Source: Candidatus Woesearchaeota archaeon (lineage in GTDB: Archaea > Nanobdellota > Nanobdellia > Woesearchaeales > JABGUJ01). Taken from it: DNA of 64,000 nt. Position numbers and translations under genes: made by a program. Every line of letters begins with the position of its first letter. The first letter of the stretch is position 1. Positions 1 to 64,000 of the stretch are shown here, one piece after another. The notes below the pieces were generated by a model that had not been told where the DNA came from, did no database searches, and saw nothing but the letters and a program-made list of their open reading frames with translations. The stretch is taken from the NCBI GenBank assembly GCA_018646625.1, contig JABGUJ010000002.1:412843-476842 (forward strand), read 5' to 3'.

Positions 1-52
1 GTAAATTGGTGATTGATTTAACCAGACCTTATATTACAAGAAGTAAAACAAA

Positions 53-931
53 ATGACTATAAAAACTTTAAAACCATTGGACTTTGGAAATAGAAGAGTG
101 CTTACTACAGAGGAAGCTCTTGCACAGTTGGAAGGCTATGTTCCAGAGAAAACTCCTCAGAATCCACCTACTGACCCAGACCCAGAACCAAATGGTAATT
201 TAGAAGGTTCAGTGGAGATTAGTGGTGATTACATCCTGATGCCTAAAGCTAACACTAAGGCCTTAGGAATTCACGCATTGAGAGAATCCTGTGAAAAGGA
301 AAGCAGTTCTGCTCATCCTCAGTTTGTTAGAACTGATGGCAGTAAAATTTATCGTCCTTTGACATTTAAAGAAGATATAGAAGCGAGAGTTAATGATTAT
401 GAAAGCAATAAAGATACTGATACAAGAGATAACGCTAAAAATAGATTACGTTTATTCAATCGTTGGATAGATTCCTGCACAGGAGTTGCTTACAAAGCAG
501 GCACAACTAAATTTAAATTAATTCCTCAATGTGAACCATTGATTGAAATTGCTAAAGATTTTAATAGTGCGTTTATGGTAATTGATTATGATTCAATAGC
601 AGGAGTAGAGTTGAACAGCAGTAGTGGAAAATATAATGAAAGATTAACAAAAGCAGAAGTTATTGAACATCCTGCTTGGCGAGCAGCAGTTGAAGATGAT
701 AAAAAATTATTAGAAACTTATGCCGAGATTGTTTTTACAGAGTATGCACAACAATATCCTGACCGAGATGCAAGTAAATTAATGAGATTTTGGGTTACAA
801 GTAATACTGCTCAAGATCAACTAAGGGCGTTGTTCGTTAATATTCTAAATAACATTTCAGATGCAAATGGTGGCAATGACCTAGACATTAACGGGTCTTT
901 TCTCCAAGTAGCCCCACCGAAGACGCCGTAG
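53..931 (+). CDS. DGR target protein with C-terminal variable region
   Basis: This 292-residue protein is the diversified partner of the adjacent reverse transcriptase. Its last 32 or so codons (residues 258-288) lie in a 93-base variable repeat that matches a template repeat downstream, with all differences at template adenines. Residues 264, 268, 270, 274, 276, 278, 279, 286 and 287 differ from what the template would encode; seven of the nine come from Asn codons. The N-terminal 50 residues end in a Pro/Asp-rich linker, the middle is mixed alpha/beta by eye, and no signal peptide or membrane segment is visible. An in-frame stop at 44-46 and the ATG at 53 set the start. I do not recognise the fold and see no clear C-type lectin motif. 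The role, probably ligand or surface binding, is inferred from DGR biology only. Confidence 0.85.
   Translation: MTIKTLKPLDFGNRRVLTTEEALAQLEGYVPEKTPQNPPTDPDPEPNGNLEGSVEISGDYILMPKANTKALGIHALRESCEKESSSAHPQFVRTDGSKIYRPLTFKEDIEARVNDYESNKDTDTRDNAKNRLRLFNRWIDSCTGVAYKAGTTKFKLIPQCEPLIEIAKDFNSAFMVIDYDSIAGVELNSSSGKYNERLTKAEVIEHPAWRAAVEDDKKLLETYAEIVFTEYAQQYPDRDASKLMRFWVTSNTAQDQLRALFVNILNNISDANGGNDLDINGSFLQVAPPKTP
824..916 (+). repeat. DGR variable repeat (VR)
   Basis: This 93-base stretch matches 1158-1250 at 83 positions with no gaps. The ten mismatches are at 843, 855, 860, 872, 873, 878, 884, 888, 908 and 911. Each sits opposite an A in the template (seven A to G, three A to T), and all fall at first or second codon positions of the target gene. 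That pattern is diagnostic of DGR adenine mutagenesis. Identity ends in CCCCA, followed by GC-rich sequence, which is the expected place for the initiation of mutagenic homology. Confidence 0.95.
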
Positions 932-937
932 GCAGTC
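922..937 (+). other. GC-rich hairpin just after the VR
   Basis: GACGCC pairs with GGC-A-GTC around a GTA loop (six pairs, one bulged A), starting six bases after the VR ends and overlapping the target stop codon. The stretch 911-942 is much richer in G and C than its surroundings. Some DGRs need a hairpin or cruciform just downstream of the VR for efficient retrohoming; assigning that role here is inference from position. Confidence 0.4.
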
Positions 938-1157
938 GCGCGAAAAATTTAGCCACTCAAATTTAGAAAGCTTTTTATTCTTGTTAGTATTTTCAATAAA
1001 TAGGCCTTGCGTTGCTTCTTTATGAGAAGTAATGGAAGTGCTTGGGCTACACGTCCTTTCGCTACGACAAACTAATATCTGTTTGTCATAAAATTCAATC
1101 ACGACACCTAATGCGTGAAGTGGTGGTGCATTCAACTAGGCGAGAGGGCTACTGAGG
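932..1157 (+). other. Non-coding DGR spacer between target gene and template repeat
   Basis: This 226-base stretch has no plausible plus-strand gene; a minus-strand open frame across it also runs through the VR and resembles nothing. It contains a perfect 7-bp stem (GACAAAC at 1066-1072 with GTTTGTC at 1081-1087, loop of eight). It may be the structured 5' part of the template RNA. No accessory avd-like gene is present here, where many DGRs carry one. Confidence 0.45.
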
Positions 1158-1250
1158 AGGGCGTTGTTCGTTAATAATCTAAATAACAATTCAAATGCAA
1201 ATGGTAACAATAACCTAAACAATAACGGGTCTTTTCTCCAAATAACCCCA
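1158..1250 (+). repeat. DGR template repeat (TR)
   Basis: This invariant copy has about 37 adenines in 93 bases. Read in the target frame it carries 13 Asn codons of the AAY type, the codons that adenine mutagenesis can turn into many amino acids without creating stops. It is expected to be transcribed into template RNA and copied by the reverse transcriptase at 1316-2413. The open frame continues past the repeat to a stop just before the RT gene, as if the TR were a decayed duplicate of a target-gene end. Confidence 0.93.
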
Positions 1251-1315
1251 GCACTACGCAAGGCTTTTATGCTTATTCTAATAGTGGCTTATTATTACTC
1301 AAAGAGGTAGTTTTT

Positions 1316-2413
1316 ATGGAAAATCTTTATTCAAAGCTTTGTGCTTATCAAAATCTTAAACTTGCTTTCAAGAATGCAAGAAAAGGCAAAACTCTGAAAT
1401 CTTATGTTACTGAATTTGAGGAGAATTTAGAAGAAAATTTATCAAAGTTAAGAAGTGAATTGATTTTCCACATCTACAAACCAAAACCTTTAGAAAATTT
1501 TATTCTGCGTGATCCAAAAACAAGAAAAATTAGTAAATCTGCTTTTCGTGATAGAATCGTTCATCACGCATTATGTAACATAATCACCCCAATCCTAGAA
1601 AAAGAGTTTATTTATGATTCCTATGCCAACAGAATTGGCAAAGGAACTTTTAAGGCAATAAAAAGGTTTAATTATTTTGCTAGAAAAGTGTCTAAGAATC
1701 ATACAAGAATTGCTTATGCTTTGAAAGTAGATATTAAACATTATTTTGAAGATGTTAATCATAGTATTTTGATTTCAATTCTCAAAAGAAAAATTGAAGA
1801 TGAAAGAGTATTTTGGTTAATAAAAACTATTTTAACAAATTACAAAACAAAAGTGAAAGGCAAAGGTATGCCTCTTGGCAATCTAACTTCTCAATTTTTT
1901 GCTAATGTTTATCTTAATGAATTAGATCAGTTTATGAAACACAAACTAAGAGCAAAGTATTACATTAGGTATGTTGATGATTTTGTTATTTTTGATGCAT
2001 CTAAGAAGAAACTACAAGATTACAAATTAAAAATCGATAAATTCTTACAAGAAAAGTTATCTTTACAAGCACATCCAGAGAAATCTAGGATCATCCTGCT
2101 CCAAAAAGGAGTTGAATTTTTAGGATTAAGAATATTTCCATACCATAAACTTCTCAAAAAGAAGAATTTAGGGAAGTTTGAAAGGAAACTTAAAGAATTG
2201 TTGTTTGAATATAACTTAAAATTAACTGAGTACGACCAAATTTATGATTTTCTGGAAGGTTGGTGTGCTTATGCTAAGAATGCTAACACTTACAAACTTA
2301 GGGAAAAGATATTAGAACAAACGGAAAATAAGTTTGTAGGTGAAATTTCAACAAAAGAAGTTAACAGATTGATGAAAACAAAAAGATTAAAGGCTCAAAA
2401 AATTACAAAATAA
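1316..2413 (+). CDS. DGR reverse transcriptase
   Basis: A 365-residue RNA-directed DNA polymerase that copies the template RNA with errors at adenines. Visible motifs in order are the first catalytic Asp in VDIKHYF (138-144), GMPLGNLTSQ (184-193), the YVDD active site (219-222) and VEFLGLRIF (266-274). The length is typical of DGR enzymes, and there is no maturase or endonuclease domain as in group II introns. A Shine-Dalgarno sequence (GAGGTAG) precedes the ATG at 1316. It begins 65 bases after the template repeat, and the order target-TR-RT is canonical. The family by itself could be group II-like or retron-like; the TR/VR pair is what settles the DGR call. Confidence 0.93.
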   Translation: MENLYSKLCAYQNLKLAFKNARKGKTLKSYVTEFEENLEENLSKLRSELIFHIYKPKPLENFILRDPKTRKISKSAFRDRIVHHALCNIITPILEKEFIYDSYANRIGKGTFKAIKRFNYFARKVSKNHTRIAYALKVDIKHYFEDVNHSILISILKRKIEDERVFWLIKTILTNYKTKVKGKGMPLGNLTSQFFANVYLNELDQFMKHKLRAKYYIRYVDDFVIFDASKKKLQDYKLKIDKFLQEKLSLQAHPEKSRIILLQKGVEFLGLRIFPYHKLLKKKNLGKFERKLKELLFEYNLKLTEYDQIYDFLEGWCAYAKNANTYKLREKILEQTENKFVGEISTKEVNRLMKTKRLKAQKITK

Positions 2414-2649
2414 AGGATGGATTTAAATATCACTTAATCATTCAATAGAAGTATTACTTCATAATTGGAGTAATAAATAACACTTTCAAATTGAGCCAAA
2501 AGAGGAAGAAATGAATTCGCAAAAATATCTAACAACAAAAAGCGAATTATTAGCTAAAACTTAAAGATTCTGCAGTTTGAGGGCAGTCATCACTGGAAAG
2601 TAACGTCTGTTCAGAAACATTTATAAATCCCTTATAATACCCTAATTCT
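2414..2649. other. Intergenic region between the DGR and the NAD cluster
   Basis: No convincing gene is present. A 7-bp inverted repeat (AATTCGC at 2514-2520, GCGAATT at 2542-2548) lies in the middle, within a 17-codon open frame I do not trust. The right end carries a TATA-like TTTATAAA about 25 bases before the ATG at 2650, which suggests a leaderless transcript for the next gene. Confidence 0.5.
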
Positions 2650-3768
2650 ATGAAAACGCGCGTTTTTAATGATTCAGACATCCACGATTATGCCCTAAAT
2701 AGGCTTTTTGGTAGCAATGTTTCTGTAGATGATGTTAGCAGAATAGAGTTGCATAATGGTATTCTTCCTTCTGAATTAGAATCACTAGTCTCAACAAGAA
2801 TGGGAGATGGTGTTACAGTAGTAAATCAAAGAAACGGAAGAGAACCTATTTTGTTTCATTCAGGTGTTTTGTTTATTCCACAATACAGTGGTTTTGGAAG
2901 AAGAGAAAGATATGAAGAAATGATTGAAGCGTTTGTTCAGATTAGCGGTAAAGATATTAAATTTGAATCAAAAGAAAGAAAAGATGATCCAAGAGAAACT
3001 AATGTTGCATTTGATAATTTAGCATATGATTTTACAATGGGACTTTTTGTTCCTTCTGAAAGATATGATGCCTGGAGAATTTTTCCTGAACATGACATTG
3101 GTGAAATAAGAAAAATCATCTTTGGTCCTACTAGTGCTGTTGCAAAGCAATCAGATGTTGTTGCTAAAGGAGAGAGTGAATATTTAGATGCACAAATCAT
3201 TGAAGTTGAAGGTGAAAGAATTCTAAACTTAGGTTATGTTTATTCTGATCAAGTTGGAATATTGTTAGATAAGATTACAAGAGAGTATGACGCTATTGGA
3301 AGAAGAAATGGCGGAGTGGCTCTAAGAGTTGGTATGCTAGGTCGAGTTGGAGGATTAGCATATGGAATGCAAAGACATGATTTGGTTTTCCCTCATGGCA
3401 TAATTGATGAAGTTGATCTAGAAACTCTAGACGGCTCAAAGGTGTATCCAATACATAACAGAATGATTGGAGAGAATGGACATAGAGGAGTTAACTTGAA
3501 TGTTACTAGTGTAATAAACGAATCTCCTGAAGATCTTAGGCTTGCAAGAGATCTAGGTTGTGTATGTGTAGAGATGGAAGTTAGAGAGAGTGTAGAAGCA
3601 ATCAATAGAGCAAGACGTCGTTATCATAATAATCTTAATGTTGGTTTTGGTTTTGTAGGTCATGTATCTGATTTGCCTTTGCAAGGAGATACTTTAGCTA
3701 AAGAGTTAGATTCAGATAAAGGAGAACGGAATGCGGTTCGTGCGGTGTTGTACGGATTGACTCATTAA
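2650..3768 (+). CDS. Nucleoside phosphorylase-like protein
   Basis: A 372-residue protein whose C-terminal half resembles the purine/uridine phosphorylase superfamily: a glycine-rich segment (GMLGRVGGL), a DLVFPHG strand like the DVVIP strand of phosphorylases, and CVEMEVRE (about 305-312) matching the E-M-E ribose-binding motif, then VSDLPLQGD. Its family would split a nucleoside with phosphate. Next to NAD salvage genes, nicotinamide riboside or a purine nucleoside is a reasonable substrate, but this is inference. The N-terminal 150 residues are not recognised and make the protein longer than ordinary phosphorylases. It converges on the NAD kinase gene with a 4-base overlap. Confidence 0.6.
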   Translation: MKTRVFNDSDIHDYALNRLFGSNVSVDDVSRIELHNGILPSELESLVSTRMGDGVTVVNQRNGREPILFHSGVLFIPQYSGFGRRERYEEMIEAFVQISGKDIKFESKERKDDPRETNVAFDNLAYDFTMGLFVPSERYDAWRIFPEHDIGEIRKIIFGPTSAVAKQSDVVAKGESEYLDAQIIEVEGERILNLGYVYSDQVGILLDKITREYDAIGRRNGGVALRVGMLGRVGGLAYGMQRHDLVFPHGIIDEVDLETLDGSKVYPIHNRMIGENGHRGVNLNVTSVINESPEDLRLARDLGCVCVEMEVRESVEAINRARRRYHNNLNVGFGFVGHVSDLPLQGDTLAKELDSDKGERNAVRAVLYGLTH

Positions 3769-4580
3769 TTTCTTAATTGTCCTAGCGCAATTAAAGGCGT
3801 GCCAGATTTTATTATCAGTTCTTTTCCTAAAGTGAAGTCGTATTCTAAATGATTTCCATCAACATATAATGTACCTTGTCTTGTTAGTGAATGTACTTGT
3901 AGTTGTTCAGCATATTGAGGTGTAGCGTTTCTTGTTCCTCGATGTACATATTGTAGTTTAGTGGATTCTAAGGGCATTACTTTTCCGTTTTCTTCATACA
4001 TCCACCCAGTTGAGCCAGCAGCGGTGCATACAAGTAATCCGGAGTTTTTGTATTCTTTTGTATTTAGAATATACCGAGTTGTTGCTGCAGGGTTAGAGTG
4101 TGCTACTAAAACATCATTTAACGCTAATTGTTGCAGAGGTTTACCCTCTAGTGTTAATTCTAGCCTACTGAGTTCGTTACGTTTTGCGGTTTCTATGTTT
4201 TGCCATGCTTGTTCAAACTTTTCTCTATTTGTTGACATAAAAAAACCAACACTATTTTGTGGATCAGAATTTACCCCTAAAACCGGAGTCGTTGTTACGT
4301 AATGAGATACTTCTAGAAAAGTACCATCTCCACCAACGGCAATTACTAGATCTTCATCTACTTGTTCTAGATCTGCACGATAAATGGCTCTGTGTTGTAC
4401 CCCAGATCGTTGCAATACATCTAAAACATGATCTAGGGTTCTTCTTTGAGTATCAGCACTAGTTCTCATGGTTTTTACATCCGAGTTTGTGCTTTTGAGA
4501 AAATCTCTAACATCTTTGTCGGGTGAATTTCCGTATAGTTCGAAACTGCTTTTTTTGTATACAACTAATGCAGAGTTCAT
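3765..4580 (-). CDS. nadK: NAD kinase
   Basis: This 271-residue enzyme phosphorylates NAD to NADP. The family motifs are GGDGTFL (83-89), NDVL (155-158) and TAAGSTGW (186-193). The GGDGT loop and the glycine-rich TAGSTG segment are the ATP and NAD sites of the PpnK family. It is the last gene of the pncA-to-nadK run, and its ATG overlaps the stop of the nucleoside hydrolase gene (ATGA), implying coupled translation. The end overlaps the convergent phosphorylase-like gene by four bases. Confidence 0.93.
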   Translation of the reverse strand: MNSALVVYKKSSFELYGNSPDKDVRDFLKSTNSDVKTMRTSADTQRRTLDHVLDVLQRSGVQHRAIYRADLEQVDEDLVIAVGGDGTFLEVSHYVTTTPVLGVNSDPQNSVGFFMSTNREKFEQAWQNIETAKRNELSRLELTLEGKPLQQLALNDVLVAHSNPAATTRYILNTKEYKNSGLLVCTAAGSTGWMYEENGKVMPLESTKLQYVHRGTRNATPQYAEQLQVHSLTRQGTLYVDGNHLEYDFTLGKELIIKSGTPLIALGQLRN

Positions 4581-5407
4581 AAATTATTACCTCTTAGAAT
4601 TGAGTCTAGAAATGTTCTACTAAAGTCTCTTGAAACATGGGTTGTTACTGAAGTTCTTTGCGCGGCGTAACATACTTGAGAGGTTACTCTTTGATCTATA
4701 TGATGATGCACAGTTAAAGGGTCATAAAGATATGCAACAGGATAAGAGATGTAATCCATCCATTCCTGTGCTGCCGCTGCAAGATATTTCACGGCTTGCG
4801 AAGGATGTTTTCCCATTTGCTGCAGATCTTCGGAAGTTAGAAAATTAAGTTTACACACTCCAGTTGTTACTATTGTTTTGTCAACCTCTGCAGCCATCAC
4901 AATGTCTACGGCTTCGGGATCAACTTTGAAATTATGAGATCGATAGTTAATGAAATATTCACTCGATCTTACTACGGCATTACCCATTAAGTATAGATGA
5001 TTGACCGCGCCAGGTAATTCAGGATAAGTTTGAAAGGCTTTTGCAATATTTGTTAGAGGACCAATGGCTGCAATGTTAATATTTCCGCGATTTCTAAGAA
5101 TTGTTTCCGCTAGCGCATCTATACCGTCACGTTCTATGTCTAGCACATCATCATTTTCTAAAAAGCCTTGTCCTTCTCTGCCAGAGGTGTAAATATGTCT
5201 TTGTTTTAGTGGTGTTTCTTCACCCATGTGTACTGGAACATCTTTACCTAATAAGTTGAGAAGTTTTTTTGCAATCTTCGCTCTAGTTTCAGTATCTCCG
5301 TGAACGGTTGTGATTAATTCTAAATCTATACCTGATTTAACGGCGTGAGCGATTGCTAGTGCATCGTCAACATCAGTTCCAATATCCGTGTCAATTATTA
5401 ATTTCAT
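4577..5407 (-). CDS. Inosine-uridine type nucleoside hydrolase
   Basis: A 276-residue nucleoside hydrolase. The N-terminus has the calcium-binding aspartate cluster DTDIGTDVDDAL (residues 6-17), a variant of DTDxGxDD, and the middle carries IAAIGPLTNIA, typical of IUNH enzymes. I chose the ATG at 5407 because the protein then begins MKLIIDTD as the family does and overlaps the nadM stop by four bases; the frame is open further upstream but that part looks spurious. IUNH enzymes cut ribonucleosides into base and ribose. Between nadM and nadK it may act on nicotinamide or nicotinic acid riboside to feed the salvage route, which is inference. Confidence 0.88.
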   Translation of the reverse strand: MKLIIDTDIGTDVDDALAIAHAVKSGIDLELITTVHGDTETRAKIAKKLLNLLGKDVPVHMGEETPLKQRHIYTSGREGQGFLENDDVLDIERDGIDALAETILRNRGNINIAAIGPLTNIAKAFQTYPELPGAVNHLYLMGNAVVRSSEYFINYRSHNFKVDPEAVDIVMAAEVDKTIVTTGVCKLNFLTSEDLQQMGKHPSQAVKYLAAAAQEWMDYISYPVAYLYDPLTVHHHIDQRVTSQVCYAAQRTSVTTHVSRDFSRTFLDSILRGNNL

Positions 5408-6021
5408 CTTCCCTCGTAAACGTGTCTTCGTTCCTCTTCTGTGCTCTCCCAAGGAGTATAATCAGGGGAGAGTACTGCTAATGTTTCTTCAGCAAATTCT
5501 TCTTGAAAGCGTTCCACTAAGCCATTTGTTTTTAGATAATCCGCAACCGGTTCTGGAACCATACATTCCCAATCTCCGTTAGTTGCAAGTTCTATTCGTA
5601 CTATTGTGGCTTTTACGTCTCGTTTTCTATTTCCGGGAACGGCCTGCACAGGCGTTAGAACTTCATATGTATCTTGCAATAACTCCGCAACATAACCATT
5701 ACCAGTAACAAAGTGTGTTATTTCGCCAAATTGTTCTACAACTTCTTGTTTCCATTTTGAACCATCTCGGTACTGAGGCAAGTGTGCGTAATCAGGAATT
5801 TGTACTAGGGAATAGTTTTGATATTTGGGACCTAGAACCAGGTCAATCATCGCTCTCGATTCATCGGCAGTAAATGGATTTCTCACGTTGTATTGGTTGC
5901 TGCTACCAATTCCGATAACGACATGTTCTGCTGTTTCGCATAATGCTTCCAAAGCAGACGCACTTCCGTTATGTAGTGGCTTGAATCTTCCAATAAAACC
6001 CACGATCCCTAACTCAGTCAT
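5404..6021 (-). CDS. nadM: NMN/NaMN adenylyltransferase, NadM-like
   Basis: A 205-residue nucleotidyltransferase of the archaeal NadM type that joins (nicotinate) mononucleotide with ATP to give the dinucleotide. The nucleotide-binding loop is GRFKPLHNG (11-19), and GSSNQYNVRNPFTADE follows the usual NadM pattern of GS..NPFT..E. The family HxGH signature reads HNGS here, so the second His is Ser. The C-terminal 40 residues extend beyond typical archaeal NadM. It overlaps the Nudix gene by one base and the nucleoside hydrolase by four, so it is translated within the operon. Confidence 0.88.
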   Translation of the reverse strand: MTELGIVGFIGRFKPLHNGSASALEALCETAEHVVIGIGSSNQYNVRNPFTADESRAMIDLVLGPKYQNYSLVQIPDYAHLPQYRDGSKWKQEVVEQFGEITHFVTGNGYVAELLQDTYEVLTPVQAVPGNRKRDVKATIVRIELATNGDWECMVPEPVADYLKTNGLVERFQEEFAEETLAVLSPDYTPWESTEEERRHVYEGR

Positions 6022-6479
6022 CAGGCATACCCCCTATGTTCCAAATATTTCATTAGAATTCGTTCATGATCAAACACAATTTGTCCTTGACCTAGTAAAT
6101 CTCTAACTTCATTTATGGTATACAGAGTTGCAGTCTTTGCGTCATCTCCCGCTCTTAGTTCGCCGTATCCTTTTGCAACGTAAGTTACGCTAATCATATG
6201 TGCACGAGGATCCCTCAAGGGATCGGAGTGTACACATAGAGGGGATTCAGGAGACTCGAGAATAACTTCTAATCCGGTTTCTTCTTTAGCTTCTTTCGCC
6301 GCATTTTCTTCAAGAGAAATTCCTAGTTCAGCAAATCCTCCTGGAAGAGCAATACCGTGCGGTGGATTTTTTCTTGTGATTAATACAATTCCATCTTTAT
6401 CGCCATTGTTGTATTCAATAACAATATCAGTTGTAGGGATTGGATTTCTGTAAACTTGGATCTTATCTTGAGCGGGCAT
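6021..6479 (-). CDS. Nudix hydrolase in the NAD operon
   Basis: A 152-residue single-domain Nudix protein. The Nudix box spans about residues 47-70 (GGFAELGISLEENAAKEAK, then EETGL). The metal-binding E-x2-EE core is kept, the canonical Arg is Lys and the first Glu position is Ile. The mid-section RDPRAHMISVTYVA matches the ADP-ribose pyrophosphatase-like branch. A likely job is to hydrolyse ADP-ribose or a dinucleotide and return the parts to NAD metabolism; the substrate is not shown by sequence. A strong Shine-Dalgarno (AGGAGGT) precedes its ATG. Confidence 0.85.
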   Translation of the reverse strand: MPAQDKIQVYRNPIPTTDIVIEYNNGDKDGIVLITRKNPPHGIALPGGFAELGISLEENAAKEAKEETGLEVILESPESPLCVHSDPLRDPRAHMISVTYVAKGYGELRAGDDAKTATLYTINEVRDLLGQGQIVFDHERILMKYLEHRGYA

Positions 6480-6489
6480 TTTTACCTCC

Positions 6490-7395
6490 TTATTGATAAA
6501 TTAAAGTTACAGGCGCACTAGGTGGATGAATTATTTCCATTTTAGGCGCTGCAACATTTTCGTGTCTTCTGATAACGTCGTCTACCATCTCACTAGTAGT
6601 ATGATACTTGTGTTCTCCAAAGCTGTCATGATAGAATGCTCTTTGTTGCTTAGCAAGTGGATGTACTTGACCGTGAGTGTAGAGTTCTTCTTGGGTTAGG
6701 CCTTGAGCAAGTCCTTCAGTTACAAGTTCTACAAAGTTATACTCATAACCTAAATCTTTGAAATCTGTTTGACCAGGTTCTAATCCCGCAGAGGGTGTTC
6801 TGCTGGCCATGTCTTCAAAACCAAGGTAAGATGCCATTTGTCTAACCAGTCGTTTAGGCAAACCAGAAATTGGACTCATGTGTACTGCACCATCACCAAA
6901 AAGAGTGTAGTAACCAATTCCAAAATCTTCGTCTTTGTTACCCGTACCTGCAACGGTTTTTCTTTCAGTAGCAGACTTTGTTGAAAGCACGTTGGCTCTA
7001 ATTCTAGAAGTTAAGTTTCCTCTGTGGAAATTATTTGAGAGTGCTTCAGGATTAGTTCCTTCATACGCTTTGACTATCCCTTCAATACTTTGAGTCTCAC
7101 ATCGTATTCCCAATCGTTCTGCAACTTTAATTCCGTCTTCAGTGTCTGCATCTATGTTCGTACTTGAAGGTAAAACATATCCCACCAACTCTAAAGTGTC
7201 ATCATGTGTTGCATTGTAACTGTCAAATGCTTTTTTAATTAGGGCAGCAGTAGTTGTTGAATCCACCCCTCCCGATAAACCGATAACACAACCAGTTGAA
7301 TTGGCTCTTTTCACTGTATCGACTACAAAGTCACCTATTTCTTGACTTACTAATTCCGCATCCATTTCTGGAATGATTATTTTTTTCTCGAGCAT
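6490..7395 (-). CDS. nadE: NAD synthetase
   Basis: A 301-residue ATP pyrophosphatase that amidates nicotinic acid adenine dinucleotide to NAD. The P-loop is SGGVDS (41-46). GTGNKDEDFGIGYYTLFGDG is a classic NadE segment with the deamido-NAD and ammonia-site residues. No glutaminase domain is attached, so it is the ammonia-dependent form. It follows pncA by 12 bases with an AGGAGGT ribosome-binding site, inside the salvage operon. Confidence 0.95.
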   Translation of the reverse strand: MLEKKIIIPEMDAELVSQEIGDFVVDTVKRANSTGCVIGLSGGVDSTTTAALIKKAFDSYNATHDDTLELVGYVLPSSTNIDADTEDGIKVAERLGIRCETQSIEGIVKAYEGTNPEALSNNFHRGNLTSRIRANVLSTKSATERKTVAGTGNKDEDFGIGYYTLFGDGAVHMSPISGLPKRLVRQMASYLGFEDMASRTPSAGLEPGQTDFKDLGYEYNFVELVTEGLAQGLTQEELYTHGQVHPLAKQQRAFYHDSFGEHKYHTTSEMVDDVIRRHENVAAPKMEIIHPPSAPVTLIYQ

Positions 7396-7407
7396 TTTGT
7401 CTACCTC

Positions 7408-8040
7408 CTAAATATAATTTGAAACTTCATCCGTTGTTGTTAGAAGTGCACCAGCCTGTTGCCAAGCATCCAGAGTAGCCTCTAAAGGTAGTCCAGGTAA
7501 TTCTTTTATGGCGTCAGTTGGCACGTATACTTCCACGCCCCGTTCTAGAAGTCCTTGAACAGCAAAGTCTACACAAACATTTGTTGCAACACCATAAACT
7601 ATTGCTCTGTCAGGTGCAATTGTGCTTAGAACTTCTTCAGTATGCGGGTTGCCTTCGAAAACATCAAATGCATCTTTGTATAATACAATATTCCTCGTGT
7701 TTGTTACTGCTTTCGCATCAACACTTTCCTGTTGCCAATCAACTTTGTAAGCATCTTTGGGTTGAGTTGAAGGCACGTAATCCGCACCTTTTGTTTCCGT
7801 CAAACAATGTGGCGGGAAGGTTGTTTGATAGTTAGGTTCGTCAGAAAATTCCGCAGAGTCTTTGTTATGCCAATCAGCACTATTTACAACTTTGATATCT
7901 TCATTTTCCGCGAGTTCAGTTAATTTTTCTAAGTTAGGTTCAATACTTCTTGCACCCTCTACAGGTAATGTGCCTTTGAAGCTGTCATCACTCCTCATAA
8001 AATCGTATTGCGTGTCTACGTTCCAAAAGATTGTTTTCAT
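7408..8040 (-). CDS. pncA: Nicotinamidase
   Basis: A 210-residue isochorismatase-fold amidase that converts nicotinamide to nicotinic acid, the entry step of the cluster. The catalytic triad is visible as D9 (NVDTQYDF), K122 (YKDAFD) and C156 (ATNVCVDFA). Metal ligands are probably D56 and H58 (DWH) with H78 (FPPH). It is the first gene of the six-gene run to nadK; an imperfect NrtR-type operator lies about 28 bases upstream of the start, followed by an AGGAGGT ribosome-binding site. Confidence 0.93.
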   Translation of the reverse strand: MKTIFWNVDTQYDFMRSDDSFKGTLPVEGARSIEPNLEKLTELAENEDIKVVNSADWHNKDSAEFSDEPNYQTTFPPHCLTETKGADYVPSTQPKDAYKVDWQQESVDAKAVTNTRNIVLYKDAFDVFEGNPHTEEVLSTIAPDRAIVYGVATNVCVDFAVQGLLERGVEVYVPTDAIKELPGLPLEATLDAWQQAGALLTTTDEVSNYI

Positions 8041-8067
8041 TTTGTTTACCTCCTCGATTTGTTGTTA

Positions 8068-8082
8068 GTGTGGTTAATACAC
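8068..8082. promoter_or_regulatory. Imperfect NrtR-type operator before pncA
   Basis: GTGTGG-TTA-ATACAC has one perfect half-site and a left arm two bases off the GTGTAT-N3-ATACAC consensus seen three more times nearby. Flanking A and T extend the symmetry by one pair. It lies in the 50-base gap between pncB and pncA and so could control the pncA-nadK operon. Confidence 0.6.
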
Positions 8083-8090
8083 TTACTACT

Positions 8091-9452
8091 TTATTGAAAT
8101 CTAGTTTGAGATGTTTCATCTTGATGTGCATATCTGCCAGTTAGTTCGTCAACTAGCGAGTTTAGTTGTGGAGATGTTTCAACAGCATATTGTTCTGCAG
8201 CCCTAACTCCTTTAACAGTCCCAGGCATTTTTGCAACGCAATCTTGCGCATACTCTCTGATATCTACCAAAGACCGTTTAGCAGATACTCTTTGTCCATC
8301 TTTTACAACCAGTTCTAAAAGTGGCGTTCCTTGAACTTCTTCCCCATCTAGAGCTAAGATGTCATGAGAATAGTCTCCATCTTCATCATCTACTCTGTAC
8401 ACTTGTTTCTTTCCTGGATACGTTTTCTTACCAGGGGCAAGTTTTATTTTTGCACCACCATCATCTTCTACAAGTTTGTATACTCCTGAGATGGCAGCAA
8501 CAGGTTTCGCAGTGATCATTTCAGTACCAACACCATAACCATCTATTTGCGCACCAGAATTAATCAAATCATCAATCTTGTATTCGTTTAAGTCATTGCT
8601 TGCAACAACTCTAACATAATCACAACCTTCTTCATCTAGAATTTCTCGTACTTTTATTGAGAGGTCACCAAGATCTCCCGAGTCTAATCTTACTGCACCA
8701 AGTTTCTTTCCGTTTGCTTCTAGTTCTTTAGCCACAATTGATGCGTTTCTTGCACCTTGTTCAGTGTCATAGGTGTCAATAAGTAGTGTTGCGTTATCAG
8801 GAAATGTTTTCACATACGCTCGAAATGCATCAAGTTCAGTTGGAAAACTCATAACAAAACTGTGAGCGTGTGTTCCAGATATCGGAATACCATATTCCTT
8901 ACCTGCTTTAACATTACTAGTAGCAACTGCGCCTCCAATGTATGTGGCCCTTGCACCTTTCATGGCTCCATCTTCTTCTTGTCCTCTTCTTAATCCAAAG
9001 TCAACAACTTTTGCATCTCCTGCAGCACTTGCAACTCTGTTTGCTTTTGTAGCCACCATGGTTTGAAAGTTGATTGTGTTTAGTAATGCGGATTCTAGAA
9101 ACTGTGCTTGAGTTCGCTTTGCAGTAACTCTCATGATTGGGGTGTTGGGTGCGAAAGGAGTTCCTTCAGGCACCGCATGAATTTCTCCTTCAAACTTAAA
9201 ATCTGCAAGAACATCTAAGAATTCTTCCGCAAACATACCTTGTTGTCTTAGATAATCAATATCATCTTCTTGAAATTGTATATTGGTTGCATAATCAATT
9301 GCATCTTCAATTCCATTTGCAATAAAAAATCCCCAGTCTTGTGGGAGTTTTCTCACAAATAGATCAAAAGTTGCAGTGTCATCTTTTTGATTATCAAAGT
9401 ATGCAGCATTCATTGTTATTTGATATAAATCCGTTAATAGTGTTTTGTTCAT
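8091..9452 (-). CDS. pncB: Nicotinate phosphoribosyltransferase
   Basis: A 453-residue enzyme that joins nicotinic acid with PRPP to give nicotinate mononucleotide. It begins with the family hallmark TDLYQITM (7-14) and carries GTHAHSFVMSFP around residue 192, VDFGLRRGQEEDGA earlier and VRLDSGDLGDLS near 254-265, all typical of PncB. With PncA, NadM and NadE it completes the Preiss-Handler salvage route. It has its own promoter region with two perfect NrtR-type operators and a ribosome-binding site (AAAGGAG). Confidence 0.95.
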   Translation of the reverse strand: MNKTLLTDLYQITMNAAYFDNQKDDTATFDLFVRKLPQDWGFFIANGIEDAIDYATNIQFQEDDIDYLRQQGMFAEEFLDVLADFKFEGEIHAVPEGTPFAPNTPIMRVTAKRTQAQFLESALLNTINFQTMVATKANRVASAAGDAKVVDFGLRRGQEEDGAMKGARATYIGGAVATSNVKAGKEYGIPISGTHAHSFVMSFPTELDAFRAYVKTFPDNATLLIDTYDTEQGARNASIVAKELEANGKKLGAVRLDSGDLGDLSIKVREILDEEGCDYVRVVASNDLNEYKIDDLINSGAQIDGYGVGTEMITAKPVAAISGVYKLVEDDGGAKIKLAPGKKTYPGKKQVYRVDDEDGDYSHDILALDGEEVQGTPLLELVVKDGQRVSAKRSLVDIREYAQDCVAKMPGTVKGVRAAEQYAVETSPQLNSLVDELTGRYAHQDETSQTRFQ

Positions 9453-9466
9453 TTTGAGTCTCCTTT

Positions 9467-9481
9467 GTGTATTATATACAC
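9467..9481. promoter_or_regulatory. NrtR-type operator, pncB proximal
   Basis: GTGTAT-TAT-ATACAC is a perfect inverted repeat with 6-bp arms, just upstream of the pncB ribosome-binding site. Binding here would cover the transcription start region. Confidence 0.72.
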
Positions 9482-9591
9482 TTACTATCTGATTTTTTTA
9501 GCCCAAATAAAGCAAAATAAAGGTTTTAGGCCTTTTATTGCCCTATTCAGGCATATTAGGTGGGAAAACCACCAATGTGTTTAACCACTTA

Positions 9592-9606
9592 GTGTATAGT
9601 ATACAC
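9592..9606. promoter_or_regulatory. NrtR-type operator, pncB distal
   Basis: GTGTAT-AGT-ATACAC is a second perfect copy, 125 bases from the proximal one and 51 bases from the nrtR stop codon. Two sites could allow looping or cooperative binding, which is inference. Confidence 0.7.
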
Positions 9607-9656
9607 CAACAACTATTTAAACTTTTCTATGGTTCAGAATAACAATATATAAAGAA

Positions 9657-10337
9657 CTAAACAAAGACTTGAATCTTGTCTTTTAGTGTGCTGAATTTCT
9701 TGGTTCTGAACTTGTGTAATAAAGCAGGCCTATGAGCGCCCTCCATCTTTGTTTCTTTAGTTTCCTGCAAGAAATCAAGAGCTTTTATTCTCTTTCTAAA
9801 GTTTCGTTTATCTAACTCTTTTCCTAGCACAACTTCGTAAAGAGTTTGCAACTCAGATAATGTAAACTTATCAGGTAATAATTGTGCTGCGATGTTAGTC
9901 GTTTGAATATCATATCTTAACTCTTGCAAGCAATCAGAAAGAATCATATTATGGTCAAAAGCCAAAGTTTTAATATCTTCTACAGGAATCCATTCTGCAA
10001 CTAGAGCGTCGGTATCTGCTTTTAATTTAAACTTTTCAGAGTCTATTAATGCAATGTAAACAACAGTAACAACACGACCTCTTGGATCTCTGCTAACATC
10101 ACCATACGCATTTAGCTTCTTCATAAAAATATTCTTGACTCCTGTTTCTTCTTCAAGTTCTCTTGCCGCAGCATCTTCTAAATTTTCGTTGTTTTCAACG
10201 AAACCACCAGGTATTGCATATTGACCTTTGAATGGATCATACTTTCTCCGGATTAGAAGTAGATTTAATTCGCCTTGAATTACAGTAAATACCGCAACAT
10301 CTGCTGCCAGTTTTATCTTTTGCTTAGATGACCCCAT
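9657..10337 (-). CDS. nrtR: NrtR-type Nudix transcriptional regulator of NAD metabolism
   Basis: A 226-residue protein with an N-terminal Nudix domain (box G46 to V68 counting from a TTG one codon upstream, GX5EX7REUXEEXGU intact) and a C-terminal winged helix (about 155-226, with TLSELQTLYEVV and KRNFRKRIKAL). This is the architecture of NrtR, which in bacteria senses ADP-ribose and represses NAD genes. It sits directly upstream of the NAD cluster, and four GTGTAT-N3-ATACAC sites flank pncA, pncB and its own start. I chose the ATG at 10337. A fully intact Nudix box is notable because many NrtR proteins have a degenerate one, so it may also hydrolyse its ligand. Confidence 0.88.
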   Translation of the reverse strand: MGSSKQKIKLAADVAVFTVIQGELNLLLIRRKYDPFKGQYAIPGGFVENNENLEDAAARELEEETGVKNIFMKKLNAYGDVSRDPRGRVVTVVYIALIDSEKFKLKADTDALVAEWIPVEDIKTLAFDHNMILSDCLQELRYDIQTTNIAAQLLPDKFTLSELQTLYEVVLGKELDKRNFRKRIKALDFLQETKETKMEGAHRPALLHKFRTKKFSTLKDKIQVFV

Positions 10338-10342
10338 CAAAA

Positions 10343-10357
10343 GTGTATTAGATACAC
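10343..10357. promoter_or_regulatory. NrtR-type operator at the nrtR promoter
   Basis: GTGTAT-TAG-ATACAC lies between a TATA box (TTTATAAA at 10360-10367) and the nrtR start codon six bases away, so bound repressor would cover the start of a leaderless transcript. This implies autoregulation. Confidence 0.72.
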
Positions 10358-10438
10358 CATTTATAAATCTTGTGAGGTGAATACAACAAAACCTTTTTAA
10401 AGCATTTCAGCTCATATTGTATAAAAAGAGGTGTTAAA

Positions 10439-11005
10439 ATGGGTGGAATGTTATCTCTGTTGATTTTTGTGATTATATTATTAGTTTTGTTAATACTACT
10501 TTTCTTAATGATAAGAAGAGTTTCTAGACTAGGTGAAGGTGTTTCTAGGATTGAAAAGTTTGAAAAACAAGAATCTCAAGATATTAATGAGATTAAAGCA
10601 GGAATGTCAAGATCTTCTATGGATTATCGAACTGATTTGTCAAGAATTGAAAAATTGACTAAGCAAATTGACTCTGAGTTGGCGCAACTTGAAAAAATGA
10701 GGGGCGTTAGTAGGGATAAGTTTAGAGCTGTAGCATCACAATCAGATGTTGTTAAACCAGTGAAAATGACCGCACCTCCTACGTATAAGCGGGTTGTTGC
10801 TAAGAAATCTCCTGTTGCTAAAAAGCAAAGAGTTGTGATTAGTGTTAAAAGAAAGAAACCTGTGAAGAAAAAAGTAGTTGTTAGAGTTCGAAAACCGGCT
10901 AAGAAGAAAGCTGTGAAGAAAAAAGTTGTTAAAAGAAAGCCTGTTAAAAAAAAAGTAGCTAAGAAGAAGGCTACTAAGAAAAAAACAACTAAGAGAAAAC
11001 GCTAA
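10439..11005 (+). CDS. Membrane-anchored protein with lysine-rich histone H1-like tail
   Basis: A 188-residue protein in three parts: one strongly hydrophobic helix (about residues 4-25), a helical, coiled-coil-like section (26-90), then about 75 residues of Lys/Val/Ala/Pro/Arg repeats such as KKKVVKRKPVKKK and KKKATKKKTTKRKR, similar in composition to histone H1 tails and bacterial AlgP-like proteins. A TATA box and GAGGTG ribosome-binding site precede it. The basic tail probably faces the cytoplasm and could bind DNA or RNA at the membrane. I do not know a characterised homologue. Confidence 0.75.
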   Translation: MGGMLSLLIFVIILLVLLILLFLMIRRVSRLGEGVSRIEKFEKQESQDINEIKAGMSRSSMDYRTDLSRIEKLTKQIDSELAQLEKMRGVSRDKFRAVASQSDVVKPVKMTAPPTYKRVVAKKSPVAKKQRVVISVKRKKPVKKKVVVRVRKPAKKKAVKKKVVKRKPVKKKVAKKKATKKKTTKRKR

Positions 11006-11014
11006 TTTCTTTTT

Positions 11015-11659
11015 TTATTTTTCTTCTGATTTTATGTATCCCTTAAGCAGCATTCTGCCCGGTGTGGAAAGACTAATCTTAACTTTCCCTTTAACTTCTT
11101 CAGTATCAACTAAACCCATTGTCTTTAACCCTTCAGATTTTAGATTACCGTTAATGTGATATGAAATAAGAGGTAGAGACATTCCCGATCGTTTTGATAG
11201 TTCATCCAAAGAAGCGCAGCAACTTTTGTCGTGCATTATTTTTAGAAGACTCATCTTCTTTTCACCAATGTCTTTGTAGTATGAAAATTTTAGAACAGGT
11301 AACATCATTAGTGCATCTCCTTGTACCGCGAATGCTTTTAATCCATTAACAAAAGCAGCAGATGTTGCAGCACATCTTGATTCTCTGTCTCCAGTTGAGA
11401 CGTTGATCATCAAGTCTCCAGGATCAAATTGTTTTAGCTTTGCTACCTCTTTGAAGATTGCTTCCCAGATGTTTCCTTCAATCTCAACAATTCTTGTTGG
11501 GACTTTAAATTTGTCTAATGACTCTTTTGTTTCATTAGCCACGTCTAGTTTATCTTTAGGTGCTAGAAGAATAACTCGTTCAGTAGGGAACTCTCTAATG
11601 CTTACAAAAATATCTTCTATGTAATCCCCAACAGGCGCAATGATTGTCTTTTTGCTCAT
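11015..11659 (-). CDS. CARF-like sensor with C-terminal HTH (regulator)
   Basis: A 214-residue protein. The N-terminal part (1-130) looks like a Rossmann-type CARF domain: KTIIAPVGD near the start, alternating strands and helices, and MINVSTGDRESRCAATSAAF, which matches the conserved N-x-S/T-G loop. The C-terminal 75 residues form a winged helix (SLDELSKRSGMSLPLISYHI). The closest match I can name is the archaeal DUF6293/HFX_2341-like group, related to Csa3. No cas gene or CRISPR array is present in the window. A 21-base promoter element identical to that of the adjacent MFS gene lies 22 bases before its ATG. Confidence 0.7.
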   Translation of the reverse strand: MSKKTIIAPVGDYIEDIFVSIREFPTERVILLAPKDKLDVANETKESLDKFKVPTRIVEIEGNIWEAIFKEVAKLKQFDPGDLMINVSTGDRESRCAATSAAFVNGLKAFAVQGDALMMLPVLKFSYYKDIGEKKMSLLKIMHDKSCCASLDELSKRSGMSLPLISYHINGNLKSEGLKTMGLVDTEEVKGKVKISLSTPGRMLLKGYIKSEEK

Positions 11660-11680
11660 GTATTGGTTTATAGAGAGTTT

Positions 11681-11701
11681 GTTTATTAAATCTTTTGTTT
11701 A
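11681..11701 (-). promoter_or_regulatory. Shared 21-base promoter element, copy 1
   Basis: This 21-base AT-rich element is identical to 12907-12927 and occupies -22 to -42 relative to the start codon of the CARF-HTH gene. It spans the expected BRE/TATA position of a leaderless archaeal promoter (minus strand reads AAAAGATTTAATAAAC). Confidence 0.65.
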
Positions 11702-11709
11702 TAATATTT

Positions 11710-12885
11710 CTAAGGTTTATCTTTTACAAACATGAACAATGCGATTGCAATAATCATAAATGAAGTGCTAATCGCATATGCGGTGTTAATGTTCCAAAGA
11801 TCCGCACAATAGCCTATAAAAGGTGTTACAACCCCCATACCGAGCCTACTCACTAAGTTATTTATTGACAGCACTGTGGCGCGTTTTGAAGATGGTATTT
11901 CTATATTCAAAAAATGCTCCATTATGGGACCTCTCAGACCATAAAATATTGATGTAATAACCAAGAACACTATTGCAAGAACCCCATTAGTCAAAGTTGC
12001 AATGAATAAAAAGACCATTGTTAGAATTGTTGCTATGATAAGTGTGTTTTTGTTGCCCAACCACTCAGACACTCTATGAGAGAAAAAGAATCCGACTGAC
12101 GAACAAGCGTATGTGAATCCAAATACTATTCCAAAGTATTCAATAGGGATGTTCTTGAAATCAAAAAATAGAGGTTTAAGTAAATGAATAGACTCACCAA
12201 ATGCAATTATTATTAGACCTGCAGCAATTAGAAGTAGGAGCTGTTTATTATTCAGAACCACTCTCGACGAGTTCCGCATTTGTTTGAATATATTTCTATG
12301 AATTTCTTTTTTGTATTTTGGTTCCTCGATAAACAAAGTAACGATTAATGCGATAATGAAAGGAATAAGCGATAATAGAATTGGTAGTTTTAGTGAAAAC
12401 GTTGCAAAGAATCCTCCAGCAACGGATCCAATTATTGCACCGAAAGGCCACAGAGAATTCAAGATGCCCGTGATTTTCTTGTAATGTTTCTCTTTCTTTT
12501 CTTGTTTTAGAGTATCATATATTATTGATGAATCTGTTCCGCTAACTAATGCAGCACCTGCCGCGGTTAAGATTGCAAAAATCACAAACATCGCCATACT
12601 ACCCCCTATGTAAAGGAACACTATGCCCGAGGTAAAGATTAAGTTTGCAAGAAGATATGTCTTTTTTCTACCAAACAAGTCGGCGATTGCCCCGGTTGGA
12701 ATCTCTAAAATTGCCGCAGTAATAGCTTGGACGGTGAATATCAGCGCCACATTTGTAACCGAAAATAATTCTTTTTCAATATATAATGCAAGAATTGGAA
12801 TAAAGAAGGTAAAGCCTATTATAAATTCTATAATTCCAACTAAAGCTATGTTTCTTGACTTTATCTTGAATTTTCTAAACAACAT
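11710..12885 (-). CDS. Major facilitator superfamily transporter
   Basis: A 391-residue membrane protein with about 12 hydrophobic segments. The loop between segments 2 and 3 carries PTGAIADLFGRKKTYL, matching the MFS signature G-x-x-x-D-x-x-G-R-K/R. It is probably a drug or metabolite exporter; the substrate is unknown. It lies just upstream of the CARF-HTH regulator gene, with which it shares an identical promoter element at the same distance from the start codon, so the two are probably co-regulated. Confidence 0.88.
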   Translation of the reverse strand: MLFRKFKIKSRNIALVGIIEFIIGFTFFIPILALYIEKELFSVTNVALIFTVQAITAAILEIPTGAIADLFGRKKTYLLANLIFTSGIVFLYIGGSMAMFVIFAILTAAGAALVSGTDSSIIYDTLKQEKKEKHYKKITGILNSLWPFGAIIGSVAGGFFATFSLKLPILLSLIPFIIALIVTLFIEEPKYKKEIHRNIFKQMRNSSRVVLNNKQLLLLIAAGLIIIAFGESIHLLKPLFFDFKNIPIEYFGIVFGFTYACSSVGFFFSHRVSEWLGNKNTLIIATILTMVFLFIATLTNGVLAIVFLVITSIFYGLRGPIMEHFLNIEIPSSKRATVLSINNLVSRLGMGVVTPFIGYCADLWNINTAYAISTSFMIIAIALFMFVKDKP

Positions 12886-12906
12886 CCTAGAATGTATCTT
12901 TAATTC

Positions 12907-12927
12907 GTTTATTAAATCTTTTGTTTA
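12907..12927 (-). promoter_or_regulatory. Shared 21-base promoter element, copy 2
   Basis: Exact copy of the element at 11681-11701, again at -22 to -42, here before the MFS gene. It overlaps the last bases of the upstream Nudix gene. Flanking bases do not match, so this is not simply a longer duplication. Confidence 0.65.
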
Positions 12928-13431
12928 ATTAAGTCCAGAAATAAATGCCTTAACGGCCGCAATAAAAGTAGGTGCGCAATTATCTGCGTCTTCGGCCACT
13001 ATTTTTGATATTTCGTCTAGAGAGATTGCCTCAAAATATTGTACTTCTCTAGGATCAGGTTTGAAGACGTTAATGTCTACTTCGTTTTTTGTTGTAAAGA
13101 TTGAGAATATTGCTTTATAATGATCTTCATCGTACTTGAACTCGGCTACTTTTTCAACATCAAACGATACACTAGCCTCTTCTTTAAATTCTCTTAATGC
13201 TGCTTGCTCGTAAGATTCTTCTGCAGAAACTTTTCCGCCAATGCCGCAAGTCCATGTATTAGGAAATGGATGTTTGTCTTTTGCTCGCATTGCAAAGATA
13301 AATTTGTTGTTTTCCCCTTTAGGTATGACTAAAGAAACTTTGTGAGGAAACATTCTTTCTTTTAGCTCAGCTATTGGGCGCTTCGCCACTAAGTTTCCAT
13401 CCCAGTCAATCTCTTCAATTAGTTCAGTCAT
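12925..13431 (-). CDS. Nudix hydrolase, IPP isomerase-like
   Basis: A 168-residue Nudix-fold protein. The stretch KHPFPNTWTCGIGGKVSAEE and the box ending AALREFKEEASV resemble the type I isopentenyl diphosphate isomerase and related Nudix group. The typical IDI catalytic Cys/Glu set is not fully evident, so hydrolysis of a nucleotide or alcohol diphosphate is equally possible. No membrane or signal segments are seen. It stands alone, upstream of the MFS gene on the same strand. Confidence 0.78.
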   Translation of the reverse strand: MTELIEEIDWDGNLVAKRPIAELKERMFPHKVSLVIPKGENNKFIFAMRAKDKHPFPNTWTCGIGGKVSAEESYEQAALREFKEEASVSFDVEKVAEFKYDEDHYKAIFSIFTTKNEVDINVFKPDPREVQYFEAISLDEISKIVAEDADNCAPTFIAAVKAFISGLN

Positions 13432-13458
13432 ATCTTTGCTCTATTGTAGTAATTTATA

Positions 13459-14442
13459 TTATTTATGCTTTAAAGAGAATGCTAAGTATCTCGCAATATA
13501 GTGTAAGGGGCTTGTTCTGAACATGTTGAGTTGATAGCCACAAGAGGAGAAGCAATCCTCGCATTCAGGGTAAGAAGTATGTTGAAGTTGGTGAATTTGT
13601 TCTGGTGTTATGGTATCTGCTATTCCAGACTTTCCAGATAGTCTGCTGCAAAGATCAATATGATTATCAGTACTAACAACCAACGTTTTTTCACAGCTCC
13701 ATTCTATTGGTTGTTGTAACCATTGCTGTCCTTTTGTAAAGTAAGATGGAAAGTTTAATACAATTCCTCCAGGTTTGGCTTCTTGTTCTAATAATCTTAA
13801 TAGGGGTTCTAGATCTGATTGGTTGTATGGTGTTCTTTCTTCTTCTGGTGAGTTGAACATAAAACCAAAAGTTATTGGTACGTTGTATTCTTTGCAAAAA
13901 TCTAGTAATCTTCTTGCGTCTTCAACTGCTTCTTGTTGTGGTAAAATTACAGAGTGCAAAATACAACCAACACCTTGTTGTTGTGCATGTTGAATTATTC
14001 TTGGAAAGTTAGGGTTAGCTTCAACAGATTTTCTTGAGAAAGGATTTTCTTTGTATGTGTCAACCGAGATTTCCATTAAATTTAATCCTGCAGCCGCATA
14101 TCTTGTTACTACTTCTTTTGTTAGTATGGATCCATTGGTTGTAATTCCAGTGAATAATGCTCTTTTGTTTGCTTTTGCGATTATTTGATCCAAGTCATCT
14201 CTCAGTGTCGGTTCGCCTTTACCCATTAACCAAACTACAGCAATCCCTAAATTATCCAATAAATCTAATCGTTCTGCAAGTTGTTCTAATGTTGGATTTC
14301 TTGCTTTGCCCTCTAGATTGCAATAATCGCAACTAAGATTACAAGTATCAGTTACACCCAGATGAGCGGCAAACGGTCTGTCGTAAATCTTTGCTTGCAA
14401 GTATCTCGTAATGGCTTTTACTAATGTTTTTACAGGTAACAT
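13459..14442 (-). CDS. Radical SAM protein
   Basis: A 327-residue radical SAM enzyme. The cluster motif is CNLSCDYC (C34, C38, C41), followed by WLMGKGEPTL, equivalent to the GGEP motif that binds SAM, and SVDTY in the barrel. The C-terminal part has further cysteines (IDLCSRL, YPECEDCFSSCG) that could bind an auxiliary cluster as in SPASM-like proteins. The reaction is not predictable from sequence. It is divergent from the wHTH gene at 14485 with a short shared promoter region. Confidence 0.85.
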   Translation of the reverse strand: MLPVKTLVKAITRYLQAKIYDRPFAAHLGVTDTCNLSCDYCNLEGKARNPTLEQLAERLDLLDNLGIAVVWLMGKGEPTLRDDLDQIIAKANKRALFTGITTNGSILTKEVVTRYAAAGLNLMEISVDTYKENPFSRKSVEANPNFPRIIQHAQQQGVGCILHSVILPQQEAVEDARRLLDFCKEYNVPITFGFMFNSPEEERTPYNQSDLEPLLRLLEQEAKPGGIVLNFPSYFTKGQQWLQQPIEWSCEKTLVVSTDNHIDLCSRLSGKSGIADTITPEQIHQLQHTSYPECEDCFSSCGYQLNMFRTSPLHYIARYLAFSLKHK

Positions 14443-14484
14443 GTACTGAAAACAAAGTTATTTGGATAAAAAACAGCAGTTTAA

Positions 14485-15345
14485 ATGGTGTTAAACAAAA
14501 CGTTTAAAAATAAACCAATTGTTGATGTGATTATGTTGGCAAATATTTTCCCACCTAAAGAGTCGTTGAAGAATATTGTTATGAACATCTTAATTTCTTG
14601 CAAGGATGAAGAGTTGTCTGTAGAAGAAATCAGATCAAAGATAAAGAAGAATTACAATAAATCTTTTACGTATCAAGGAATAAACAAGATACTAATTCAC
14701 TTTAAAGAGGAGGATATAGTTGAGAGGAAAGATAAGGCTTGGAGAGTAAAGAAAGAATGGTGCAAGGGAATTTGTTCTGTACTGGACAGCTATTCTCAGA
14801 AAGGTCAAGCGCCAGTGTATACGCCAGAGATGAGAACTGTCACGTTCAAATGTGTAGGAGAGGCTTTCGATTTCATACTAAAGAACATTGAGTCTGGAGC
14901 GTTGAAGAATAATGGAGAAGATTTGTTTATTTCTCATGTTAAGAACATTGCATTTTTTGGAATAGATAGTAAACAAAAACAATTATTGAAAAGAATTGCT
15001 AAGAGATCTCGTTGTATGTTTCTCGTTGAGAAGAAAAATATTATTAATAGTTTAATTGCAAAATACTTTAAGACGATTGGTATTGAAGTTTATTTAGGAA
15101 TTCCTCGTTCTACACCGTATACGACAACCATTTATGGAGATACTGTGTATTTAACATACTCTCAAGGAATGGTAGAGTATATGGAAAATATGTACAAAGG
15201 GGTTACTACTAAGAATATGACGGGGTTGATGGACGTGTTTGACGCCATTAAGGAGAATACAAATTATCCTGTTAAGTTCACATTTGAAACAGATAAAGCA
15301 ATTGTTCAACAAACTAAAGAATATTTTTTGAAATTGATTATCTAG
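14485..15345 (+). CDS. wHTH protein with C-terminal sensor-like domain
   Basis: A 286-residue protein. Residues 20-90 form a winged helix (SVEEIRSKIKKNYNKSFTYQ then a basic wing). The rest alternates strands and helices and resembles the effector half of TrmB/ArsR-type archaeal regulators without a clear family match. It has no membrane segment. It is divergent from the radical SAM gene and converges on the Cys-rich lipoprotein gene with a 4-base overlap. Regulation of the neighbouring radical SAM gene is a guess from position. Confidence 0.6.
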   Translation: MVLNKTFKNKPIVDVIMLANIFPPKESLKNIVMNILISCKDEELSVEEIRSKIKKNYNKSFTYQGINKILIHFKEEDIVERKDKAWRVKKEWCKGICSVLDSYSQKGQAPVYTPEMRTVTFKCVGEAFDFILKNIESGALKNNGEDLFISHVKNIAFFGIDSKQKQLLKRIAKRSRCMFLVEKKNIINSLIAKYFKTIGIEVYLGIPRSTPYTTTIYGDTVYLTYSQGMVEYMENMYKGVTTKNMTGLMDVFDAIKENTNYPVKFTFETDKAIVQQTKEYFLKLII

Positions 15346-16928
15346 AAACCGTCGCCATCACAATCGTAATCAGAATCGTCAAGATCTTCAAGCTCGTAGT
15401 CTCCATCTTCCCAGTCTTCTAAGATGTCTTCTAAATCTCCAGTATCAGGGAAGTCGCATTTCCAATCATCGCCTTCTACAGATTCAGCATCGTCTTGTGC
15501 GTCTTCTTCCAAGTCATCTATTTCATTATCAGAATAACCATCATCTTCTAGATCATCAATGTAACTGTTTTTGAAGTCTAATGCAACTCGTGTGGTTTCA
15601 AAAGAAACTCGGCAATCATCGTTGCTAGTTTCTTTTTCTATAATTATTTCAGTTGTTATCTCCATGTCAACTGTGTTGTTATCCCATTCTACCTTGAATA
15701 TTAATTCAGCAGGATCACAATCTGCCAATTCATCTAAGAAGCATTGAAGATCTTCATCACAATCAACGGTGCTTTCTTCACAAACATAATCATCTAAATC
15801 ATCTAAATCGTATTTGTCATCATCCCAGTCTTCAAGGATAGTTTCAAGATTATTAGTGTTGGCAAAACAAGCTAAGAAATCCTCTCCTTCTATATCATCA
15901 GCCTCGTCTTGCTCATCATCTTCCATGTCGTCTATTTCATTATCTGAATGTCCGTCATCTTCTAGTTCTTCAATATAATCATCAGTAAAATCAATATCAA
16001 TGTTTTTCGTTTCAAAGAAAACTTCACACTCATCATCGCTGTTTTCTCCTTTAATTTCCATGTAAGTTCTTGCTCGAACTATAATATCATTATCGTCATC
16101 TTTAGCAGTATAATCAACTTCTGCATAGTCGCAATCTTCTAATGCGTCAAGGAAGCAATCTAAATCATCACAGTCTTCTGAAGCGCTACTGCAGTCATCA
16201 TCTTCACTGTATGAACAACCGTCAGGACAGAAATCATCATCATCTTTACAATCACTTATTTCAAAATTAACACATCTTGATGGATTACCAAACAAACAAA
16301 CATCTTCGGTGTATGTCTTACCATCTTCGCAGTCAGAATCTTCAGTACAAGTCTTTACACTCTCGTGCATACACTTAGCATCTGCAGTAGTTGGTTTATC
16401 ACATGTATCTATAGTGGTTGATTTATCATCATCACATTCAGAATCTTTACAGCAAGCATAAGCAGCACAAACATGATCTTCAACATATTGGCAGCTACCA
16501 CAAGTTACCGTTTCGCAAGCGTGATCTGTACAGATTTCATTATCTTTACACTCTTTAGTTTCACAACATTCATGATCTACACATTCATTAGTTTCAGAAC
16601 TTAAGTATTGGCAATCGCCACAAACAACCATTTGGCACTTGTTATCTTCACAAATGTTGCCATCAGTACAATCAGAATCATCACAGCATTCATGATCTGC
16701 GCAAGCATGTTTTCGTTCATCTAGAAATTGACATTCTCCACATTCAGGATTAATACAAGTGTTGTTCTGACAGGTTTGATCACCTAAGCAACCAACATCA
16801 AGGCAGCAAGTATTCCAGTCCTCACCTTCATCAACATAAGCATTTCCACACTCAGGAGTGTATCCACAGCCAGCGATCAGTATAAGAGAAAGTGCTAATA
16901 GCAGGATTATATGTTTTCTAGCTACCAT
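15342..16928 (-). CDS. Secreted Cys-rich, acidic lipoprotein
   Basis: A 528-residue exported protein. It starts with a lipoprotein-type signal (hydrophobic core ending LILIAGC; the Cys would be lipidated). Next come about four Cys-rich modules of roughly 35 residues (patterns such as HECC..ECKDNEIC, about residues 30-170), a linker, and two tandem copies of a very acidic domain of about 135 residues (about 257-390 and 391-528), each with CFLD(A/E)L(E/A)DCD and DDLEDDG(Y/H)SDNEIDD-like segments. It is probably a cell-surface, disulfide- and calcium-rich protein. Function unknown. Confidence 0.72.
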   Translation of the reverse strand: MVARKHIILLLALSLILIAGCGYTPECGNAYVDEGEDWNTCCLDVGCLGDQTCQNNTCINPECGECQFLDERKHACADHECCDDSDCTDGNICEDNKCQMVVCGDCQYLSSETNECVDHECCETKECKDNEICTDHACETVTCGSCQYVEDHVCAAYACCKDSECDDDKSTTIDTCDKPTTADAKCMHESVKTCTEDSDCEDGKTYTEDVCLFGNPSRCVNFEISDCKDDDDFCPDGCSYSEDDDCSSASEDCDDLDCFLDALEDCDYAEVDYTAKDDDNDIIVRARTYMEIKGENSDDECEVFFETKNIDIDFTDDYIEELEDDGHSDNEIDDMEDDEQDEADDIEGEDFLACFANTNNLETILEDWDDDKYDLDDLDDYVCEESTVDCDEDLQCFLDELADCDPAELIFKVEWDNNTVDMEITTEIIIEKETSNDDCRVSFETTRVALDFKNSYIDDLEDDGYSDNEIDDLEEDAQDDAESVEGDDWKCDFPDTGDLEDILEDWEDGDYELEDLDDSDYDCDGDGF

Positions 16929-17010
16929 TAAAGGTTGTTAATACATTGTCATATATAAAATAAATGGATCTGGAGTATAATTTATATACTAAAGTTACCT
17001 AGTTCTCATT

Positions 17011-17133
17011 ATGAAAGAGAAAAGAGCAAAAAAGGAATATCTCGACTATCTGAATGGAGTAAGAAAGCAACCCTTTATTCGTATAGGATCCGGTGAAGAT
17101 TTCAGAAAGAGATATGGCTTAGATGAAGAATAA
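17011..17133 (+). CDS. Small hypothetical protein (40 residues)
   Basis: A short basic/acidic soluble protein starting MKEKRAKKEYLDYLNG and ending RKRYGLDEE. Support comes from a TATA box (TTTATATA at 16981-16988) placed about 25-30 bases before the ATG, as for leaderless genes here, and from an open frame that fills the gap between two minus-strand genes. No family is recognised. Confidence 0.5.
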   Translation: MKEKRAKKEYLDYLNGVRKQPFIRIGSGEDFRKRYGLDEE

Positions 17134-17145
17134 TTCTTAATTTTC

Positions 17146-18765
17146 TTATTTAGACGCGCAAGCACCGTTTTGACATCCATCCTTACAGTATATTGTGTCA
17201 TGCTTCTTTTCACCATCTTCGCAGAAGTACTCATAAACATATTTACCAAATAAACATTCATCTTCTGATTTAACCCCATATTGCCAAACAAGTCCAGGTA
17301 TCGTTGGATTTTTTCCCCCGTCTATTTCGTTACACTGTGTTGAATTGAATACAACTTCATCCACTTCCTCTTTACTCTCGAGGGTGCAAGATTCAGAAGT
17401 TATGGTGAGATTAAAAGAAGGATCTATGTAATCTCTTAGAGAATAGTTCCAATAAGAAGTTTCTTCTTCAAGATTTATGTGTCTTAATATCAATTTAGAG
17501 GTCTCATTCTGGCTAATAAGATCAAGGATGTATAGATCCGAATTATCAGAAAGAAGCAAATCTTGAACATCGTTTAGTGGCGCCATTAGAGATCTGAAAG
17601 GTGACCAGACCCCGCCCTTATAGAAAGTTAGCAAGGATGGCTGTCCTTCTAAAAGAACAATGTTATCTTTACCGCTCGAGATAGGGGCCATAGGAAACAA
17701 GAGAATGTTTGGAAGAAGTTTTAATTCTTCACCTTCGCAACGTGCAAAAGATCCCAGAGCGTTCTCTAACAATACTTCAGGTTCTGACCAAGATACCCCA
17801 TCATCTGATGTAAAGTGGATTATCTCAGAAATCGTAGGGTGAAAATACTTCATTGAGATAACTACTAGTTTATTACTTGAAAAGTCCCAGAATATCTCTG
17901 GAGAGAAAAGAGTTTCAGATATTATTTCCGATAAGTTCCAGTTCACTAAGTCGCAGGATTTGGCAACAAATAAACTATCCATATCGATAAGATTAGGAGT
18001 TTTTTTTTCCCTGTAGAAAAGCAAATAGTAGCAGCCATAACTATCTTGAGTTAAATCTAAAAAAGAATCAGTTCTCTCATCGAAATTCAAGTATTTGGGG
18101 GCGGACCAATTTAATCCATCGGAGGACCTTACCGTATACCCCCCACCTTCATAGCTTCCGCCAAATGCCAAGAAATTGCCATCTTGATCAATCATACCCC
18201 CGCTGAGACGAGAGTCCTTGCTCAGGCTAATTGCAAAACTACTAAATGTATCATTGTTTTTATCGAGTATATGGATCATCTGCGTGATTGCCTCATCAGA
18301 ATAGGGGTAATTGAGAAAATAGATCTTTCCGTCTTTCTCTCCAAGAAAGTTTGCATAGGAGTTAACATAATTATTATCATAAGTATAAATTTGGTATGAT
18401 GTTCCGTTGTAAATGCAAGCACCAGATCTACAATCAATAGGACATCTATGTTTCACAGTCTTCCGAAGACCACCTTCGCAATAATGTTCATAAACATATT
18501 CTCCAGATGAATCACAAACGTCGTAGACTCTTGAGAATTCCAAGGTATCTTTCTTGTCTGCATGCGAGTGATCTTCGACTAAAGAAGGAATGTAATAATT
18601 TAGCTGATCGGGATCTCTACATGTTGTGAACTCCAAAGACTTCCAACAGCTATCTTCAGAATCTGCTAAATAAGGATCTCCATTTTCATCAATACATGTT
18701 TTTGAGAAAGCAACAGGCAGTGTGATTGTTAATATTATAATTGCGATTAATATTCTTAGTTTCAT
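17146..18765 (-). CDS. Secreted sialidase-like beta-propeller protein with Cys modules
   Basis: A 539-residue exported protein with a signal peptide (about residues 1-21). Cys-rich modules flank it at both ends (IDCRSGAC near 110; CKDGCQNGAC at the C-terminus). The middle has Asp-box-like repeats, SSDGLNWSAP and TSDDGVSWSEP, typical of BNR/sialidase propellers. No catalytic sialidase Arg triad is evident, so carbohydrate binding rather than hydrolysis is likely. It follows the membrane protein at 18762 with a 4-base overlap. Confidence 0.65.
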   Translation of the reverse strand: MKLRILIAIIILTITLPVAFSKTCIDENGDPYLADSEDSCWKSLEFTTCRDPDQLNYYIPSLVEDHSHADKKDTLEFSRVYDVCDSSGEYVYEHYCEGGLRKTVKHRCPIDCRSGACIYNGTSYQIYTYDNNYVNSYANFLGEKDGKIYFLNYPYSDEAITQMIHILDKNNDTFSSFAISLSKDSRLSGGMIDQDGNFLAFGGSYEGGGYTVRSSDGLNWSAPKYLNFDERTDSFLDLTQDSYGCYYLLFYREKKTPNLIDMDSLFVAKSCDLVNWNLSEIISETLFSPEIFWDFSSNKLVVISMKYFHPTISEIIHFTSDDGVSWSEPEVLLENALGSFARCEGEELKLLPNILLFPMAPISSGKDNIVLLEGQPSLLTFYKGGVWSPFRSLMAPLNDVQDLLLSDNSDLYILDLISQNETSKLILRHINLEEETSYWNYSLRDYIDPSFNLTITSESCTLESKEEVDEVVFNSTQCNEIDGGKNPTIPGLVWQYGVKSEDECLFGKYVYEYFCEDGEKKHDTIYCKDGCQNGACASK

Positions 18766-19298
18766 TTTATCCCTACGATTATTTGTTTGCTTTCGATAGC
18801 ATAGTTTGGATCATGTGCAATGTCTATAAGTGAATCTCCTTGACCACCGTAGAATGTGACTGAACAGATGTTATTCTCACCTTTGTTTAAATTTGATAAT
18901 AAAGATGAAGATAAGATGATTTTAAAGTTCTTAGATTCTCCTTTCTCAATTAACTGCGGAACTCCCTCTATTGGCCAATTATCACTTTGGTTAATTATTT
19001 GAGATTTTTCGGCAAAGCTCGGGCAGTCCACCAAGGGATACCAGGTTCTTTTGCTGTGTTTATTGTACAAGTTTACCGATATGACGGTATCATCAACCCT
19101 GCTAGCAGTAACTTCTGAAGATAGATGCATGGTTATTGTTTCTGAATCCGTAGCAAGATCATCAACTTCGTCTACATCTATTTTTCTCTCAACATCTCCA
19201 AATATTCCAAAGATAAATTGCAAAGCAGCCAGCAGAAAAATCAGCCCCAGTATCAGTGTCACCAATGCACTAAAGCTTAGAACTCCGTTGTTATTCAT
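18762..19298 (-). CDS. Membrane-anchored pilin-like protein
   Basis: A 178-residue protein with one long N-terminal hydrophobic helix (residues 6-32, SFSALVTLILGLIFLLAALQ) and a beta-rich extracellular part. The arrangement resembles archaeal pilin/archaellin-like or CARDB-type surface proteins, but no class III peptidase site is clear. I chose the ATG at 19298 because a TATA box (19321-19328) lies 23 bases upstream; the frame is open further but begins in sequence unlike a protein start. It is in an operon with the propeller protein. Confidence 0.6.
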   Translation of the reverse strand: MNNNGVLSFSALVTLILGLIFLLAALQFIFGIFGDVERKIDVDEVDDLATDSETITMHLSSEVTASRVDDTVISVNLYNKHSKRTWYPLVDCPSFAEKSQIINQSDNWPIEGVPQLIEKGESKNFKIILSSSLLSNLNKGENNICSVTFYGGQGDSLIDIAHDPNYAIESKQIIVGIK

Positions 19299-19405
19299 AA
19301 CACATATGCCAGTAATACGATTTATATAGTTTTTGATGAAAATCTCTCGAGAAATCTGGTCATTAACCAAAACATATAAAAACAGTTTATAAATTCGTGA
19401 CATTT

Positions 19406-19900
19406 ATGATAACAGCAACTAAATCAGAATATGTGACAGTGAAGAACTCGGGAGTGCATAACAAAGGAATCTTTGCAAAGAGAGATATTCCCGCAGAAAC
19501 AGAAGTTATAGAATATATTGGCGAGAGAATAACTAAGGCTCAGGCTAGAAAGATATTCGAAGGCACATTAGAAGCTTCTAAAAAGAATAGCAGTAACGGC
19601 TCAGTATACATATTTGAGTTGAACAAGAGATATGATATTGATGGTAATGTTTCTTACAATACAGCGCGTTATATTAATCATTCTTGTGAACCTAATTGTG
19701 AGCCAATCAATATTAGAGGACACATATGGATTGTTGCTACGAAAAATATTAAGAAAGGCGAAGAATTGTCTTATGATTATGGTTATTGCCTAGATGATTA
19801 TCATGAACATCCTTGCAGATGCGGTTCTACTAATTGTGTTGGTTATATTGTTTCTGAAGACCATCGGCTTGAGTTAATGAACCTGCTCAAAAAACGATAA
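19406..19900 (+). CDS. SET-domain protein methyltransferase
   Basis: A 164-residue protein that is almost entirely a SET domain with a post-SET motif. Key parts are GIFAKRDIPAETEVIEYIGE (21-40), the SAM-binding NHSCEPNC (91-98), the catalytic ELSYDYGY (120-127) and CRCGSTNC (C137, C139, C144), which with C94 would hold the post-SET zinc. The family transfers methyl groups to protein lysines, in eukaryotes mostly histones. Complete conservation argues for an active enzyme. The ATG at 19406 fits the TATA-like CATATAAAA better than the GTG nine bases earlier. Substrate unknown. Confidence 0.88.
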   Translation: MITATKSEYVTVKNSGVHNKGIFAKRDIPAETEVIEYIGERITKAQARKIFEGTLEASKKNSSNGSVYIFELNKRYDIDGNVSYNTARYINHSCEPNCEPINIRGHIWIVATKNIKKGEELSYDYGYCLDDYHEHPCRCGSTNCVGYIVSEDHRLELMNLLKKR

Positions 19901-19912
19901 TTTTAAATATCA

Positions 19913-19934
19913 ATCGATAATTAAAGTTATCGAT
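19913..19934. promoter_or_regulatory. Inverted repeat at the HTH-MNT start
   Basis: ATCGATAA-TTAAAG-TTATCGAT is a perfect inverted repeat with 8-bp arms whose right arm overlaps the start codon at 19933. A further CGATAA lies at about 19895-19900. It is probably an autoregulatory operator of the HTH-nucleotidyltransferase. Confidence 0.6.
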
Positions 19935-20472
19935 GGGCTTGAAAGATAAGATAAAAGAATATTTCTTTGTTAATCCTCGTTCTAAGTTGCGCGTTAGAGA
20001 GATTGAGAGAGAGCTTAAGATGCCTTTGCCTTCTGTTATTAGATATTGTAAAGAGTTGGAGGAAGAAAGATTGCTTTCTTTAGTTGAAATTGGCAAAGTT
20101 CGATTGTATACTGCTAGCAGAAGTTCAAAGTTCTTACTTGAGAAAAAGTTGTTTAATATTAAGTGTGTTTATGATTCTGATTTAATCTCGTATTTGAAAA
20201 AGGAGTTGAGTAATCCTGTCGTTATTTTATTCGGATCTTATTCTAGAGGTGAAGATGTAGAAGATAGTGATATTGATATTTATGTTGAGACTAGTTCGGA
20301 AAAAGTTTTATCTTTGAGCAAATTTTCGAAGTTTTTACGACGACAGATACAAATTCACCAATACAAAAATCTTAAAAAGATTAACAATCATCATTTAGCC
20401 AATAACATAATTAACGGAGTTGTGTTAAACAATTATGTCGAGGTTTTTGATGAGAGAAAGAAGTTGGGATGA
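19933..20472 (+). CDS. HTH-MNT nucleotidyltransferase (antitoxin-like)
   Basis: A 179-residue fusion of an N-terminal winged HTH (1-65, KLRVREIERELKMPLPSVIR) and a minimal nucleotidyltransferase (about 85-160) with the catalytic GSYSRGEDVEDSDIDIYVE (GSx10DxD type). In MntA/HepT modules the MNT protein AMPylates the HEPN partner. The fused HTH suggests it also controls its own operon through the inverted repeat at its start. It overlaps the HEPN gene by 23 bases. Confidence 0.82.
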   Translation: MGLKDKIKEYFFVNPRSKLRVREIERELKMPLPSVIRYCKELEEERLLSLVEIGKVRLYTASRSSKFLLEKKLFNIKCVYDSDLISYLKKELSNPVVILFGSYSRGEDVEDSDIDIYVETSSEKVLSLSKFSKFLRRQIQIHQYKNLKKINNHHLANNIINGVVLNNYVEVFDERKKLG

Positions 20473-20860
20473 TTGTTTATCAAGTTTTTCTGCAAGAAAA
20501 GTTAGTAAAGATATTTCTAGAGCAAGGTCGTTAGTTGAAACCGCCTCAGACAGAATTTCTTTGATTTCTGAAATTAATTCTAAGAACTGTAATTTTGTGT
20601 TTGAAGATTACTATACTTCAATAATCGAAGTGTTGCAAGCTAATGCTTTCCGTAATGGTTTTAATATCTTAAATCATATCTGTTTAGGTTATTATTTACG
20701 TGATTGTTTAGGTCGAGAAGATTTGTTTAATGTTTTTGATGATTTAAGGTATAAGAGAAACTCTTTGACTTACTATGGTAATCGCATGGAATTTGAAACT
20801 GCTAAGTTAGCAATTAAGAAGTGTAAAGTTGTTTTGAGGGAATTGAAGAAACAGAAGTAA
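20450..20860 (+). CDS. HEPN-domain protein (toxin-like)
   Basis: A 136-residue all-helical HEPN protein paired with the MNT gene. The signature region reads LRYKRNSLTYYG (near residue 100), where the usual catalytic R-x4-6-H has Tyr in place of His, so RNase activity is uncertain. I chose ATG 20450 because GAGG lies seven bases before it; ATG 20435 is also open. Two-gene MNT-HEPN modules act as toxin-antitoxin systems in other prokaryotes. Confidence 0.75.
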   Translation: MRERSWDDCLSSFSARKVSKDISRARSLVETASDRISLISEINSKNCNFVFEDYYTSIIEVLQANAFRNGFNILNHICLGYYLRDCLGREDLFNVFDDLRYKRNSLTYYGNRMEFETAKLAIKKCKVVLRELKKQK

Positions 20861-20862
20861 GA

Positions 20863-21252
20863 TTATTTTAGCAATTTATCTACCAGATCAGAAATCTTCA
20901 ATCTACCTTTGAATTCTATCTTCGCGTCCTTGCTTTCAGGATATCTAGCAGAGTTTGGATTCTCCCCAATACTAGGTAGCTCAACATGTAGATCAAATTC
21001 AAAAGAATTATGATGTGAAATCAGGTGTCTTTTTATCTCAATGTGAGTTAATTTCACCTTTGTATTAGCATCAATACCGCCACTTACAAATCCAAAAAAA
21101 GCGCTTACTGCACCTATGTATCCTGTAGGATTTCCTTTAAGGTGATATGTTTGACGTCCACCTACAGCAGGAACAATAATTGAAGAAGGATCCTCTAAAG
21201 TATATACAAACTTAACCAATTCTTCAAATTTAACTTCTTTGTGTTCGCTCAT
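20863..21252 (-). CDS. Hypothetical protein
   Basis: A 129-residue soluble protein with no recognised family. It has a glycine-rich stretch (HLKGNPTGYIGAVSAFFG), alternating strands afterwards and a C-terminal helix (ISDLVDKLLK). It converges on the HEPN gene with a 2-base gap. An AT-rich TATA-like sequence (ATATATATAA) precedes it around 21266-21276, so it may be transcribed alone. Confidence 0.6.
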   Translation of the reverse strand: MSEHKEVKFEELVKFVYTLEDPSSIIVPAVGGRQTYHLKGNPTGYIGAVSAFFGFVSGGIDANTKVKLTHIEIKRHLISHHNSFEFDLHVELPSIGENPNSARYPESKDAKIEFKGRLKISDLVDKLLK

Positions 21253-21315
21253 AAAGTAGTTGTGGATCCACGCATATATATAATTTTCCGTTTATTTAAG
21301 TTTACGAAAAAAGGT

Positions 21316-21801
21316 TTAGAAAATATCTAAATAATACTTCATCTGAGGTAAAAAGTTTTCAGGATGGGCTTCCAATTCTGTTTTCAAATCTTCTTTAGCC
21401 CACCATTTTATTTCTTCTACTTCGTCTTCTTGAATCTTGAAATAAGAAATGTCTTCATCTAAAACCATCGTGTACCATTGAGTGAAATGATGATATTTTT
21501 CTTTAGCCTCACGCTTAAGGCCAATTGCGGGATCTATGTTCTTCAATCCCAGTTCCTCTTCCGCTTCTTTTATTATATTCTCTTTGTAACTTTCGCCTTC
21601 ATCAACCGTGCCTGCGACTGCTGGCCCCCATCTTCTCGGATGATGAGATTTGTTTTTGTGTCTTCTTGCAAGAAGAATTTCTTTTTTTGAATTGGTTATC
21701 CATAACGCAGAAACTCGATAGATGTCTTCTTCGTTTAATGTACCTCTATCTTTATGACCTACTACGTTATCGTTTTTGTCTACAATTATTATTCTTTCCA
21801 T
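21316..21801 (-). CDS. Nudix hydrolase, IDI/YfcD-like
   Basis: A 161-residue Nudix protein. It begins MERIIIVDKNDNVVGHKDRG, the usual N-terminus of the IDI/YfcD branch, and has AGTVDEGESYKENIIKEAEE then ELGL as the Nudix box (Arg replaced by Lys, Glu ligands kept). I chose the ATG at 21801 because it gives this family start and leaves six bases after the upstream small membrane gene; upstream in-frame sequence is unlike the family. Confidence 0.85.
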   Translation of the reverse strand: MERIIIVDKNDNVVGHKDRGTLNEEDIYRVSALWITNSKKEILLARRHKNKSHHPRRWGPAVAGTVDEGESYKENIIKEAEEELGLKNIDPAIGLKREAKEKYHHFTQWYTMVLDEDISYFKIQEDEVEEIKWWAKEDLKTELEAHPENFLPQMKYYLDIF

Positions 21802-21806
21802 TTCTT

Positions 21807-22001
21807 TTATCCTTTTGTCTCTGTCTTGAATGCAACAAAAGCACATACCGCAATTAACACTACTGCACCCGCTAGAATGCCAAACAATGTGGCGTTGCCC
21901 GAATAGATTGCTCTCAAACATTTCACTGCAAGCACAAAAGTCGCTACGCTAAAGAATGCTGAAAACTTAAAGCGCCATAAGAATTCTAGATCCATATTCA
22001 T
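21807..22001 (-). CDS. Small two-helix membrane protein
   Basis: A 64-residue protein with two hydrophobic helices (about 12-30 and 37-58). It lies directly upstream of the Nudix gene (5-base gap) and probably shares its transcript. No function can be inferred. Confidence 0.6.
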   Translation of the reverse strand: MNMDLEFLWRFKFSAFFSVATFVLAVKCLRAIYSGNATLFGILAGAVVLIAVCAFVAFKTETKG

Positions 22002-22034
22002 TTTGTTTCTATCACCCTTTTTAGTAATAAGAAA

Positions 22035-22109
22035 TGAGCCCGCCGTGATTTGAACACGGGACCTTACGATTATCAGTCGTACGCGCTAGCCAGGCTGCGC
22101 CACGGGCTC
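22035..22109 (-). tRNA. tRNA-Ile (anticodon GAT)
   Basis: The minus strand folds as a tRNA: acceptor GAGCCCG pairs with CGGGCTC plus discriminator A, the anticodon loop is CTGATAA, and the T arm has GTTCAAATC. It is 75 bases long; CCA is not encoded and no intron is seen. Confidence 0.95.
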
Positions 22110-22126
22110 GTTTTATTGGTAATGAA

Positions 22127-22199
22127 CGCCTCCGCTCAGATTTGAACTGAGGACCTTGCGGTTAACAGCCGCACGCTCCAACCACTAAGCTACGGAGGC
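22127..22199 (-). tRNA. tRNA-Asn (anticodon GTT)
   Basis: Acceptor GCCTCCG pairs with CGGAGGC plus discriminator G, the anticodon loop is CTGTTAA and the T loop is GTTCAAATC. It is 73 bases, without CCA or intron. The GUU anticodon is a potential queuosine target, relevant to queA/queH in this window. Confidence 0.95.
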
Positions 22200-22297
22200 A
22201 TGATGTTCAAAAATCTTGAGACCATTTAAATAGTTTTCGCCTATAAGAAAGTCAACGTAGAGCCTGTAGTCTTCGTAATTGTAGAGAACGTAACCGA

Positions 22298-22843
22298 TCA
22301 GTCAGATGTTCTATGTCTAGCATATTCAAGCGCTTTGACAATTAGTCTAAGAGTTTTGCTTTCTTTAGCTCTATGATTGTTTGATAAAACCAAGGCTGAA
22401 GCATCATCTTTTTCGTAGGGTAGTAAGACAGCAAGTTCTGTTTTTTCTAAGGGATTTGCAGAACTACCGTAATGTATCATAATACCATAACTGAAACGTC
22501 TCCCATCAACTTCAGGAGCTTCAAAAAGTGCAAGTTGAACAAATCTAAGTTCTTCAGGAACTTGTTTTGCAGGATCGTCTGTTAATACAGTCGTTGCTTT
22601 ATTAACATCATCTATACGCGCATCTAGATCTCTAAAATAAGGACCATTTCTACGCTCAGGATCTCTCACATCTAGACCAACTTCAACTTCATCAACAAGT
22701 GCTTGGATGTATCTTTCAGTAGATTCTCCACGTGACATACCATACGGTTTAGAAACTTCAGTTACATCTCTGAAAGGTTTGGCTAGATCTTCTATATCCG
22801 AAGGGTATAAACGAGATATTTGTACAAGTTTTGATATGCTCAT
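22298..22843 (-). CDS. Hypothetical protein
   Basis: A 181-residue soluble protein with no recognised family, rich in charged residues, predicted helical in the first half and with a strand-rich section (YGIMIHYGSS, LAVLLPYE) in the second. The ATG at 22843 is preferred over an upstream TTG; a TATA-like ATATATAAAG lies about 22 bases upstream on the minus strand. It is divergent from the phospholipid operon. Confidence 0.6.
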   Translation of the reverse strand: MSISKLVQISRLYPSDIEDLAKPFRDVTEVSKPYGMSRGESTERYIQALVDEVEVGLDVRDPERRNGPYFRDLDARIDDVNKATTVLTDDPAKQVPEELRFVQLALFEAPEVDGRRFSYGIMIHYGSSANPLEKTELAVLLPYEKDDASALVLSNNHRAKESKTLRLIVKALEYARHRTSD

Positions 22844-22983
22844 CTTAATGATGCGCAAAAGCTAATATATAAAGTTTGTTAAAAGCACCACCACCCAGTA
22901 GTCCCCAATTCTTGAGAATTCGCAGAGTATAGGCCACCATATGGTTGCAAAGCTTTAAAAACTTGAGAAGGCGAATATCAACT

Positions 22984-23601
22984 ATGATTCTGAATATTAT
23001 ACTAATCATCGCGATATTAATTCTAGTGTTTCTATTGTTTTGGAAATTTTATTTCTTAAGAAATCCGGATAGAATCACACCAGAAGGTAATAATGTTGTT
23101 AGTCCGGCAGATGGTAAGGTTGTTAGAGTATTAAAAATCAATAATGATAAGATTATAGAGAAAGGACTTTTAGGAAAAGTAAAGATTGTTTCTGAAGATG
23201 TTTTCAAAAAAGGTTATTTGATAGCGATAATGATGACTCCGTTAGATGTACATTATCAAAGAGTTCCTATAGATGGCGAAGTGATTAGAAAAAAGTACAA
23301 AAGCGGAAATTTTCATAATGTAGTGCGAGGAGCAAAGTCAATAAGAATTTTTGATAATGAAAGAAATGAAATTCTTATGAAAACAAAGATTGGCAGAGTT
23401 AAGGTTGTACAAATCGCAGGAGCGTTAGCGAGAAGAATTAGTGATTTTGTAAAGACTAACCAAAACATTAAAAAGGGCGAATTACTGGGTTTAATTAACC
23501 TAGGAAGTATGGTTTGTTTGTTATTACCAGAAAAAGTTAACTTGAGGGTGAAAGAGGATGAGAAAGTCAAAGCCGGCGAAACGATTATCGCGGAATATTA
23601 G
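22984..23601 (+). CDS. asd: Archaetidylserine decarboxylase
   Basis: A 205-residue phosphatidylserine decarboxylase-family protein that would turn archaetidylserine into archaetidylethanolamine. It has an N-terminal membrane helix (1-22), SPADGKVV (40-47), MTPLDVHYQRVPIDG (84-98) and the self-cleavage site LGS (173-175), where Ser175 becomes the pyruvoyl group. I chose ATG 22984, about 30 bases after a TTTAAAAA box; the frame is open upstream. It overlaps pssA by 44 bases, so the four lipid genes form one operon. Confidence 0.92.
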   Translation: MILNIILIIAILILVFLLFWKFYFLRNPDRITPEGNNVVSPADGKVVRVLKINNDKIIEKGLLGKVKIVSEDVFKKGYLIAIMMTPLDVHYQRVPIDGEVIRKKYKSGNFHNVVRGAKSIRIFDNERNEILMKTKIGRVKVVQIAGALARRISDFVKTNQNIKKGELLGLINLGSMVCLLLPEKVNLRVKEDEKVKAGETIIAEY

Positions 23602-24442
23602 GAAGGTTAAGCCAAAGATCAGGGCTCAAAAGAAAAATATTCCTACCGTTTTTACGTTAGCAAACTTAGCATTAGGATTCTTTGCAATTATATCAATCTT
23701 TAACGAGATGTATAATGTGGCGTCTTTACTCATACTAATTGGATTCATATTTGATATTTTAGATGGAATGATGGCGAGATACTTGTCAGTTGCATCGGAT
23801 TTCGGTGTAGAGCTGGACTCGTTGGCAGACGCAGTAACGTTTGTGTTGACACCGTCGTTATTAGTTTTCTTTTATTTCTTTCAAACAACAAGAATAGGAA
23901 TATTAGTTTCGTTATTTGTACTAGTTTGCGGAATATTAAGGTTGGCAAAGTTTAACACGATGAAGACTAAGGATCATTTTGTTGGTATGCCAACACCATT
24001 CTTTGCAGCAATCGTAATATCGTTTATTTTTCTTAAAATAACATTAACTGAACAGGTTGCGGCAATAGTATTCTTCATATTGGCGTATTTGATGGTTAGC
24101 CCAATACAATATCCTTCATTTAAACAAAAGAACATGAAGCTGTATAAGTATTTTGGAATAGGTATAATGGCTTTAATGGCAATAGCGTTCTTGTTGAAAC
24201 TAGATATATTCTATATAGCGATAGGAGAGAATTTATTACTATGGGTTGCAGTGATAATACCATTGTTCTTCAATAAGATGATAAAAGTTAAAACGTATTT
24301 GTTTGTATTTGCGTTTGGATTGGCTTTGGCCACTATAGCGTTCTATCATGATCCAAGATTCTTGATAGTATTACCATTTATTTACTCAATCGCGGCGGCG
24401 CCGTTGTTGATAATTGCATTCAATAAAAAGGTGAAGATGTAA
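23558..24442 (+). CDS. pssA: Archaetidylserine synthase (CDP-alcohol phosphatidyltransferase)
   Basis: A 294-residue integral membrane enzyme that condenses CDP-archaeol with L-serine. The full family signature DG-x2-AR-x8-G-x3-D-x3-D is present with D69, G70, A73, R74, G83, D87 and D91. A basic, cytosolic N-terminus (1-28) precedes about eight hydrophobic segments. Its position between asd and carS supports serine as the head group rather than inositol or glycerol phosphate. Confidence 0.9.
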   Translation: MRKSKPAKRLSRNIRKVKPKIRAQKKNIPTVFTLANLALGFFAIISIFNEMYNVASLLILIGFIFDILDGMMARYLSVASDFGVELDSLADAVTFVLTPSLLVFFYFFQTTRIGILVSLFVLVCGILRLAKFNTMKTKDHFVGMPTPFFAAIVISFIFLKITLTEQVAAIVFFILAYLMVSPIQYPSFKQKNMKLYKYFGIGIMALMAIAFLLKLDIFYIAIGENLLLWVAVIIPLFFNKMIKVKTYLFVFAFGLALATIAFYHDPRFLIVLPFIYSIAAAPLLIIAFNKKVKM

Positions 24443-24918
24443 TGATAGAGAAATTTTTGATAGATTTTTTTACAAATGAAGTGGTTGTGACTATGATTGC
24501 AGCCGTAGTTATTACTCAAGTTCTTAAAGTAATAATAGATTCAATAAGGAAAGGAAAATTAGCCTTAAATGAGATTTTTGCAACAGGAGGAATGCCTAGT
24601 TCGCATTCATCAGTTGTGGCCGCGTTAACTATATCGGTGTTTGCAGTTGAAGGCGTGTCAACATTATCAGTTGTAGTTTTAGCTTTTGCAGGTATTGTTA
24701 TTAGAGACGCAATGGGATTAAGGAATCAATCGGGATTACATGCTAAAGTGTTAAACAAGATCATAAGGGATCTAAAGCTGGGTAAAAAGTTAAAAGTTAC
24801 ACATCTTAATGAATTCTTAGGTCATACTCCTACTCAAGTATTGGCGGGAACAATATTAGGAATTATCATATCAATAACAGTACATGTATGGGGATTAAGA
24901 TGTGGTTGTTTCTTGTAA
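24442..24918 (+). CDS. Divergent PAP2 (DUF212) membrane protein
   Basis: A 158-residue membrane protein of the DUF212/YuiD acid-phosphatase-related family, with GGMPSSHSS (49-57) and LGHTPTQVLAG (about 125-135) matching the SGHTP-type phosphatase motifs. It overlaps pssA by one base and carS by 19. In this lipid operon it could remove a phosphate from a prenyl or archaetidyl phosphate, an inference from context only. Confidence 0.82.
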   Translation: MIEKFLIDFFTNEVVVTMIAAVVITQVLKVIIDSIRKGKLALNEIFATGGMPSSHSSVVAALTISVFAVEGVSTLSVVVLAFAGIVIRDAMGLRNQSGLHAKVLNKIIRDLKLGKKLKVTHLNEFLGHTPTQVLAGTILGIIISITVHVWGLRCGCFL

Positions 24919-25445
24919 AAGCGATTTACTTGTTTATCCCTGCGGCACTGGCCAACATGATGCCGGTGGTTGTTAGAAAACATTTCAAATTCTTAGAAGT
25001 GTCTGTAGACTTTGGTGCAAAGTTTAGAGGAAAGAGAGTTTTTGGAGATCATAAAACTCTTAGAGGATTTGTATTCGGGATTCTAACGGCGATAATCATT
25101 GTCGGATTGCAAACATACCTGCACAGATTTGAGTTCTTTCAGAAAATAAGTTTCATTAACTACTCAGAGTATAACTTTTTACTTCTTGGATTCTTAATAG
25201 GATTTGGTGTTTTGTTTGGAGATGCTGTTGAAAGCTTCTTCAAGAGACAAAGAGGAATAGCGCCAGGTAAGTCATGGATGCCATGGGATCAATTAGATCT
25301 AGTTATTGGAGGAATAGCATTTATCTCTTTGTACTGGATGCCTCCGTGGGAGCTGATTGTGTTTACAATAATTGCTGCGCCGTTATTGCATATAGGCATT
25401 AATTTAGCAGGATATTATTTGGGTATAAAGAAGAATAAGCTTTAA
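24900..25445 (+). CDS. carS: CDP-archaeol synthase
   Basis: A 181-residue membrane enzyme that activates unsaturated archaetidic acid (DGGGP) with CTP to CDP-archaeol, the substrate of PssA. The diagnostic segments are RVFGDHKTLRGFVFG and GDAVESFFKRQRGIAPGKSW followed by PWDQLDLVIGG. I prefer the ATG at 24900 (GGGGATT upstream) over 24888. It ends the lipid operon and converges on the IMPase gene with a 4-base overlap. Confidence 0.93.
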   Translation: MWLFLVKAIYLFIPAALANMMPVVVRKHFKFLEVSVDFGAKFRGKRVFGDHKTLRGFVFGILTAIIIVGLQTYLHRFEFFQKISFINYSEYNFLLLGFLIGFGVLFGDAVESFFKRQRGIAPGKSWMPWDQLDLVIGGIAFISLYWMPPWELIVFTIIAAPLLHIGINLAGYYLGIKKNKL

Positions 25446-26218
25446 TCCAACATTTCTTTTATTTCTTTGAATGTTTCTAGATTTTTCGTTATTATTATGT
25501 TTGGCAGGACTCTTTCAAACTTATCAGGGTAAAAATCCGCACCATCAAATGTCTTGAGTACTAATCCAATCTCTTTTGCAATCAACAGACCTGCAATGTG
25601 GTCTTCAGATTCTGCTTCTGTAGATATTATAGAATCAATCTTTCCTTCTGCTAATAACTTGAAATCAACAGTAGGTGCCCAGTTAACAAATTGTCTTCGT
25701 ACTTTACTAGCAACTTTGTCCATAACCTTGTATTGATTATTAGAATTTGCGTATCCGGTGATGATCCCGACAGTTTGTTTATCAGTTAGTTTAGGACGAG
25801 AAGTTAGTTTAGTTTCATTATGAAATGCGCCTTTTCCGTTTATTGCATAGACTAAATCATCAAGCAAAGGATCGTAGATTACACCAAGAGTTAATATGTT
25901 GTTCTTGAATAAAGCAATAGACACGTTGAACATGGATATGCCCAAAGCGAAGTTGTTTGTGCCGTCAAGAGGATCTATGATCCACATGTTTTCTGAGCTG
26001 TTTTTAGAAAAACCGTCCTCTTCAGAATAGTAAGCATAGTCAGGGAATGATTCGTTAAGTGTTTTAATAATAACTTTATCTGCCTTTAGGTCTGCTTCAG
26101 ACACAATGTTTTGGTTGCCTTTGTCAGTGAACTGTAGAGCGGCATCTCTAAAGTGTTTTTTTAGAACTTCTCCCGCAGCTTTGCAAGCTTTGATCGCAAC
26201 GTCTAATTCTTCAACCAT
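25442..26218 (-). CDS. Inositol monophosphatase / FBPase-family phosphatase
   Basis: A 258-residue sugar phosphatase with the metal-binding motifs YYSEEDG (63-69), WIIDPLDGTNNF (about 79-90) and a C-terminal SEDHIAGLLIA in place of the usual WDxAAG. Archaeal members often hydrolyse both inositol phosphate and fructose bisphosphate. The substrate is not decided by sequence. It is transcribed away from the membrane gene at 26258. Confidence 0.87.
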   Translation of the reverse strand: MVEELDVAIKACKAAGEVLKKHFRDAALQFTDKGNQNIVSEADLKADKVIIKTLNESFPDYAYYSEEDGFSKNSSENMWIIDPLDGTNNFALGISMFNVSIALFKNNILTLGVIYDPLLDDLVYAINGKGAFHNETKLTSRPKLTDKQTVGIITGYANSNNQYKVMDKVASKVRRQFVNWAPTVDFKLLAEGKIDSIISTEAESEDHIAGLLIAKEIGLVLKTFDGADFYPDKFERVLPNIIITKNLETFKEIKEMLD

Positions 26219-26257
26219 AAGAATAGATTAAGATATGAGTATAAAAGCTTTTCTTGC

Positions 26258-26746
26258 TTAAAGAAAGAACATAAGGATTACGCCGATTATGAAGTAAGGA
26301 ATGTAGTGCATAAGCGTTTTACCTATTACGTTTAGTTTTATTCCTTTGAAGCAAAGAGTGATCTTTTTTCTGTTTTTCATGAAAGGTTCAGAAAAAGTAG
26401 CAGCTGCCAACATTCCGAATAAGAAAATTAAAGATGCAGTTACAATTGTGGCTTGTACTTTGAATGATAAGAAGAATGCGAATGCCAATAAAATGTAGGT
26501 AACGAAATCTTTCTTTACTAAATATAGTGCAGCAGTTAATATGATTGTAAAAAGTGCAGTTAGCCATGCATGAAATCCATAAGCGTAAAGTAAAGTAGAA
26601 AATATTCCTAAAAGTAGCGCATATTTTAGTAGATCAAAGTAATATTTGTATGGTTTAATCTCTTCAGGGGAAATAAATGCCAAAATATTTCCAGCTAGTA
26701 GTCCCAGGTAAGAGATGATCAATGCCAATACATACTCGATATACAT
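26258..26746 (-). CDS. Hypothetical multi-pass membrane protein
   Basis: A 162-residue protein with about five hydrophobic helices and no recognised domain. A TATA box (GTATATAAA on the minus strand near 26770) lies about 25 bases upstream. It is divergent from the PHP phosphatase gene. Confidence 0.6.
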   Translation of the reverse strand: MYIEYVLALIISYLGLLAGNILAFISPEEIKPYKYYFDLLKYALLLGIFSTLLYAYGFHAWLTALFTIILTAALYLVKKDFVTYILLAFAFFLSFKVQATIVTASLIFLFGMLAAATFSEPFMKNRKKITLCFKGIKLNVIGKTLMHYIPYFIIGVILMFFL

Positions 26747-26825
26747 AAGGTATGGTGAGTTAAGAACGTTTATATACTTTTCTTTGATAGATTGATTTAT
26801 ATACTAATAATATGCAGTAAAAAGC

Positions 26826-27623
26826 ATGATTAACCTACATATGCACAGCACATTTTCAGATGGCAAGAACACCATTTTTGAAATGTGTGAGGCGGCAGAG
26901 AAAGCTAAGCTGAAGATAATCTCATTTACAGAGCATTGTGTTATTGGTAATAATACTCCATTCTATTGGAGAATGAATAATCGAAGAATTGGTGCTTATT
27001 GTAGAGAAGTTGAAAGAGCTCAAGACAATTTTAAGTTGAAAGTTTTATGTGGGCTAGAGATTGATTACATTAAAGGTAAAGAAAGATTAATTGAGAAGAC
27101 TGCGGAGAAATATCCTTTGGATTTTGTTTTAGGAGCTGCTCATTTGTTAAATGGAGTTCATGTTTATGCTCAGAATTCTAAACCATTGTATGACAAGTAT
27201 GGAACTAGAGGGGTGTTTGAAAGATATTTTGATAATGCCGTTTTGGCGATTGAGTCTGGTTTGTTTGATTCTTTTGCACATTTAGATATTGTAAGAAGAT
27301 ATACTGATGAAATGATGAATACACCAGTCAAATTATCTATGTACAAAGACAAAATTGAAGAACTGATCGATGCATTGAAAACAAATAAGCATGCTTTTGA
27401 GTTGAACATGTCCTATATGTATAAGAAAACAATGTATCCTAATATGAAGATCTTAAAACTGTGTTATGGTGCAGGTTTGAGAGATGTCACGTATGGTGGG
27501 GATTCTCATAATGTTGGTAAGGTAAATAAACGGATAGACTATGGGTTGAAGATTTTGAAGGATATTGGTTTTAAGAAAGTTTGTTATTTTGAAAAAAGAA
27601 AAAAGAAAAAAATTACTATCTGA
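26826..27623 (+). CDS. PHP-domain phosphoesterase, histidinol phosphatase-like
   Basis: A 265-residue PHP-family metal hydrolase with the four classic motifs: HMHSTFSDG near the start (HxH), SFTEHC (about 34-39), an internal GAAH and HLD pair, and a late GGDSHN. Histidinol phosphatase is the usual annotation, but no other histidine gene is present, so another phosphate ester is possible. A TATA box (TTTATATA) precedes it, and a two-codon ATG-CAG-TAA lies just before the start, probably by chance. Confidence 0.82.
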   Translation: MINLHMHSTFSDGKNTIFEMCEAAEKAKLKIISFTEHCVIGNNTPFYWRMNNRRIGAYCREVERAQDNFKLKVLCGLEIDYIKGKERLIEKTAEKYPLDFVLGAAHLLNGVHVYAQNSKPLYDKYGTRGVFERYFDNAVLAIESGLFDSFAHLDIVRRYTDEMMNTPVKLSMYKDKIEELIDALKTNKHAFELNMSYMYKKTMYPNMKILKLCYGAGLRDVTYGGDSHNVGKVNKRIDYGLKILKDIGFKKVCYFEKRKKKKITI

Positions 27624-28704
27624 TTGTGTCATTGATAACTGTTTGAAAAACTGGTTTCTTTAGTACGTCTCCCGTAGAGGTTAAGGTTAAATTACCAGAT
27701 GCACCTTCAAATTTGTCTAAATTTAGTAAGTGATGACTGATAGTTTTGGAGTCTAAACTATATGTCTTGTTTATAGCTCTTGCAAGTAACATTAGTGCAT
27801 CATAAGAAGAATCTGCAGGAAAGTCAGGCTTAGCACCATACATTTTCTCAAACTTCTCAATGAACTTTGATGTTGGAGTGAAACTAGAAATTATGACCGC
27901 ATTCTCAAATGAACCTTGTGCAGGATCTTTTCTTGAGTTGTCAAGTAGAACTACGTAAAACTGCGCTGTTAACCCCATAGATCTTAATCGTCTTGCAAAT
28001 AGATGCATATAACCATAATTTGCAAATATCACCGCATCTGCGTTAGAATGAATTATCTTAGTTGCTTCCGTAGCAAAATCTGATGCTTTGTTCTCAACAA
28101 TGATATACTCAACTATTGTTCCGTTAACTGATAAGATACCATCTCTCACACCCTTTGCTTGTTCTAATTCCCAGGACTGATCAGAGCCAACAACAGCAAT
28201 ATGTTCGTATCCATCATTGACAACAGTTTTTCCCAAAGTCACACTGTTTTCATAGTCAACAGGCCAGAGATTAAAGATGTATTCGCAGGTTGGTGCAAAA
28301 TCTTTTACGCCTATCGCAGGTGAAATAATTAATGATTTATCTTGACAAGCGATTGGAGCAATTGCCTGTCCAAGTGGTGAGTAGTTTGGCCCAAGAATTA
28401 GATCTACTTTTTTGTATCTTAGCGAACGATATGCAGAAAGTGCAGACTTAGTATCATCCCCTTTGTGATCTTCTACAACCAACTCAATATTTCTCCCAAG
28501 TAATCCGCCTTCGGAATTTATTTCTTCAACAGCTAGCTGGTATCCTCTTAGCGAATTAAATCCATTTTGTGAACCGTAGCCTGCAGATAGTGGAAGAATT
28601 GCACCAATCTTTATTGTGTTGTCTTCAAATACTGTGTTTCCAGTAGTGGTACATCCAGCAAGGACTATAGTTATCAGAGCTAAAGCTATGTAATATTCAT
28701 TCAT
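27616..28704 (-). CDS. ABC-type branched-chain amino acid (LivJ-like) binding lipoprotein
   Basis: A 362-residue periplasmic-binding-type I protein with a lipoprotein signal (LALITIVLAGC). KIGAILPLSAGYGSQNGF and VVEDHKGDDTKSALSAYR are typical of the LivJ family, which captures amino acids or similar small solutes at the cell surface. No permease or ATPase genes are nearby. A TATA box and a perfect inverted repeat shared with the divergent TrmB-type gene lie upstream, suggesting substrate-responsive control. Confidence 0.85.
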   Translation of the reverse strand: MNEYYIALALITIVLAGCTTTGNTVFEDNTIKIGAILPLSAGYGSQNGFNSLRGYQLAVEEINSEGGLLGRNIELVVEDHKGDDTKSALSAYRSLRYKKVDLILGPNYSPLGQAIAPIACQDKSLIISPAIGVKDFAPTCEYIFNLWPVDYENSVTLGKTVVNDGYEHIAVVGSDQSWELEQAKGVRDGILSVNGTIVEYIIVENKASDFATEATKIIHSNADAVIFANYGYMHLFARRLRSMGLTAQFYVVLLDNSRKDPAQGSFENAVIISSFTPTSKFIEKFEKMYGAKPDFPADSSYDALMLLARAINKTYSLDSKTISHHLLNLDKFEGASGNLTLTSTGDVLKKPVFQTVINDTIR

Positions 28705-28769
28705 ATTGATCACCCAGTGTGCCTAAACAACCCTACTTAGAATGTTCAAAACGTACTTATAAAGATTAT

Positions 28770-28787
28770 TCCACCACTTATGGTGGA
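28770..28787. promoter_or_regulatory. Perfect inverted repeat between binding-protein and TrmB genes
   Basis: TCCACCACTTATGGTGGA has perfect 7-bp arms around CTTA. It lies midway between TATA boxes of the two divergent promoters (about 28757 and 28800), the position expected for a TrmB-type operator controlling both. Confidence 0.65.
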
Positions 28788-28831
28788 GTTATTCGTAAAG
28801 TATATAAATTATTAATGATTAAAGCATCTTA

Positions 28832-29593
28832 ATGGCATATTCAGTTTTGATAAAGGAAGCAGGATTGACTGATGGAGAAGCAAAAGTCTACTTAGCACTA
28901 CTAAAACTTGGAAGTTCAACTACAGGCCCAATAATAGATGAATCAGGTGTTGCCAATTCAATAATTTATAGAATATTAAATGGTCTTGTCGATAAAGGTT
29001 TAGCATCTTACATCATAAAAGAGAAAACAAAATATTTCCAAGCTGCAGAACCAAAAAGATTGCTGGATTATATAGAAGAAAGAAAAGAAAAGCTTGATGA
29101 AAGCAAAGAAAAAATAAAACAAATTCTCCCAGAGTTAATACCTCTGACTAAAATCGAGAGTAGTGTCAGAATGTATGAGGGATTTCGTGGTTTTCAAACT
29201 GCATTTGAAAATGTCTATTCCAAGCTAAAGAAGGGAGAAGAATTCTTTTCATGGGGCATACCAATCACACAAGATGAAAGATATCATTTGTATTGGAAAA
29301 GAGGACACATTAAAAGAGAACAAACGGGTGTTAAGTGTAAAATGTTGTTTGATAGAGGAACAGATAAAGAAACAATGATAAACAGAAATAGTTACAAAGG
29401 ATGTGAAGCAAGGTACATGCCCAATAATATTCAGACAAAATCATGGTTTCATGTTTATGCAGATGTTTCGGGGATATTCTTTCAAGGCCCCACCCCGCTT
29501 GTCGTCGAGATAGTTAATCAAGATATTGCGGATTCATTTAGAGCGTACTTCAATGAATTCTGGCAAGAGAGTAAACCATTTGTTTGGTTGTAA
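28832..29593 (+). CDS. TrmB-family transcriptional regulator
   Basis: A 253-residue TrmB-like protein: N-terminal wHTH (LTDGEAKVYLALLKLGSSTT), a coiled linker (about 85-110) and a C-terminal phospholipase D-like fold sensor domain (SVRMYEGFRGFQTAFENVY onwards). The family regulates sugar or amino acid metabolism in archaea. It is divergent from the LivJ-like lipoprotein gene with an inverted repeat between them. Confidence 0.88.
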   Translation: MAYSVLIKEAGLTDGEAKVYLALLKLGSSTTGPIIDESGVANSIIYRILNGLVDKGLASYIIKEKTKYFQAAEPKRLLDYIEERKEKLDESKEKIKQILPELIPLTKIESSVRMYEGFRGFQTAFENVYSKLKKGEEFFSWGIPITQDERYHLYWKRGHIKREQTGVKCKMLFDRGTDKETMINRNSYKGCEARYMPNNIQTKSWFHVYADVSGIFFQGPTPLVVEIVNQDIADSFRAYFNEFWQESKPFVWL

Positions 29594-29741
29594 ATAAACT
29601 AATAATCCCGAAAAGATTTTGATTAGTATTTAATTCTTTAAAGAATCTCAATCTAAATACTTAATTAGTTCTGATTAGTGCATTATTTTTTATGTTATCT
29701 GAATAGTCAAACTAAAAGAACTTCTTCAGTCAAGAAAATTA

Positions 29742-29966
29742 ATGAAATTTAAGCAAAAAGTAATCTTCACAAATCATGCAATGGAAAGAATGCTACGCAG
29801 AGGGGTATTTCAAGAAGAAGTTATATCCACTGTTTTCTTTCCGGCAAAGTCATTTAGAAGACATGATAAATCCTATTTTCAGAAAGATCTTGGCAGGGGC
29901 TGGATAGAAGTATGTTGTGAGAAAACACAAAGAATTATAAAGGTAATAACTGTATATTGGCTATAA
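29742..29966 (+). CDS. DUF4258 protein (toxin-like)
   Basis: A 74-residue basic protein with FTNHAMERMLRRGVFQEEV and a C-terminal RIIKVITVYW strand, matching DUF4258, a RelE/BrnT-like fold. It is followed after one base by a DUF2283 gene; such pairs are widespread in prokaryotes and regarded as putative toxin-antitoxin systems. Confidence 0.75.
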   Translation: MKFKQKVIFTNHAMERMLRRGVFQEEVISTVFFPAKSFRRHDKSYFQKDLGRGWIEVCCEKTQRIIKVITVYWL

Positions 29967-29967
29967 A

Positions 29968-30180
29968 ATGGAAATAAACTATGATAAAGAAGCAGATGCG
30001 ATCTACATAAGTTTTCTGCAAACTGAGTTTTCGAAAAACAAGAAAATAGATGATTTCACTATATTAGATCTGGATAATGAAGGAAAAGTAATTGGAATAG
30101 AACTTCTAGAGGTAAGTAAAAGATTACCAAAAGACTCAATATCCCAAATTAAAGTAAATAACTTAGTCGTTGCTAAATAA
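29968..30180 (+). CDS. DUF2283 protein (antitoxin-like)
   Basis: A 70-residue protein with the family start INYDKEADAIYISF and VIGIELLEVSKRL, matching DUF2283 (YuzE-like). It is the second gene of the pair with DUF4258 and converges on the tandem-Nudix gene. Confidence 0.8.
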   Translation: MEINYDKEADAIYISFLQTEFSKNKKIDDFTILDLDNEGKVIGIELLEVSKRLPKDSISQIKVNNLVVAK

Positions 30181-30182
30181 CA

Positions 30183-31514
30183 CTATTTAGCAATTCGATC
30201 TTCTAAAGGCACTAGTTGGTCCCAGTATTCTCCTACTAAAAACTTAAGATCAGCAGTGAACTTCTCAGGATGTTCTGTTATTTCGTCCTTTAATGCTTCT
30301 CGAGAGGGAAATTGGTAAATTCCTGCAGCTTCTTTGTCAGTAAAACCAAAATCTCCATCATAGTAGCCTACAGTAATGTATTGATCACAAAGTTCTGTAA
30401 AGCTATCGCCATCTGCACGTTTTCTGTAGGATGGAAAGTTCTCTTTTAGCACAGGATGAAGACAAATTGCTTGAGTGTTTATTGCATCAGGACAATTCTT
30501 AAGAATATTTTTCCAAGTTACTTCAGAATAGAGAGCAACAGGAATTCTCATTTCTTCTAAAAATTCGTGATAGGCCGCAACAGTGGGTGAGTCACCTAAA
30601 GGTATATGTCCGCCGACAATCTTGTCGTACATACCAGGGTTTTCTGCTTTGTTCTCAGATCTAATTTGCACATAGATCTGGCCGTCACTTCCAATTAACA
30701 AACCACCAATGTGAGAGTGTTTTACCTCTTGAGGTTTACCGTCACGTGCAGTTGCTCTTATTGCATGATGGGCTTGCTTTCTAGCAACGGTGCCAGTCAT
30801 GATACCATCCATATCAAACTCCGCAACAAGTTCTTCAGCAGTATCTTTACCTTCGAGCGCATTAGAACGTGCAATCAAATCTACTACGCTAGCAATCTCA
30901 TGATCATATGCAGCCATAAATGTTTTAAAATCCCCAGTTACTTTGCCAGGTTTACGTGACATGTATCCCCTAACTTTATCTAAAGAAGCCACTCTTATTG
31001 CAGTACCGTCATCTTCACACTTATATGGCCCATCATACACACCAACAAAAACTTGTTGAATACAAAGTTCGTTGAATGTTTTATCGTCACCAATGGCTCT
31101 TTCAGAAACATAGTTATCGTCGTAATCAACTTCAGTAATGAATGCTTGTCTTTTTACAAGTTCAGGATGATTTAATACTATGTAGGCCAGTTCTTCTTTG
31201 CTAACGATTGCAATTGGAACTTTATATTCTCTACTACTAACTTTCAATAGAGCGGCAGCAGCATCAAAACCGGTAGGAATGTGTCCACCAAGAGTTTTAT
31301 CCATCATGTCTGCGTTGTGAGATGCATCAAAATCTCTTACCGAAGTGATTATTTTTTCTAATCCATCGAACAGCATCACTCCAAGATGTTTGTGTTTGTG
31401 AGGTGCGGGTTCTCCTCGTGCCTGCGCCTCCATGCAAAGTCGATGAGACTCGGCTTTGTCAATAGTATGCAAAGGTTTTCCAAAATCAGTATCGTAAGCA
31501 ATTATTTCACTCAT
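30183..31514 (-). CDS. Tandem Nudix-like protein, second of a pair
   Basis: A 443-residue protein made of two Nudix-like units (about 1-215 and 225-443). Each has KHKH/KHSH-LG, a GGHIP glycine segment and a C-terminal HPEKFTADLK-like helix, as in IPP isomerase-type Nudix proteins. The second unit keeps an EFLEE core with Asp and His at the first Glu and Arg positions of the Nudix box; in the first the box is degenerate (KVSSREYKVPI), so it may be only a binding domain. It overlaps the upstream paralogous gene by four bases. Substrate unknown. Confidence 0.72.
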   Translation of the reverse strand: MSEIIAYDTDFGKPLHTIDKAESHRLCMEAQARGEPAPHKHKHLGVMLFDGLEKIITSVRDFDASHNADMMDKTLGGHIPTGFDAAAALLKVSSREYKVPIAIVSKEELAYIVLNHPELVKRQAFITEVDYDDNYVSERAIGDDKTFNELCIQQVFVGVYDGPYKCEDDGTAIRVASLDKVRGYMSRKPGKVTGDFKTFMAAYDHEIASVVDLIARSNALEGKDTAEELVAEFDMDGIMTGTVARKQAHHAIRATARDGKPQEVKHSHIGGLLIGSDGQIYVQIRSENKAENPGMYDKIVGGHIPLGDSPTVAAYHEFLEEMRIPVALYSEVTWKNILKNCPDAINTQAICLHPVLKENFPSYRKRADGDSFTELCDQYITVGYYDGDFGFTDKEAAGIYQFPSREALKDEITEHPEKFTADLKFLVGEYWDQLVPLEDRIAK

Positions 31515-32821
31515 TTTACAATACCTCTTTGTTCTAGCAATGCAACAAGATCTAAGAGATCATGAGTGTATTTCTCAGGATGTGCTCTCAGTTCTGCTCT
31601 TAAATGATCAATGTCTTTAACCTCAACTCCTGATGTTTCACCATCTTTGAATCTAACAGGACCATCATAACAACCGATGTATACGGCAGTGTCACAATGT
31701 TCATTCCAAGGTTGACCATCTCGCAAAGTTCTATCCTTAGAAACATAATCACTCAGAGTTGCGACCCTAGTTAATACCGCTTGGTGTCTTAGAACTTCAG
31801 GACGATTAGCGACGATTGCCGCGTAATCTTCTTCAGGCAAAACCGCAGCAGGTATTGCTAGTTCGTCGTTACATTCGTGAATAACGGCGGTGTCATACAC
31901 ATCACCCAATCCAACATGTCCAGCAATAGGTTTGTCAATCAAACCAGGGTTTTCTTTTTTGTTGGATGCTCTTTGTTGTAAGTAGAAAGATCCATCAGAC
32001 CTCATCATCATTACTCTTACGTGTCTGTGTTTTGCGGGTGCGGGTTGGCCTGCGTGAAAGGCTTCAATTAGTTCTGCATGAGCTTGTTTTCTCGGTACTG
32101 GAGCTAAAGGTCTTCCATCTAAAGAGAATTGTTGTACAAGTTCATTTGCGTTAACATTAGGAGATGGACTAAATCCGGATAAATCCTTGTACGCCACCAT
32201 TGCATGAGCATATTGTCTTACTAGTTCTTTAAGATCAAAAGTAAATCGTTCAGGATTACTTTCAACTTCTTCTTGTAAAGCATCTAAAGTACGATAAGTC
32301 ATTCCGGCGCCATTCTTGGCTTGTTGTCTAAATTTACCGTCGAAGTATGATACAAAGAATGATAATTCACAAGGTTCTTTCCAAGTATTTCCATCAGGCA
32401 ATAATCTTTCTGATTGAAAATTTCTAAGATACGCTGCTTGCCTTGTTACTGCAAGTTCAGAAGTAATATCAGGATGATTTTCTAACATAGGGAAAAAGTG
32501 TTGATCATCAAAAACCGTTGTTGCAATGCCAAGTTCTCTTGCACTCTCATACATTACAGAAGTTAGTGTTGTGTCACCAGCGGCAATGTGTGATCCCCAA
32601 GTTGTGTCTATCAATCCACCATTGTCTCTCCCACCAGGAGGACGAATTTGAAGATAAAGATAACCTTCACTGTCAACTATTAATCCTTTTGCGTGACAGT
32701 CTTTGAATTCTACAGGATCACCAGCAAAAAATTGTTCTTGCATTGCTCGATGTGCTTCTTCTTTGTCCATATTGGCCAAATCGTAGCCGCCCATTGCATG
32801 TTTAATTTTAATATCAACCAT
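31511..32821 (-). CDS. Tandem Nudix-like protein, first of a pair
   Basis: A 436-residue paralogue of the next gene, again with two Nudix-like units. The boxes read GSHIAAGD...YESARELGI and AGHVGLGD...HECNDELAI, both partly changed from canonical. I chose ATG 32821, with a GGTG ribosome-binding sequence, giving MVDIKIKHAMGGYDL; in-frame sequence upstream is less convincing. It follows a 37-residue zinc-ribbon gene, and palindromes cover the likely promoter further upstream. Confidence 0.72.
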   Translation of the reverse strand: MVDIKIKHAMGGYDLANMDKEEAHRAMQEQFFAGDPVEFKDCHAKGLIVDSEGYLYLQIRPPGGRDNGGLIDTTWGSHIAAGDTTLTSVMYESARELGIATTVFDDQHFFPMLENHPDITSELAVTRQAAYLRNFQSERLLPDGNTWKEPCELSFFVSYFDGKFRQQAKNGAGMTYRTLDALQEEVESNPERFTFDLKELVRQYAHAMVAYKDLSGFSPSPNVNANELVQQFSLDGRPLAPVPRKQAHAELIEAFHAGQPAPAKHRHVRVMMMRSDGSFYLQQRASNKKENPGLIDKPIAGHVGLGDVYDTAVIHECNDELAIPAAVLPEEDYAAIVANRPEVLRHQAVLTRVATLSDYVSKDRTLRDGQPWNEHCDTAVYIGCYDGPVRFKDGETSGVEVKDIDHLRAELRAHPEKYTHDLLDLVALLEQRGIVK

Positions 32822-32873
32822 AATATTCACCACACTATTCGTGTTTAATCTCAATCACCCCCTTTTAGGAAAA

Positions 32874-32987
32874 TTATTCTTCACTTAATTCTGGATAGTC
32901 AAACCGTCTTTTGCATCTAGGACAACTCACAGGCTCTTCTTTGCGAGCCATCCATTCGTATCCACAATAACCACAGGCTTGTTCCAT
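32874..32987 (-). CDS. Small zinc-ribbon protein (37 residues)
   Basis: A short rubredoxin/zinc-ribbon-like protein with two CxxC pairs: CGYC near the N-terminus and CPRC after a 15-residue loop, with the usual GYEW between. Small archaeal proteins of this type often sit beside regulators or enzymes and bind zinc. It is co-directional with the two tandem-Nudix genes and probably the first gene of their transcript. Confidence 0.72.
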   Translation of the reverse strand: MEQACGYCGYEWMARKEEPVSCPRCKRRFDYPELSEE

Positions 32988-33007
32988 CGTAGTAATAGTA
33001 ATAAATG

Positions 33008-33021
33008 TACTCATATGAGTA
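33008..33021. promoter_or_regulatory. Perfect 14-bp palindrome upstream of the zinc-ribbon/Nudix genes
   Basis: TACTCATATGAGTA is a perfect palindrome in the 118-base gap between the zinc-ribbon gene and the divergent PhoU-like gene. It abuts the next palindrome, so the two may be adjacent operators. Confidence 0.5.
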
Positions 33022-33035
33022 TGTATGGCATACAT
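33021..33035. promoter_or_regulatory. ATGTAT-N3-ATACAT inverted repeat
   Basis: ATGTAT-GGC-ATACAT has the same 6-3-6 architecture as the NrtR-type operators at the NAD cluster, differing only by the outermost base pair. It could be a weaker or paralogous Nudix-regulator site controlling the tandem-Nudix genes; this is inference. Confidence 0.5.
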
Positions 33036-33105
33036 TTGTTATTTAATGCATATTGTATATATTTTAGCGAAATCTTTAAATAGAGAGCTTCTTTATTAAC
33101 AAATC

Positions 33106-34050
33106 ATGGATAGAAGGAAGCTAATCCAACACGGAATGTCTAGCTTGACAATAGCCTTACCTTCAAAATGGCTAAAGGAGCGAGCACTGAAGAAAGGAGA
33201 CAGTGTTCAAGTAGTGGATGAAGGAAGTAAGTTAATCGTTAGCACAGATGAACCGTTGAAAATAGAAAAGGTTTCTGTTGATGTTAGTAACTTAGATCGA
33301 ACTTCTACATTGTTGCACATACAGAGTTTGTACAGGTATGGGTACAATGAAATTGAAATCAAATTCAAAAAACAAAAGACAATACATTACAGAAGGGAAA
33401 AAGAGGTGAACTTTTCAGCCGTTGTACACGAGATTGTGAATAGGTTGATTGGTGCAGAAGTGGTAGAGCAAACGGAAAATAGAATTTTAGTAAAGTATCT
33501 AACAAAAGAAGCAGGCCAAGACTTTAAGGTTGTATTGAGAAGAGCGTTTCTCCTATTAAAAGAAGCGTCTGCAACTTTGTTGGATGGAGCAAAAAACGAC
33601 GACAAAACAAAGATAGAAATTATAGAAGACATGCACGATAATGTGAACAAGTTTGTTAATTATTCACTGAGATTACTAAATAAATATGGTTATCCCGATG
33701 TGAAGAAAACTTGTTTTTATTATCACGTTATTGCTTCACTAGATAAAATAATGGATATAATGAAATATAGTGCAAGAATGATTTTGAACGAGGATACGAA
33801 GTTTAGTAAAACTAGCATAGAGGTTTGGGAAAACATTAATAAATCAGTAGAAATGTACTATGAAATGTTCTATAAGTACGATCAGAACTTAATAAACGAT
33901 ATAGAGAGAAACAGGCAGCGAGTTAAATCTCAAATAAGTGCTGCAATGAAGAAGGTTTCTCGAGAAGAGATAAGGCATATGTCAAATATGAAACAGATGT
34001 TAGAATTGTTACTAGATCTAGCAGATGCAAGAATGGGGTTAGAGTATTAA
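33106..34050 (+). CDS. PhoU-family protein with AbrB-like N-terminus
   Basis: A 314-residue protein. Residues 1-50 form a SpoVT/AbrB-type DNA-binding fold (IQHGMSSLTIALPSKWLKE, then KKGDSVQVV), and the rest is an alpha-helical PhoU-like part. Archaeal PhoU proteins with this N-terminus are annotated as phosphate uptake regulators. No pst genes are nearby; the next gene is a ZIP metal transporter starting one base later, so it may respond to metal or phosphate. A TTTAAAT box lies about 28 bases upstream. Confidence 0.85.
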   Translation: MDRRKLIQHGMSSLTIALPSKWLKERALKKGDSVQVVDEGSKLIVSTDEPLKIEKVSVDVSNLDRTSTLLHIQSLYRYGYNEIEIKFKKQKTIHYRREKEVNFSAVVHEIVNRLIGAEVVEQTENRILVKYLTKEAGQDFKVVLRRAFLLLKEASATLLDGAKNDDKTKIEIIEDMHDNVNKFVNYSLRLLNKYGYPDVKKTCFYYHVIASLDKIMDIMKYSARMILNEDTKFSKTSIEVWENINKSVEMYYEMFYKYDQNLINDIERNRQRVKSQISAAMKKVSREEIRHMSNMKQMLELLLDLADARMGLEY

Positions 34051-34051
34051 G

Positions 34052-34789
34052 ATGGATATGCTAATCTGGATTTTAATTGTTAGCGTAATGGGTCCTGTTA
34101 TTGGTTCTTTAATTGGAGTTATAAAAAAACCTAGCGAGAGATTTATGCTGGATATGCTTGCGTTTGCCGCAGGTGTTATGTTAGCCATATCATTCTTGGA
34201 ATTAATCCCACAAAGTATAGAAATAGGCACAATCTGGAGTTGCGCAATTGGAATAATTGTGGGGTCTATAGTTATGTATGCAGTCGATAAAACGGCACCT
34301 CATATTCATCCAGGCATGTGTCTGAACGAACAAGGAAGTAAACTAAAAAAAACAGCAACCTATCTTTTAATTGGAATATTTATTCATAATCTTCCAGAAG
34401 GTATGGCAATCGCCACAGGAACAATATCAGGCATGGACTCAGCACTAGTAGTGGCGTTAGCAATCGCAATACACAACATCCCCGAAGGTATTTGTACTAG
34501 CGCACCATTTTATTTCTGTTCTAAAAAAAGACTAAAATCCTTTTTAGTATCAGCATCTACTGCGATTCCAATACTTGTTGGATTTTTTATTGGTAAAGCG
34601 TTGTATACTGTTCTTTCCCCCATAATCATTAGTGGAGTAGTTGCTGCAACAGCAGGAGTAATGATTTATATTTCCGGAGATGAATTAATACCAACTTCCT
34701 GTAATAAAAGCGATAAACCTTGGAGTCATAGTACTATATTCTCATTGATTGCAGGAGTATTGTTTGTCGTCGTATTGGGTTCTTTGTAG
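34052..34789 (+). CDS. ZIP-family metal transporter
   Basis: A 245-residue membrane protein of the ZIP/ZupT family that imports divalent metals such as zinc. The signature helices carry HNLPEGMAIATG (about 110-121) and HNIPEGICTSAP (about 142-153), the metal-binding histidines and glutamates. About eight hydrophobic segments. It follows the PhoU-like gene after one base, so both are co-transcribed. Confidence 0.92.
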   Translation: MDMLIWILIVSVMGPVIGSLIGVIKKPSERFMLDMLAFAAGVMLAISFLELIPQSIEIGTIWSCAIGIIVGSIVMYAVDKTAPHIHPGMCLNEQGSKLKKTATYLLIGIFIHNLPEGMAIATGTISGMDSALVVALAIAIHNIPEGICTSAPFYFCSKKRLKSFLVSASTAIPILVGFFIGKALYTVLSPIIISGVVAATAGVMIYISGDELIPTSCNKSDKPWSHSTIFSLIAGVLFVVVLGSL

Positions 34790-34791
34790 AA

Positions 34792-35121
34792 TTAGTACTT
34801 GAATCTGCGACTATATTCGTTATGACTAAACCATTCTAGAATTATGCTCATTATTACTACTTCCGTCTTTTTTACTGTATAAATTAGTCTCCAACTATTA
34901 GGTAAGTTGTACTTCCAAAGATTTGATAATTTATAATTTTGAACATAGAATCTTGGCCAAAGTTTTTGAGGTATCTTTATTCCACAATAAGGGTTTTGTT
35001 TTAGATCATCAATCGCTCGATCTATAAATTTGTAAAGCTGTTTGTCTTCAAACTTTCCTAGCTTTAAGTGCTCAAACTCAATCTTTAGTTTATTAGAAAT
35101 AAATGTTACAGAAGTGTTTAT
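34792..35121 (-). CDS. RelE/ParE-like toxin without a standard start codon
   Basis: The RelE-like part is about 109 residues (INTSVTFISNKLKIEFEHLK onward, then CGIKIPQKLWP, LWKYNLPNSWRLIYTV and a final SIILEWFSHNEYSRRF). The family normally starts at exactly this point, but the codon here is ATA (35119-35121), overlapping the antitoxin TAA stop. An ancestral ATGA overlap changed to ATAA would explain both. The frame is open further upstream to 35286, but that sequence lies inside the antitoxin gene and is not toxin-like. The gene may be silenced or start at AUA. Confidence 0.62.
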   Translation of the reverse strand: MNTSVTFISNKLKIEFEHLKLGKFEDKQLYKFIDRAIDDLKQNPYCGIKIPQKLWPRFYVQNYKLSNLWKYNLPNSWRLIYTVKKTEVVIMSIILEWFSHNEYSRRFKY

Positions 35122-35387
35122 CTTACAACTAGGCCTTCCCGGATTACGCGTTCTATTGTCTCGGGATCCCAGGTCCAGAAAATTATTCCATCTCTTGGAT
35201 CTATCCCTATCTTTCCGGATTCTTCTAGATAGTCTATGATTACTTGAAACGTTTGGTACATCATCTTTTTTGGTAGTCTTTTCCATAGTTGATACTTGCC
35301 GAACTCTTGCGTGTGTTTCTGGATGGTTTCCTCTACCATGCGTACCGACTCAAGTGTTGGACTGTGTATGATTTTCCTTTGTTTCAT
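35118..35387 (-). CDS. Antitoxin-like partner of the RelE protein
   Basis: An 89-residue winged-helix-like protein (YQLWKRLPKKMMYQTFQVII, then YLEESGKIGI and WTWDPE) of a type commonly paired with RelE toxins in DPANN archaea. The ATG at 35387 is preferred; an ATG-equivalent frame extends to 35411. An inverted repeat (CTTATAT at 35388-35394, ATATAAG at 35401-35407) directly upstream contains the TATA box and could be an autoregulatory site. Confidence 0.65.
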   Translation of the reverse strand: MKQRKIIHSPTLESVRMVEETIQKHTQEFGKYQLWKRLPKKMMYQTFQVIIDYLEESGKIGIDPRDGIIFWTWDPETIERVIREGLVVR

Positions 35388-35607
35388 CTTATATGGATAT
35401 ATATAAGACACAATATTTAAGTTTTTTGGTGTTTTAAGCTAGATAAAGGTTATATCCGAGTTCTCGGAAGTGTTTGCGTTGCTTCAGAAGTTGGTTCTGC
35501 CTGTGCGAAATCTTTGAGAGAAATAGAGTACAGCGCAGAATTATTCCGAAAGATCCTATTTTGTTCTATAAATAAATTATTTAAATGAGAGAGATAAATT
35601 CACCCAT

Positions 35608-36606
35608 ATGAATCTTTCAGAATACAACTACCATTTGCCAAAAGAGTTAATAGCTCAACAACCTGTTAGACCAAGACATAGTTCTAAGATGTTGGTTGTT
35701 AAAGATAAAGTTGAGCATAAGAAATTCTCAGACATTGTAAACTATCTACAAAAAGGTGATGTTCTGGTGGTGAATGAAACAAAAGTTTTGCCTGCAAGAA
35801 TAATTGGTAAAAAGGACGGTACTGGTGGAAAGGTAGATTTGTTGTTGAGTTTTCCAAGAGATGAATATTATGAATGCAAGATAAAGTGCACTAATGCACA
35901 GCCGGGACACAAATTAGTTTTCCCTCATGGATTAAACGGAGAAATAATTGACAAAGAAGGAGAAATTTATCATGTTAAGTTCAACAAAGATGTTGCAAAG
36001 TATATGCAAAAGCATGGAACGTTACCTACACCCCCTTATGTTAAAGAAAAACTGAAGAGAGAAGATCATTATCAAACGTCTTATGCGAAGAAAAAAGGAT
36101 CATTGGCCGCGCCAACTGCAGGGCTGCATTTTTCTAAGAAAGTTTTAGATGAGATTAAGAAAAAAGGAGTTAAAATAGCCAAAGTTTGTTTACATGTTAG
36201 TTTTGGAACGTTTAATCCAATTAAAGAAGATGATTTTAGAAAACATCAAATGGATCCAGAGTATTTTACTGTTGATAAAAAGACTTGCGACGTAATAAAT
36301 AACAGAAAAGGAAGACTAGTTGTTGTCGGTACAACAAGTTTGAAGACTTTGGAGTCATCAGATTATTCAGGAGGACAGATTCAACCAAGCAGTGGATGGT
36401 CTAAACTGTTCGTATATCCAGGACATAGGTTTAAGTGTGAAGCAGAGATCTTAGTTACTAACTTTCATCTTCCAAAATCCACATTGTTGTTGTTTATTAG
36501 CGCATTTGCGGGAAAGAAAAGAGTTTTTGATGCGTATAAAGAAGCAGTCAAAGAACGTTATAGGTTTTTCTCGTTCGGAGATGCCATGCTGCTTTTTAAA
36601 GAATAA
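35608..36606 (+). CDS. queA: tRNA preQ1 ribosyltransferase-isomerase
   Basis: A 332-residue QueA, which transfers the ribosyl part of SAM to preQ1-modified tRNA to give epoxyqueuosine. Family landmarks are YNYHLPKELIAQQP (5-18), VVNETKVLPARIIG, GTLPTPPYVK, PTAGLHFS and FGTFNPIK. QueA belongs to the bacterial queuosine pathway, whereas archaea usually make archaeosine, so this points to horizontal transfer. It overlaps convergently with queH by 49 bases. A TTATTTAAAT box precedes it. Confidence 0.95.
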   Translation: MNLSEYNYHLPKELIAQQPVRPRHSSKMLVVKDKVEHKKFSDIVNYLQKGDVLVVNETKVLPARIIGKKDGTGGKVDLLLSFPRDEYYECKIKCTNAQPGHKLVFPHGLNGEIIDKEGEIYHVKFNKDVAKYMQKHGTLPTPPYVKEKLKREDHYQTSYAKKKGSLAAPTAGLHFSKKVLDEIKKKGVKIAKVCLHVSFGTFNPIKEDDFRKHQMDPEYFTVDKKTCDVINNRKGRLVVVGTTSLKTLESSDYSGGQIQPSSGWSKLFVYPGHRFKCEAEILVTNFHLPKSTLLLFISAFAGKKRVFDAYKEAVKERYRFFSFGDAMLLFKE

Positions 36607-37124
36607 AGACAACCACAGTATTGTTGACGGTAAAGATCATGTTCTTTGCTTAGCTCGATACTTTTCTTAAAACCATCTTCTTTCTTGAAGTTGGCATTTA
36701 AATGTTCAACACCTGCTTTGTCTGCTTGACGTTTTTCAGTTGCGTTAATTAATTTAGCATCTTTATGAGGACTAATTGTTAGTGTGTTCGAGATTATGTC
36801 GAAGTTATTTTCTTTTGCGAACTTCGCAGCGCACTTCATTCTTGCGTTAAAGCAAATAGTACAACGTTCACCACCTTCTTCATCCTTTTCATGACCCTTG
36901 ATTAGCTCAAACCAGTATTCAGGATCGTACTTGCCCTCTATAAAAGGAATGTCTGAGTCTTTTGCGAACTTTTGTGCAGCTTCTAGTCGTTGTGTATACT
37001 CAGGTCTGGGTTGAATATTAGGATTGTAAAAAAATGCAGTAACATCAAAATCTTCTTTCAGGGTGTTAATTACGTGTGTAGAGCATGGTCCACAACAAAC
37101 GAGCAAAAGTAGCTTTTTTTTCAT
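36558..37124 (-). CDS. queH: Epoxyqueuosine reductase QueH
   Basis: A 188-residue DUF208-family QueH that reduces epoxyqueuosine to queuosine. Conserved cysteines are visible in CCGPCSTHV (10-18), ERCTICFNARM and the late YRQQYCGCLYS, which bind an iron-sulfur cluster and second metal in studied members. With queA it provides the last two steps of Q34 synthesis; tgt and preQ1 genes are not in the window. The two genes face each other with overlapping 3' ends. Confidence 0.93.
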   Translation of the reverse strand: MKKKLLLLVCCGPCSTHVINTLKEDFDVTAFFYNPNIQPRPEYTQRLEAAQKFAKDSDIPFIEGKYDPEYWFELIKGHEKDEEGGERCTICFNARMKCAAKFAKENNFDIISNTLTISPHKDAKLINATEKRQADKAGVEHLNANFKKEDGFKKSIELSKEHDLYRQQYCGCLYSLKSSMASPNEKNL

Positions 37125-37220
37125 TATTAGAAGGTGTTTTTTTTATTTAAATTCCTTTTGTATAAGCTTTATATATTATTAAACGAAACTTAATTAAATA
37201 GCCCAGAGAAAGCTTGTTCT

Positions 37221-37592
37221 ATGGTAAAAGGTGCATATTTGTTGGTTATGAAACTCAAAGCAAATACTAGAATAAAGATCGGCGCTAAAGGCTTTATTGC
37301 ATTCAAGAAAGGATACTATATTTATGTTGGTTCTGCAATGCAGAATTTGGATAAACGAATCGCCAGACACCATTCTAAGAAAAAGACTATCAGATGGCAT
37401 ATAGATTATTTCTTAAGAAAAGCAGAGATCGTAGATACAATATCTATTGAGTCTAATAAGAAGATTGAATGTCAATTGAGTGCAAGGGTAGGTAATCTTT
37501 GTGATGATAGAGTAAAGGGATTTGGTTGTTCTGATTGTAAATGTCAAAGCCATTTATACTACTTTAAGAAAAAACCCTTTGATTGTAAATGA
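37221..37592 (+). CDS. DUF123 GIY-YIG-like nuclease
   Basis: A 123-residue archaeal DUF123 protein of the GIY-YIG fold: GYYIYVGSAMQNLDKRIARH (catalytic Tyr and Arg) and RWHIDYF, then a Cys/His cluster near the end (CSDCKCQSHLYYF). In many archaea it is fused to or beside endonuclease III, as here, where the next gene overlaps by four bases; a role in DNA repair is likely. Confidence 0.85.
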   Translation: MVKGAYLLVMKLKANTRIKIGAKGFIAFKKGYYIYVGSAMQNLDKRIARHHSKKKTIRWHIDYFLRKAEIVDTISIESNKKIECQLSARVGNLCDDRVKGFGCSDCKCQSHLYYFKKKPFDCK

Positions 37593-38242
37593 AGCAAGAA
37601 GAAGTTTCTAAAGTTATTAGTATTCTGAAAAAAGAGTATAAGAATTTTAAAGAGCCGATTGTTACTGAGATTTCCATGACGGGGAAACCTTTTCTGGTTT
37701 TGATTTCTACTGTGTTGAGTTTGCGTACTAAAGATGAAACAACAGCTAAAGCATCTTATAGATTATTTGATTTAGCGGATACTCCAGAGAAGATGGTTAA
37801 ATTGTCTTTGCCTCGTATTGAAAAAGCAATTTATCCTGTTGGGTTCTATAAAACTAAAGCTAAAAGTATTATTGAAATTTGTAAAAAGTTAATCTCGGAA
37901 TATAATAGTGAAGTTCCTTCCGATATAGATAAGTTGTTAGAGTTTAAGGGTGTTGGTCGTAAAACTGCAAATTTGGTTATGACTTTAGGTTTTGGTAAGT
38001 TAGGAATATGTGTTGATGTTCATGTGCATCGGATTAGTAATCGTTTAGGTTATATTAAAACAAAAAATCCAGAAGAGACCGAGTTTGCATTACGAGATAA
38101 GTTACCAAAAATATATTGGATTGTGTATAATGATTTACTTGTTGCCTATGGTCAAAATTTGTGTACCCCTGTTAGTCCTCATTGTTCTAAGTGTAAAGTA
38201 AGGCCTTATTGTAGAAGGGTTGGCGTTGAGAAAAGTCGGTAA
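37589..38242 (+). CDS. nth: Endonuclease III
   Basis: A 217-residue DNA glycosylase/AP lyase for oxidised pyrimidines. The helix-hairpin-helix LLEFKGVGRKTANLVM carries the catalytic Lys, VDVHVHRISNRLGY holds the catalytic Asp, and the C-terminal cysteines (C-x6-C-x2-C-x5-C in CTPVSPHCSKCKVRPYC) bind a 4Fe-4S cluster. It is translationally coupled to the DUF123 nuclease gene. Confidence 0.94.
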   Translation: MKQEEVSKVISILKKEYKNFKEPIVTEISMTGKPFLVLISTVLSLRTKDETTAKASYRLFDLADTPEKMVKLSLPRIEKAIYPVGFYKTKAKSIIEICKKLISEYNSEVPSDIDKLLEFKGVGRKTANLVMTLGFGKLGICVDVHVHRISNRLGYIKTKNPEETEFALRDKLPKIYWIVYNDLLVAYGQNLCTPVSPHCSKCKVRPYCRRVGVEKSR

Positions 38243-38342
38243 TTAATTCTAGAATCATATAAGATCCCGCACTAACGCCGTTAAAACGCCAGAATTCGGC
38301 CAAATCAAAGGCTTTAAATAAGGGTTTTTGAGAGTGTAATAT

Positions 38343-41243
38343 ATGGCTGAGTCGGAGCGAATCAAGTATAAAAAGAAACCTAATAGCGAAAGCAGTGTAA
38401 AAAAGATTCTGAATCCGCTAGTTGAGAAATGGTTCTATTCAAGATTTAAAGAATTTTCATTGCCACAGTTGTACGGTATACTTGAGATTCATAGCAGAAA
38501 TAATGTTTTGATAAGTGCGCCAACAGGTGCAACAAAAACTTTGACAGGTTTTATGGCAATATTGAATGAGTTGGTTGATTCATCTGTTAAAGAGATTCTA
38601 GAAGATAAAGTGTATTGTGTTTATGTTTCTCCATTGAAAGCGTTGAATAATGACATTAAGCTAAACTTGATAGAACCATTAGAGCAAATGGAGGAAATAC
38701 ATGGAAGTAAGCTAGGGATAAGAGTTTCTGTTAGAACTGGAGATACCACAACTAAAGAAAGAACAAATATGTTGAAGAATCCTCCGCATATTTTGATAAC
38801 AACTCCAGAGTCTTTAGGAATATTACTTGCATCTCCAAAGTTTAGAGAACATTTGCGCGGAGTACAGTGGTTTATCGCAGATGAGATTCATGCATTAGCA
38901 GAGAACAAAAGAGGAGTACATCTTAATCTTAGTATGGAACGATTAGCTTATTTAAGTGAGCACATGGCGAGAGTAGGTTTGTCCGCAACAGTTGCGCCAT
39001 TAGATGAAGTGGCAAAATATTTAGTCGGAGCTAAAAGAGAATGTAAGATCGTCGATGTTCAGTTCATAAAGCAGATGGATTTACAAGTTATAAGTGCAGT
39101 TCCTGATTTAATAAACATAAGTCACGAAGATATGCATACGGCACTGTATGAGAGAATGCATGAGTTGATTAGTAAACACAAAACTACTTTGGTTTTTACA
39201 AATACTAGAGCAGCAACAGAAAGAGTAGTTGATCACTTGAAGTATAAGTTCCCTAAAGATTATTATGAAAATATTGGCGCGCATCATGGGAGTTTAAGCG
39301 CAGATCATAGAACAAAGTTAGAACAATCATTAAGAGATGGAAAGTTAAAGGTGGTTGTTTGTTCTACCTCGCTAGAGTTGGGAATAGATATAGGTTTTAT
39401 TGATCTGGTTATTTGTTTGGGTTCTCCTAAGTCGGTTGCAAGAGCGTTGCAAAGAATTGGAAGGTCGGGACATCAACTTCATTCAGTTACTAAAGGCAGA
39501 ATCATTGTGATGGATAGAGATGATCTGATAGAATGTTCTGTTTTGTTGAAGGCAGCAGTAGAGAAAAAGATTGATAGAATACACTTGCCAAAGAATGCAT
39601 TAGATGTTCTGGCACAGCACATTTACGGAATGGCCATTGAACAAGTATGGGAGGAAAAAGAGTTGTTTAAAGTTATTAAGAAAAGTTATTGTTATTCTAA
39701 TTTGAGTTTAAAAGATTTTAATGAAGTTTTATCGTATTTGGCTGGAGAGTTTACTTCACTAGAAGATCGTCATGTATATGCCAAGATCTGGAGAGAGAAT
39801 GGAAAATTAGGCAAGAGAGGGAGGCTGGCCAGAGTTATCTACATGACTAACATTGGTACAATCCCTGATAGAACTGGTATAATTGTTAAAATGGGCACCA
39901 TACCTGTGGGAACATTAGATGAAGGGTTTTTGGAAAGGCTAAGGCCAGGAGATGTTTTTATTCTAGGAGGAAATACTTATACTTTCAGACATGCAAAAGG
40001 AATGGTTGCGTTTGTACAAGCATCAGCTAATCGTCCACCGACAGTTCCGTCATGGGTTTCAGAAATGTTGCCATTAAGTTTTGATTTATCTATGCAGATC
40101 GGAAAGTTTAGAAGATTTATTGAAGATAAATTCAAGAAACACGTTAGCAAAAAAGAAATTTTGAAATTTATTAACGAATATTTGTATGTAGATAAGAATT
40201 CAGCATTGGCTATATATGCATATTTCTTCGAGCAATATGGATATTTAGGAGAAATTCCAGGTGACAAAAAGATTATTTTGGAACATTATACTGATGAGGA
40301 AGGAAAAAGAAAGGTTGTGTTCCATTCTTTGTTTGGTAGAAGAGTTAATGATGTTTTGTCTAGAGCAGTCGCGTATTCCATTTCTCGAAGTCAGCATAAG
40401 GATGTAGAGATTGGGTTGAATGATAATGGGTTCTACATAGGTATAGGTAAAGGTGTTCAGGTAAGTAAAGCTATGAAGCTGATTAAAGCTAAAGAGCTAA
40501 GAAAAGTAATGGAAAATGCTATTGAGGATTCAGAAGTTCTACGTCGACGATTTAGACATTGTGCAGGCAGAGCTTTAATGATTCTTAGAAATTATATGGG
40601 TCGAAAGAAAAGAGTTGGAAGGCAGCAAGTTAGTTCATTGATATTATTAAGCGCAGTTAAAAGAATTTCATCAGAGTTTTCCATATTGCGTGAAGCGCGT
40701 CGTGAAGTTTTAGAAGATCAAATGGATATCGAGAATGCAACTGTGGTGATGAAGGGTATAGAAGAAGGAAAAATAAAATTAGTCGAAGTTGACACTCAGA
40801 TTCCGTCACCGTTTGCTTTTAAGATCGCTTTGCAGGGTGTGATGGATATTGTAAAGATGGAAGATAGAATGGAGTTTTTGCAGAGAATGCATCAAATGGT
40901 TTTAGCCAAGATTCTTCTTAATAAAAATAATAAGAAAAGTAAAAGCTATGTAGATATTGAAGAGTTTTCTTATCAAAGATTCTGGAATGAAGAGAAAGAG
41001 AAAATAGAGAAAGAAAAAGAAGAGAAGGAAGATGAATTAAAGCAGATGTTGTTCGATGTGAGCAAGAAAATTAATCTAGATGCCAAGATTGTTTACAATA
41101 TTAAGAATTTGATTGAAGGAGATGTTAAGTTTAAGCAAAGCTTTGTTGACTGGCTAGGTGGTCTGTTGGAGCCTCCTATAAATGAAGAATGGCCGGTGAA
41201 GTTGATTAACTTTCTATCACAAGCCAGAGAAAGGATTAAATAG
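38343..41243 (+). CDS. lhr: Lhr-like superfamily 2 helicase
   Basis: A 966-residue ATP-dependent DNA/RNA helicase of the archaeal Lhr type. Walker A reads APTGATKT (59-66), a variant of the usual GSGKT; the DEIH box is near 182-185; motif III is GLSATV; motif VI is QRIGRSGHQ. A winged helix and Lhr C-terminal domain follow, and a charged coiled section is near residue 880. It probably works in repair or replication restart. A phosphoesterase gene two positions downstream matches the frequent archaeal Lhr-phosphoesterase association. Confidence 0.93.
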   Translation: MAESERIKYKKKPNSESSVKKILNPLVEKWFYSRFKEFSLPQLYGILEIHSRNNVLISAPTGATKTLTGFMAILNELVDSSVKEILEDKVYCVYVSPLKALNNDIKLNLIEPLEQMEEIHGSKLGIRVSVRTGDTTTKERTNMLKNPPHILITTPESLGILLASPKFREHLRGVQWFIADEIHALAENKRGVHLNLSMERLAYLSEHMARVGLSATVAPLDEVAKYLVGAKRECKIVDVQFIKQMDLQVISAVPDLINISHEDMHTALYERMHELISKHKTTLVFTNTRAATERVVDHLKYKFPKDYYENIGAHHGSLSADHRTKLEQSLRDGKLKVVVCSTSLELGIDIGFIDLVICLGSPKSVARALQRIGRSGHQLHSVTKGRIIVMDRDDLIECSVLLKAAVEKKIDRIHLPKNALDVLAQHIYGMAIEQVWEEKELFKVIKKSYCYSNLSLKDFNEVLSYLAGEFTSLEDRHVYAKIWRENGKLGKRGRLARVIYMTNIGTIPDRTGIIVKMGTIPVGTLDEGFLERLRPGDVFILGGNTYTFRHAKGMVAFVQASANRPPTVPSWVSEMLPLSFDLSMQIGKFRRFIEDKFKKHVSKKEILKFINEYLYVDKNSALAIYAYFFEQYGYLGEIPGDKKIILEHYTDEEGKRKVVFHSLFGRRVNDVLSRAVAYSISRSQHKDVEIGLNDNGFYIGIGKGVQVSKAMKLIKAKELRKVMENAIEDSEVLRRRFRHCAGRALMILRNYMGRKKRVGRQQVSSLILLSAVKRISSEFSILREARREVLEDQMDIENATVVMKGIEEGKIKLVEVDTQIPSPFAFKIALQGVMDIVKMEDRMEFLQRMHQMVLAKILLNKNNKKSKSYVDIEEFSYQRFWNEEKEKIEKEKEEKEDELKQMLFDVSKKINLDAKIVYNIKNLIEGDVKFKQSFVDWLGGLLEPPINEEWPVKLINFLSQARERIK

Positions 41244-41276
41244 TGCTCTTTCTTTATGTCCTATTGAGGTGAAATT

Positions 41277-41540
41277 ATGGCTAAAAAATCTTTTGCAAAA
41301 CTTGACCCAAAGGCTTTTGGTCTTTCTTGTGGTATAATTGGAGCAGTAATGTTATTTTTAATGACTTTATTTGCAGTATTTGGAGTTGACTACGGACTAG
41401 CATTCTTGAAAATGGTGGAATCAGTCTATCCAGGATATGCAATATCAGGTCTAGGTGTTATTGTTGGAACAGTATACGGCTTCTTAGACGGCTTTATTGG
41501 CGGCTATATCTTTGCATGGCTTTACAATAAGTTAGCATAA
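41277..41540 (+). CDS. Small membrane protein, holin-like annotation group
   Basis: An 87-residue protein with two hydrophobic helices (about 12-36 and 53-83) and glycine-rich turns. Similar small proteins in DPANN genomes are sometimes labelled as holin family, but phage holin function is not supported here. A GAGGTG ribosome-binding site precedes the ATG. Confidence 0.65.
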   Translation: MAKKSFAKLDPKAFGLSCGIIGAVMLFLMTLFAVFGVDYGLAFLKMVESVYPGYAISGLGVIVGTVYGFLDGFIGGYIFAWLYNKLA

Positions 41541-41571
41541 CTTTTTATTTCATTTCTTTTTCTATTGTTTT

Positions 41572-42291
41572 ATGGAAGTAGTTTCTAACATAAAAGTACT
41601 GGATTTGTGTTTGTACTTAGAGGATGAAAAGATTTTGGTAGTCTCTGATGTACATATGGGGTATGAGGAGGCATTGAATAAAGGTGGAGTGTTGATACCG
41701 AGGCACCAGTTTAGAGAAACAATGGAAAGGTTGAAGAAAACTTTGACCTTTGTAAAGCCTGAGACCATTATTCTAAATGGCGATGTGAAACATGAGTTTG
41801 GCACGATATCTGAGACAGAGTGGAGACACACTATTAAGTTGATAGACTATTTGGCAAAACATTGTAAAAAGCTTGTTCTGTTGAGAGGAAATCACGATAA
41901 AAGTTTGGGTCCTATTGCGAAGAAGAGAAATATTGAGATGATGGATGAGTTCTTAGTTGGAGATACTTTGATTAGTCATGGAGATCACGTTCCCGATGTT
42001 GCAACTTTGAAAGATGTTAAAACAATAATTATAGGTCATGAGCATCCCGCAGTTTCTATTTCAGATTATCCTAGAGTCGAGAAGTTTAAGTGTTTTTTAG
42101 TAGGTAAGTGGAAAAGAAAAAACTTGGTAGTAATGCCGTCGTATAATCTTGTTACTGAAGGAACAGACGTGGTTTCTGATAGATTGCTGAGTCCTTTTTT
42201 AGATGGAAATTTGGATAAGTTTAGAGTTGTAATTGTGAGTGATTCAGTTTATGACTTTGGAACTTTGAAAGATGTAAAGAAGCTGTGCTAA
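41572..42291 (+). CDS. Metallophosphoesterase (Lhr-associated type)
   Basis: A 239-residue calcineurin-like phosphoesterase with motifs SDVHMGYE (24-31), ILNGDVKHEF (about 67-76), LRGNHD and GHEHPAVSI. This ICC-like group is often encoded beside Lhr helicases in archaea and bacteria. Nuclease or phosphatase activity on repair intermediates is inferred from that context. Confidence 0.88.
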   Translation: MEVVSNIKVLDLCLYLEDEKILVVSDVHMGYEEALNKGGVLIPRHQFRETMERLKKTLTFVKPETIILNGDVKHEFGTISETEWRHTIKLIDYLAKHCKKLVLLRGNHDKSLGPIAKKRNIEMMDEFLVGDTLISHGDHVPDVATLKDVKTIIIGHEHPAVSISDYPRVEKFKCFLVGKWKRKNLVVMPSYNLVTEGTDVVSDRLLSPFLDGNLDKFRVVIVSDSVYDFGTLKDVKKLC

Positions 42292-42329
42292 AGACAAGGT
42301 TTAAATATCTGGAATTGCAAGGAATTGGT

Positions 42330-42896
42330 ATGAAGAAAGGACTTAAGATATTATTATTATCTGATACTTGGGCGACCTTGGCCTTGGGTATGATTGGTCC
42401 CATCTATGCTATTTTTGTTGCAGATATCGGAGGAGATATTCTAGATGCTTCTTGGGCATACTTTGCGTTTATGATAACTTCCGGTGTGGTGATGTATTTT
42501 ATCAGTCACTGGGAAGATAAAGTCAAGCATAAGAATAGATTAATTACATTGGGTTATTCTTTGACCGCTCTTGGGTGTTTGTCGTATATCTTTGTTGATA
42601 GTCAGTTGACTTTGGTGATTACCCAAATGATTCTTGGAGTGGCAGAAGCAGTTCAAGTTCCTGCGTATGATGCAATGTATTCTAGTTATTTGAGGAAGCA
42701 TAAAGCAGCATCAGAATGGGGTAACTGGGAGGCAATGCAATACATTGTAACGGCGATAGCGGCATTAGCTGGCGGTTATTTAGCTAAATCTCTAGGTTTT
42801 AAGGCACTGTTTGTTGCTATGTTTATTTTCTCTTTGTTTAGCGTGTTTACCTCTTTAGGAATGTTTAAGAATAGCAAGTATTTGCGTTCACAATAA
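42330..42896 (+). CDS. Half-length MFS protein
   Basis: A 188-residue membrane protein with about six helices, equivalent to the N-terminal half of an MFS transporter (TLALGMIGPIYAIFVADIG at the start, GYLAKSLGFKALF near the end). I chose ATG 42330, about 30 bases after a TTTAAAT box. No second half follows in frame; the next gene is a complete MFS. It could work as a dimer or with a partner, or be a relic; the reading frame itself is intact. Confidence 0.7.
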   Translation: MKKGLKILLLSDTWATLALGMIGPIYAIFVADIGGDILDASWAYFAFMITSGVVMYFISHWEDKVKHKNRLITLGYSLTALGCLSYIFVDSQLTLVITQMILGVAEAVQVPAYDAMYSSYLRKHKAASEWGNWEAMQYIVTAIAALAGGYLAKSLGFKALFVAMFIFSLFSVFTSLGMFKNSKYLRSQ

Positions 42897-42898
42897 GT

Positions 42899-44068
42899 AT
42901 GAAAATTAACTATTACAAGAATATTCCTTTATTGTATATCTATAGCATTCTGATAAAAAGAGTTTCTATGCCGATTATCATCATCTATTTTCTTCTCAAT
43001 CGCCTAAATTTCACAGAAATTGGAATCTTAACAGCGACCATTGCAATAATCCACGTTAGTTTAGAAGTTCATGGAGGGGTGTTTGCAGATCTGAAAGGAA
43101 ATAGATTATCATTGATGATTCACTCAGTGTTTGCAGCTCTTTGCATGTTATTTTATCTGATTGGAGACTCTTTTTGGTATTTCTTTGTAGCTAGCGTATG
43201 TTATGGTGTGTCTGGGGCGTTCATTAGCGGTTCAAGAAATGCGTTAATGTTTGAGACGTTGCAGAAATTAAAAAGGACTTCCGAGTTTAAGAAATTTAAT
43301 GGAAGAATGTTGTTGATTTCTCATTTGGTTAATGCAGTTGTTTTGTTGCTCATACCATTCGTTTTTGATTATAATCCAAAGTATCCATTTGTTATCGGTA
43401 TCGGGTTCTTCATAGGGTCATTTATTGTTGCAGCATTGTTTGTTGAACCTAGAAAGACTGTTAAGAAAAGTTCTAGTAAAGAGTTCAATAAAAATATTAT
43501 TAAGTCTCTAAAGATTGTGGCTAATGAACGAGAAATCTTTTCTGTAATCTTGTTGACTACAGTTATTGCAGCATTTACTCATGTTGGTGCTAATTATATT
43601 CAACCACTGCTGACAATTGCAGGATTGCCTGTGATTTACTTTGGTGTGGTTTATGCATTAATGCGTGCAGCTATGGGCTTGGGTGCTGCTTTAACTCATA
43701 GATTAGAGAGATGGTTCTCCGCAGAGTCGATAATATTACTTGTAATATTTCTAATGTCTGCAGCGTTTGCAGGATATTTGTTAGGTTTCGGATTAATAAT
43801 TCCTTTTTGTGTATTGTTGATTAACTTGGCTTTTGGATTAAATCGGATAGTGCTAGAAGATAAACTTAATCAGAGTGTTAAATCTAACAGAACAACAATA
43901 TTATCAATATCTAGTTTGATTCAAACATTGTTCAGAGCAGTTTTGATATTCTTTTCAGGTATTTTGGCAGATTATTTTGGAGTACAAGGTCTGTTCTTTT
44001 TCGTGTTGATCGGTTTTCTAGTATTTGCGTTTGCAGCAGTAAGATATTCTCGAAAGGTTTATATTTAG
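42899..44068 (+). CDS. Major facilitator superfamily transporter
   Basis: A 389-residue membrane protein with about 12 helices. The loop after helix 2 has GGVFADLKGNRLSL, a variant of the MFS signature. It starts two bases after the half-length MFS gene and is followed by the broken histidine phosphatase gene. Substrate unknown. Confidence 0.85.
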   Translation: MKINYYKNIPLLYIYSILIKRVSMPIIIIYFLLNRLNFTEIGILTATIAIIHVSLEVHGGVFADLKGNRLSLMIHSVFAALCMLFYLIGDSFWYFFVASVCYGVSGAFISGSRNALMFETLQKLKRTSEFKKFNGRMLLISHLVNAVVLLLIPFVFDYNPKYPFVIGIGFFIGSFIVAALFVEPRKTVKKSSSKEFNKNIIKSLKIVANEREIFSVILLTTVIAAFTHVGANYIQPLLTIAGLPVIYFGVVYALMRAAMGLGAALTHRLERWFSAESIILLVIFLMSAAFAGYLLGFGLIIPFCVLLINLAFGLNRIVLEDKLNQSVKSNRTTILSISSLIQTLFRAVLIFFSGILADYFGVQGLFFFVLIGFLVFAFAAVRYSRKVYI

Positions 44069-44087
44069 ATTTAGGGAGGGTGATTGT

Positions 44088-44653
44088 ATGAGACTAATCC
44101 TAACAAGACATGGACAAACTGAAGAGAATGTAAAGAGAATTCTACAAGGTCATATGCCTGGTAAGTTGACTCCTTTAGGTATAGAGCAAGCTAAGAAGTT
44201 GGCTTCGAGATTAAAGGATGAAAATATTGATGCAATTTATTCTAGTGACCTAGCAAGAACAGCAGATACTACTAAAGAGATTGCCAAGTTTCATCCAGAC
44301 GTTCCTGTGTTTTATGTAGCAGAGTTGAGAGAGGGAGATCTGGGAGAGTATGCGGGTATGTCTGTTGATAAAATGGATTGGACCGTCCAGAAGGTATTGA
44401 AAGTCGAGCGAACATGTTGGCCAGAGCAAAGAAAATCTTAGATGAAGCATATTCTAAGTATAAAGATGGTTCGGTGTTGTTTGCGGCACATAACGGCATT
44501 AATCTGGCGTTGATAACTGCAATCCAGAATAAAACTCCTGATGAAATGGAAGATGTTACTTCTCAGAAGAATACTGCAATAAGTATATTTGAGATAAAAG
44601 AAGATAATAATCACAAAATAATCTTAGAGAATTGTTATAAACATTTAGAATAA
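44088..44653 (+). pseudogene. Histidine phosphatase with single-base frameshift
   Basis: Two frames together make one phosphoglycerate mutase-type phosphatase. The first frame (from 44088, with a GGGAGGGTG ribosome-binding site) has LTRHGQTEENV with the phospho-acceptor His and the ELREGDLGEYAG acid/base region, then runs off into unrelated residues to a stop at 44441. The second frame carries RPEGIESRANM and the second catalytic His in FAAHNG, ending at 44653. Adding one G in the GG at about 44379-44380 (TTGGACC to TTGGGACC) restores a full protein. It may be a recent mutation or a base missing from the assembly. Confidence 0.78.
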
Positions 44654-45625
44654 TCATTCAAATACTATATCTCGACAAGGAAATACATAATCTCCACCCA
44701 TGATGGCAGTATCCACATCCATTATTTCGTCGGGAAAATGTTCTTTTATTTCATTCAGAATTTCAGTGTATTTCAGATAGTTTTCCACCATTATTTCTAG
44801 CTCAATTTCCCAAGGGCCTACTTGTTTTACGACGTGCAGAATATTTGGGTGACTAAGAAGATAATTCACCATTTTTTTCTCTTGGTCAGGATCTATTTGG
44901 GATAGATAAAGAAATGTTTTAAAGAATTCCATACCAATCTTATTATGATCAATTGTTGCTTTGTAGCAAACGATCACGCCTGTGTTTTCTAACCTCTTAA
45001 GTCTGGTTCGAACCATGTCAACAGTCGATTTTGTTTGTCTTGCCATTTCTACAATTGAGATTCGGGCATTCTTGAATAAAAGTCGCAACATGGAATATTC
45101 TATATAATCTAATTGGTTCTTTGCAGGGTTGAGAAAGAAATGAGTACGTTTATGTTTTTTCTGATCTAACAGAAAACCTTTGGGAGAAATAACAACTTCA
45201 GCCACAACTGCTGTTTTCTTTGAAAGAATAATATCTCTAAACTTGTAAAATGATTTGTGTTGAAACTCGTAGAAGTCTGTGTTGTTTTTTGCAAAGAATG
45301 TAATTCCTAAATCCCAAGCACCATCTGCAACCCCTAACCAGAATACACTTTTTTCTTTTTTGATATAATCAATAAACTCTTTTCTTCGTTTTGGTTTGTT
45401 TGCAACTTTAAGATAAATCTTGTATACTTGATAACCAACTTTAGTAGGATCAATCCATGCATGATAACCAGTTATGATTTTCTTTTGTTCTAACTGTTTG
45501 ATTCTATATCTTATGGAGGCTTTCGAACGATTCACCATTTTAGCCAGCTTAGTCTCTGGAATTCTAGCATAATCATCCATCTCAAATAAAATCCTTTTAT
45601 CAATTTTGTCTATATTGAAAGCCAT
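44654..45625 (-). CDS. Double-length Lrp/AsnC regulator
   Basis: A 323-residue protein with two Lrp/AsnC units in tandem: HTH 1 (about 5-55, IPETKLAKMVNRSKASIRYR), ligand domain 1 (about 60-150), HTH 2 (about 172-220, ISIVEMARQTKSTVDMVRTR) and ligand domain 2 (about 225-310). Ordinary Lrp proteins have one unit. It is divergent from the solute-binding lipoprotein gene, and an inverted repeat covers its promoter. Amino acid-responsive control of both genes is likely. Confidence 0.85.
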   Translation of the reverse strand: MAFNIDKIDKRILFEMDDYARIPETKLAKMVNRSKASIRYRIKQLEQKKIITGYHAWIDPTKVGYQVYKIYLKVANKPKRRKEFIDYIKKEKSVFWLGVADGAWDLGITFFAKNNTDFYEFQHKSFYKFRDIILSKKTAVVAEVVISPKGFLLDQKKHKRTHFFLNPAKNQLDYIEYSMLRLLFKNARISIVEMARQTKSTVDMVRTRLKRLENTGVIVCYKATIDHNKIGMEFFKTFLYLSQIDPDQEKKMVNYLLSHPNILHVVKQVGPWEIELEIMVENYLKYTEILNEIKEHFPDEIMDVDTAIMGGDYVFPCRDIVFE

Positions 45626-45634
45626 AATTAATCA

Positions 45635-45669
45635 ATAAATGGTTTTAATTTATAAATGTAGCCATTTAT
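45635..45669. promoter_or_regulatory. Inverted repeat flanking the Lrp gene promoter
   Basis: ATAAATGG (45635-45642) and CCATTTAT (45662-45669) are perfect 8-bp arms separated by 19 bases that include a TATA-like TTTATAAAT. The arrangement suits an autoregulatory Lrp-type operator. Confidence 0.5.
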
Positions 45670-45753
45670 GTGTGAAAAACTAAAGATTAGTTTAATATAG
45701 ATTATCGCCTAATCATTACCTATCAATGACAAACGAGGAGGTAGGTTTGAAAA

Positions 45754-46872
45754 ATGAAACTTAAAATTTTAGCAATTCTTTTGATTCTGGTATTCTTAGT
45801 TGGGTGCGGTGGTCAAAAGATAAATTCAGAAGTTGTTAAAGCAGACCCAATAAAGATAGGCTGGGTTGGACCGTTGAGCGGAGATGTCGCAGCATACGGT
45901 GAACCAATGAGAGATGCAACAATGTTGGCAGTGGATGAAATTAATTCTGCTGGCGGTATAAATGGAAGAGCCTTAGAAATTATTTATGAAGATGGACATT
46001 GCAATCCTAAAGATGCAACAACTGCAGTACAAAAGTTAATCAATGTTGATAAAGTAGAAACAATGATGGTTTTCTGTAGTCCAGAGGTTATGGGTGCCGC
46101 ACCAATAGTTGAAGCAAATAAAGTTGTTTTGTTCTCATCGTTTGCAGGAAGTCCCGAGATAACTAAAGCAGGAGATTATGTTTTTAGAAATTTCCCATCA
46201 GATGCAAGCACTGGAAAGAAAATGGCAGAGTTGGCAGATTCTGAAAAGTTTGGCAAGGTTGCTTTGTTGGTTGAAGTAAACGATTATTCAATGGCTTTGA
46301 AAGAAGTGTTTAAGTCGAAGTATAATGGAGATGTTGTTGCAGAAGAAATGTTTAATGCAGAGGATAGTGACGTTAAAACTCAATTAACCAAAATAAAAGA
46401 GTCAGGAGCAGATGCAGTTTACGTGTTGCCGTTAACTCCAGGAAAACCTGCGTTAATACTTCAACAATTTAGAGAATTGGGAATAGAAATACCCATACTA
46501 GGTAATGAAGTGATTGTAACATCAGACATGTTAGATCAGAATCCCGAATTAGTTGAAGGAGTAATGTTCGCAGAGCCGGCTTTTGATGAGAAAAACCCTT
46601 TGTTTGTTGACTTTAAAGCAAAGTATAACGCATTGTTTGGGGAAATGACAGGATTACCACCATTTTATCATTCAGCAACATATGATGCGGTCTATGTGTT
46701 GGCAGAAGCTATGAAATTGCACGGTGATGATTCAGAAGCAATAAAGAACTATCTGTACACTATTCGTGATAGGCAAGGTGCTTCAGGTGTGTTGACAATG
46801 GATGTTAATGGAGACCCTCTGTTCGAGTACAATGTAAAAGTTGTTAAGAACGGAGAGATAGAAGTATACTAA
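45754..46872 (+). CDS. ABC-type branched-chain amino acid (LivJ-like) binding lipoprotein
   Basis: A 372-residue lipoprotein (signal ending LVFLVGCGG) of the periplasmic-binding type I family, with KIGWVGPLSGDVAAYGEPM and DEINSAGGINGRALEI, characteristic of LivJ. It is divergent from the double Lrp regulator. As with the copy at 27616, no transporter genes accompany it. A GAGGAGGTAGG ribosome-binding site precedes the ATG. Confidence 0.88.
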   Translation: MKLKILAILLILVFLVGCGGQKINSEVVKADPIKIGWVGPLSGDVAAYGEPMRDATMLAVDEINSAGGINGRALEIIYEDGHCNPKDATTAVQKLINVDKVETMMVFCSPEVMGAAPIVEANKVVLFSSFAGSPEITKAGDYVFRNFPSDASTGKKMAELADSEKFGKVALLVEVNDYSMALKEVFKSKYNGDVVAEEMFNAEDSDVKTQLTKIKESGADAVYVLPLTPGKPALILQQFRELGIEIPILGNEVIVTSDMLDQNPELVEGVMFAEPAFDEKNPLFVDFKAKYNALFGEMTGLPPFYHSATYDAVYVLAEAMKLHGDDSEAIKNYLYTIRDRQGASGVLTMDVNGDPLFEYNVKVVKNGEIEVY

Positions 46873-46880
46873 TTCTTTTT

Positions 46881-47942
46881 TTATTTTCTTTTTTGATGAT
46901 GAGGGTAATGACTGTAGCTACGCTGGTAAGAGTAAGGATGAACTGGCCTTAAGTTTTGATGAGGATGTTGTCTTTGTTGGTAGTGTGGATGGGGTTGCGC
47001 TCTTCTTGGATAGTGTCCCAAGAAATAATCTAGTAACCAGTGTTCTACTACAGGACGCTTAGGCATTTTCTTGGAAACCTTGAATATTGACCAACCAACA
47101 AAAAATAACACTAAACAGACTATGAATGACACTCGAGATATGTACCAAGACATTACAAAATATTTTATTAAGCTTGCTCCGTATAGCGTATCTGCGATGA
47201 ACTGTAATCCAAGGATTCTTACAAGGAAATAGTAGGCAAAAGAGAATATCCCCAAAGCAAATAAAGCGTTTCCAACAAAATATAGAATTAAATGTCGCTT
47301 TGCGCCAAGAGTCTTTACAACATATTGTATTAGTAGACCGCATATAACTGCATAAATACCAATAATGAATAGAATCCCCATCGTCTGCCAAGTGAGCACG
47401 CCGATTTCTGTTAATGCAACCGCTTCAGCAGTAGCTGAGAATTGAGATTTTGTGATGATTGTTTGTAGAACAGAAGCATTGGCTAAAGTTAATATAATCA
47501 CAGACACTAAACCTACAACACCAGGAACCATCATTCCTTTTCCAAGTTCTCTCACGAATTCTTTGAAATGTTTTGTAGTTAGTACTGTAAGAACCAAACC
47601 AATTATGGCAACTACCGCGCCAATTAATATCGCAGTATTGGGATTGAAACTGTAAAGATAATTAAAAGGAAAACTTGAACCAATTGTATCAACCATTGCA
47701 GAAGATTCTGCACTAGCACCACCAATTCCGAGTTTGTTAAACATTAGTGCAAGAACTTCAAAGTAATTTGTCTTCATCTGGTAGTATTTTAACCCTAAAG
47801 AAACAGTTAATAACGTTAAACCAGCCTCAAATAGTTCAGCGACAATTTCTCCAGCGAGAAACCATTTGAATTTGCCTTTCTTGCCCCACATAACGGATTT
47901 TTTGTTTTGTTTATTTATAAAGTTTGTTCTGAGCGTTGACAT
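46881..47942 (-). CDS. Multi-pass membrane protein with His/Gln-rich tail
   Basis: A 353-residue protein with about seven hydrophobic helices and a C-terminal tail of about 45 residues rich in His, Pro, Gln, Tyr and Arg (HPHYQQRQHPHQNLRPVHPY). The tail is probably cytosolic and could bind metal or nucleic acid. No family recognised. It converges on the LivJ-like gene. Confidence 0.62.
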   Translation of the reverse strand: MSTLRTNFINKQNKKSVMWGKKGKFKWFLAGEIVAELFEAGLTLLTVSLGLKYYQMKTNYFEVLALMFNKLGIGGASAESSAMVDTIGSSFPFNYLYSFNPNTAILIGAVVAIIGLVLTVLTTKHFKEFVRELGKGMMVPGVVGLVSVIILTLANASVLQTIITKSQFSATAEAVALTEIGVLTWQTMGILFIIGIYAVICGLLIQYVVKTLGAKRHLILYFVGNALFALGIFSFAYYFLVRILGLQFIADTLYGASLIKYFVMSWYISRVSFIVCLVLFFVGWSIFKVSKKMPKRPVVEHWLLDYFLGHYPRRAQPHPHYQQRQHPHQNLRPVHPYSYQRSYSHYPHHQKRK

Positions 47943-47987
47943 ATTTGTGTCAGAATGTATTTAAATCTCCACTACCGGTATTTTGTT

Positions 47988-48695
47988 ATGGCGAGGAACG
48001 GGTTGGAAAGATTAACACTAGATCTAGATGGAGTTGTCAATAAAGATAAATGGGCTCAAAGAGTCGCAGCAGAGTTGAATGCAAATGGAACTATGCCTAG
48101 CCTTATGATGATGGGCCCAGATAATCAGAGATGGGCTGCAAGGGCGTTGGCAGAAACTGGAGACCACATGGCTAATTCTTTAGACTTTGATGTTGTTGTA
48201 GGATTAGCAGAAGAAACATTACAAGATGAAGTATTTTTACAAGATGCAGATCTTGAAAGAATAATGGGATTAGTGGCAATGATTGCATTGCATAGGCAGA
48301 AGGTTGATGTTTCTCAACATTATGATGTTTCTCAGTTAATGGGTAATTTGTTGGCGATGTATTCTCGATTTGAGAATCTCAGACATGCAGATAGAGGATA
48401 TAGAGTTACAGATGTTATCCTGGCAGTAGATGAAGGAAGAATGGACTGGCACGATACAAAGTACTTTACTGATGAATTGTTTATAGTAAGAGGAAGATAT
48501 CCTGGATTAGTTAGAGGTTCTCCCACCTTTGCAGATGACTGGATCAGATCATTCTATGGTAAGGCAAGCAAGTCTCCAGTTTATGTTAAGATCGCAGATG
48601 GATTAGACAAATGTTTTGCAGCAATGCAATATATGACAGAGAGAATGACTGATATATTTAGAGTTAGACCTGACGCGAGTTTATTATTTTCGTGA
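47988..48695 (+). CDS. Hypothetical protein
   Basis: A 235-residue soluble, mostly helical protein starting MARNGLERLTLDLDGVVNKD. The frame is open further upstream, but ATG 47988 follows a TTTAAAT box (about 47960) at leaderless distance. No catalytic motif is recognised. Confidence 0.6.
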   Translation: MARNGLERLTLDLDGVVNKDKWAQRVAAELNANGTMPSLMMMGPDNQRWAARALAETGDHMANSLDFDVVVGLAEETLQDEVFLQDADLERIMGLVAMIALHRQKVDVSQHYDVSQLMGNLLAMYSRFENLRHADRGYRVTDVILAVDEGRMDWHDTKYFTDELFIVRGRYPGLVRGSPTFADDWIRSFYGKASKSPVYVKIADGLDKCFAAMQYMTERMTDIFRVRPDASLLFS

Positions 48696-48759
48696 TTTCT
48701 CACTGGTCACTGGACATGCCAGCATAATTCTTTTTAAGAAGAAGGTTCTTGTTTCATTT

Positions 48760-49497
48760 ATGATAAGAAAAAGTTTTGTATTTCTCGACGGCATTTCTCC
48801 AAAATTCGAGCGGAGAATATGGGATCAAGGAATAAATTGTTGGAGCGACTTTGTTGAAAAAGATTCAATTAAAGGAATCTCAAAAAAGCGAAAGCTGAAG
48901 TATCACAAACAAATAGAATATGTAAAAAAGCAACTTCTTAGCGATAACATAGAATACTTGAGCAACTGTTTACCTAATCGAGAAAGATGGAGACTATATG
49001 AATATTACAAAGACGAGTGTGTTTATTTGGATATAGAGATTAATCGTATGAATAATGATATTACTGCTGTGTGTTTATATGATGGATATGAAACTATGAT
49101 GTTTGTTAGAGGAATAAACTTAAACATACGAGATGTTAAAGAGGTCTTATCAAGGTACAAAATGATTGTGACATACAATGGCGCGTCTTTTGATTTGCCT
49201 CAACTTAGAAAATACTTTAATCTAGATTTTCCCCAGATACATGTAGATCTGAAGCCGTTATGTGCAAGAATTGGGTTAAGAGGAGGATTAAAAGAGGTTG
49301 AAAAACTATTAGGTATTGAAAGGATCACAGATTATGAGATAAGATCGGGAGATCCTTGCAAGCTATATCGTCTGTGGAAGGTTACAAACGATAGACATTT
49401 CTTAGATTTACTAATGCAATATAATGAAGAAGACACTGTTAATCTTAAACCAATAGCAGAACACGTTATGAAAAAGTTATCAGATCTCGCCAGCTAA
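48760..49497 (+). CDS. RNase H-like DEDD exonuclease (YprB-like)
   Basis: A 245-residue protein whose residues 85-240 form an RNase H-fold exonuclease (PF13482 type). DEDD acids are visible as YLDIEI, TYNGASFDLPQL, IHVDLK and YNEEDTVNL. The N-terminal 75 residues carry a helix-hairpin-like segment (ISPKFERRIWDQGINCWSDF). A role in repair or RNA processing is likely. The 3' end overlaps the phospholipase-like gene by 18 bases. Confidence 0.85.
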   Translation: MIRKSFVFLDGISPKFERRIWDQGINCWSDFVEKDSIKGISKKRKLKYHKQIEYVKKQLLSDNIEYLSNCLPNRERWRLYEYYKDECVYLDIEINRMNNDITAVCLYDGYETMMFVRGINLNIRDVKEVLSRYKMIVTYNGASFDLPQLRKYFNLDFPQIHVDLKPLCARIGLRGGLKEVEKLLGIERITDYEIRSGDPCKLYRLWKVTNDRHFLDLLMQYNEEDTVNLKPIAEHVMKKLSDLAS

Positions 49498-50187
49498 CTT
49501 TTTAGCTTTATCTTTTTTTACAGCAATCAAAAATAGCTGAAACAATACTAAAGTAGCCGCCATAGTCATAGGAACTAGTTGATGAGACATTTTGTGAAGC
49601 TTTTCCTTCTTTTCTCGTTTTACTAAACCCATTACTTTCAAAATAGGGGTATGAAATTTGTGCCCTTCGCAATATTTTAGTTTGAAGCTGAACTTTGCAA
49701 CTTCATCTACAATCTTGGCAAGAGTTTTTCTTCGCATACTCTTTACATTCTGTCGCACAGTACCCGTCTTAAACTTAAGTTTCTGTATATTGTTTTCTAA
49801 GAAGTGTTCATAATCATCATAGCCAACATAATGAGGGAGATTTTGTGTATGAGCAGGTGTTGCAACATCGCCAAGCATGTGTGAGCATCTTCCTAAATAT
49901 TCGAAAGCTTTAGAATGATTCTTTTGTTTATAATGTTCAACCGCTTTATGGAAGTATTCTCCGGCTTTTTCTTTAGCATTCTTGAAGAAAGCAAATCCTT
50001 TCTTTGTTTCAGGATTGTAAGCGTGATTTACTCCGGTTATTCCAAGATCTAGAGAGCCAATCATAAGTTGAGGCCAATCTTCATCAACACAACCTTTTTC
50101 TAACTCATTAGCGTACTTTCTAAACAAAGGATGTTTGAACTTTTTTACCGCTCTTCGGATAATTAGTCTGTGTGATTCGAATAACAT
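49480..50187 (-). CDS. Zinc-dependent phospholipase C-like membrane protein
   Basis: A 235-residue protein of the zinc-dependent PLC / S1-P1 nuclease fold. Likely zinc ligands are H6, GVNHAYNP, and GRCSHMLGDVATPAHTQN with a later DYEHFLENN Glu. A hydrophobic helix near the C-terminus anchors it. No N-terminal signal is seen, so topology is uncertain. It could hydrolyse ether phospholipids or nucleic acids. Confidence 0.78.
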   Translation of the reverse strand: MLFESHRLIIRRAVKKFKHPLFRKYANELEKGCVDEDWPQLMIGSLDLGITGVNHAYNPETKKGFAFFKNAKEKAGEYFHKAVEHYKQKNHSKAFEYLGRCSHMLGDVATPAHTQNLPHYVGYDDYEHFLENNIQKLKFKTGTVRQNVKSMRRKTLAKIVDEVAKFSFKLKYCEGHKFHTPILKVMGLVKREKKEKLHKMSHQLVPMTMAATLVLFQLFLIAVKKDKAKKLAGEI

Positions 50188-50242
50188 ATTATAGTAAGAA
50201 GCTAGGATTAATTATCATATTTAAATATAACTTTCAGTATGT

Positions 50243-50869
50243 TTAAAACTCAGAAAGGCTCTTTTGCTTGGCTAGAGGCGTTCCTGTGTACTTTTCCACT
50301 GTTTTCTTAACCGTAATCAGGTCTTCATCCATCTGACTTTGGAGAGAGCGATTGTAGATTAGTGCCGCAGGATGATAGAGAGGAATAACTTTGTATTCAG
50401 TCTGATTAATTACAACAGTAACCACTTTTCCATGTAATGCAGATATCCCTCCAATGGATTTCATGTGGTCAGGGTCGCATTTTGAAAGAATAAATTTAGT
50501 AGAATAGTTACCTAAAGTGCAAATTACTCTTGGTTTGATGTGTTCTATCTGTTTAATCAACCAAGGAGTGCAGATTTTTATTTCGTCAGGCTTAGGATCA
50601 CGGTTTTCAGGTGGACGACATTTTAGAATGTTGGCAATGTAAACATCTTCAGAGCTTAAGCCAATAACAGATAAGAACTTATCAAGATTTTTGCCTGCAG
50701 CACCAACAAAAGGTAAGCCTTGTTCATCCTCGTTTCTACCAGGAGCTTCACCGATTAAAAGAATTTCCGCATCTTCTCGACCTTTACCAATAACAACATT
50801 CGTTCTAGTTTTAGATAGTTCACAATTGGTGCAAGTTTTTGCTTCCTCAATCATTGTACTAATACTCAA
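50243..50869 (-). CDS. udg: Type 4 uracil-DNA glycosylase
   Basis: A 208-residue family 4 UDG that removes uracil from DNA. CTNCELSKTRTNVV supplies cysteines of the 4Fe-4S cluster, GEAPGRNEDEQGLPFVG is the family 4 catalytic motif, later cysteines C84 and C100 complete the cluster and HPAALIYN is the C-terminal motif. It overlaps the cobalamin adenosyltransferase gene by 11 bases. Confidence 0.94.
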   Translation of the reverse strand: MSISTMIEEAKTCTNCELSKTRTNVVIGKGREDAEILLIGEAPGRNEDEQGLPFVGAAGKNLDKFLSVIGLSSEDVYIANILKCRPPENRDPKPDEIKICTPWLIKQIEHIKPRVICTLGNYSTKFILSKCDPDHMKSIGGISALHGKVVTVVINQTEYKVIPLYHPAALIYNRSLQSQMDEDLITVKKTVEKYTGTPLAKQKSLSEF

Positions 50870-51491
50870 TTCCTCTTCTTGCCAAGATGCCTTTTGTATT
50901 GTAATAGTGTTTAACTTCTTTAACGTAAGATACTAAGTCGGCAGATTCCTTGATTAATTCTGGCGCGTTTCGTCCAGTAAGAATTAATTCACAATTAGGA
51001 TGTTTTTCTTTCATCAAAGAAACAACTTTCTCAGGAGAGATTAACCCGGAGGCAGCAACGCAATTTATTTCATCCATGATTAGAATATCCCAGTCCCCTG
51101 ATTTGGCAATTTCTCTTGCGTGATCAAATGATCGTTCTATATTCTTCTCTTCGCTGTCGTCGACCGTAAAGCAATATCTGCAACTACCGCATTTTTCCTC
51201 ATCCCGCACAGTGATAAACTCGGGATCGGTTTTAGAAAGAGTATCAATCTTTAGTTGCTTGTGACTTTTTAAACAGCCTTTACCACATTGAATAAACATG
51301 ATTTTTTCAGAAGGTAAGTATTCGCAAGCAGTCACAAACTCTCCAGTGTATGAACCGCCTTTCAAAAACTGAACAATGTAAACTTTGAAGCCTTGACCAA
51401 TGGCCCGCATAGCGAGACCCATAGACGCAGTAGTTTTACCTTTACCTTCGCCTGTGTAAACTTGCACAAGTCCTAAGCTTGGATGAGCCAT
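50859..51491 (-). CDS. cobA: Cob(I)alamin adenosyltransferase, CobA/BtuR type
   Basis: A 210-residue P-loop enzyme making adenosylcobalamin. Walker A is GEGKGKTTAS, KVYIVQFLKGG follows, and DILIMDEINCV is the Walker B region. Unusually, the usual GRxGF substrate segment is replaced by a Cys-rich insertion (QCGKGCLKSHK through EEKCGSCRYC, five or more Cys) that may bind metal. ATG 51491 is preferred over a TTG six bases earlier. It sits right after the B12-dependent ribonucleotide reductase gene, which needs its product. Confidence 0.88.
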   Translation of the reverse strand: MAHPSLGLVQVYTGEGKGKTTASMGLAMRAIGQGFKVYIVQFLKGGSYTGEFVTACEYLPSEKIMFIQCGKGCLKSHKQLKIDTLSKTDPEFITVRDEEKCGSCRYCFTVDDSEEKNIERSFDHAREIAKSGDWDILIMDEINCVAASGLISPEKVVSLMKEKHPNCELILTGRNAPELIKESADLVSYVKEVKHYYNTKGILARRGIEY

Positions 51492-51508
51492 TATCAATCA
51501 CTTCAAAT

Positions 51509-53800
51509 TCAGCTACAAAACGAGTAGCCACACGCTGGACAAGATGCACAACCCTCACTTTGGTTCATCCTGCCCCCACATTCAGGGCAAGCGGATTTAT
51601 CGCTCTTCTTTGCGAGAGTTATTACTTTCTTTGGTTCTTCCTTCTTTGCCACAGTCTTCTTCGTTACTGTTTTCTTCGCATCAGGAACCTTCTTATCTTC
51701 TTTCTTAACGTGTTCTATGTTGAGAACTTGATTGTCCCTGCTTCCATCACGGTAAATAGTTACACCCTTACATCCTAGTTTGTAAGCCAGCATGTATACT
51801 TCTTCAACTTCTTTAACAGTTGCAGAGTTAGGAAAATTTACTGTTTTGGATACAGCATTATCACAATGTTTCTGGAATGCAGCTTGCATTCGGATATGCC
51901 ATTCAGGAGCTATGTCGTGTGCAACAACAAAACTAGATCGGATCTCTTCAGGAAGTTCTTCAATGTTTTGTATTGTGTCTTTATTTGCAATCTTCCTCAT
52001 CAAGTCTTCACTGTATACGCCCTTTTCTTTTGTTGCTCTTTCAAAGAATTTGTTAACGTATAGAAGTTCTTGAGCATCCATAACCCTTTTCATGAAACAG
52101 ATAGAAAAGTTAGGTTCGACGCCACCAGATGCTTCTCCGATCATACTTAATGTTCCGGTTGGAGCAATAGTTGTTCGAGTTGCATTTCTGATCTTAGGTT
52201 CTCCTTTCTCAGCAAAAATACTTTTCCTGAAGTTAGGGAATGCGCCTCTTTTCTTAGCAAGTTCCTGAGACATTTTTTTAGCCTCATCGTTAATGAACTT
52301 CATTACCTTCTCACCCATTTTAACTCCAGCTTCAGAGTTATAAGGAAGGCCTAACTGAACAAGCATGTCTGCCCAGCCCATCACACCTAGTCCAACTTTA
52401 CGGTTAGCTTTAACCATTTCGTCAATCTGAGGTAAAGGATATTTGTTCATATCAATAACATTATCTAAGAAATGAATTGCGCTTCGAGTTATTTCTCTTA
52501 AATGATCCCAATTAACCTTGCCGCTTTTTACAAATTTACCCAAGTTAATAGATCCCAAGTTACATGCTTCGAACGGAAGTAATGGTTGTTCTCCGCAAGG
52601 ATTGGTACTTTCAATCTCACCAACTTTAGGCGTTGGATTGTCCTTGTTGATTCGGTCTAGGAAAAGCATTCCTGGTTCTCCGTTGTTCCAAGCCATGGTA
52701 ACAACCAAATCAAACACTTGACGTGCGTTAAGTGTTCTTACAACTTTTTTATTCTTAGGCATTATAAGATCATAGTCTTTGTTGGCAATTACTGCCTTCA
52801 TAAACTTCTCAGTTAATCCTACAGAAATGTTAAAATTGTTTAGTTGATCATTTTTCTCTTTACAAGAGATAAACTCAAGAATATCAGGATGATCTACCCG
52901 TAGTACACCCATATTGGCGCCACGACGTTTACCACCTTGCTTCACAACATTAGTAGCTGCGTCAAAGACCTTCATGAAAGATATAGGACCAGATGCAACA
53001 CCTTTAGTTGACATGACTAGATCATTTTTCGGACGAAGTCTTGAGAATGAGAATCCTGTTCCGCCACCACTTTTGTGAATTAAAGCAGTATACTTAATGG
53101 AATCAAAGATTTCTTCCATAGAATCTCCAACAGGCAGTACAAAACATGCGGATAATTGCTGAATAGCGGTACCGGCGTTCATCAAAGTTGGACTATTAGG
53201 CAAAAACTCTAATTTGCTCATCATAGTGTAGAATTCTTCAGAAACTTCTCCAACATCTTTAGTTTTTTCACCATAAAAGGCATCAGCAAGAGCTATGTTT
53301 TCTGAGATTCTTCTAAATAGTTCTTCAGGGGTTTCTTTTAACTTACCTGTTTTATCTTTGAGCAAGTATCTTTCCTTAAGAACTCTAAGAGCGTTCTCGC
53401 TAAGATCAGTATCAATAAATTCACCAAGAATTGCAGATTTTCGTTCTCTTAATTCTCTGTGTTTCTGACGATAGATTATGAATGCTTTAGCAGTTTTAAC
53501 GTGGTTCTCTTCTATTAAAACCTTTTCCACTAAATCAGATATCTGTTCCACAGAAGGAATAGATTTGTGATGAAATGTTGAGTTCATCGACTCAATTACA
53601 CTTTCGGCAATTATTTCTGCCTTCTTTCGATCGTTCCCACCAACGGATTGAGCAGCATGAAATATTGCTTCCACTACTTTTTCACTGTCAAAAGGGACGA
53701 TAGATCCATCTCTCTTTCTCACTTGAGAAATACATTTCTTTTTAGTTTCTTTGTTGTCCTTAGCGATTTCCAACCACCTCTCTGAGCTCACTAAATACAC
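51509..53800 (-). CDS. nrdJ: Adenosylcobalamin-dependent ribonucleotide reductase (class II)
   Basis: A 763-residue reductase that makes deoxyribonucleotides. An ATP-cone allosteric domain (about 25-113), the SACF active-site Cys (219), NPCGE (400-404) and a C-terminal Cys cluster (CPECGG...CASCPACGYSFC) fit class II enzymes. The start is uncertain: GTG 53800, GTG 53791 and TTG 53773 are possible. TATAAAA at 53843-53850 and a perfect NrdR-type box at 53797-53812 lie at the promoter. The adenosyltransferase gene follows after 17 bases. Confidence 0.93.
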   Translation of the reverse strand: MYLVSSERWLEIAKDNKETKKKCISQVRKRDGSIVPFDSEKVVEAIFHAAQSVGGNDRKKAEIIAESVIESMNSTFHHKSIPSVEQISDLVEKVLIEENHVKTAKAFIIYRQKHRELRERKSAILGEFIDTDLSENALRVLKERYLLKDKTGKLKETPEELFRRISENIALADAFYGEKTKDVGEVSEEFYTMMSKLEFLPNSPTLMNAGTAIQQLSACFVLPVGDSMEEIFDSIKYTALIHKSGGGTGFSFSRLRPKNDLVMSTKGVASGPISFMKVFDAATNVVKQGGKRRGANMGVLRVDHPDILEFISCKEKNDQLNNFNISVGLTEKFMKAVIANKDYDLIMPKNKKVVRTLNARQVFDLVVTMAWNNGEPGMLFLDRINKDNPTPKVGEIESTNPCGEQPLLPFEACNLGSINLGKFVKSGKVNWDHLREITRSAIHFLDNVIDMNKYPLPQIDEMVKANRKVGLGVMGWADMLVQLGLPYNSEAGVKMGEKVMKFINDEAKKMSQELAKKRGAFPNFRKSIFAEKGEPKIRNATRTTIAPTGTLSMIGEASGGVEPNFSICFMKRVMDAQELLYVNKFFERATKEKGVYSEDLMRKIANKDTIQNIEELPEEIRSSFVVAHDIAPEWHIRMQAAFQKHCDNAVSKTVNFPNSATVKEVEEVYMLAYKLGCKGVTIYRDGSRDNQVLNIEHVKKEDKKVPDAKKTVTKKTVAKKEEPKKVITLAKKSDKSACPECGGRMNQSEGCASCPACGYSFCS

Positions 53801-53812
53801 AATATATTGTGT
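53797..53812. promoter_or_regulatory. NrdR-type box at the nrdJ promoter
   Basis: ACACAATATATTGTGT is a perfect 16-bp palindrome that matches the bacterial NrdR box consensus. It overlaps the earliest possible nrdJ start codon and lies about 30 bases downstream of a TATA box. A clear second box at the usual 31-32 base spacing was not found. Confidence 0.65.
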
Positions 53813-53950
53813 GTCGGCGAGAATATCTATACAACATACGCCATTTTATAGCAAGGCCAGCTCCTATTTAAAGATTACTAAATTCAATAATATATGTTAA
53901 ACCGCATAATCATTTATATCAGACACAATTACTAAGTAACAAAATAGAAA

Positions 53951-54874
53951 TCAAAGTTGACAACGTTTTTTGTAAAGATCCCATTTGAGATCTACATGCG
54001 CTTGCAACTCATCCAAAATGTGTTTATTTTCTGGTTTGAATATGTGTTTGAATCTTTTTTGATGCTTGATCCATTCAGTGATCGGTTTCTTGTTGTCTCC
54101 AGGATCAAAGTTTAGCTTCCATTTGCCTCGTTCAATCTCAACCAAAGGCCAAAAACAAGTTTCAACAGCCAACTTGGCCATCTTTATTGTCAGATGAGGA
54201 GGGTACTTCCACCCAGGGACACATGGACTTATTACATTTATGTAAGCAGGTCCTTTTGTTTCAAAAGCCTTCTTCGCTTTGTTGAAAAGATCCATATAAT
54301 TGTGAGGAGATGCTTGAGCTGCATAAGGAATATCATGAGCAGCAACAACTTGTAAGATGTCTTTCTTGAATTCTTCTTTACCTCTGTGTGCATCTCCAAC
54401 TTGACTAGTGTTAGTCCAAGCACCATGAGGAGTTGCAGAACTTCTTTGAATTCCTGTGTTCATATAGGCTTCATTATCTAGGCAAACGTAAACTACATCA
54501 TGACCACGCTCTAGTGTGCCAGAGAGAGATTGCAGACCTATATCATAAGTACCACCATCACCGCCGAATGCTAAGAATTTTATTTCTTTGTTAACTTTCC
54601 CTCTCCGTTTTAGTGCCAAATATGCACTTTCCACGCCAGATAGAGTAGCAGCAGCATTTTCAAACGCATTGTGAATGTAAGGTACTTTCCAGGCTGTTTG
54701 AGGAAATTCAGTTGATGAAACTTCAAGACAGCTAGTTGCACAAGAAACAACAATAGGGTTGTTGGTTGCTTTTGTAACTGCTCTAACAATAATGGATTCA
54801 GCACACCCAGGACAAAGTTTATGGCCTGATGTTAATCTTTCCTCTCCTTTTGATAGATCTTTTAAGGATGGCAT
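53951..54874 (-). CDS. porB: 2-oxoacid:ferredoxin oxidoreductase, beta subunit
   Basis: A 307-residue TPP-binding subunit with LCPGCAES and a GDGGTYDIGLQSLSGTLERG motif (TPP/Mg) followed by YVCLDNEAYMNTGIQRS. Cys residues for a 4Fe-4S cluster are present (CPGC, later Cys). It is the fourth gene of the gamma-delta-alpha-beta set and completes the enzyme that oxidises pyruvate (or another 2-oxoacid) to acyl-CoA and reduced ferredoxin. Confidence 0.93.
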   Translation of the reverse strand: MPSLKDLSKGEERLTSGHKLCPGCAESIIVRAVTKATNNPIVVSCATSCLEVSSTEFPQTAWKVPYIHNAFENAAATLSGVESAYLALKRRGKVNKEIKFLAFGGDGGTYDIGLQSLSGTLERGHDVVYVCLDNEAYMNTGIQRSSATPHGAWTNTSQVGDAHRGKEEFKKDILQVVAAHDIPYAAQASPHNYMDLFNKAKKAFETKGPAYINVISPCVPGWKYPPHLTIKMAKLAVETCFWPLVEIERGKWKLNFDPGDNKKPITEWIKHQKRFKHIFKPENKHILDELQAHVDLKWDLYKKRCQL

Positions 54875-54875
54875 T

Positions 54876-56063
54876 TTATTGTCTCACCCCCAAGCAACGA
54901 ACTTGAATCCCAAGTTCCCCGGTTTCAGAGATTTCTTTAATCTCATTAAATACTTTATGAACTAATTCCAGGTCAAGTTCTCTCCCACCAAGACCATAAA
55001 TATAATTAATAATATTAGGTTTAGCATCAGATTCATGAAATGAACTTCTTATTTCTGTGAAAACAGGACCACCGAAGCCACCAAAGCTAGCACTTCTGTC
55101 AAGCACAGCAATTGTTTTGGCATGCTTTAATTTTTCTACAATTAGTTTAAAATTAAATGGTCTAAATACCCTTACTTTCAATAAACCCACTTTTTTACCT
55201 TTGGCTCTTAGCTCATCAATAACATCCTTAGTTGTACCGCAACTAGAATTTAATGCAACAATTACTTCTTCAGCATCTTCCAATTGGTAGCCTTCAAAGA
55301 AATCATATTCCTTGCCAACTAATTTACCAAATTCAGAGAATACATCAGTTATCACATCAAAGGATTTTTCCATTGCATCGAGTTGTTGACGCTTATGTTC
55401 AAAATAATAATTGTACATATCAAAAGGACCCACAGTAACAGGATTATCAGTATCAAGTAAAGAATATTTTGGAGAGTATTCACCTATGAACTTCTTAACA
55501 TCATTATCATCAAAGATTTCTGTGTTTTGCATAGAATGACTAGTGATAAACCCATCTTGGCAAACCATAACAGGAAGATGTACATCAGGATGTTCAGCAA
55601 TCCTAACAGCCATTAGCGTGTTTTCATAAGCTTCTTGACTAGTCTCAGAGTATAGTTGTAACCAACCAGTATCTCTACAAGCCATGCTATCAGAATGATC
55701 ACAGTGAATATTAATTGGAGCACTAAGTGCTCTATTAGCAACGTTCATAACAATAGGTAATCTGCAAGATGCAGCAATGTAAACAATCTCAAACATCAAT
55801 GCTAAACCGTTAGCAGCAGTGGCAGTCATCGCTCTTGCGCCAGCGGCAGCCGCACCAACAACAGCAGACATTGCGCTATGTTCTGATTCAACAGTTATTA
55901 GTTCAGTGTCTACCTTGCCTTGTGCATAATATTTACAAAACCCATGCATAATAGGAGTTTGAGGAGTAATTGGATAGGCAGCAACAACGTCAGGATTAAT
56001 CTGTCTCATGGCTTCAGCCACAGCATCAGCACCAGTCATTGCCAGCATAGTTTTCTTAATCAT
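54876..56063 (-). CDS. porA: 2-oxoacid:ferredoxin oxidoreductase, alpha subunit
   Basis: A 395-residue alpha subunit, starting with TGADAVAEAMRQINPDVVAAYPITPQTP, the family N-terminus (trimmed here to position only: residues 10-37), and with ESEHSAMSAVVGAAAAGARA. Pyruvate is the most usual substrate for this subunit type. The gene overlaps porD by four bases and porB begins one base later. Confidence 0.93.
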   Translation of the reverse strand: MIKKTMLAMTGADAVAEAMRQINPDVVAAYPITPQTPIMHGFCKYYAQGKVDTELITVESEHSAMSAVVGAAAAGARAMTATAANGLALMFEIVYIAASCRLPIVMNVANRALSAPINIHCDHSDSMACRDTGWLQLYSETSQEAYENTLMAVRIAEHPDVHLPVMVCQDGFITSHSMQNTEIFDDNDVKKFIGEYSPKYSLLDTDNPVTVGPFDMYNYYFEHKRQQLDAMEKSFDVITDVFSEFGKLVGKEYDFFEGYQLEDAEEVIVALNSSCGTTKDVIDELRAKGKKVGLLKVRVFRPFNFKLIVEKLKHAKTIAVLDRSASFGGFGGPVFTEIRSSFHESDAKPNIINYIYGLGGRELDLELVHKVFNEIKEISETGELGIQVRCLGVRQ

Positions 56064-56380
56064 TTCTTTTCCTCTACAGAATTAGGAAAATCTCCTTCTT
56101 CTTCCATCTTTATAGCGTCGACAGGACATTCTTCTGCACACACGCCGCAACCTTTACAATAATCATAATTGAATTCTTTAAAATCCCCGTCTTTGCCTAC
56201 AACTGCGCAGTCTGGACAAACTGACCAGCAAATCATACAGTTGATGCATTTCTCAGGAATATGAATTGGTCTAGAGTCTCGCCACTCACCAGTTTTGTAA
56301 TCTTCACTACTACCTGGACGATCTACAACGCCGCCAATAGGTATTTCACTCCATTTCTTACCTTCATTGTTAGCAGTCAT
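56060..56380 (-). CDS. porD: 2-oxoacid:ferredoxin oxidoreductase, delta subunit (ferredoxin)
   Basis: A 106-residue ferredoxin-like subunit with two 4Fe-4S motifs: CINCMICWSVCPDC and CKGCGVCAEECPVD (CxxCxxCxxxCP). It passes electrons from the catalytic subunits to ferredoxin. It overlaps both neighbours by four bases, showing tight coupling in the operon. Confidence 0.94.
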   Translation of the reverse strand: MTANNEGKKWSEIPIGGVVDRPGSSEDYKTGEWRDSRPIHIPEKCINCMICWSVCPDCAVVGKDGDFKEFNYDYCKGCGVCAEECPVDAIKMEEEGDFPNSVEEKK

Positions 56381-56937
56381 ACAGAGATCACCTCATTATA
56401 GGCTCGCTCTGCAGCTTTAATATTTTTATCAGTAATTTCTTTTCCAAATTTGTAAAGCATCTCATCTTCAATGGCTTTTTTCACATCATCGAGAGAAAGA
56501 ATGCCAGTTGCTTTAGCTAATGCGCCGACCATGACAGTATTAGGTATAGGTCTGCCAAATTCTTCTTTAGATATTTTAGTAGCATCAACATAGAATAATT
56601 GTCCTTTGAAATCTAAGCACTCTCTCAAGCTTTCGCTTTGTAGTGCAGAGTTGACTAACATGAGTCCGTCTTGATCAATACCTTGGTTAATGAATCTCAT
56701 GGCTAAAAGAGTAGGATCTAGAACTACAACGGCAGTCGGATTCTTAATGCCACAATGAATTCGTATAGGTTTATCGCTGATTCTTAGAAAGATCTGTACA
56801 GGAGCACCTTGTCTTGCAGCACCATATTCAGGAAAAGACTGTATGTGTTTTCCTTTCAGAAGTGCACCTCTTGCAAATATCTCGGATGCGGTTTTTGCGC
56901 CTTGGCCTCCTCTGCCATGAAATCTAATCTGAATCAT
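56377..56937 (-). CDS. porC: 2-oxoacid:ferredoxin oxidoreductase, gamma subunit
   Basis: A 186-residue gamma subunit with the family start IRFHGRGGQGAKTASEIFA and FPEYGAARQGAPVQIFLRIS. It binds coenzyme A in related enzymes. It is the first gene of the POR operon. Confidence 0.93.
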   Translation of the reverse strand: MIQIRFHGRGGQGAKTASEIFARGALLKGKHIQSFPEYGAARQGAPVQIFLRISDKPIRIHCGIKNPTAVVVLDPTLLAMRFINQGIDQDGLMLVNSALQSESLRECLDFKGQLFYVDATKISKEEFGRPIPNTVMVGALAKATGILSLDDVKKAIEDEMLYKFGKEITDKNIKAAERAYNEVISV

Positions 56938-57059
56938 CGTTTAATGTAGATAGACTTTAGAACTGTCCATCACCTCTAGCAGAAGTTATGGATTTGCCTT
57001 TAAATAACTTTTGGAAGAAAAAAAGTTAACAAAGATAATAAACTCCGTTACTGAGTTAA

Positions 57060-57584
57060 TTATCCAAGTTTAAAGAAATCTATCGCTTTCTCAGGATCTA
57101 CTCTTGTGTAACCTTCTACTCCTGAAAAGAAATGATGTTCTTTTAACATATGCAACCCAAGATCTGTGAATCGCAGAGTTTCATCGTCTGAAGTTCTAGT
57201 AACAATGTAAGAATGTATGAGATACTTTATCTTTCCGGGATCAAGGAAAGGACATTTAACTGCGCCTTCAAAAGGAACGCCGCGAACAGAATAGTTAGAA
57301 TCAATTTCAGTACCACTACCCATCAAATCAGAAAAATCTCCTTGTAATCCTCTCGGACCATGAATCTCTTCAAATAAATGCCATCTACAGTCCTCTAACT
57401 TAGCAGCTATGTCCGCAACATCAACTTCCATTTCAGCTAAAACAAGCAAGTCATCAATAGCACGTTCAACTAAATTTTCATTTAATCCCATCACTAATTT
57501 CCCTCTCGAACGCATTTCTCGTTCAATCGAAACTAGTTCGGATGCAGAATACTTTTTAACAGATCTATATTTTTCTTCAGTCAT
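57060..57584 (-). CDS. Hypothetical protein, second of a paralogous pair
   Basis: A 174-residue soluble protein related to the preceding gene. Shared features are a helical N-terminal part, IDSNYSVRG, a CPFLD cysteine, a late LHMLKEHHFFSGVEGY and a final VDPEKAI. The conserved Cys and His residues suggest a metal site. Family not recognised. It overlaps the upstream paralogue by four bases. Confidence 0.6.
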   Translation of the reverse strand: MTEEKYRSVKKYSASELVSIEREMRSRGKLVMGLNENLVERAIDDLLVLAEMEVDVADIAAKLEDCRWHLFEEIHGPRGLQGDFSDLMGSGTEIDSNYSVRGVPFEGAVKCPFLDPGKIKYLIHSYIVTRTSDDETLRFTDLGLHMLKEHHFFSGVEGYTRVDPEKAIDFFKLG

Positions 57585-58084
57585 TCTAACCTCATAACTC
57601 TTATTGCATCGCCAGGATCTAATCTATAGGTCACATTTCCTTCAAAAAAATGATGATCTCTGACTAAATGCGGCATTAATTCTGGAAACGTTATTTCACC
57701 ACCAGTCAACTTGTTAAACACACGATAAACAACAGATGAACCTTCACAATCATCTAGAGGACACATCTCTTTACCTAAAGATAACTCAGCACTTACATGA
57801 TAGTTAGAATCAACATCATAACCACAACGAAAAGCAAGAAAAAGATCATCTTGAGGACCAGCCTCTTGTGCTTTTGCCTTAAAGGCATTAACAAAATGAT
57901 TTAATCTATCGACTATTTGTTCGTAAGTTACTCCTGCGCTCGCCAATACTTTTTGATCTTCACGAACAATCTCCATTAAATTATCATCAGTCGCTAGAAA
58001 GGTGCCGGGAGATTTTTGTTTAATCCACGCCTCCACCGCATGCAACTGATCATCAGTCATTTCGTCTAGTAGTTGTTTAGCCAT
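57581..58084 (-). CDS. Hypothetical protein, first of a paralogous pair
   Basis: A 167-residue soluble protein with the same plan as the next gene: VDSNYHVSAEL, a CPLDDCEGS segment with two Cys, LMPHLVRDHHFFEGNVTY and LDPGDAI. ATG 58084 is preferred over an upstream in-frame start. The pair looks like an old tandem duplication. Confidence 0.6.
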   Translation of the reverse strand: MAKQLLDEMTDDQLHAVEAWIKQKSPGTFLATDDNLMEIVREDQKVLASAGVTYEQIVDRLNHFVNAFKAKAQEAGPQDDLFLAFRCGYDVDSNYHVSAELSLGKEMCPLDDCEGSSVVYRVFNKLTGGEITFPELMPHLVRDHHFFEGNVTYRLDPGDAIRVMRLE

Positions 58085-58197
58085 AATTAGCACCTCTAGT
58101 TTGTTACCACTAAGTAGTCAAACACTTAATAATGTTTGTTGGAAATAATTTACTACAATACACAAGTTTTAAAAACAAAGAGCGGCTACAAGCAGAT

Positions 58198-58932
58198 ATG
58201 GAAGACCCTGAGTTAATGTTAGGATTAAAGGATTTTGGGCTAAATGATAAAGAAGCCAAGGTCTATTTGGCGACACTTAAACTTGGAAGTGCGAAGGCTA
58301 ACGATATTGCCAAAGAAGCAAGAATTTTGCGAGAGACAACATACTTTGTGATTAAATCTCTTGAAGAAAAAGGATTAATGGGTCATGTAATTAAATCAGG
58401 TACAAAATATTTTGAGGCAGCAAATCCTGAAAAGTTGATAGAAATTCTTGAAGAAAAAAAGTTCAAAGTTAAAAGAATAAAATCTAGACTCGATAAAATA
58501 AAAGAACAAGTATTCGAAAAGCCATCTGTTGAATTTTATGAAGGTGTTTCAGGAATGAAAACTGTAATTGACGATTTGATTAAGACCAAGAAAAAGATTC
58601 AAGGCTTTACTGCAACCAGTTCTATGTTTGAAGAATTAAAATATTATTACCCTAATTACATAAAGAGAAGAGCGGATAATAATATTAAAGCAGAAATAAT
58701 TACTGAAAAGTCTAGTGAGGCAATAACTTCTCGAATGAAAGATAAAGAAGAACTGAGAAAAACACGATTCTTCCCTGATAAGATGAGAATTAAAGATAGC
58801 ATTTACATTTATGGACAGAAGGTGGCCATAATCAATCCCAACAACTCAAAAATTGGAATAATTATAACAGACCCAGCTTTTAGTGATTCATTAAGAAAAA
58901 TATTTGGATTAGTATGGGACAAAGCTGAATAA
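58198..58932 (+). CDS. TrmB-family transcriptional regulator
   Basis: A 244-residue regulator: N-terminal wHTH (LNDKEAKVYLATLKLGSAKA), a coiled linker and a C-terminal sensor domain (VEFYEGVSGMKTVIDDLIK). ATG 58198 fits a TTTAAAAA box about 30 bases upstream; the frame is open further. It is divergent from the paralogous pair of unknown genes, which it may control. Confidence 0.85.
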   Translation: MEDPELMLGLKDFGLNDKEAKVYLATLKLGSAKANDIAKEARILRETTYFVIKSLEEKGLMGHVIKSGTKYFEAANPEKLIEILEEKKFKVKRIKSRLDKIKEQVFEKPSVEFYEGVSGMKTVIDDLIKTKKKIQGFTATSSMFEELKYYYPNYIKRRADNNIKAEIITEKSSEAITSRMKDKEELRKTRFFPDKMRIKDSIYIYGQKVAIINPNNSKIGIIITDPAFSDSLRKIFGLVWDKAE

Positions 58933-59790
58933 TTATACATTAATCTCTTGAAAGATAGTGCAAGTTCTGCAGATCTCGCCACTAGTTGGCTCTCCACAGA
59001 GTTTACATGAAGGAATGTTAACAGTTTCTGTTCTTTTATCGTGAGACATTACCCATTGATGGAAATCCACTATGTTTTGTTTTACGTTTTTTTGCTTCTC
59101 TTCGAGATCATTAAGTATGTTCAAAAAACCTCTACGGTATGCATTAGTAGAACAAGGGCAGATTTCATAATTCACAGGAAATTTCATAATCTTTGAGTAT
59201 CTTATGATTTCTTTCTCAGAAATATCATACAGAGGTTTTACTCTCTGCACAAACCCTTTAGCATTACTCGAACCTGTTTTTGGTCCTTTCTTAAATGCCA
59301 AGTTCATGTCTCCTCTAACAAGATTCATGATAAAAGCTTGAGCTTCGTCATCCAGATTGTGGCCAGTAGTAAGATAATTAAATTTGTATTTCTTAGAATA
59401 TTTGTTGATAAGATATCGTTTTAGTATTCCGCAAAGCATGCAAGATGAATATTTGTATCCTTTTTCATTAAGAATGGAACGCATGTAACAAAGAGATTTC
59501 CCAAACTCATCTCTGAAAGAAACAATATGGAGCTTTACCTTCAGATCATCACACACCTGTATTAGATTATCAAGATTTACCTTGGTGTAGTTTCCAATAG
59601 CTGCGTCAATTGTCAATGCCTCTACTTTGTAGCCTAACTTCTTTAGAATATGTAAGCAAACAGTAGAATCCTTACCACCCGATACCGCAACACCAACTAA
59701 ATCCTTCTTAGCAAATAAAGAATATTTCTTTATAGAATCCTGTACTTTAGACTCAACTTTCTCAAGGAATTTGGCATCTGATGCGTTCAT
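58933..59790 (-). CDS. tRNA thiolation ATP pyrophosphatase, TtuA/TtcA-like
   Basis: A 285-residue PP-loop ATPase with SGGKDS (37-42), SSCMLCGILKRY (cysteine pair for the Fe-S cluster), TGHNLDDEAQAF and CPCSTNAYRR, typical of tRNA 2-thiolation enzymes such as TtuA. A C-terminal zinc motif (CKLCGEPTSGEICRTC) is present, but the N-terminal zinc finger of TtuA is missing. It probably thiolates a tRNA uridine or cytidine. It converges on the TrmB-type gene without a gap. Confidence 0.88.
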   Translation of the reverse strand: MNASDAKFLEKVESKVQDSIKKYSLFAKKDLVGVAVSGGKDSTVCLHILKKLGYKVEALTIDAAIGNYTKVNLDNLIQVCDDLKVKLHIVSFRDEFGKSLCYMRSILNEKGYKYSSCMLCGILKRYLINKYSKKYKFNYLTTGHNLDDEAQAFIMNLVRGDMNLAFKKGPKTGSSNAKGFVQRVKPLYDISEKEIIRYSKIMKFPVNYEICPCSTNAYRRGFLNILNDLEEKQKNVKQNIVDFHQWVMSHDKRTETVNIPSCKLCGEPTSGEICRTCTIFQEINV

Positions 59791-59836
59791 AATGCCTAGC
59801 TATGGCTCTGTCTTAAAAAGCTTACTGATTAAAGAA

Positions 59837-62323
59837 TTACTTCATTAGACGCTTTAATTCGGCATCTGAGTAGTTATAGCGTTTAAGATACTGCTGAATC
59901 TGTCCATCATTATACCCTTTAGCTTCTAACTGCCTAATGTACTGTTGAATACGCAGCTCCTGACCAGATAGATGAGATTTCTTTAGAAATATTAGTACCA
60001 TGCAGATAATTATGATTGCTAAGATAGATCCAAAAATAGGATAACGTTGTTCTTTGATTAATGAAATCATTTCAGCGGGATCCGTAATTGCTCGCCAACT
60101 TGCATTTTCTCCAAAGAAAAAATCTCCTCTGACTCCTTTGAGAGTTATATCATCAAAACTTTCAGCAGTACATTGATTTTTCACGCAGGTTTTTCCAAAG
60201 TCACACCCGCAATCAAAACAACAATTATCTACAGATTCAGTTTCTTGACAGACACCATCGCCACAAGTATTCTCCGGACGGCAATCATAATCAACTTCAT
60301 AAGAGCAACTTTTTGGACAACAAGCGTCTCCGTTAAAACACATCAAAATTTCATCATATTCACAAGTGTTTGTTAGTAAATTACAAAGCCCATACGCGCA
60401 AGAGTTAGAACTTTTACAATCAGAATTAATCTTACATTCAAGTTGAGGTATTGCAGCACATTGATTCTCTTCACATTCAAAACCCGCGCTACACCCGCAG
60501 TCTTTACAACAAGTGTTGTGTTCTCTAGGGTCGCAATATCTATCTCCACACTCCAATTCTTTTAGAGGCTGTATTATGGATATATTTCTCTCCAACCCGT
60601 TGTTCGATAAATCAGAATCTTCAAGCACAACACTACTTAATCCAACATTAAACACGAATTTGTATTCTCCTGGTGTGCTTATCACTATATCTTCAAAAGT
60701 AAAATTAGCTGTCGAAGGATACTCTTTAGGAGTATAATTTATTTGTTGGCCCGAGTCAGTATAAAGTACATTAAATTCTAATTCTATATCCTCATCAGAT
60801 TGATTTGTGTTGCTGGTTAGTAAAAGATTTTTCTTAGCAGGACCAAGATTAGCAACTTGCTCAGTTTCTTTAATATTTAATTCTTCTACAACCATGGTAG
60901 TATGAGCAATGCTAGAATCCATTGTACCGACATTTGACACTCTGATAGTAATATCAAAAAAGTCCCCCGCAAAGATTGTATCCGCGGAAAGTTTAATTTC
61001 AGTAACTGCTAGATCTATTACTTGCGCAGTTGCATTGAAGAAAGCAGTGCAAGGTTCCGCACTACAGGTTTCATAGACGCCGTCAACATCTAAATCACAG
61101 CAGTATGCATTATATATTGATGACGGACCACACACATGAGATCCGCAACGACAGGCAGACTCTGCCCGATTAGGTTTGCATTCATCCATCCCATAAAATG
61201 ACCAAGAGTTTTTCTCGGTTTGTGGATTGAGTAAACAATATTTGTATTCTTTTACAACATCATTACAATTGTAAGATGTTCCTTCTTTTTCGTCATAATT
61301 AAATTTACAAAGATTAGAGTTCTTCTTAGAATTACAATTTGACAGATCTTCAAGATCATAAGATTTTCCTTTGGGGTTGTGTATGCACACTCGCTTGTAA
61401 AGTTCATCATACTCTAAAGGCATCGCAGTTGAGTTGCCACAGAAACATTTGTCACAAGGATCGTCATCATCACCACAATCCTCCTCAGTAGATGCCCCGT
61501 CTTCTACAAAACATTCAACTAAGTCCTCAACATCTTCGTCAGATTCCCAAGTTGAGCCGCCTTCATCTTTTTGACATTTTTTTTCACTAGTGATTTCTCC
61601 TCGATCTAAAGTAGGTCCAGATTCATCTCCACAACTGCATTTTTTACAACCTTCTTCACAACCGTCTTTGGCTAGTTGATTAAGCCCAGAAGTACAATCC
61701 ATGTCTTCTTGCTTTTTTTTCATGTCTTCAAGTGCTTGTATGCCTTTTTCTTTTGCTTGACCACTCAATTTTATAGAATCTTCATAATCATTTTGAAATA
61801 GATTCTCTTGTGCTTTAACAATCTTCGATTCTGCATCCGTTATCAACGCATTTGTAGAAGATTTAGCACCATACTTCGGATGATCTTTAACTTCTGTAAT
61901 ATAAACTTGAGATTCAAATATAATATCGTTAACATAAGAGTTTAGTTCTGTTGGTTTAGAATGATTTTTATAACGCATTTCCGCATCATAATATAAATAA
62001 CGTGCTTCATCTGTCAATACAATCATATCTTCATAGTCTTCATCTTCTTTTGCAGCATAAACGTTGGCAAGGACTTCATTAATGCTGCTAACTAACAATA
62101 CAATGTCATCATATCCTTCAACAGATGCAGAGCCTCTCAAAGAAGAAACTTTAGATGAAATGTCTTCTAGATCCGCAACTAACAAATCAACTTCATCTTG
62201 GGTGCAATAATTCTCAAACATACAAGTTGCATGTATATCAGCTGCGCCATAAGATAAGACGCTAGGCAGACAAAGTAGCAAGGTAAGAAATATACATAGG
62301 AATAGACCCTGAATGCGACGCAT
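59837..62323 (-). CDS. Large secreted, membrane-anchored Cys-rich surface protein
   Basis: An 828-residue exported protein: signal peptide (1-24), a helical domain (about 30-220), Cys-rich section (about 220-440), a CARDB-like beta domain (about 440-590), Cys modules (about 590-720, patterns such as CGDRYCDPREHNTCCKDCGC), one membrane helix (about 755-780), and a short cytoplasmic helical tail ending in a SHOCT-like GYNDGQIQQYLKRY. ATG 62323 has a GAGGTG ribosome-binding site. Probably a cell-surface adhesion or interaction protein. Confidence 0.72.
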   Translation of the reverse strand: MRRIQGLFLCIFLTLLLCLPSVLSYGAADIHATCMFENYCTQDEVDLLVADLEDISSKVSSLRGSASVEGYDDIVLLVSSINEVLANVYAAKEDEDYEDMIVLTDEARYLYYDAEMRYKNHSKPTELNSYVNDIIFESQVYITEVKDHPKYGAKSSTNALITDAESKIVKAQENLFQNDYEDSIKLSGQAKEKGIQALEDMKKKQEDMDCTSGLNQLAKDGCEEGCKKCSCGDESGPTLDRGEITSEKKCQKDEGGSTWESDEDVEDLVECFVEDGASTEEDCGDDDDPCDKCFCGNSTAMPLEYDELYKRVCIHNPKGKSYDLEDLSNCNSKKNSNLCKFNYDEKEGTSYNCNDVVKEYKYCLLNPQTEKNSWSFYGMDECKPNRAESACRCGSHVCGPSSIYNAYCCDLDVDGVYETCSAEPCTAFFNATAQVIDLAVTEIKLSADTIFAGDFFDITIRVSNVGTMDSSIAHTTMVVEELNIKETEQVANLGPAKKNLLLTSNTNQSDEDIELEFNVLYTDSGQQINYTPKEYPSTANFTFEDIVISTPGEYKFVFNVGLSSVVLEDSDLSNNGLERNISIIQPLKELECGDRYCDPREHNTCCKDCGCSAGFECEENQCAAIPQLECKINSDCKSSNSCAYGLCNLLTNTCEYDEILMCFNGDACCPKSCSYEVDYDCRPENTCGDGVCQETESVDNCCFDCGCDFGKTCVKNQCTAESFDDITLKGVRGDFFFGENASWRAITDPAEMISLIKEQRYPIFGSILAIIIICMVLIFLKKSHLSGQELRIQQYIRQLEAKGYNDGQIQQYLKRYNYSDAELKRLMK

Positions 62324-62388
62324 CAACACACCTCTTTTTAAATGGAATAACAGTTAATTATTTAAAAAGCTATCTGAAAGAAGATAAC

Positions 62389-63321
62389 ATGAAATGGCTG
62401 TTTGTTCTTGATAAAGAAGATATTAAGCTAGCTCGCGCAGAAGTTGAAGCTTTGTGTGGAAAGGGCAGATTGAGAGATAACATCCTAATTGTTGAAGGTC
62501 AGAAAAGCAATGTAGAGCGATTATCATATTGTCATAAGGTTCTTAGATTTGTATGTTGTTGTAGAAATGTTGAATGGATTGGTAGAATTAATTGGAATGA
62601 ATATTATAGAAAGAATTTCTGTGTTAGAGTGAGTGGATTTAAGGGTGAAAGAAGGATTGCGTCTTTGATTTTTAAGAATCTAGAAAAATCCGGGATAAAA
62701 CCTAAAGTAAATCTTAGATCTCCAGAGATGCTTGTTGAAGTTTACAAAATAAAAGACAAGTATTATGTCGGCATAGTTGAGACGGAAGTTGATAAAAGCT
62801 TTCTGAAACGAAGAGCTCATCAAAGACCAGGATTACACCCTACTGCTACAAGTCCAAAGTTGACAAGAGCAGGAATCAATCTTACGGAGATTAAAAAAGG
62901 GGAAAGCATCTTAGATCCTTTTTGTGGATCAGGGACGACGCTTATCGAAAGTAGTTTAATGGGAGTAAAAGCCACAGGTTATGATGTGGATGAAAGATTG
63001 ATTAAGAAATGTAAAGCCAACTTAAAGCATTATAATCTTAAAGCCAAAGTAAAACTGAGTGACGCTACAAAGTTGAACGAGAAGTTTGATTATGTTTTTA
63101 CAGATCTGCCATATGCAAGAGGAACAAAAAGTATTGATTTAGATGAAACTTATAGCAAGTTTATGAATCTGAGTTATAGATACGTTAGAACATCAATGGT
63201 TGTTGTGTTTCCAGACTTTGTAGATTATCGTAAATATTTAGGTAGGTGGAAAGTTGGTAAAAAGTTTAGCCAATATGTACACAAAAGTTTAAGTAAGAAT
63301 ATACTGGTGTTGGTGAAATGA
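62389..63321 (+). CDS. tRNA (guanine-10-N2)-methyltransferase, TrmG10-type
   Basis: A 310-residue THUMP-like N-terminus plus Rossmann methyltransferase. SAM-binding DPFCGSGTT (176-184) and catalytic DLPYARGT (239-246) match archaeal Trm-G10 enzymes, which methylate G10 of tRNA; RRAHQRPGLHPTATSP is also typical. It overlaps the MBL hydrolase gene by four bases. Confidence 0.9.
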   Translation: MKWLFVLDKEDIKLARAEVEALCGKGRLRDNILIVEGQKSNVERLSYCHKVLRFVCCCRNVEWIGRINWNEYYRKNFCVRVSGFKGERRIASLIFKNLEKSGIKPKVNLRSPEMLVEVYKIKDKYYVGIVETEVDKSFLKRRAHQRPGLHPTATSPKLTRAGINLTEIKKGESILDPFCGSGTTLIESSLMGVKATGYDVDERLIKKCKANLKHYNLKAKVKLSDATKLNEKFDYVFTDLPYARGTKSIDLDETYSKFMNLSYRYVRTSMVVVFPDFVDYRKYLGRWKVGKKFSQYVHKSLSKNILVLVK

Positions 63322-63875
63322 TAAAACAAATCAAAGATAATATATGGAAAGTTAATAACGATTCTAATATTTATGTTGTTAAAGACGATAAAGTCGTTGT
63401 AATCGATGCAGGAGATATGCAGTACAGAGAGCAAGTTAAAAAAGACGTTTCTGAAGTGGTAGATCCTAAAGAAGTAGATGTTGTGATATTTACTCACCTA
63501 CATTATGACCATATTGGAAACTATAATCTGTTCCCAAATGCAAAGTTTTATGCTAGCGAAGAATCTATTGAAGATTTAAAAAGAAACAGAGAAGGTACTA
63601 TTCTTAACATGCTTATGGCTAGCATGTTTAAAGCAAAACTTAACTCCGTTAGCTCCTTGAGTATAGATAAGTTTAAAATCATCAACACACCCGGGCATAC
63701 AAGAGGTAGTATTTGTTTACTTTATGGTGATGTTTTGTTCTCAGGCGATACAATTTTTGATAATGCGTGGGGAAGAGATGATTTACCAACTTCAGTTCCT
63801 GAAAAGATGCAAGAAAGTGTTGATAAATTGAAAGAATTTAAATATGAAATTCTTGCACCAGGACATGATTATTAA
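63318..63875 (+). CDS. MBL-fold metallo-hydrolase
   Basis: A 185-residue metallo-beta-lactamase-fold enzyme with FTHLHYDHIGN (HxHxDH, about residues 58-68), HTRGSICLL, SGDTIFDNAWGR and the final APGHDY, all zinc ligands. Glyoxalase II-like thioester or phosphodiester hydrolysis is typical. It is co-translated with TrmG10. Confidence 0.88.
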   Translation: MIKQIKDNIWKVNNDSNIYVVKDDKVVVIDAGDMQYREQVKKDVSEVVDPKEVDVVIFTHLHYDHIGNYNLFPNAKFYASEESIEDLKRNREGTILNMLMASMFKAKLNSVSSLSIDKFKIINTPGHTRGSICLLYGDVLFSGDTIFDNAWGRDDLPTSVPEKMQESVDKLKEFKYEILAPGHDY

Positions 63876-63888
63876 AGAGGTGTTTGAT

Positions 63889-64000
63889 ATGGGATGCGAT
63901 TGTTGTTGTTGTGGAGATAAAAAAGTAGATATGTGCGAGAGTTGTGGAATGCCAATGCAAAATGCAGAACTAAGAGGCGGAAAACAACCAGAGAATAAGT
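63889..64000 (+). CDS. Putative zinc-ribbon protein, truncated by the window end
   Basis: A partial gene starting MGCDCCCCGDKKVDMCESCG and continuing past 64000. CESCGMPMQNAE matches the start of the putative zinc-ribbon family PF12674. A GAGGTG ribosome-binding site lies seven bases before the ATG. It follows the MBL gene by 13 bases. Confidence 0.75.
   Translation, partial: MGCDCCCCGDKKVDMCESCGMPMQNAELRGGKQPENK

Follow-up and report, generated by a model that had tools for sequence, protein, structure and literature searches.

Diversity-generating retroelements (DGRs) are abundant in DPANN archaea, and the question raised by the locus analysed here is what role the proteins diversified by such an element play in these hosts. 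The locus was read in a window of 64,000 nucleotides, the whole stretch of DNA that was analysed (positions 412,843 to 476,842 of the forward strand of contig JABGUJ010000002.1, here C1, of assembly GCA_018646625.1). The host, an uncultured archaeon, belongs to the order Woesearchaeales, in agreement with the DPANN archaeon that had been thought probable from the DNA letters. The original prediction described one target gene, a 93-base template repeat (TR) and variable repeat (VR), and a YVDD reverse transcriptase (RT) in this order. All these features were confirmed, but the description was incomplete: there are four targets and not one, and they belong with a MoxR-VWA operon that is mostly outside the window, as the window edge at C1:412843 truncates the locus and leaves T1, MoxR, T2, T3 and most of VWA outside.

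Once the genome stretch upstream of the window had been fetched, the order of the locus, all on one strand, could be read as T1–MoxR–T2–T3–VWA–T4–TR–RT (Table 1). MoxR and T2 overlap by 4 nt and so do VWA and T4, where the start codon of T4 overlaps the stop codon of VWA, and an archaeal TATA-like TTTATAAA is present ~60 nt upstream of T1. T1-MoxR-T2-T3-VWA-T4-RT-16 RNA/TR-RT is one operon-like array, of which the window has the 3' end.

Table 1. Features of the array, with positions in the window and in contig C1.
Feature	Window	C1	Strand	Remarks
T1		406805-407683	+	upstream of window
MoxR		407863-409266	+	upstream of window
T2		409263-410132	+	upstream of window
T3		410177-411058	+	upstream of window
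VWA, 599 aa	1-56 (final 56 bases)	411099-412898	+	HExxH...NxxED region N-terminal; VWA domain with MIDAS C-terminal
T4, DGR variable protein, 292 aa	53-931	412895-413773	+	AvpA-like C-type-lectin fold
VR4 (variable repeat of T4)	824-916		+	
IMH candidate GGGTCTTTTCTCCAAGTAGCCCC	893-915		+	same in 4/4 VRs; two A>G vs TR copy
Post-VR hairpin GACGCC-GTA-GGCAGTC	922-937		+	
RT-16 structured RNA, Rfam RF03019	1006-1157		+	adjoins TR 5' end
TR	1158-1250	414000-414092	+	93 bases, 37 A, 13 AAY codons
IMH* candidate within TR	1227-1249		+	
DGR RT, 365 aa	1316-2413	414158-415255	+	LGNLTSQ, YVDD

VR4 and the TR, compared as ungapped 93-mers, differ at 10 positions, all 10 of them template adenines (hypergeometric P = 4e-5), so that a recount agreed with the earlier hand count, also for the adenine content of the template. 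It was likewise correct that the 10 changes fall at codon positions 1 or 2 of T4, but the avoidance of position 3, given that the changes are on A, was not significant (P = 0.09), and third-position changes are present in the other VRs. When the TR was searched against its own genome, three more VRs were matched, at C1:407576, 410025 and 410951. One TR serves the four VRs, with 16, 11, 10 and 10 mismatches, and all 47 of these fall on adenines of the template (34 A>G, 11 A>T and 2 A>C); VR-to-VR differences are found at template A positions exclusively. TR bases 85 and 88, which account for two of the ten changes of VR4, are G in 4/4 VRs and therefore look like a fixed IMH/IMH* difference, not like independent mutagenesis. 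A hairpin with a bulged stem follows each of the four VRs, with small changes between copies, and none follows the TR. By arithmetic, the AAY codons of the template allow ~15^13, or 2 x 10^15, possible proteins per target.

The RT carries a DGR-type GxxxSQ motif (LGNLTSQ) together with YVDD, and its best PDB match is the RT chain of 8ub7 (E 2.6e-45), which we take to be the BPP-1 DGR RT. In an RT tree, the check put forward with the original prediction, it fell inside the DGR clade, which is separated from group II RTs by a 100/100 split. There it belongs to a DPANN clade (99/97, with 39 other DPANN RTs) inside a group with BPP-1 and other phage DGR RTs, the order within the DGR group being unsure because some reference branches are long. 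Avd is a common accessory of DGRs, though not a universal one; here, no match to PF05635 was found genome-wide, and between VR and RT the + strand has no ORF of Avd size. The match to RT-16 (80.4 bits for a gathering threshold of 50, E 1.9e-12) ends one base before the TR, and this RNA adjoins the TR in 10/10 of the MoxR/VWA-linked loci checked, and also in locus L169 and in several stand-alone DPANN DGRs. Because it abuts the TR at the 5' side across DPANN DGR loci, RT-16 probably forms the 5' portion of the template RNA of DPANN DGRs. Nothing usable on it was found in the literature, and Rfam's RT-16 RNA is now placed at the 5' flank of a DGR template repeat. The DGR of phage BPP-1 is alike in RT family and TR/VR logic, but has Avd and a Phage_DGR RNA 3' of the TR, whereas no Avd-type match was obtained here and the RT-16 RNA is 5' of the TR.

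T1–T3 are 56-65% identical to T4, and the first 35 residues are nearly identical across the four proteins, none of which had a match in Pfam, NCBIfam or PHROGs. The AlphaFold model of T4 (37 sequences, mean pLDDT 89.8) gave a sole significant PDB match in Foldseek, 5ioo (E 2.9e-8, probability 1.00), which is the AvpA C-type lectin (CLec) of Nanoarchaeota, and the T4 sequence profile independently matched AvpA across the VR region (E 1.6e-4). The target, previously described as unrecognised, is therefore recognisable as an AvpA-like CLec, and in the model the VR occupies its predicted ligand-binding face. The strand motif RFxGV, IMH-encoded in AvpA-like CLecs, reads SFLQV in the window targets and GRLVGV in distant relatives. 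The adenine-specific TR/VR differences, the RT within the DGR clade, the CLec target and the hairpin after all four VRs bear out the identification of the element as a DGR. Among the 371 genomes of the phylum sample, 35 have the T family, several with their own A-only TR/VR. Scans of genome and viral contigs with the four targets gave no relative, because the peptide patterns used were drawn from the shared N-terminal tag.

Some members of the T family were found in other settings. In genome G119 (L045 9478-11277), a DGR RT and a target of the T family are read in a single open frame of 600 aa that contains an ambiguous base; this could be a fusion or an assembly error. Several dispersed T-family genes were seen in G323 (L053, L057, L058) and G012 (L059, L060); no DGR RT was found in G323, which is 85% complete, and the dispersed genes may be relics or remote targets, or the RT may be missing.

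Regarding the two partners encoded among the targets, Walker A, Walker B and sensor residues are invariant in the MoxR relatives, Pfam matched AAA_5 in 5/7 members and the MoxR consensus matched AAA_5 at 6.7e-8, the window genome's own MoxR alone being under the Pfam thresholds. On these features the protein is assigned to the MoxR-class AAA+ ATPases. A weak match to bpMoxR was obtained in 4/7 members (best E 0.006), the sole Pfam model of a MoxR-vWA system matched by these MoxRs; in bpMoxR ternary systems a beta-propeller is fused to vWA, and no such fusion was found here. Pfam gave no useful match for the VWA family, singly or as a consensus, and neither did a PDB sequence search, so that its fold is predicted from the AlphaFold model (pLDDT 85.4). 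In Foldseek, this model matched VWA domains, one of them in NorD, which belongs to the MoxR-type NorQD complex. Among the 23 relatives compared, D418, S420, T507 and D529 of the MIDAS are conserved, H84, N134 and D138 are kept, and H80 and E81 are nearly always present, with the exceptions that L105 has HGCGH and L123 is without the first His. The HExxH...NxxED motif by itself suggests a zincin-like protein with putative protease activity. No known effector domain was found besides this motif-level zincin, and PADLOC defence models had no match to T, VWA or the window genome's MoxR.

MoxR, VWA and a DGR could also occur together in a proviral tail or host-recognition module, that is, an archaeal viral MoxR-VWA system with a DGR tail fibre. 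An archaeal viral MoxR-vWA assembly system is cited by Kaur et al. (PMC7159879), and two tyrosine recombinases are encoded upstream of the array (C1:401895-402632 and C1:405833-406444). However, an IMG/VR search with VWA and MoxR gave no relative at the sensitivity used, T, MoxR and VWA had no PHROG match, the flanking genes tested included no structural viral gene, and no viral fold match was found for T. A provirus origin was thus unsupported by the IMG/VR, PHROG and flanking-gene tests, and we consider it very unlikely.

The same association was followed in other genomes. The order MoxR–CLec–VWA–CLec–TR–RT, or the same genes with a divergent RT, was found in 13 verified loci with A-only-type repeats, in which 302/307 differences over 26 VRs are at A, compared to a mean A content of 0.30. 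In each of these loci MoxR, VWA or both are encoded on the stretch that was fetched, L171 being without MoxR (contig end) and L184 without a VWA match, and duplicates were counted once (L202, L203, L208, L209, L210 and L213 are the same as L165, L166, L168, L169, L107 and L170, respectively). The VWA profile was detected in 29/371 genomes of the phylum sample; the collection was scanned with a 5-row alignment as query. In GTDB contigs, 20/21 named VWA loci were archaeal, with the titles Woesearchaeota, Pacearchaeota, Nanoarchaeota, Nanoarchaeia, Micrarchaeota, DPANN group and plain archaeon, and the 21st was from a WOR-3 bin and had no CLec neighbours. A DGR RT was present at <=10 kb from 11/27 VWA loci, for a chance expectation of about 1 to 3.5% each (P = 1e-15 to 7e-10, the latter with the RT density taken from genomes that have an RT); these P values are overstated because loci of the same clade are not independent, although the effect is still large. 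Many MoxR-VWA loci are without a nearby RT. DGRs of the AvpA-like type are often found without MoxR-VWA in this phylum, as would be expected if a stand-alone DGR sat beside a MoxR-VWA operon by chance. That reading is already contradicted by the recurrence of the arrangement with different CLec types in the 13 loci, and the T genes stand between MoxR and VWA with the 4-nt overlaps described above; we give it hardly any credence. In one of the MoxR-VWA DGR loci, the CLec genes are separated from the TR by a small ORF that is MazF/PemK-like by eye (L107 12138-12470, +).

The position beside VWA is not always held by a CLec, since it is taken by an LRR protein in L174 and by Chlam_PMP beta-helix repeat proteins in L175 and L176. 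Partners of one locus have a common N-terminal tag of 25-40 residues, followed by a proline-rich or charged linker. The tags of L173 and L177, whose C-terminal parts were judged to be CLecs by their resemblance to VR-bearing CLecs, align with the beta-helix tags of L175 and L176, mostly at E 5e-6 to 1e-9 and at about 1e-4 for the weakest cross-type pair, and the partner bodies gave no match; as the tags are charged helices and the E values are uncorrected for composition, the evidence is moderate. The tag of the window targets had no detectable homology to those of other loci. The partners of L178 and L179 had been taken for beta-propellers by eye, for which Pfam gave no support. In the MoxR–VWA relatives, the putative recognition module is swapped between CLec, LRR and beta-helix. 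The presence of the same gene set across DPANN archaea suggests that the self-diversifying proteins are interchangeable recognition parts of an intracellular machine, and the operon, which displays this swapping, predicts a cytosolic role for them. To our knowledge, this recurring operon, with diversified proteins between MoxR and a VWA/zincin-like protein, is the first testable partner machine known for DPANN DGR targets.

On balance, we think it slightly more likely than not that a MoxR–VWA machine in the cytosol responds to variable, perhaps non-self, ligands and that its docking recognition subunits are what the DGR diversifies. The sequence record shows that the DGR has copied its template RNA with errors at adenines and has written the copies into the four AvpA-like CLecs, at their C-terminal, ligand-binding face. 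These CLecs would be the recognition subunits of the MoxR AAA+/VWA machine and would probably dock through their shared N-terminal tag. A ligand on the variable face would probably be recruited to the MoxR-VWA remodeller, whose VWA subunit carries the zincin-like motif, or would switch it on. Ligand binding may thus either deliver clients or trigger the effector, the latter as Dore et al. (PMC10907252) propose for bacterial DGR ternary systems. Several variants would be maintained side by side, and the system would likely serve to recognise foreign or partner proteins that vary, be it in anti-viral or in other non-self recognition.

A different location of the CLecs would follow if the MoxR-VWA pair were a chaperone that folds, matures or exports them as adhesins for the extracellular attachment of DPANN symbionts to their hosts. 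A role in symbiosis was proposed by the AvpA authors (PMC5006420) and, for clade 5F, by Dore et al. (PMC10907252), and NorQD-like MoxR-VWA pairs are known assembly machines (PMC9976466). However, a hydropathy scan found no signal-peptide-like or transmembrane stretch in T1-T4, MoxR, VWA or 20 partner proteins, the same place is held by LRR and beta-helix partners, and in L027 (2-703, -) an N-terminal J-domain (Pfam DnaJ 7.5e-24), a module of cytosolic co-chaperones, is fused to an AvpA-like CLec relative. Adhesin maturation is, in our opinion, a serious but improbable alternative. The fusion of L027 suggests that a variable-type CLec may be coupled to Hsp70; it is the only supported case, as L015 and L025, also considered as J-domain fusions, were below the Pfam cut-off. 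The same J-domain–CLec fusion, the HExxH...NxxED motif of VWA, the AAA+ partner and the shared N-terminal tags would equally suit substrate adaptors, that is, CLecs without signalling that pick self or foreign clients for unfolding and proteolysis by MoxR-VWA/zincin, with no abortive response. As the zincin is motif-level, and as this proposal overlaps the diversified recognition subunits favoured above and differs in outcome, we regard it as unlikely, and somewhat more so than adhesin maturation.

Among known systems, the nanoarchaeal AvpA DGR (Paul 2015, Handa 2016; PDB 5ioo) is alike in its AvpA-subclass CLec, its A-specific TR/VR and its DPANN host, but it has been described without a function or a partner machine, whereas here four AvpA-like genes with one TR are flanked by MoxR and VWA. 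A MoxR AAA+ and a vWA are likewise combined with a CLec diversified by a DGR in some VMAP ternary conflict systems (Kaur 2020; Dore 2024). MoxR-vWA ternary systems that are DGR-linked in cyanobacteria and gammaproteobacteria, with the CLec mostly vWA-fused, were described by Kaur et al. 2020 (PMC7159879). In VMAP systems, which are mostly from multicellular bacteria, fusion of the CLec to vWA is usual and VMAP is the third component, whereas here the CLec genes are separate and have N-terminal tags, the VWA protein has a protease-like motif and the hosts are DPANN archaea. No extra gene that could be a third component is present between T1 and the RT, and neither PADLOC nor Pfam gave such a match; because the VMAP component was not found, the locus was not filed as a VMAP system. 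It is plausible, if at rather less than even chances, that the locus is a DPANN cytosolic anticipatory system in which tag-plugged, DGR-diversified CLecs, swappable with LRR or beta-helix modules, sit on a MoxR-VWA/zincin effector, which would make it the archaeal counterpart of the DGR-armed ternary conflict systems with the recognition subunits unfused. No literature joining DPANN DGRs with MoxR and VWA was found; the Paul 2017 survey, reportedly the main one of DPANN DGRs, was outside the scope of this search and could describe such loci.

Two further observations concern the surroundings of the array. A Schlafen/AlbA_2 protein is encoded together with the upstream recombinases (C1:401895-406444; L010 1896-6445), a possible mobile or defence-island setting. 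On the other side, the genes on the minus strand at window 3765-8040 resemble, by eye, NAD kinase, nucleoside hydrolase, NMN adenylyltransferase, NUDIX, NAD synthetase and nicotinamidase, and appear to be a chromosomal NAD cluster adjoining the array.
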